Part shown: positions 1-22,057 of the stretch, one piece after another | Layout of the letters: every line of letters starts with the position of its first letter | Position numbering within the stretch: position 1 is the first letter of the stretch | From: Entophlyctis helioformis | Lineage: Eukaryota; Chytridiomycota; Chytridiomycetes; Chytridiales; Chytriomycetaceae | DNA: 22,057 nt | Assembly: GCA_025526915.1 (NCBI GenBank) | Contig: JAHLKH010000307.1 | Span: 1 to 22,057, forward strand | Reading direction: 5' to 3' | Notes under the pieces: generated by a model | What the model saw: the letters and a program-made list of their open reading frames with translations, nothing else | Database searches by the model: none | Told to the model about the DNA's origin: nothing | Made by a program: the position numbers and the translations under genes

Positions 1-756
1 GCTCTCGGGGCACTTGGCGTTGGCGGCTGCGAGAGCCGCGGCACCGTTGCCGCCAGTCTTGGAGATGTCGATCGAGCCAAAGTCGGCAGAGGCAGCAGCG
101 CCACCAGCAGCAGCGGCAGCGCCACCGTTACCGCCCTTCTTCTCCTTCTTGGCCTTCTTATCCTTCTTGGCGGCACGCTTCTCCTTCTTGCCCTTCTTGG
201 CCTTCTTCTCCTTCTTGCCCTTCTTCTCCTTCTTGCCGGCCTTGGCATCGCCCGCGTTGGCATCAGCAGCGTTGGCATCGCCAGCAGCCTTGTCGGCCTT
301 GGCCGCAGGAGCAGCGTTGTTGCCGCCACCGTTGCCGCCCGATCCGATAAAGAGCGACGTGTCGACGCCAGCACAGCGGGCGGTCACATCGCCGGTGTTC
401 TTGGCGACCTGCTTGGTGTTGAGCGCGAGCTGGTCGGCCTTGTTGTCCTTCTGGGCAGAGAGGAGCTGGCAGAAGTTCTTGAGCACCTTGTTGCGGTCCT
501 TCTGGCACTGGATCGCGGCCTTGGCAGCGCCAGACGCCTTGCCGACGGCAGGGTTGAAGAAGGTCAGCTCCGCGTTCTCGGCAACTGCGCCAATGTCCTT
601 GAGCTCCTTGGCAGAGAGGTTCTCCGAGCAGACCGACTTGGCGGCAGCGAGAGCAGCGTCGCCGTTGCCGTTGGTCTTGGAGATGTCGACCGAGGCAAAG
701 TCGGGAGCAGCGAGAGCCGAGGTGGCGAGGAGAGCGACGAGGATGGATGCGATCAT
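1..756 (-). CDS. Secreted lysine-rich protein with a repeated N-terminal domain (3' end outside window)
   Basis: Starts at ATG 756-754 and stays open to the window edge, giving 252 codons with no intron. Residues 1-16 form a classic signal peptide (MIASILVALLATSALA), with probable cleavage before APDF. A cysteine-containing domain of about 120 residues follows. It opens with an FASVDISKTNGNGDAALAAA stretch, then a Gly/Asn/Ala linker, then a Lys-rich segment of repeated KKEKK/KKAKK units at about residues 172-208. After a Gly/Ala linker the opening motif returns as FGSIDISKTGGNG, so a second copy of the domain probably begins at the window edge. Codon choice is strongly biased (Lys nearly always AAG, many C-ending codons), which suggests high expression. 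I recognise no family. It is probably exported or cell-surface; function unknown. Reading frame and secretion signal are well supported, the role is not. Confidence 0.85.
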   Translation of the reverse strand, partial: MIASILVALLATSALAAPDFASVDISKTNGNGDAALAAAKSVCSENLSAKELKDIGAVAENAELTFFNPAVGKASGAAKAAIQCQKDRNKVLKNFCQLLSAQKDNKADQLALNTKQVAKNTGDVTARCAGVDTSLFIGSGGNGGGNNAAPAAKADKAAGDANAADANAGDAKAGKKEKKGKKEKKAKKGKKEKRAAKKDKKAKKEKKGGNGGAAAAAGGAAASADFGSIDISKTGGNGAAALAAANAKCPES

Positions 757-865
757 GGTTGGTTGGTGGTTGTTGGTGGTTGGAAATATGTTCAGAGGGT
801 GGGTTTGTACACGAGACTGCAAGAGTGCTTGAGTTGGTTGATGGGGGATGAACGGGAGAGCAGCG

Positions 866-880
866 CTGCCTTTTGTAGCT
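866..880 (-). promoter_or_regulatory. Possible TATA-like element of the secreted-protein gene
   Basis: On the minus strand the sequence CTACAAAAGG lies about 115 bp upstream of the ATG at 756. It resembles a TATA box with one substitution, and a second similar CTACAAAGG lies near 990-1000. The leader just before the ATG is a run of CCAACCA-type repeats rich in A and C. No transcription start can be fixed from sequence alone. Confidence 0.25.
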
Positions 881-1696
881 GGATGCAGCCAAGGGATGCG
901 TAGGTACATACACGCACGCTCGGCATGCTTGCCGGGTGTTTCAAGGGTTTGTTTGTAGTGGCGCACTCTGCCCACCTGATGATGCAGGCGCCCCTTTGTA
1001 GGGTGTGCCAGTGACCGGCTGGAATGCGGGTACACGCCGTGAACGCGAACGCGAACGCGCCACAGTCCGCGTTTCAGATGTTGCTGCAGTGCCACTGGCA
1101 CCAGCCTCTCAGTGCCCGCGCACGCCCTTGGGACGAGTCAACAAAGCAGCGCTCCCTGACATATGCACAGATGATTGGACATATGCACGTATGCGTGCAT
1201 GGCTGCGTCATGGCTGCGTCATGGCTTCAATGATCCCTGCCGTCCCTCTCTCCCTCGTCCCTCGCTGGTTGTGATGTCAGCCAGCGGCACAGCAAGATCG
1301 GATTGCTTTGCATCAGCTCCTTGCTCAGTGGTTCGGCTGCAGAACCTGTGCGCTTGTCCACGATAAAAGCCACACTGCCAGAAGTCTGTACCGTCAACAG
1401 GCTGAAGGAACAGCGCCAAACCCAAGCGGCATGCGATGTGTGACTGCTGCCGCCAGTTGCTCTCGCTCAGTCTCGCACAGTCTCTCGGTCGACAGCGGCA
1501 ATCGCCAGCTTGATCTATGCGATAAAACATCTTACAGAAAGAATGTGTTCAAGACATTGCATTTGTGGAAGAAAACGAGAGCCGTAATGGAGTGGGTGTG
1601 TGACGAAGATCAGACAGAGAAACCGTGACTAAACCAGAGAATACAAAGCAACTGCCAGCCGAGGAATGGCGGCGACCGCCAAGAGGGAAAAAGAGC

Positions 1697-1697
<1 letters not shown>
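881..1697. other. Intergenic stretch without a recognisable gene
   Basis: Open frames here are short and repeat-driven, and none resembles a known protein on either strand. Visible features are a short tandem (GAACGC)n at about 1039-1056 and a duplicated GGCTGCGTCAT at about 1200-1222. The stretch separates the 5' end of the secreted-protein gene from the 3' end of the ankyrin gene, so it holds the promoter of the former and the 3' flank of the latter. I see no tRNA or other structured RNA. Confidence 0.6.

Positions 1698-1700
<3 letters not shown>

Positions 1701-1762
<62 letters not shown>
1701..1762. repeat. (GA)31 dinucleotide microsatellite
   Basis: An uninterrupted run of 31 GA units. 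It lies about 30 bp past the stop codon of the ankyrin gene, so it would be read as a CU tract in that gene's 3' UTR. Apparent Arg-Glu or Ser-Leu proteins here are translations of the repeat. Confidence 0.97.
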
Positions 1763-1769
<7 letters not shown>

Positions 1770-1794
1770 GCAAAGCACGACGCGTACCACCCGA

Positions 1795-4700
1795 CTAGCT
1801 TTTGCTGTCCTTGCTCTTGCCACCAAACAGCTTCCGCTTGCCAGACTTGCTGCCCAGCTTGGGCGATGTGGAGCCATCACCAGCGTCCACGCCATTGGTC
1901 TCGACAACTGCCGTCATGCTGTTGGTGCTGCCTGTCGTGCCAGCAAGACTGCTGTTGGACAGAATGTCGCCCGATCCGGTCGAGGATGATGATGCCACAC
2001 CAGCGCTGCCATTGACGGCAGCAGTAGCCGCAGCTGCGGCTGCAGACGACGACGAGGCGCTGCTGCCGCGGCTCAGAAACGGGAACCCTCCAAACTTGTC
2101 GCTGCCCTTGCGCTTGGCAGGCGTATCGCCCGAGGCTCCTGCCGGTCCTGTCGCGGCGCTCTTGGACGTCTTTCGGCCATCCTTGCTGCTGCTGCCCTGC
2201 CCCATCATGGCACCAGCAGCCGCAGACACGGCAGACGATCCCGACGCAAGAATGCCGGCCGACGACTTGCTGGGCTCAGTGACCTGGATGATCTTCATCA
2301 TGCTCGAGATCGAGTCCTCCTTGCGCTTGATGAACGCCTCGTCCACCAGCCGGTCAAAGTAGATGGTCATCTCGTCCTCGGAGAAGCCCATGCGGCGGGC
2401 AACGTCCATGGGGGTCTCGGACGTGTTCGATGTCTTTGCATTGCGGTCGGCGCCCTTCTTGAGCAGGTACTGCACCACGTCCTTGCGGCAAAAGGACACG
2501 GCCTCGTGGAGCGCCGTCCAGTCGTTCTGTCCCCGAGCATTGACGTCGACCTTGGAGAGCACCATGGCGATGATCTGGTCGAGCTTGCCTGCGCGCGCAG
2601 CCAAATGGAGCGCCGTGGAGCCTGAGCTGTCGCGCTGCATCATGTTGGCGCCGCATTTGATGAGATACAGCGTCACCTCGACATCATGCTGGACGAGGAA
2701 CATAAAGTGGCAGGCAGCAAGAGCGCGCGGATCTGTCCTGGGCAGCAGATACTTGACGACCTCCTTGTGGCCAGAGAGGGCAGCCAGCTCGAGCGGAAGC
2801 AGTGCCTTTTCAGCAATAAACTCTGGCGAGAATCGCACAGGCTGCTTATCGCCGTACTGCTTGAAGCCGCTGCTAAAGTCGCTTGCGTTCACAGGCTCGA
2901 CACGCATCACCGAATTGCGCTGTTGTCGTGTTGTGGACGCGACGGGGTCTGCAGAAAAGTGTCGTCCGCCGTGCGTCTTGAGGCTGCGGAGCAAAAAGTA
3001 GTACGACAGGGGCAGGGGCACACTTGGATTTGCGCCGTTCTCAAACAACAGTTGGACCGTCTGGAGATTACCCTTGCATGCCGCGAGTACGAGCGGCGTG
3101 ATGCGGTACCAGCTGGCGTTGAGGTTTGGCCGCAGCTTGAGCATGGCCTTTATCAGGTTGTCAAGGCCAAAGGCGACAGCGAGGATAAAGTACGACGGAA
3201 AGATAAACTTGGTGGGGTCCAGAGTGGAGGCGCCAAAGATGGGTGCATTGATGTTGAACGGGAAGCCCTTGTCCATGAGAAGCAGGCAGACGGGCTCCAG
3301 CCGGTTTGCGAGGGCATACAGGAAGACTTTGTTGGACTCGTGCATACGCTTCTTCTTGAGCGAGTTTGGCGAGAGCTCGTTGATGAGGGCACACGAGTAG
3401 CCGACCCGCCGATCGTGGATGGCAAGCATCAGGCAGTGCATCATGCCAGCGCGAGTCTTTTTCTTCTTCTTGGGCCGGAGCAGCGCATTGAGTTTGCTGA
3501 GCGCCGCTGATCGCTTGCTGACCTTTTCTTTCCTCTCGGCCGCTGAAGCAACATCCAGATGCAGACGGATACATCCAGGGTGTGCACAGTTGGTTTCCGC
3601 AACGAGCAGGCACATGGAAGAGTCAGCCCATATGAACGAATGCAGGCGAATGCACACTCAAGGCTTGCAGGCTAGGCGACTGCACCTTTCTTGTTCTTGT
3701 CTGGGTCAAAGGACATTTCGTCTGCCGCAATGACGCCGAGATTGGTACCCTCGCTCTGCTTGACGTGCAGCGCGTACAGGATATGCCGCTCGCGCTTGGG
3801 ATGGATGTCCGTTCTTCGAAAGTACGCAAACGACACGGCGTCGCTGAGCGGCAGGCCGACTCTGGACTCGAGCAGCGAGCTGGTGTCGGCGTTTGCGTTG
3901 GCGGGACTGGAGCCGGGAGACGTTCCCGGGATGTAGCCACCTTGTGCGGCTGAGGAGCCATTGTCGGCGCGGTACGAGTCTGTGCGGGCGTGCATGGCGC
4001 CGCCACCGCCACTAGCCACCAGCAGGCTGCTGCGCGTGCCGCCGATGCTGGGGCTGGGGCTGATGGACGGGCTGGCAATGCTGCTGCTGCCCAGGCTGCT
4101 CGAGCTGGTGCTCGCGCTGATTCCGGACGAGGCCGAGCCGGATGGGGTGAGCATGATCGTAGGTGCTCCGCTGCCGTTGCTGTTGCTGTTGCTGCTCATG
4201 ATAGGCTTGACACCCGTGACGGCGGCAGTCGGGCTTGGAAGGGAAGCAGACGAGAGCGACGGCAGGCTTTTGGTCTCGGGCACGGAGTGGAGGGCAGCGC
4301 CTGCGGGATGATTGAGGGCGGCGCTGGAGGAAGCGGGGCTAGCGGCCGAGGCAGATGCAGAGGCGGCGGTCGCGGCAGCGGTGGACGAGCCTGGACGCTG
4401 GCCGACGGTGTTGCTGCGGTTTCTGCTGACGCTGCGGGCAAGCGGCGCGGCACCAGGGCTGGCGAGGTGCTCTGCGGACGACGACGACGACGAGGAGGAC
4501 GAGGGCGAGGAAGACGGCGGGGCCAACGAGGCGTGGAGCAGCGGCGCCGAGACGGGCGATAGCAGGGCAGGCGGGAGGTTGCCGCGGCTGGACGAGTGCT
4601 GAGGCGGCGTGAGGGCGGCCGAGGCAGCGGCAACGATAGCGGCGACGGCTGCGTTGTTGTGGACGGAAGAAAGCGGCGCGGATGCGGCGGATGCGCCAGA

Positions 4701-5099
4701 TTCGGGTGCGGGCGGCGCAGGCTGCTGTTGCTGCTGCTGCTGCGGTGCGTCCGCGGCGCCAGCGGTGCCCGATGCGCCTGCCGACGCCACAGACGACGGC
4801 GTCTGCGCGGGCACTGCAGCCGGCCCAGAGGGATCGGCCGCAGCCGCAGGCACTGCCGGCGACAACGACGCTGCGGGCGACGGTGCGGCCGGCGGCTGTG
4901 CCACCGCGGCCGTGGCGGCAGCAACAATCGACGCATCCACGGGCATCTCGGATCTGGGCGTGGTCTGGCTGGCTGCTGCTGCTGCTGCTGTTGACGATCC
5001 CGCTGCTGTACCTCCGCTGCTACTACTGCTGCTGCTGCTCATGCCAGCTGCCTCTGCCACGCTCTGGGCAACGGCAACAGTCGGCCCTCCTGTGCTCAT
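1795..5099 (-). CDS. Ankyrin-repeat protein with a long low-complexity N-terminal half
   Basis: Two exons: 5099-3686 and 3542-1795, 1,053 residues. The 143-nt intron starts GTGCAG, has a CTGAC branch-like site and ends GCTTCAG. Splicing keeps the frame (AAG AAA G|CG GCC) and removes a TAG at 3674-3672. Residues 1 to about 420 are low-complexity Ser/Ala/Pro with Ser, Ala and Gln runs. A conserved-looking segment follows (FAYFRRTDIHPKRERHILYA), then a basic stretch (LLRPKKKKKTR). The second half holds ankyrin repeats, including ITPLVLAACKGNLQTVQLL, GSTALHLAARAGKLDQI and DWTALHEAVSFCRKDVVQYL. The tail is Ala/Ser-rich and ends in basic residues. Likely a cytoplasmic or nuclear binding scaffold; partner unknown. 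ATG 5099 is the first ATG in frame, since the frame is open upstream without one. A CCAAT box lies at 5143-5147. Confidence 0.9.
3543..3685 (-). other. Intron joining the two halves of the ankyrin gene
   Basis: Donor AAAG|GTGCAG, branch-like GGCTGAC, acceptor TTGCTTCAG|CGG. Phase 1 is kept on both sides. Without this intron the locus would be split into a 475-residue Ser/Ala-rich protein and a separate ankyrin protein whose first 39 residues would be intron translation. Confidence 0.8.
4720..5045. repeat. CAG/GCT-type trinucleotide tracts inside the ankyrin gene
   Basis: Several short runs of CTG/GCT/GCG triplets, for example at 4722-4742 (a Gln run in the protein) and at 4972-4992 and 5018-5040 (Ala and Ser runs). 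They produce homopolymer tracts on the minus strand and spurious Cys-, Leu- and Ala-rich frames on the plus strand. Such tracts are prone to length change. Confidence 0.75.
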
Positions 5100-5223
5100 T
5101 CTGACGATGCTGCTGCCAATGCTGCCGGCAACTGCAAAAGGACCAATCGGGAATTGGGGATGAGGAGGGGCTGCTTTGTGTGGTTCTTTGGCGGCATCAA
5201 CAATGCATCGGCAATCCCAACAC

Positions 5224-6922
5224 TCATGGCCACGGTGCTGCCGACTGCTGAAGCACGGCTAGCGCCAGATACTCGCAATGCGATGACATCCGCGCCTCGC
5301 TCGACATGCCGCGCGCTGTTCCCAGCTGCTGCACCAGCTGCACGAGCTCGCACTTGGGATCTGCATTTGTGCCCGCGCCCGTGTCTCCGCGTCCCTTCCC
5401 GCGACGCGCTCCTTTCCACTGCGGTGCGTGTTCCATGAGGCATCGCATCATTTCAAACACGACTATTGGCAACCGCCCTTGCCCTTGCTTGTGTGATCCC
5501 TCGGACACCCAGCGACGAACAAGCGCCGCGATATTGTCAAAGCACGATCTCGCCAGCAGGGGATGCTGTTCGCACAGCCCCACAATCACCCTGTGGATCG
5601 CCAGCTCGTCGGTCGTTCGGAACGCGATGCTTTCTTCTGGCGCCTGCAGAGTCTCGTCACGACCTTGGTCGGCTTGTTGGCCTTCTTGCTCTTCCAAACA
5701 GACTGCCGCCAATGGCACTTTAATGTGCCCGACTTGCATTGCGCGTCGCTCGTCCAATGCCGCTCCATCAACAAGCATATCGACAAGACCGCCTATGGTA
5801 TCCACCATCACGTCCACAATCGCTTCGCTCTGCGCTTCAGTCAAAATGCCGCCCTGGCCGCATGCAAGGTCTAGCCAAGTGTTAGTTGCCATTCTTCTCA
5901 TTGTGAGCGCAGACCAGCGCGATCCAGAACATACCGAGAGCCGTTTTACAGTGTGCCTGAAGCATGCCCATCAGCTTGCACGTCTCATCCAGCCATTTGC
6001 CGTAGGTGGCATTGGACGACCCAGTAATGTCGCTAGCAGCAAGCTCGAGCCGCTCTTTGAGGATCGCCGTCAACTGCGGCATGAGCTGCGTCGTGCACCG
6101 CACCACACTCGCTCCATAGTCTGCAGCCGACCCCACGTGGGCAGGCTGATCTGCTGATGCGGACAGGATCGTCTCTTCGTACCGCTTGCAGATCTCGACA
6201 AACTCGAGCTGCTTGACCAGCGATGGAGATAGCCCGAGTGATGAGGCGACTTGTTGTGCACCAAACGTATCAGCGTCAAACCTGGCGGGTGTTGCTATCG
6301 CCAGTGCCGCATGAAATGTCCACCTTTCCATGTGCACAGATACGACTTGCGAAGGACGGTCTTCTTTCGGGCCTTGCCTGCCCCCTGATCGTCGCCGCCA
6401 GCCACTCGCTTGTTGAGTAGTTTGATCTCTGCACCGTTGTGTGCATGCGTGAGATATTGCTGATCAGTGGCCAGCAGGCGAGTGAGACAGCCTACCGAGC
6501 CGAGCTGTGAGAAGCTCTTGCTGCAACATAGACTCGACAGTGTCCTTGGACGCACATAGGGCGGCCGTGTCGTCCAGCACTAGCCTGCTTGGCTGCTGCA
6601 CCTGGCCGACTCGTGTCTCACACTCGGCAGCGGGCTGATCGGTCTGGGCGGTGCTGTCACTGGAGTCTGTTGGACGGCTCGATGGACGGCCGCACAGGCA
6701 GTCGCGCAGCTGCCGTGGCAGGGCCGAGCCTGCAATGAGACAAATGTGTGCGTATCGTGTCTCTGCACACACCGTGCGGCCCGAGCTGGCGGTGTGGAGC
6801 GCATACAGGCACGTCGCAAGCCGCACATCTTCGGCAGTCACAAGCGTCGGTGGGCAGTCTGCTGCCTGTTCGGCTGGTTGCTCTGCTGCGCGTGTTGCTG
6901 GCGCCATAGTCAATGCAGCCAT
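5224..6922 (-). CDS. Conserved-looking helical protein of unknown function (four exons)
   Basis: Exons 6922-6496, 6428-6344, 6281-5935 and 5870-5224 join in frame to 501 residues. Introns are 67, 62 and 64 nt: GTAGGC...GTGCAG, GTATCT...GCCAG, and GTATGT...CTAACACTTGGCTAG with a textbook branch point. The start at ATG 6922 (MAALTMAPATRAAEQ) lies 117 bp past the UBE2S stop, so both genes run in tandem on this strand. The product looks globular and mostly helical, with segments such as DDTAALCASKDTVESMLQQE, LSPSLVKQLEFVEICKRYEE and EAQSEAIVDVMVDTIGGLVD, then an acidic, Gln/Glu-rich linker. No signal peptide, membrane segment or catalytic motif is visible, and I do not recognise the family. Phase agreement across all three introns supports the model. 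Confidence 0.72.
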
Positions 6923-7039
6923 GGGACACGCGACGTGCGCGGCGGTCTTGCAGCAAACAGTTTCGGCTCAACGCCGCAGATTCATTACAAGCACGCAACG
7001 CTTTCCGTCTCTGGCGTGTGTCTGGCGTGTTTCTGGCAA

Positions 7040-8149
7040 TCACAGCCGCCGCATGGTGCGTCGCTTGTCGGGCACGACCTTTGATGATGGCCCAGATCCA
7101 GCCGCAGCAACCTCACCGGCACCGCGCTTCTTTGACGCGGCAGCAGCAGCAGCAGCGGCCGTTGAAGCACCAGAAAGAGGGCCCGCTTTGGCCGACTCTG
7201 CGGCAGTGCCCTCTGCAGCTGGAGACGTGCCATCCATCTTGCCGTTTGATTGCTCCACATGTGGGCCAGCAGCTGATGGCGTTGCTGCTGTGGGCTTATC
7301 CGCGACAGTCTCGCGTCTCGTAAACTGGACGAGCTTGTTCTGTGCATGGATGCTGGTGATGAGCCTGGCATGCTTGGCGAAGGCTGCATAATCCTCAAGC
7401 AGCATGCGTCCGGCTTCCTCGTTCAATGCAGACTCTGGGTTGGGCACAATCAGCAGGCATTTGATGGTCTGCCCATGGGTCAGACCATGACCGAGCAGCA
7501 GCCTCCACAAAGGGCCGGGGCTCGCTCACCAGCAGAATGTGTTTGATGCCCAGATCGCTCTTCCAGTCCTTCTTGAGAGTGCTGACACAGATCTCGCCAT
7601 TCTCGGCGACATTGGGATGGAAGATCTTGGTCGTGAAGTATCCTGGTGTCGAGGCGGTCAGCGCCTGCCGAGTACCGGGCATTCAAGCCCATGTCTGCCT
7701 ACCCTTTGGCGGTGCCTGTGGAAAGTCGCCTCCGAGGACAAGCCGGACTCGGAAGCATCCCGTTTCGTAGGGCGTTCCTGATCCACACACACCACCTGTG
7801 TCAGCATCTGCCAGGCCAGTACCGACTGGCTTGCCGACCCACCGACAGGGCCCTGGATCCATGCCTGCACATTGAGGACATTCTCCTCGTCTTGGATGAG
7901 CAGAATGCCCTCTGGCGGATCCGCACGCACCTGGGCCAGCTCTGCTGCTGCGTTAGACTCGTCAAGCATGAACGGGTCGCTCTTGGGTCCAGCGGCACTA
8001 ACCCCGGACAAGCTGCTTGAGCGCAGCAGGCGCAATGCTCTCGAGGGCAGCCTGCCATGCAGATGCACGAGTGGTCAATGCACAGCCCTGGCACACACTT
8101 GGCACAGTCCTCGCTCAGCCTTGGCAACACGGCTCGCCCAACTTGCCAT
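7040..8149 (-). CDS. UBE2S: Ubiquitin-conjugating enzyme E2 S (APC/C chain-elongating E2)
   Basis: Six exons: 8149-8099, 8051-8003, 7941-7843, 7777-7703, 7642-7530 and 7468-7040, 271 residues; introns 47-65 nt. The UBC fold is complete. The order is [12 protein letters not shown], then [20 protein letters not shown], then [20 protein letters not shown] (HPN motif plus catalytic Cys in GEIC), then [20 protein letters not shown], a signature shared with animal UBE2S. An Ala/Ser-rich linker and a basic tail follow. The last residues are RRTMRRL, matching the C-terminal LRRL-type peptide with which UBE2S docks on the anaphase-promoting complex. UBE2S extends K11-linked ubiquitin chains on mitotic substrates. 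Exons 2-6 are firm. Exon 1 (17 codons) rests on phase only and could be wrong. Confidence 0.95.
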
Positions 8150-8239
8150 CTCGTCCAGATTCAGCCGAGCGCGAGGAGATTGTTGCAAAACAGTATTCAC
8201 GACGTATCCTCAACGAACAAACACAACCCAGACAGAAGC
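8150..8239. promoter_or_regulatory. Shared divergent promoter between UBE2S and IFT54
   Basis: Only about 90 bp separates the predicted ATG of UBE2S (minus, 8149) from the ATG of IFT54 (plus, 8240), so both must be driven from this interval or from within the first exons. No TATA box is apparent. A GGCAAC half-site of the kind bound by RFX factors lies nearby at 8123-8128, inside the predicted first exon of UBE2S. Confidence 0.6.
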
Positions 8240-11148
8240 ATGTCAAGTCCCCAGCAGCCCGCGGCCGCTGCTCCTGCGCCCGCACCTGCAGCAGCAGCTG
8301 GAGCAGCTGGAGCACCTGCGGCTGGAGCAGCAGCAGCTGGCGGGTCCGGTCTGCCACCCGTGCTGGATGACCTCACCAAAAAGACCATCGACATTCTTGG
8401 ACGCATCATCAAGAAGCCTCCCCTAACACAGAAGCTGCTCGCCAAGCCGCCCTTTCGGTATCTACACGATATCTTCTCGGAGCTCGTCCGCACCTGTCCG
8501 TTTGCAGTTGGCCTGTATACAGAGGCCGAGATGAACTCTGAGAACGTAAAGGTCTGTGGCAGCATTGTCTGGCTTGCATGGTGGCTGCCATCCGCCCTCC
8601 TTGCCATGCTCGAGGGATACAGTCCAACCAAAGGCTGGCAGGCTTCCCCACTCCGATGTGCCTGATAGTCTTGGCGAGGCAGCCGGTTTGTTTGTCGCGA
8701 CTTGCCCGACGCGACTGAAGCACGCGATTTCATGGCCATTGCCCCACCGCGCCTTGGTCATGTCCGACATCAACCTGACGCTGACGTTGTTGCGTTGTCT
8801 GCTCCCCTTTGAATGGACAACAGGAAAAAGAAGCCAAGGTTGCCTACTTGCTCAAGATGATCGACTGTGTTGGTACGTCTGCTGTTGTCGCTTGATATTC
8901 ACCCTGCCATCCTTCTTGCTTGCAGTGCCCTCACCGCCATGCAACCCACTCCTCTTACATCCGCAAGGCATTGCAACCGGACTCGAGATTCGTGCCAATC
9001 CTCTCAAGATTGTTGCCGGTCTGGAGCCAGAAGAGACCAACGCGCTGCTGCAGCTCATTGGGAAAGTCATTCTGAAGAAAGTCGACACCACGAATGCGGT
9101 TGCCAAAGTACTTGCTGGCGAGCACCAAAAGTCCAAGGGTCTGGCGGCGCCAGGAGCGTCTGGAACGGGCACCTCGTCAACACAGCTGGCGCAGGCTGCC
9201 TCCACTGCTGCTGCTCCAGCCGCCAAACCTGCGGCAGCCGCTGCTTCTAGTCAACCAGCAGACACGTCCAAGCAGCAGGCGTAAGCCGCAGTTGATTGCG
9301 CTTTCTGATGGCTATTAGTATGTCTGGCTCACAACTCTCGCATCGTCTACCGCATCCCATAGAAAACCCACTGCTGTGCAAGAAGGAGCCCGCAAAGATG
9401 GGTCCAATTCAAATATCAGAGACGCGTCTGCAGCCAAGGCGACACCACCTGCCGACAAGCCAGCGTCTGCCGCACCGCCACCGGCAGCAGCAACGGCTTC
9501 AGCAACGGCAGCATCAGCGACAACAACGGCGGCGGCGGCGGCATCGCCTCCACAGCAATCCCAGCCTTCGAAGCAGGCTGCGCCTGCCGCATCAACACAA
9601 CCGCCGGCACCGTCTGCAGCACCTGTCTCGGCTTCTGCAACATCCAATCAGACTGCTGCTTCTGCCGCCGCCGCCGCCGCTGGTCTGCCTCCCAAGCCAG
9701 GAACGGCAGCGACCAAAGATGCAGGTGCCAAGCCGCCGCCAGCACAGGCAGCACCGCAAGCGGCACAACAGCAACAACAGCCGCCGCCGTCTAATCTGGC
9801 TTCAAAGGACACCAACAAGCCAGGATCTGTCACCGAGATTGACCAATCCGAAGTGCCCGTCGACACATCCGGTATGTGTCGGCGAACGCTAGTTGGAGGA
9901 AGCTGCTCTGTAACTGACGCGTCTTGCGGCGTGTTTGCAGACTCGGCCGGCTCGGGCGATGCCGACGGTCAAAGCGACCCACGCTACCCACAGGCAAAGC
10001 GACGGGAGCGACCCATCAGCGCACGCCTTCCGCCGCCTAAGCAACGACCGGCAGAAGTGGCGTCAGAAGAAGTGCCATCGTGAGTCGTCGTGCATGCTTC
10101 TTGCGAACGAGTCAATGTGCTCTGACTCTATGGACACAGGAACATGCCGGCCATCATTACCGACGGCCATCGCAAAGATGACGAGGATGACGAGTTTGTC
10201 GTGCGTGCTGTGGCAGCACTCAATGCGGTGAGACCCAGCTTCTTGGCCGACTATTTGATTCGCTCAGCGTGTTAACATCATAGCCATTCCATCATGTGGC
10301 GATGCAACAGGCACCCGAAGCGAGCGGAGCCGCTCCCAGGATGGACGAGAAGCACGGTAATCATTTCGCAAATGACCCTGCACTCTTTCCGGCCACATGT
10401 TAACATAACCAACGCGATTCTCCTCAGGCGGTCTTGTGCAAAAGATTCTGCAGACCAAGAAAGACCTCGAGGGCTCTGCAGCAGCAGGCGAAGAAGGCGA
10501 TGACCAGAAACGCGCCACGACAGCGCTGATGCCGAGCAAAGAATCCAAACCGGCAGCACTCAAGGAGATTGAAGCGCTGCGCGAGTCGATACAGATGCTG
10601 TGCCAGAACACGAACCCGCTCGGCAAGACAATGGACTACATGCAGGAAGACGTGGATAGTATGAACAAGGAGCTCGAGTTGTGGCGGAAGGAGTGTGCGA
10701 GCTTCAAGCTGCGGCTTGATGACGAGATGAAGTGCGGCGGTTGCGGTGCTCGCAATGTGTTGCTTTGGCTGGATTGTGCTTGCTGACACGACTGTCGTTG
10801 GATTGGCAGGACGACGTACTCTTCGCTGACGCCGCTAGAGGCTCAGTTGAAGCAGATTGATGAAAGCATCGAGGAGCAGGTAGGCGGCCATCTTGCTTGG
10901 AGTGGCCATGGTTTCGCTGCGCAAACTGACCGGCCTTGCTCGCATGCGTGTACTCGTTGGATCGGTCATGGTCAGCTCGAAAAGATTGGCAATGCCAAGT
11001 CCATGATCCTGCAGGCAAGTTGGAGACAATGCAGGCATGGTTTGAACTGCGCATTCAACCGACTGACTTGCAATGACTGCCTGTTGATCAGAACGATGCG
11101 GCCATCCAGAAGATCCTCCGCGGCATCACCACGGCCAACAAGCAATAG
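8240..11148 (+). CDS. IFT54: Intraflagellar transport protein IFT54 (TRAF3IP1/MIP-T3)
   Basis: Eleven exons give 650 residues: 8240-8551, 8824-8872, 8968-9280, 9363-9871, 9941-10079, 10140-10227, 10284-10356, 10428-10731, 10810-10879, 10976-11014, 11092-11148. After an Ala/Pro-rich start, residues 40-170 form the IFT54 calponin-homology-like domain (KPPLTQKLLAKPPFRYLHDI, NPLKIVAGLEPEETNALLQL), which binds tubulin. An Ala/Pro/Gln linker follows, then the conserved KRRERPISARLPPPKQR and DDEDDEFVVRA segments. The C-terminal coiled coil (KHGGLVQKILQTKKD, NPLGKTMDYMQEDVDSM, NDAAIQKILRGI) anchors the protein in the IFT-B complex via IFT20. Length is close to the human protein (about 690). The intron after 11014 begins GC. 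Exon 7 could instead start at 10312; both keep frame. Cytoplasm and cilium. Confidence 0.96.
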
Positions 11149-11232
11149 AAGCCGACAAATGAAAGCCCATGCGTGCGATTGCTGCCTGTCCTGAGTTGCT
11201 GGCCAGGAATGCCGGCTCAGAAGGTGCCTTGG

Positions 11233-11244
11233 AAGCATAAAAAC
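11233..11244 (+). promoter_or_regulatory. Possible TATA-like element of the RecQ4 gene
   Basis: AAGCATAAAAACG lies about 60 bp before the ATG at 11301, within the 152-bp gap after the IFT54 stop. It is the only A/T-rich TATA-like stretch in that gap. Support is limited to position and sequence. Confidence 0.35.
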
Positions 11245-11300
11245 GCTGGCGTCTTACGCCGATTCCGATTCCGGACATTGGCGGTTGAGCACAAGCACAC

Positions 11301-14300
11301 ATGGACGACCTGCAGTCGCGCATCGCCAAAGTCAAGGCGAAGCTCGAGGACTGGAAGGCCCGCTTCGAGCTCAAGTACGGCTGCAAGCCCAAGGAGAGCG
11401 ACATCCGCAACAACGAGGCAGTCGGTGCGCTTCTGGTGCTGTCGCTGTGCATCTGCCTGCATGTCCGCATCTGTCGGCATGTCTGTACTGGTCCTGCATG
11501 GTTGCTGATCCGGCCATGGCCTGCATGTGTATGTGTATGTGTGTATGTGTGTGTGTGCACAGCAAAGGCATACAGCAAGTACAAGGAGCTCAAGCAGCGC
11601 ATCAAAGAGTCTGCGCTGCAACAGCCGGCCCTCGGTGCCCATCCCGCCCAGCACCATCGGACACGGCCACCGCCTCATGCTCCGACGCCAATACTACCAA
11701 CGACAACAACGAACTCGACCGCCACAGACCGCCAACAGCACCGATCAGAGACCAGCAGGCCGCCCGTCGAGTTCATCCGCTCGCCATTCGCCTCACGCAT
11801 CAGCGTGCTGTCATCGCCTGCCAAGCAGCCGCTCCTATACCCCATGCCACCAGCGCATGCAGCGGCAGCCTTGACATCGCCGTCGCCTCGACGCTCGGCC
11901 GTTCAGCGCGACGATGCAATCTTCAAGACGCCGACGTCAGGCAGACGTGCCGCAGCAAGCCGCAATGGCACGGGCGGCATGGAGCAGTCGCCCTTCAAGT
12001 CGCCGCTTGGGTCACGCACTAGATCTGGCAGCCAGCGTCGTCTTGCGTTTCCTGGATCGGGATCGCTCGTTGCAGGATCGGCGCCAAAGTCACAGTCGCC
12101 CGCACCATGCATTCGCTGTCGGCCGCAGAGTCGGCTGAGACGGACACCGAGTGCGAGTGGATCGGCCCAACGCCAAAGAAAGTCGGCCGGTTCCAACTCG
12201 ACCTTGGATCAACGGCCGATGAGCGTGAGGATGAACGTGGAGGCGATGACGGCAAGCGCGACAGAGACATCGGCCCGCTCCACCAGCCGTTCTTGGCGCG
12301 ACTCAAGCTTGCCCAAAAAGCAGCATCTTCTTTGGATGAAAGCAGCAAGCCTGTGTCTTCTGTGGCACCATCGTCGGCCAACCGTGCGCCGTCTGCCATG
12401 TCTGCTGATGCGACAAAGGCAAAGACGCGTGGACCACAGTCTATGAACAGACGCACAAACATTCTCAGCACGATCCCCGCCTTTTCCGCAACCACCCTCG
12501 TGTTCTCAGCATGGCAGCCAATGCAGCCATTGCTTCGGCGACTTCTTCTCAGCCAACTCCAGTCGCAACAACAACTGCCACGACTACCGAGTCTCCAGTC
12601 CCAGACGACGGCGTGTTTGGCGCGGTGCTCAACAAGCCTCATACAGATCGTGGCCGTCGCGTGAGCGATGTATATATTGACGATACAAATGACGCCGATC
12701 CCGCTGACACAAACGCAAAGGAGCTTGGCGCATCGGCCTCGCCTGACGATCCCAAGAACGACAAGTACAAGATTCGCAACCTGGTCGACAAGGAAGGTTC
12801 TGGTGTCCTCCTTCAGAAACGCGCCGTTCTCAAATCTCTCGACGGCGATTCCAACGTCTTATGCACGGCCTCAAGCATCAACTCGCATCTGCCGCTTTCC
12901 AAACAGCTGCCATCCTTTGCGTCATGGAACCGGTTCGCCGAGCCGCCTGCTGCCGCCCAGAGCCCCATCCATGGAGCAGTGGTGCGGCCACATGTCAATG
13001 TCATGTCTCGTACCCTCCGACGCGAGAGCTCCAAGACTCTGATCCTGCCGACCAACTACACGGATTTTCTGAGCGAGCACGAGCAGCGGGTGTTTGCAGA
13101 CGTTATCCGTGATATTGACGAGCGCAAAAAGCTGGAATGCGGGTCGGATGCGGTGCTGCCTGCCACGCAGCCGCCTGCAGACAGCCAACGTTGGCACGAT
13201 GAGCTTGGATGCAGTCGCTTCAGCGCAAGAGCAGCCATGCGACACGGCCGACTCCATGGATACTGGCATGCTGAATGCGACGACGGATGCTGCCATTGAT
13301 GCAATCGCCGTTCAGGTCGGCACTGTTGCCAGTGGCATGCCAGCGAAGCATACGAAACCAAAACGCGCAACGCCAGCATCGCGATCTACGGCAACTCGCT
13401 CGCGGCCACAACCAGCCGCAACAGCAGTCTCGCAGGCGGAAGTCGCACCAGCAACCGAGTCGGATGTCGATGATGATGTCAATGATGACGATGCACCAGC
13501 CGTACCAAAACCGACCGTGGCGCGAGCCAGAGCCACACATCGTCATATCAAGGCCATGTCCGACTCTGATCAAAGCGACGCATACATGTCTGACAGCCAG
13601 GAGCAGAGCGACCGTGATCATGACCACCACGATGCCCAAGATGCACCAACCGATGAGAGTGCCGAGAAGGGCAACCAGCCAGAAGCTGATGCACTGCACG
13701 ACGTGCCGACTGCTAAGAAACGCAAAGCTCCATCAACAGCAGCAACAGCTCGAAAGGCACCCACCAAGAAGACAAAGGCGACGCAGCCACTTCTGGCTCG
13801 CCTAGACTGGCCAGCAGCAATTTCCACGCCTACAAGATCAAGAGCAAACCGGGAGGAGGAGGCACTGGCAGCAAGAGTTCAAAGCCTGCCAGCTCTTCAT
13901 CTCGGTTTGGCCGTCGGTCGACGCGCGGCGAGCAAGACACGGTCTCCCGTGGCCGCAACGCCTTTGGCGAGCTTGAACAGATCGAGTCTGTCCCCAAAGG
14001 CGGTGACGCCATCCTCGGCGTTTCGGACATTGCGAGCCCATCTCTTGATACTGCGGCCGAGTTTGTGTTTGCCGACGCGGCGGCAGCATCCGACACGTGT
14101 GTTTGTGTAGCGGACCCTGCGACCGGCAATGCGGTGTTTGTTGATTTGGAGGCCGCCATGAAGCGGCTGACGGGCATTGAGGCGTTCCGGCCAGGACAGC
14201 GCGAGGCCGTTGAACGCACGGTGCTGGGCAAAAGTACCATGCTAGTGTTACCGACTGGTGGTGGCAAGTCGCTGTGCTACCAGGTACCCGCATACGTGTT

Positions 14301-16931
14301 CCGATACCTTCCGTCTGGTGTGTCAGGCATCATGCTGGTTGTGTCGCCCACGATCTCTCTCATGCATGACCAGATGCGATGCCTGCCGTCTGGCCTGCGT
14401 GCGGCGTGTCTGTCCAGTGCACACCAATCTGTGCGTATCATGCTTGCACCCATCATTGTGATTTGGTATAGCCGACTGACATGTACATGTGACAGGCAAC
14501 GCTTGCGCGCAAGATCTATGCCAGTCTAGAGGCCAGACAAATAGACGTGCTGTTTGTTGCACCCGAGCGTCTGCAATCCGCATCGTTCATCGAGCTTGTT
14601 CGCGTGGGCAAGATCCCGCCTATCCGCGTAGCATGCATCGATGAGGCGCACTGCATGTCTGAATGGTCTCACAACTTCCGGTATGCTCGCCAACTGTCCT
14701 AATCGGCTCGCGGACTGCCGTTCAAATCTGACACTGCTGCGTGGCATGTATAGGACGTCGTATCTGCACTTGCCCCGCATACTGAGGAACGCAATGGGCG
14801 TCAAGTGCTTTCTTGCACTCACCGGCACTGCAACGACGCGCACAGCGACATCCATTTGCGATATGCTCGGTATTGATGCGGCCGAGGGGCTGATCACAGG
14901 ATCTGTACTGCGCGAGAACCTGCACATGTCTGTGTCGCGTGTTGTTGCCGATGAGAACAGGTAAGAGAGATAGAGAGAGGAGTGCACGCGACGGGCCACA
15001 CGTGCTCGCATACTCACACGCTGTGGTTGACAGGGAGGCTGCCCTGGTTGACCTGCTTCGCACACCAGCATATCGCGATCTGGATTCCATCATTGTGTAC
15101 ACCATGTTCCAGGTAGGGCTTTGGCTGTCCTTGAATATCAACCATGCATGGGCAGATACTGATCTGACAACGCCATGACCAATCAGGCACAAGCCGACCA
15201 TCTTGCACAGTACCTGCGAGTACGAGACATGGACGCCGACAGCTACCACGCCGGAAAACCACCGGAACAGCGCGACTACGTGCAGTCTCGCTTCCTTCTG
15301 GGCAAGCTGCGCATCATTGTTGCCACGGTCGCTTTCGGTCTCGGCATCAACAAGGCCAACGTGCGGTCCGTCATCCATTATGCCATGCCCAAGTCGCTCG
15401 AAGACTATACGCAAGAGATGGGCCGATCTGGACGCGACGGCGGCATAGCTCTGTGCCACTTGTTCCTGTCGCAGGCCGACTACGTGCGCCAGCGCAGTTT
15501 TGTGTTCTCTGACGGGATCGATGAGGGCGGTGTGTGGCGGCTTCTGCGGGCCGTGTTTGCTGGCGAGGTTGTGGGAAACGCAAACGGCAAACGCAAGGGA
15601 TCAACGAGTCGTGCTGGGAAGAGCGGAGATGCAGGCGATCGCACCAAGCGCGTTGTGATGCCGGTCGATGAGCTGGAAGTCGAGCTCGATGCCAAGGAGA
15701 CTGTGATTGCAACTCTGTTGAGCTACATTGAGCTCAGCAGTGCCAGCATGCCGCCCATCAAGACGATGCCGAGTAAGAGTCGCCGTGCTGTTGGCTGGCT
15801 TGTGCAGTCTGGCTGAGCTGACAAGCGTACCTATGCATAGCATTGAATGCGACACACACCATCTATGGCAGCCGACCCAAGCTGGATGCGCTTGCAGAGA
15901 CATCCGATCTGGTGCGAGCCATCCTGACACTCGGCAGCTCAGTCCGCTACGGCTTCGAGTTTGACACTCTGACCGTAAGCCATCCTTGCCTCACAGCCTC
16001 ATCATGGCGAGCACACAGCTCACCAGCACGCTCACGCCAGGTTGCCCAATCCATCGGCATGGAGCCGCAAGATCTCGTATCCCAGCTCTGGCGTCTCCAA
16101 TCCGACAAGCAGCTCAAGTTTTCTGGCACCAACCGGGCTTTCCACATTCTGGTGCACCAAGACTGGACCACTCCCAACGACCGCCAAGCGTGGCTCGAGT
16201 CCATGCGAGACATGCTGACGGCCAAAATGTCAACCCTTGAGACCGCCTCGGTGCGCAAGCTCGACTCGTTTTACGCGACGCTGTACTCGGTGGCATCGGA
16301 CTCGCTGCTTGATGGTGTTGAGGAGGCGCAGGCGGACGGCGTGTCTCCAACACAGCGCGTGCTGATGGACAAGATAGCCGAGTACTTTACCATTGGCGAC
16401 GAGGGAAGCGGCACAGCGTCGATTGACTCCAAATGGGGATTCCGTGATCCCGAGCTTGTTGAGAAGCAGCGACTTGCGTGAGTGTTGCTTGCGTGGGTTG
16501 CCTGGTGTTGTTGGACGGCAGGAACTGATGCATACATGCAGCAAGATGAATGTCGAGATCTCCATCAAGGCGTTTGTCAAGGAAAACATTGGCCATGTCA
16601 TGTCAGGTTGGTGCCACGCGTGACTGGCTTGCTGTTGCGTCCATCCTCCAACCTCCTGACCGTTTCCAACACAGGACGTGCTGTTGCGCGCATCTTCCAC
16701 GGACTGTCCAGCCCAAAGTTCCCAGCACGCGACTGGTGAGCCATTCTGCATCGCGTCTGTCGACATGGGGCACTCGGCTGACATTCATGTGCGCTGCATA
16801 GGTCAAAGTCCAAGTATTGGAACATGTACCCGCACTTTAACTTCAAGGACCTCTCGCGGCTGGCCGACAAGGCGATCCTCGACTACAAGGCGAAACACGG
16901 CGCGAGATCGCAGTCTGCCCCGTCGCGCTAA
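11301..16931 (+). CDS. RECQL4: RecQ-like DNA helicase 4 with Sld2-type N-terminus
   Basis: N-terminal exons 11301-11424 and 11563 onward encode the Sld2/RecQ4 initiation domain ([20 protein letters not shown], then [14 protein letters not shown]). At about residue 220 comes an Sld2-like [16 protein letters not shown] motif. A long Ser/Ala/acidic linker follows. The helicase core opens near 14160 ([10 protein letters not shown]). It has Walker [13 protein letters not shown] (14248-14283), DEAH at 14640-14651 in [45 protein letters not shown] and motif [13 protein letters not shown] (15412-15444). The C-terminus carries the RecQ4-specific [20 protein letters not shown]. Firm exons: end at 14430, then 14496-14680, 14754-14960, 15034-15112, 15187-15772, 15841-15974, 16041-16477, 16542-16606, 16675-16735, 16802-16931. 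The family unwinds DNA 3' to 5' and helps start replication. Splicing between 12011 and 13840 is unsettled. Confidence 0.93.
11425..11562 (+). other. First intron of the RecQ4 gene, frame-neutral, with a TG microsatellite
   Basis: Donor GTGCGC at 11425, acceptor GTGCACAG at 11562. The intron is 138 nt (46 codons) with no stop in the host frame, so its retention would insert a Cys/Val-rich segment without breaking the protein. Removal fuses NNEAVA to [12 protein letters not shown], which restores the compact Sld2-type domain; this is the main evidence that it is spliced. Confidence 0.8.
11525..11558. repeat. TG-rich microsatellite in RecQ4 intron 1
   Basis: An interrupted (TG)n/(ATGTGTG)n run directly before the intron's 3' splice site. 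It stands in for the pyrimidine tract. Confidence 0.85.
12011..13840 (+). other. RecQ4 linker region with unresolved exon structure
   Basis: The coding frame moves at least four times here. Splice pairs that fit the phase are 12011-12075 (GTCACG...GTTGCAG), 12500-12552 (GTGTTC...TTCTCAG), 13153-13234 (GTGCTG...GAGCAG) and about 13659-13717 (GTGCCG...CTAAG). None has a strong donor, unlike the GTAAG/GTATG donors elsewhere in the gene. The encoded segments are low-complexity but plausible: an acidic [12 protein letters not shown] stretch, basic KKRKAP nuclear-localisation-like motifs and a Gly/Ser-rich segment before the helicase ([15 protein letters not shown]). Sequencing errors or real frame breaks cannot be excluded. 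Confidence 0.5.
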
Positions 16932-17120
16932 CCAAACCACCACGCTATTTCAACTTGCAACCCCTGATAAATGCGGCCCGATATTCATACAATTACCAAG
17001 CGTTTTGGAATTAAATTCGACCCGAGAGGCGACGGATGCAAGCCCACATATCACACGATGCAAGGTTCGAGTCAGCAACGAGCATGCAAGACAGGCGGGC
17101 GAGGCACATCCAACAAGGTC
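16932..17120. other. Gap between the convergent RecQ4 and Fanzor-like genes
   Basis: The two genes end tail to tail, 280 bp apart from stop to stop. This part has no open frame of note. It is richer in A/T than the flanks, with CTGATAAATG at about 16964-16973 as a weak polyadenylation-signal candidate for RecQ4. A GGTTCGAGTC at 17064-17073 looks like a tRNA T loop, but no cloverleaf forms around it. Confidence 0.5.
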
Positions 17121-17211
17121 TCACCTTCTATTGAAGTGACCCGTTAGGTCGATCGGGAGGTTCCCCGATTCAAATAGTTGGTAGACGTAGAAGTCAGTGC
17201 CCAAAGGCTTG
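17115..17211 (-). ncRNA. Candidate guide (omega) RNA or right end of the Fanzor-like element
   Basis: The first 97 bp past the stop codon contain two small stem-loops. At 17152-17169 ATCGGG pairs with CCCGAT around a 6-nt loop. At 17121-17139 TCAC.TTC pairs with GAAGTGA around a TATT loop with one bulged base. In TnpB and Fanzor loci the guide RNA starts near the end of the coding region and runs through a structured 3' end, with the guide read from DNA just outside the element. Position and structure fit; nothing here proves expression or the element boundary. A 3' UTR hairpin is the plain alternative. Confidence 0.3.
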
Positions 17212-20200
17212 TCATGCGAGACAACACATGGCTGGCAACCAGGCTTGGGCACGACTTGCATGCCGCTGGATGGATCGATGCATTGCCTTGATGTCTGCAA
17301 GGTGCTCTGGCATGGCTGGATCGTCACTGGCTGGCGTGTGCGTCAAATAGAGCGGCCGTTGTCCAAAGAGCAGATGCCACAGTGCGACCATCCCGATGTT
17401 GGTGGCTCCAAGCACGTCTCGGTGGTAGACAGTCTCGCATGGTATGCACTCGTAGTGTCGCAGGTTGGTGCGGTTCTTGTCTGGGATCCGCTGCTTGCAC
17501 TGTGGGCACATCTGGCTGGTCAGGTTCTCGTTGCAGCGGTAGATCTGTGTGTGTGTGTGTGTGTGTGTGTGGTCAGTTGGTGCACAGATGGATGGATGGA
17601 CAGCGTGGCATCAGACGCACATAAGCATATCCAGACGACCGCAGATGCCTGATGAGAAACTTCTCAAACACAGCGTGCCGGCCACCCTCGCCAGTAAAGT
17701 CGATGCCCAATGCCCAGACAACTGGGATGTTGTCCTCTGTCGACTTTGTTCGGTCGACAGGGAGGCCTTGAGACGCACGAGATGCGCGCTTGCCAGTGGT
17801 CGATCCTGCCAGCTTCATGATGCCCTCAAGAGTGTTTCCGCGAATAGACGTGCTGTTGCTGCGCATGGTGAACCGCTTGGCCTTGACCTTCTGTGGAATG
17901 CCATGCCATGCCATGCCGTCCAGTGCAATCAGCAGGAATCAAGCAGCATGGCAGCCATGTCAATGGGCATCCAGAAACAGAGAAAACGTACCCGTGCATT
18001 CAGGAATGGCGAGCAGTACGCATGGCAGCGCAGATCCCAAAAGGCTCTCTCGCCTGCTGTGGCGTTTGGATCGGCATGCTTTGCTGTCTTGAATGCAATG
18101 GCCGCCTGGATGTCGGTTGCCTTGGCATATCGATTGTTGACCTGGCACAAGAGGCAGGCACTGTGAGTTGATCTGGTCAAGAGTGCGCGTGGCAGAGTCA
18201 TTGCATGCATACCAGTCCTGAAAGATGCGCTCAGCATGTGCCATGCCAGAGGAGAGCACGTAGTTGGACTCGAGCTTATACGAAAAGTCCCTAAGGTCAA
18301 CCAACATGCTGGACGCGCCATACATGTACCGCTGGCCCCAATCAATGCCAACAATACGAACAAACCGGTAGCCCTTGTTGGTGAACAGCTTGTTGGCTTT
18401 GAGGATGTTGCGCAGTCGCTGCGAGGCGTAAAAGTTGCGCTGGGCCTGTCATGCCATGGCATGAGTGAGGAATGTGCAATGCAAGTGCACCAAAGTGCGA
18501 GGTTGGCATGCAAGTGGCTTACAGGATTGGGTGCTTTTGGCTTGGTGGCTGTGGATGGCATGTCAGTCGGTGCTGGTGCCAAGTGTGCATCATAATGGCA
18601 CAGCAACTCACATGTGCCATCCATGTGATCATGCCCATCATGCCCATCATCATCATCAACCCACGGCTGCTGGCCTGAAGACACCAGATTGGAGCATGCA
18701 GAGCAAGGCGGCAGTCAGAATCCATGTGTGCACCATCGCATTCAAGCACGCCACATACAGCAAGGTGACTCTGGACGGTCTGTGCGGCCATTGAGAGCCA
18801 GTTGAAAGATGCTGTATCCATCCGTCCTGACGCTGCCTGTCAGGATTGCCTTGGTCCGTTTTGCTGGACGCACAGCATCAATCGCAGCCTTGATATGCTC
18901 CTCGCGCTCCTTGCCAACCAGACCCTGCTCGTCAGCCTCTTGCGTCACCTTGGCTGTGGCCTTGGCAACCGCGTCCATCTCATCTTTGGCTTGTGCAGGT
19001 GTCTGGAAGCGACCTTTCTCAGGGCGGAGGCCGGGAAGCAGGACGTCGAGAACACAGAGCTCTTGACTTGCGCTGAATGCCAGCTCAATATCCTTGTTGA
19101 ATGACGTGAGGCCCAAGGTGGCTTTTTGGTAGTCTTGGACAAAAGTGCAGTGTCAGCATCAAATCATACAAGCATGGCATAAACAAGTGCGACCTACTGA
19201 GTGCATCCAGAAGCTCCAGTCGCAATGTCTGCAAAGCATTACTCTGCTTGCCATTCTTGCGCTCATCTGTGGTCCCCATTACTGCCCAAAAGAGGGTGGC
19301 CTCGGTAATGAGGATGAACGGGTCGCGGCTCGCCGCCTCAGGGCACAACTTGATTGTTGTGCCAACAGCAAGCTTGCGCAGCTCGTAAAAGATCCTGATC
19401 TCTGAGAGTGACGCATTGCTCAAGATCGGCACAAGCACATGCAATGCTTGCGGGATTGTATCAAGACCGCCGTTGTCTGTGGCTGGCAGCATGCTGGGTG
19501 TTGCGGCCGCGGTGGTGGCCTTGTCCTTCCTGCACCGTTGCCTCTTGGGTTTGGCACTGTTGGTGGCTGATGAAGAGGTGGACCGGTCATGCTTGAGACC
19601 CGAGGCAGGAGGGGCAGCGTCTTGAGCAGCGTGTAGTGAGGCGTCCTCAGTGGCCGGTGGTGTGGTTGATGCTGGCCCTTTGCGCCTTTGTTTCTTGCAC
19701 GTCGGTGGGCTTGGTGTGGCGACCTCGGCAGCAGTGCGTTTGGCATCCTTGGCGGTGGCATGCTTGGCATCCTCAGCAGTCTTCTTAATGATCCCGATCC
19801 ACCTGTCAACATCCTTGGCAGACGCACCCTGCACCAGGCTGTGAGCTGCATCAACCAACAGCTTGGACTGGTTGGTCATAAAATGGGTGGCTAGCATGCG
19901 GCCGACGTCGCGTGCAAGGTTGTTGTAGATGTCGTGCCTTGCTTTTGCACAAAGGCTGCTATCAAGCCTGTAGGGCAGGACAGCCTCCATAGTGTCCGTG
20001 TGCGCAGCATCTGCCGTCGGTGCACTCTTCTGCATCAAGGCAGACAGCTTTGCATTCGCCTGCTCCACAGTTGACTTGAACTTATTGGCCTTGGTTGTCG
20101 CTGTCTGCTGCACGCGTGCTGTCCGTGAGATTGACTTCCGTGTGCCTGCTTTCCACGTCGCTGCTTGCCGTGTGGTTTTCTGTGCTGCGGATGCCTGCTG

Positions 20201-22036
20201 TGTCGCGTCCACCTGCCCCTCCTTCCGTCTCCATGTCCGATGTATGATCAGCTGCATCACGGTGACGATCCAGCAGTGGACAGGGTACTTGATCGCATGC
20301 GGCTGGACCATCTTATCATCCGCCATGATGTATCCAATGTGATATAGCAGCATCTCCAAAGCACCCTCGCCACCAGATGTGCTGCTGGTGAGCGCTGTGA
20401 GCAGCTCATTTGCAGTTGGGACTGCTGGCGGCTGGGCGGCTGGCAATGATGCGCCGGCGCTGCTGGCTGCTGTTGCTGCTGTTGCTGCCACAGTCTGCGA
20501 TGCATTTGCAAAGGTGCAGATCTCAAGCACCGTGCCATGCTCGAGAGGCACCAAACTGCCATAGCGAGGTATCTCCGTGTTGCTGCTATGTGGTCCTGTG
20601 CCATACATCAGCCATGCATTGATGCGCTTTTGGAGGATGCACCTGCCCGTTGTCTGCATCGTGCCCTTGCCCTCGCCGAGGTCGTCTGGGTTGATGTAGT
20701 AGTATGTTTTCACACTGCCACTAGTGACTTGCATCACGCAGTAGTCAAGTGGCAGTGGTGCGTCTGGGCTGAGCTTGACAAGAACCTCGACTATCGCGCC
20801 GATCAACGTGAGGACAGCACACAAGAGGCCGGCTGTGTAATCGTACACCGTCAGGAGGGCGTCCTTTCTGACTGAAATGGCCGTCTGCTTGGCCAGTGGT
20901 GTCTTGGTATGGGTCCCGAAATACTTTGTATACTCTGGCTTGTTTGACAGCATCTTCTGCTCATTTCACGAGTGCACCAGTCAGCCTCACAACACCAAGC
21001 ATCCAGAGCAACATGGCAACCAAACCCCATACCGCCAGATCCACAATCATAACACGGCTGTTATGCTGTGCCTCATCCTCATCCTCATCCTCATCCTTGC
21101 CCTTGCTCTTGCCTTTGCCATTGCTCTTCCTTGCTCTGCTCTTGCCTTGCTCTTGCTCTTGCTGTTGATCTTGTCCTCATCCTTGTACTTTGGTGCTTTG
21201 CGATGATGCTGCACGTTTTTCCGACTGTCTGGTGTTTTGACTTTGAGGACCCCATTGACTGTCTGGACTGGCCCTGATGTCACGCAGCAATTGCCCACAA
21301 CATCCAGATGTGTCGCCCGTCTATCATGATATTCGTGTCTACCAGCAGAATCCATGTCAGCAAGCACAATCAGGGCTTGCAGCATGCCATCTGCCACTTA
21401 CGTGCTTGTCGTTGTTGGAGATGGGGCCTTCCGGTGGCGTCGCCCTGACTTCTTCTTGTTTTTCTTGATGGTATTCTCGGTCGCAGCCTTCTCAGCTCGC
21501 TCGGCATTCTCCTTTGCATGTGCAGCCTCTGTCTCCTCAGAGAATTGGAATGGCGCCTGCCATGGTTGGATGCAGCATCAGGCATCCCTTCCTTGTGCAT
21601 GCAACACAGTCACAATCACCAATGGTGCCCTGTAACCTACCGTCGTATTAGTGTCATCAAGTACACCAACGAGAAGTTTCTTGCGGTTTGCTTGTTCAGG
21701 GCGATCGTTGTCAGATGACTTGGGCAGCGGTGGAGGAGGACCAGCCTGTGGAGTAGAATGGTCAGCAATCGTGCCAAATCAGTACAGGCACACACTGTCA
21801 GTGGAAGATGAGACGCACCGGCGGCTTGCTCAATGGACTTTCTGCAGCAGGGCAATGGCCGTTTGACGCTGATTGACGAGTGTGATTGGAATTGCCCTTG
21901 CTGATAAGTCGATTCTTGAGGCCATTCAACTCATTCAGCAGGTTTTGTGGCCTCATCATGGATAACTGCAAACGTGTCTGCCGGCGCCACTCTGTGCTGA
22001 TCCGTCCGCGGTACTCGGTCTTCTTCTTGCCTGTAT
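17212..22036 (-). CDS. Giant Fanzor-like protein with C-terminal TnpB-type RuvC nuclease (5' end outside window)
   Basis: Twelve visible exons: 22036-21819, 21745-21641, 21556-21402, 21338-21056, 20956-19198, 19133-18759, 18674-18612, 18548-18523, 18445-18213, 18160-17992, 17890-17621, 17544-17212. They join in frame to 1,328 residues; a TTGCAG acceptor before 22036 shows more exons lie upstream. The C-terminal third is TnpB/Fanzor-like: SVRTDGYSIFQL, then RuvC-I IVGIDWGQRYMYGA (Asp at 18343-18341), VVWALGIDFTGEGG, then NENLTSQMCPQC (Glu at 17529-17527), the second zinc-ribbon pair ECIPC, and RuvC-III HRDVLGATNIG (Asp at 17418-17416). All three acidic residues and four cysteines are present. 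The N-terminal part of roughly 1,000 residues has Lys/Arg clusters (KKNKKKSGRRHRK, KPKRQRCRKDK), an Ala/Thr-rich helical region and no family I know. Introns match neighbouring genes. Exons 7-8 and the low-complexity end of exon 4 are least certain. Confidence 0.82.
17546..17571. repeat. (TG)13 microsatellite at the last intron of the Fanzor-like gene
   Basis: Uninterrupted TG run on the plus strand, read as CA repeats just before the acceptor of the last intron (17620-17545). It directly precedes the exon holding the catalytic Glu and the zinc ribbon. Confidence 0.95.
17895..17916. repeat. Short tandem (GCCAT)n in an intron of the Fanzor-like gene
   Basis: About four copies of a 5-bp unit, GCCAT on the plus strand, inside the 101-nt intron 17991-17891, immediately before its ATTCCACAG acceptor. 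Confidence 0.8.
21064..21180. repeat. Purine-rich low-complexity tract in exon 4 of the Fanzor-like gene
   Basis: On the minus strand this is a run of AAGAGC and GATGAG units with no GT dinucleotide. Two frames give different low-complexity proteins: Lys/Ser then alternating Arg-Met, or Lys/Gly then alternating Asp-Glu. The Arg-Met frame joins the next exon without an indel using a GTGTTATG donor at 21055. The Asp-Glu frame would use GTATGGGG at 21032 and needs an extra intron or a frame change. Confidence 0.8.
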
Positions 22037-22057
22037 CTGCAATAGCACATTCAACAA

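Follow-up and report, generated by a model that had tools for sequence, protein, structure and literature searches.

A multicopy transposon of the chytrid Entophlyctis helioformis whose single recognised gene is predicted to join XPG/FEN-type and TnpB/Fanzor-type nucleases

The window, that is, the whole 22,057-nt stretch of DNA analysed here, is one contig of the 29.6 Mb genome of Entophlyctis helioformis and holds the 3′ part of one copy of a multicopy transposon family, with the right end of the transposon at 16975 and its left end past the contig edge. All of the features described here lie on the reverse strand. The right inverted repeat (16975..16999, outer base 16975), an exact match to TTGGTAATTGTATGAATATCGGGCC, adjoins a 3′ untranslated region (17000..17211), beyond which we find exons 19 to 8 of the only gene recognised in the transposon, which has 19 exons. 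Exons 1-7, which carry an XPG/FEN-like domain, fall past 22057 together with the left end, and are visible in other copies only. A first-pass annotation had considered the stretch from 17212 to 22057; those bounds cover only part of the gene and stop short of the right end of the element.

Spliced alignment placed exons 8 (21819..22040), 9 (21641..21745) and 10 (21402..21556), the last of which is lysine-rich and nuclear-localisation-like, as well as exon 14 (18612..18674), an acidic linker, the micro-exon 15 (18523..18548), and exons 17 (17992..18141) and 18 (17621..17890). Exon 11 (21033..21338), a basic/acidic linker, is supported by the junction test presented below, and exon 12 (19198..20956) has 586 codons, is conserved without matching any domain, and makes up most of the N-terminal extension noted in the first-pass annotation. 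The WED-like exon 13 (18759..19133) contains a TDG motif (GSVRTDGYSIFQL); its donor is given here as in the public gene model P0002 and in an earlier pass of our analysis, the final pass ending the exon at 18750. Exon 16 (18213..18445), with splice sites as in P0002, encodes the RuvC-I motif GIDWG with its aspartate at 18341-18343, and exon 19 (17212..17544) encodes the RuvC-II glutamate (17527-17529), the zinc ribbon, the RuvC-III aspartate (17416-17418) and the stop codon, in the pattern ExxxxxxCxxCx16CxxCx6D.

The window copy aligns to residues 539-1866 of an intact copy, exactly the 1,328 positions that had been reported for the window. Aligning it to that copy requires seven frame shifts. 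Exon 8 has five single-nucleotide shifts (21822-21995), which adjoin the contig end and may be assembly errors; linker exon 11 has one (~21157), read as +2; and exon 17 opens with a further 1-nt shift (18140), where P0002 leaves the frame too. The earlier idea of a long chain is thus borne out in that the coding region, including the 586-codon exon, joins the C-terminus, but this chain is not open in the window copy, which is probably not functional.

Genome-wide, the right-end sequence was matched 118 times with at most two mismatches, compared with 0 in a reversed control, and its imperfect inverse, the left-end sequence GGCCCGGTTCTCATACCATTACC found in other copies, was counted 74 times (reversed control, 0). 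We paired the ends of 30 copies, 23 of which are 7.2-9.8 kb long. The ends are imperfect inverted repeats of ~23 bp, and the target duplications are 8 bp long: at least 7 of the 8 flanking bases are alike at 18 of the 30 paired ends (shuffled mean 0.9, maximum 6), and in three of the 12 pairs lacking a 7/8 match (C193, C219, and C5 at 128 kb) the duplication is shifted or longer. By its inverted ends and fixed-length target duplication, the element fits a cut-and-paste DNA transposon. Base counts beside the 18 good target duplications, judged by eye, gave no clear TAM-like motif. The first-pass annotation had also raised a fusion with a host gene, and a large, intron-rich gene with basic clusters would suit a host gene that captured a Fanzor. 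The entire gene, however, sits between transposon ends and recurs across the genome, and internally deleted copies with target duplications are present, making such a capture highly improbable; the extension is part of the element, and more of it exists than had been seen.

The intact copy, L011, has 19 exons and encodes 1,866 residues with no stops or shifts. In position and phase, 14-17 of its 18 introns are common to nine copies at 50-65% protein identity, and 11 of the 18 are shared by L023, a copy at 42% identity that is missing the RuvC end, these positions having been called with the L011 protein as query, a choice that favours agreement. Spliced alignment gave at least one frame shift in 17 of 19 copies, although the aligner itself may have produced some of the shifts in the linker, given that an earlier probe showed none in L022 and L024. 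Nine public gene models were returned, and in these the gene is split into pieces of 242-520 residues, none of which crosses the linker. One of them, P0002 (BC831DRAFT_170000 [Entophlyctis helioformis], 306 aa), is identical to the window over 302 of 302 aligned residues and places five introns there, four of them identical at both ends to our final model; the donor of the fifth is 9 nt off the final model and the same as in the earlier pass. Introns agreed with the respective public model in 4/5 cases for P0002, 6/6 for P0001 and 5/6 for P0005.

That no public model spans the linker would also be expected if there were two neighbouring genes, an XPG-like one (exons 1 to ~10) and a large Fanzor-like one starting at a conserved methionine inside exon 12. 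Nine of the 10 copies compared have such a methionine just after the acceptor of exon 12, as does L027; in addition, conservation across the gene is lowest in the linker. The exon 10-11-12 junctions were nevertheless open, with exon 11 entered in phase 2 and left in phase 0, in 10 of 14 copies tested, the window, L020, L021 and L026 failing the automated test. All 10 copies compared retain the exon 8 donor, whereas a nearby read-through stop is not conserved among them, and an acceptor lies directly before exon 12 in the copies read. At 32 of 49 XPG-like loci a TNB match was found downstream on the same strand (opposite strand, 1; upstream, 3). We regard two separate genes as quite improbable, and the splice sites, phases and open frames shared by diverged copies support the single gene assumed in the first-pass annotation.

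In the C-terminal part, ending at 17212, the TnpB/Fanzor-type nuclease previously proposed was upheld by a match of the window to the TNB domain PF07282 (Cas12f1-like; 38 bits, curated cut-off 26.3; E 1.9e-9). The same family matched all four spliced cores (best E 2.2e-11; first member 42.6 bits), as did NCBIfam guided_TnpB (best 8e-7, below its curated cut-off). Of 19 copies examined, 18 reach this region, and the D-E-D triad and four cysteines are kept in 17 of them. The published Fanzor fingerprint comprises DPG at RuvC-I, an alternative glutamate and 120-160 residues from the RuvC-I aspartate to the RuvC-II glutamate, and TDG is the WED motif of Fanzor1, as set out in the excerpted text of PMC10711439. 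In the element protein, the rearranged glutamate is present six residues before the first CxxC (E1762, first cysteine 1769), and TDG was found in 11 of 12 copies compared (TTG in L023), at residues 1479-1481. RuvC-I, however, reads DWG in 10 of the 12 (window, L010, L011, L019, L020, L022 and L024-L027) and DWV in L028, the region being lost in L023; DPG was found in none of the copies compared, and the D-to-E spacing in L011 is 188. The Fanzor assignment is thus backed by the TNB domain, the triad, the glutamate and TDG, and departs from the fingerprint at DPG and in the spacing. A core profile gave zero matches at E 1 among solved structures. Taken together, these data support a C-terminal TnpB/Fanzor-type nuclease in a protein that is unusually large, as had been claimed, known Fanzor1 proteins being mostly 600-700 aa and some up to ~800 in the accessible parts of PMC11423790 and PMC10711439. 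The extension, previously put at roughly 1,000 residues, is indeed large, but in the intact copy the RuvC-I aspartate comes only after ~1,570 residues, with an XPG/FEN-like start beyond the window, and the position of TDG suggests that part of the extension seen in the window is probably ordinary WED/REC region.

The protein N-terminus, residues 1 to ~330, is XPG/FEN-like by motif. Its motif order, MG(V/I), VD, HVDG, E(A/S)DxCIA, xDSDxxxHC, NDY and then GxGxxAAVKF, parallels that of the host EXO1, and MG(V/I) starts the protein in four of the copies read. Seven acidic positions, which by reading against host EXO1 we take to correspond to FEN1 residues, are invariant in a five-sequence alignment and all kept in 14 of 17 copies, a count that omits L015 and the window copy, which end short of the region; L010 and L023 differ at one position and L014 has lost the region. 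PF12813 (XPG_I_2) was the top family for L011 and, in another scan, for all five sequences, at overlapping profile positions. Its E-values ran from 1.9e-4 to 0.026 and all scores listed are sub-threshold, the best of these being 21.5 bits against a curated cut-off of 24.2, and in one scan two of five copies had no match at E 1. When profiles of this part were compared with solved structures, no XPG/FEN structure was found, only three weak unrelated matches. With hhalign, the XPG alignment compared with two host XPG proteins (a third, FEN1-like piece having been left out for stops in its translation) scored no better than shuffled columns or unrelated alignments, so the comparison had no power, and the AlphaFold model of P0005, built from a five-row alignment, was too poor to interpret (pLDDT 41.2), its fold search giving no match. 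These sub-threshold scores, and profile and fold searches without XPG, are what would be seen if the single gene instead began with a new kind of domain that had come to resemble XPG in its acidic motifs through convergence. Given the EXO1-like motif order, the invariant acidic positions and the consistent top family, we consider such convergence unlikely, while granting it some weight, and predict an XPG/FEN-type nuclease domain.

Exon 12, between these two parts, has at least 143 matching pieces in its own genome (best 70 of 383 candidates scored), and this recurrence argues against a chance reading frame. Pfam scans gave no credible match for it, and a profile search of solved structures found no PDB sequence. 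A structure model of this exon alone, which includes the segment described as beta-rich looking in the first-pass annotation, was too poor to interpret (mean pLDDT 38.8). Purifying selection acts on the XPG part, the middle part and exon 12: compared with nine copies of other subfamilies, dN/dS was 0.21-0.38 for the XPG part and 0.32-0.41 for exon 12. For the RuvC part it was 0.59-0.82 between close copies and 0.52-0.72 between subfamilies, a rough ratio owing to low dS, and for residues 1376-1540 it reached 1.09 in L012. The higher values in the RuvC part, DWG in place of DPG, the many frame-shifted copies and an element with no recognised transposase could all be accommodated if the nuclease halves were catalytically dead or re-used, leaving a DNA-binding or transposition factor. 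Retention of the D-E-D triad and cysteines in 17/18 copies, and of the seven XPG residues in 14/17, would be unexpected after loss of activity, and we judge dead or re-used nucleases to be rather unlikely.

We therefore lend a little more than even credence to a DNA transposon family whose single recognised gene encodes a ~1,866-residue protein with XPG/FEN-type and TnpB/Fanzor-type nucleases, acting as follows. In the order of its motifs, the protein runs from the XPG/FEN-type domain through a middle part and a charged linker to the TnpB/Fanzor-type nuclease (WED/REC, RuvC, zinc ribbon). An RNA transcribed across the conserved right end and on into the flanking DNA may guide the C-terminal nuclease, which could cut the emptied donor site; repair templated by a copy still present would then restore the element. 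Any 5′ flaps or strand ends arising from that cut or from excision may be trimmed by the XPG-like domain. The 3′ untranslated region, a candidate guide-RNA scaffold, was aligned in 14 copies and is conserved between subfamilies, and a hairpin at alignment columns 78-95 is kept in all 14 with one compensatory change. Folding energies of three pieces lay within those of shuffled sequences (z -0.34, 0.72 and -1.64), so that folding lends a guide RNA no support.

Family scans of three 5′ ORFs, the middle region, exon 12, the XPG part and the core identified no credible transposase domain, so that a transposase is probably supplied in trans. In a hAT-dimer family search of the element, the controls themselves gave no match. 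The 13.9-kb copy C12 was considered as an autonomous version and set aside: the 7.6 kb examined contains a ~2.1-kb insertion in intron 3, with frames that by eye appear to hold no transposase. Since no transposase was recognised in the scanned parts, the fused protein might itself be the mobilising enzyme, its RNA-guided RuvC and 5′-flap nucleases excising and re-integrating an element with terminal inverted repeats (TIRs) and 8-bp duplications in place of a DDE, tyrosine, serine or HUH transposase. This we think very unlikely; if true, it would constitute a new class of transposition machinery.

With the XPG/FEN superfamily (XPG_I_2; EXO1, FEN1), the element protein shares the order and spacing of acidic motifs, and it differs in its sub-threshold profile score and its fusion to a TnpB-like nuclease. 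TnpB proteins of the clade with a rearranged glutamate and D-hydrophobic-G are small, at ~400 aa, and belong to IS elements of prokaryotes, in contrast to the eukaryotic multi-exon gene found here. With W counted as hydrophobic, that clade has the same RuvC-I/RuvC-II combination as the element (excerpted text of PMC10711439). Like Fanzor1 (SpuFz1, GtFz1, PpFz1), the element protein is eukaryotic and transposon-borne, with a TNB zinc ribbon, D-E-D, TDG and a glutamate six residues before the first CxxC, and a variable N-terminal half is common to both (excerpted text of PMC3627910). Unlike Fanzor1, it has DWG rather than DPG, 188 residues from D to E, 19 exons, an XPG-like N-terminal domain and 1,866 aa rather than mostly 600-700 (excerpted text of PMC11423790). 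The Mucor MCi-2 Fanzor elements of Bao and Jurka (2013) are alike in having a near-identical 3′ Fanzor part, differing 5′ parts and an uncertain transposon class; in the excerpted description they have 11-12-bp target duplications and no recognisable TIRs, whereas ~23-bp imperfect TIRs and 8-bp duplications are found here, and the divergence here lies inside one reading frame (PMC3627910).

Among the titles and abstract starts listed in a literature search, none described a Fanzor fused to XPG/FEN1. When the best ~8,000 word-sharing candidates were scored in protein searches, the core found four proteins and the XPG part five, all from E. helioformis, and the exon-12 reading frame found zero homologues. 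Searches requiring short exact words or patterns gave zero matches in viral contigs (core and XPG part) and in prokaryote contigs (core). As such searches need short exact words or patterns, and of the databases searched only the protein one can include fungal sequences, they do not show absence elsewhere. Because the nine public models split this gene, similar fusions may hide in other genomes.

If real and active, this would be, to our knowledge, the largest Fanzor-like protein known and the first with a second nuclease domain, and it would provide a scaffold from nature with two nucleases whose active sites are conserved. Finding DWG at RuvC-I together with the rearranged glutamate would also bear on the origin of eukaryotic TnpB-like proteins. 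The biological function of Fanzors is little known, in the words of the excerpted PMC10711439, and the fusion offers a direct test of how they help transposons persist. If it is real and active, it would point to RNA-guided transposon nucleases handling the DNA ends they make, in one lineage at least.

The gene, encoded on the minus strand with its stop codon at 17212, belongs to a multicopy DNA transposon of the chytrid Entophlyctis helioformis (Chytridiomycota), whose genome comprises 29,569,594 bases in 482 contigs. The window, the whole of contig C307, includes the right-hand portion of its copy but not the left, which lies past the contig end. Exon 12 (19198-20956, minus strand; 586 codons), which forms the bulk of the N-terminal extension described in the first-pass annotation, has at least 143 matching pieces in this genome (best 70 of 383 candidates scored), and the zinc-ribbon family PF07282 (TNB) has at least 150 matches (best 150 of 205 candidates scored). 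Comparison of 20 stretches, each of up to 10 kb, placed the right end shared by the copies sharply at window position 16975 and gave a left end, GGCCCGGTTCTCATACCATTACC; the two form an imperfect inverted repeat roughly 23 bp long. Genome-wide, with up to two mismatches, we found 74 left and 118 right ends, some of which may be assembly duplicates, against none with the reversed control. When 30 sets of ends were paired by hand from these lists and their spans taken from coordinates, 23 measured 7.2-9.8 kb, three 1.0-2.2 kb and four 11.6-15.9 kb. At least seven of eight flanking bases agree in 18 of the 30 sets (shuffled pairings: mean 0.9, maximum 6), three more (C193, C219 and C5 at 128 kb) show a shifted or longer duplication, and no clear target duplication was found in the remaining nine. 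Two of the three short copies were read (C35, L092; C199, L093): both are internally deleted with their ends kept, and that on C199 has a perfect 8-bp target duplication. Flanks are identical or near-identical between two contigs in three of the 30 sets (C35/C436, C18/C272, C67/C297), which may represent one insertion assembled twice, haplotypes or duplications. The left ends of L017, L009, L013, L026 and L027 carry tandem units of about 27 bp with GATTGG, in numbers that vary by copy.

Two other coding regions were noted in the window. An apparent RecQ-like helicase gene (13717-16481, plus strand; DEAD 2.2e-9 and Helicase_C 3.9e-16 on two frames, the RecQ name being given by eye) seems to end with the frame 15822-16481, which stops some 490 bp short of the right end of the transposon; a 620-aa open frame (1795-3657, minus strand) looks, by eye, like a protein of ankyrin repeats followed by a serine-rich tail.

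Gene models, made first from conservation and then with a custom spliced protein-to-DNA aligner, revealed one conserved frame. The intact reference copy, L011, reads through 19 exons to give 1,866 residues, free of stops and frame shifts, its start codon being uncertain (public model P0005 starts 22 residues farther upstream in its own copy). With the L011 protein as query, and introns scored as shared within 12 residues of the L011 position and in the same phase, 17 of its 18 introns are common to L019-L022 and L024, 16 to L025 and L027, 14 to L026 and L028, and 11 to L023, which lacks the RuvC end. The exon 4 donor is GC in L011, L022, L024 and L025, whereas L020 has GT at that position: the donor type has switched naturally between copies. 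Among the introns they cover, public models agree at 4/5 (P0002), 5/6 (P0005), 6/6 (P0001) and, for P0003 aligned to a related copy, 2/2. The weakest junction lies at residue 697, in the low-complexity linker (exon 11); as the aligner often failed there, we read the linker in 10 copies and ran a scripted test on 14 of the 19, finding the exon 10-11-12 junctions open, in phase 2 then phase 0, in 10 of the 14 (the window copy, L020, L021 and L026 failed). The single long protein of the first-pass annotation is supported by open junctions and shared introns, but none of the nine public models retrieved spans the linker, and the single chain therefore rests on the comparison of copies. The genome has at least 49 XPG-like loci; of the 49 listed, at least 32 are followed on their own strand by a TNB match no more than 20 kb away, the distance being 5.2-7.3 kb in 26 of these; among the matches listed, TNB is on the opposite strand at one locus and upstream at three.

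The window copy itself does not carry the open chain of at least 1,328 residues previously read there, since aligning it to L011 takes seven frame shifts. Five, each of 1 nt and possibly assembly errors, fall in exon 8 near the contig end; a sixth, in exon 11, is read as +2; the last, again of 1 nt, is in exon 17, where public model P0002 (BC831DRAFT_170000; 302/302 aligned residues identical to the window) also leaves the frame. A protein search with the nuclease core gave four proteins among the roughly 8,000 candidates scored, P0002 being one of them and all four coming from E. helioformis.

By profile search the C-terminus falls inside the TnpB/Fanzor family. PF07282 matches the window (E 1.9e-9) and all four spliced cores (best E 2.2e-11), and NCBIfam guided_TnpB matches four of four, with a best E of 8e-7 and scores that fall short of the curated cut-off. 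The motifs keep their order, and 17 of the 18 copies reaching the region (19 examined; L023 is without it, and L009 is cut by a contig end) retain the GIDWG aspartate, the glutamate placed six residues ahead of the first CxxC, all four cysteines and the final aspartate. L023 (C14:148500-158499) retains its XPG and exon 12 parts, the RuvC end being missing in the stretch read. TDG, a motif given for Fanzor1 WED domains, occurs in 11 of the 12 copies listed. In contrast to Fanzors as fingerprinted in PMC10711439, with DPG at RuvC-I and a search pattern of 120-160 residues from D to E, the element's protein reads DWG and has a spacing of 188. Judged by sequence, it is therefore named a Fanzor-like TnpB-family protein rather than an ordinary Fanzor, so that the earlier label of Fanzor-type nuclease holds for the family and other motifs but not for DPG or the D-to-E spacing.

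The N-terminal part lies outside the window, was seen solely in other copies, and starts with MG(V/I) in four copies read (L022, L023, L024, L027). Its top family is XPG_I_2 (PF12813), both for L011 (E 0.0039 and 0.0042) and for five more sequences (E 1.9e-4, 0.0047, 0.014, 0.0057 and 0.026), with three of five members matched in the protein alignment A1 (best 2.1e-4). Of 17 copies, a count leaving out L015 and the window, which do not extend to the region, 14 retain all seven of the acidic positions (L011 61, 111, 197, 199, 220, 222 and 280) that we take to be equivalent to human FEN1 residues; L010 and L023 each differ at one of them, and the region is gone from L014. These positions agree in order and spacing with host EXO1, read by comparison. 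Top family and acidic motifs suggest an XPG-like identity for this part, but every printed score falls below the Pfam curated cut-off, and profile search, hhalign and fold search of the XPG part added no support.

Purifying selection is evident in the regions that precede the RuvC part. When L011 is compared with nine members of other subfamilies (L019-L022, L024-L028), dN/dS ranges over 0.21-0.38 for the XPG part, 0.28-0.36 for the middle part and 0.32-0.41 for exon 12, with dS of 0.49-2.25 for exon 12 and the XPG part. For the RuvC part, constraint is weaker or else uncertain: dN/dS is 0.52-0.72, a rough ratio because dS is only 0.13-0.23. Comparison of L011 with its close copies L012, L013 and L015 gives 0.59-0.82 for this part and 1.09, 0.66 and 0.42, respectively, for residues 1376-1540. 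These alignments suggest homogenisation of the 3' part across subfamilies, with divergence in the rest of the gene; PMC3627910 reports something comparable for Mucor MCi-2. The RuvC ratios count slightly against our main explanation and toward a different reading, in which the nuclease halves are catalytically dead or re-used; we consider that reading improbable.

The stretch of about 240 nt from stop to right end is strongly conserved among copies, a conservation that belongs to the homogenised 3' block; it contains one hairpin backed by a single compensatory change, and its folding energies are not beyond those of shuffles. We thus infer a putative guide RNA from the right end from family knowledge only. 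Fanzor1 proteins are mostly 600-700 aa according to PMC11423790 and reach about 800 aa according to PMC10711439, and the literature searched, with many subscription papers outside its scope, yielded no description of a Fanzor fused to an XPG/FEN-type domain.

Family profile scans of the three 5' ORFs, the middle region, exon 12, the XPG part and the core recognised no transposase in these parts, and mobilisation in trans is therefore the simplest reading; self-mobilisation by the fused protein would be a bold one. Taken as a whole, the element is somewhat better explained than not as a transposon carrying an XPG/FEN-like and a TnpB/Fanzor-type nuclease in one protein, of which the C-terminal nuclease would make RNA-guided cuts at the emptied donor site, favouring repair from a remaining copy, and the XPG-like domain would trim flaps.
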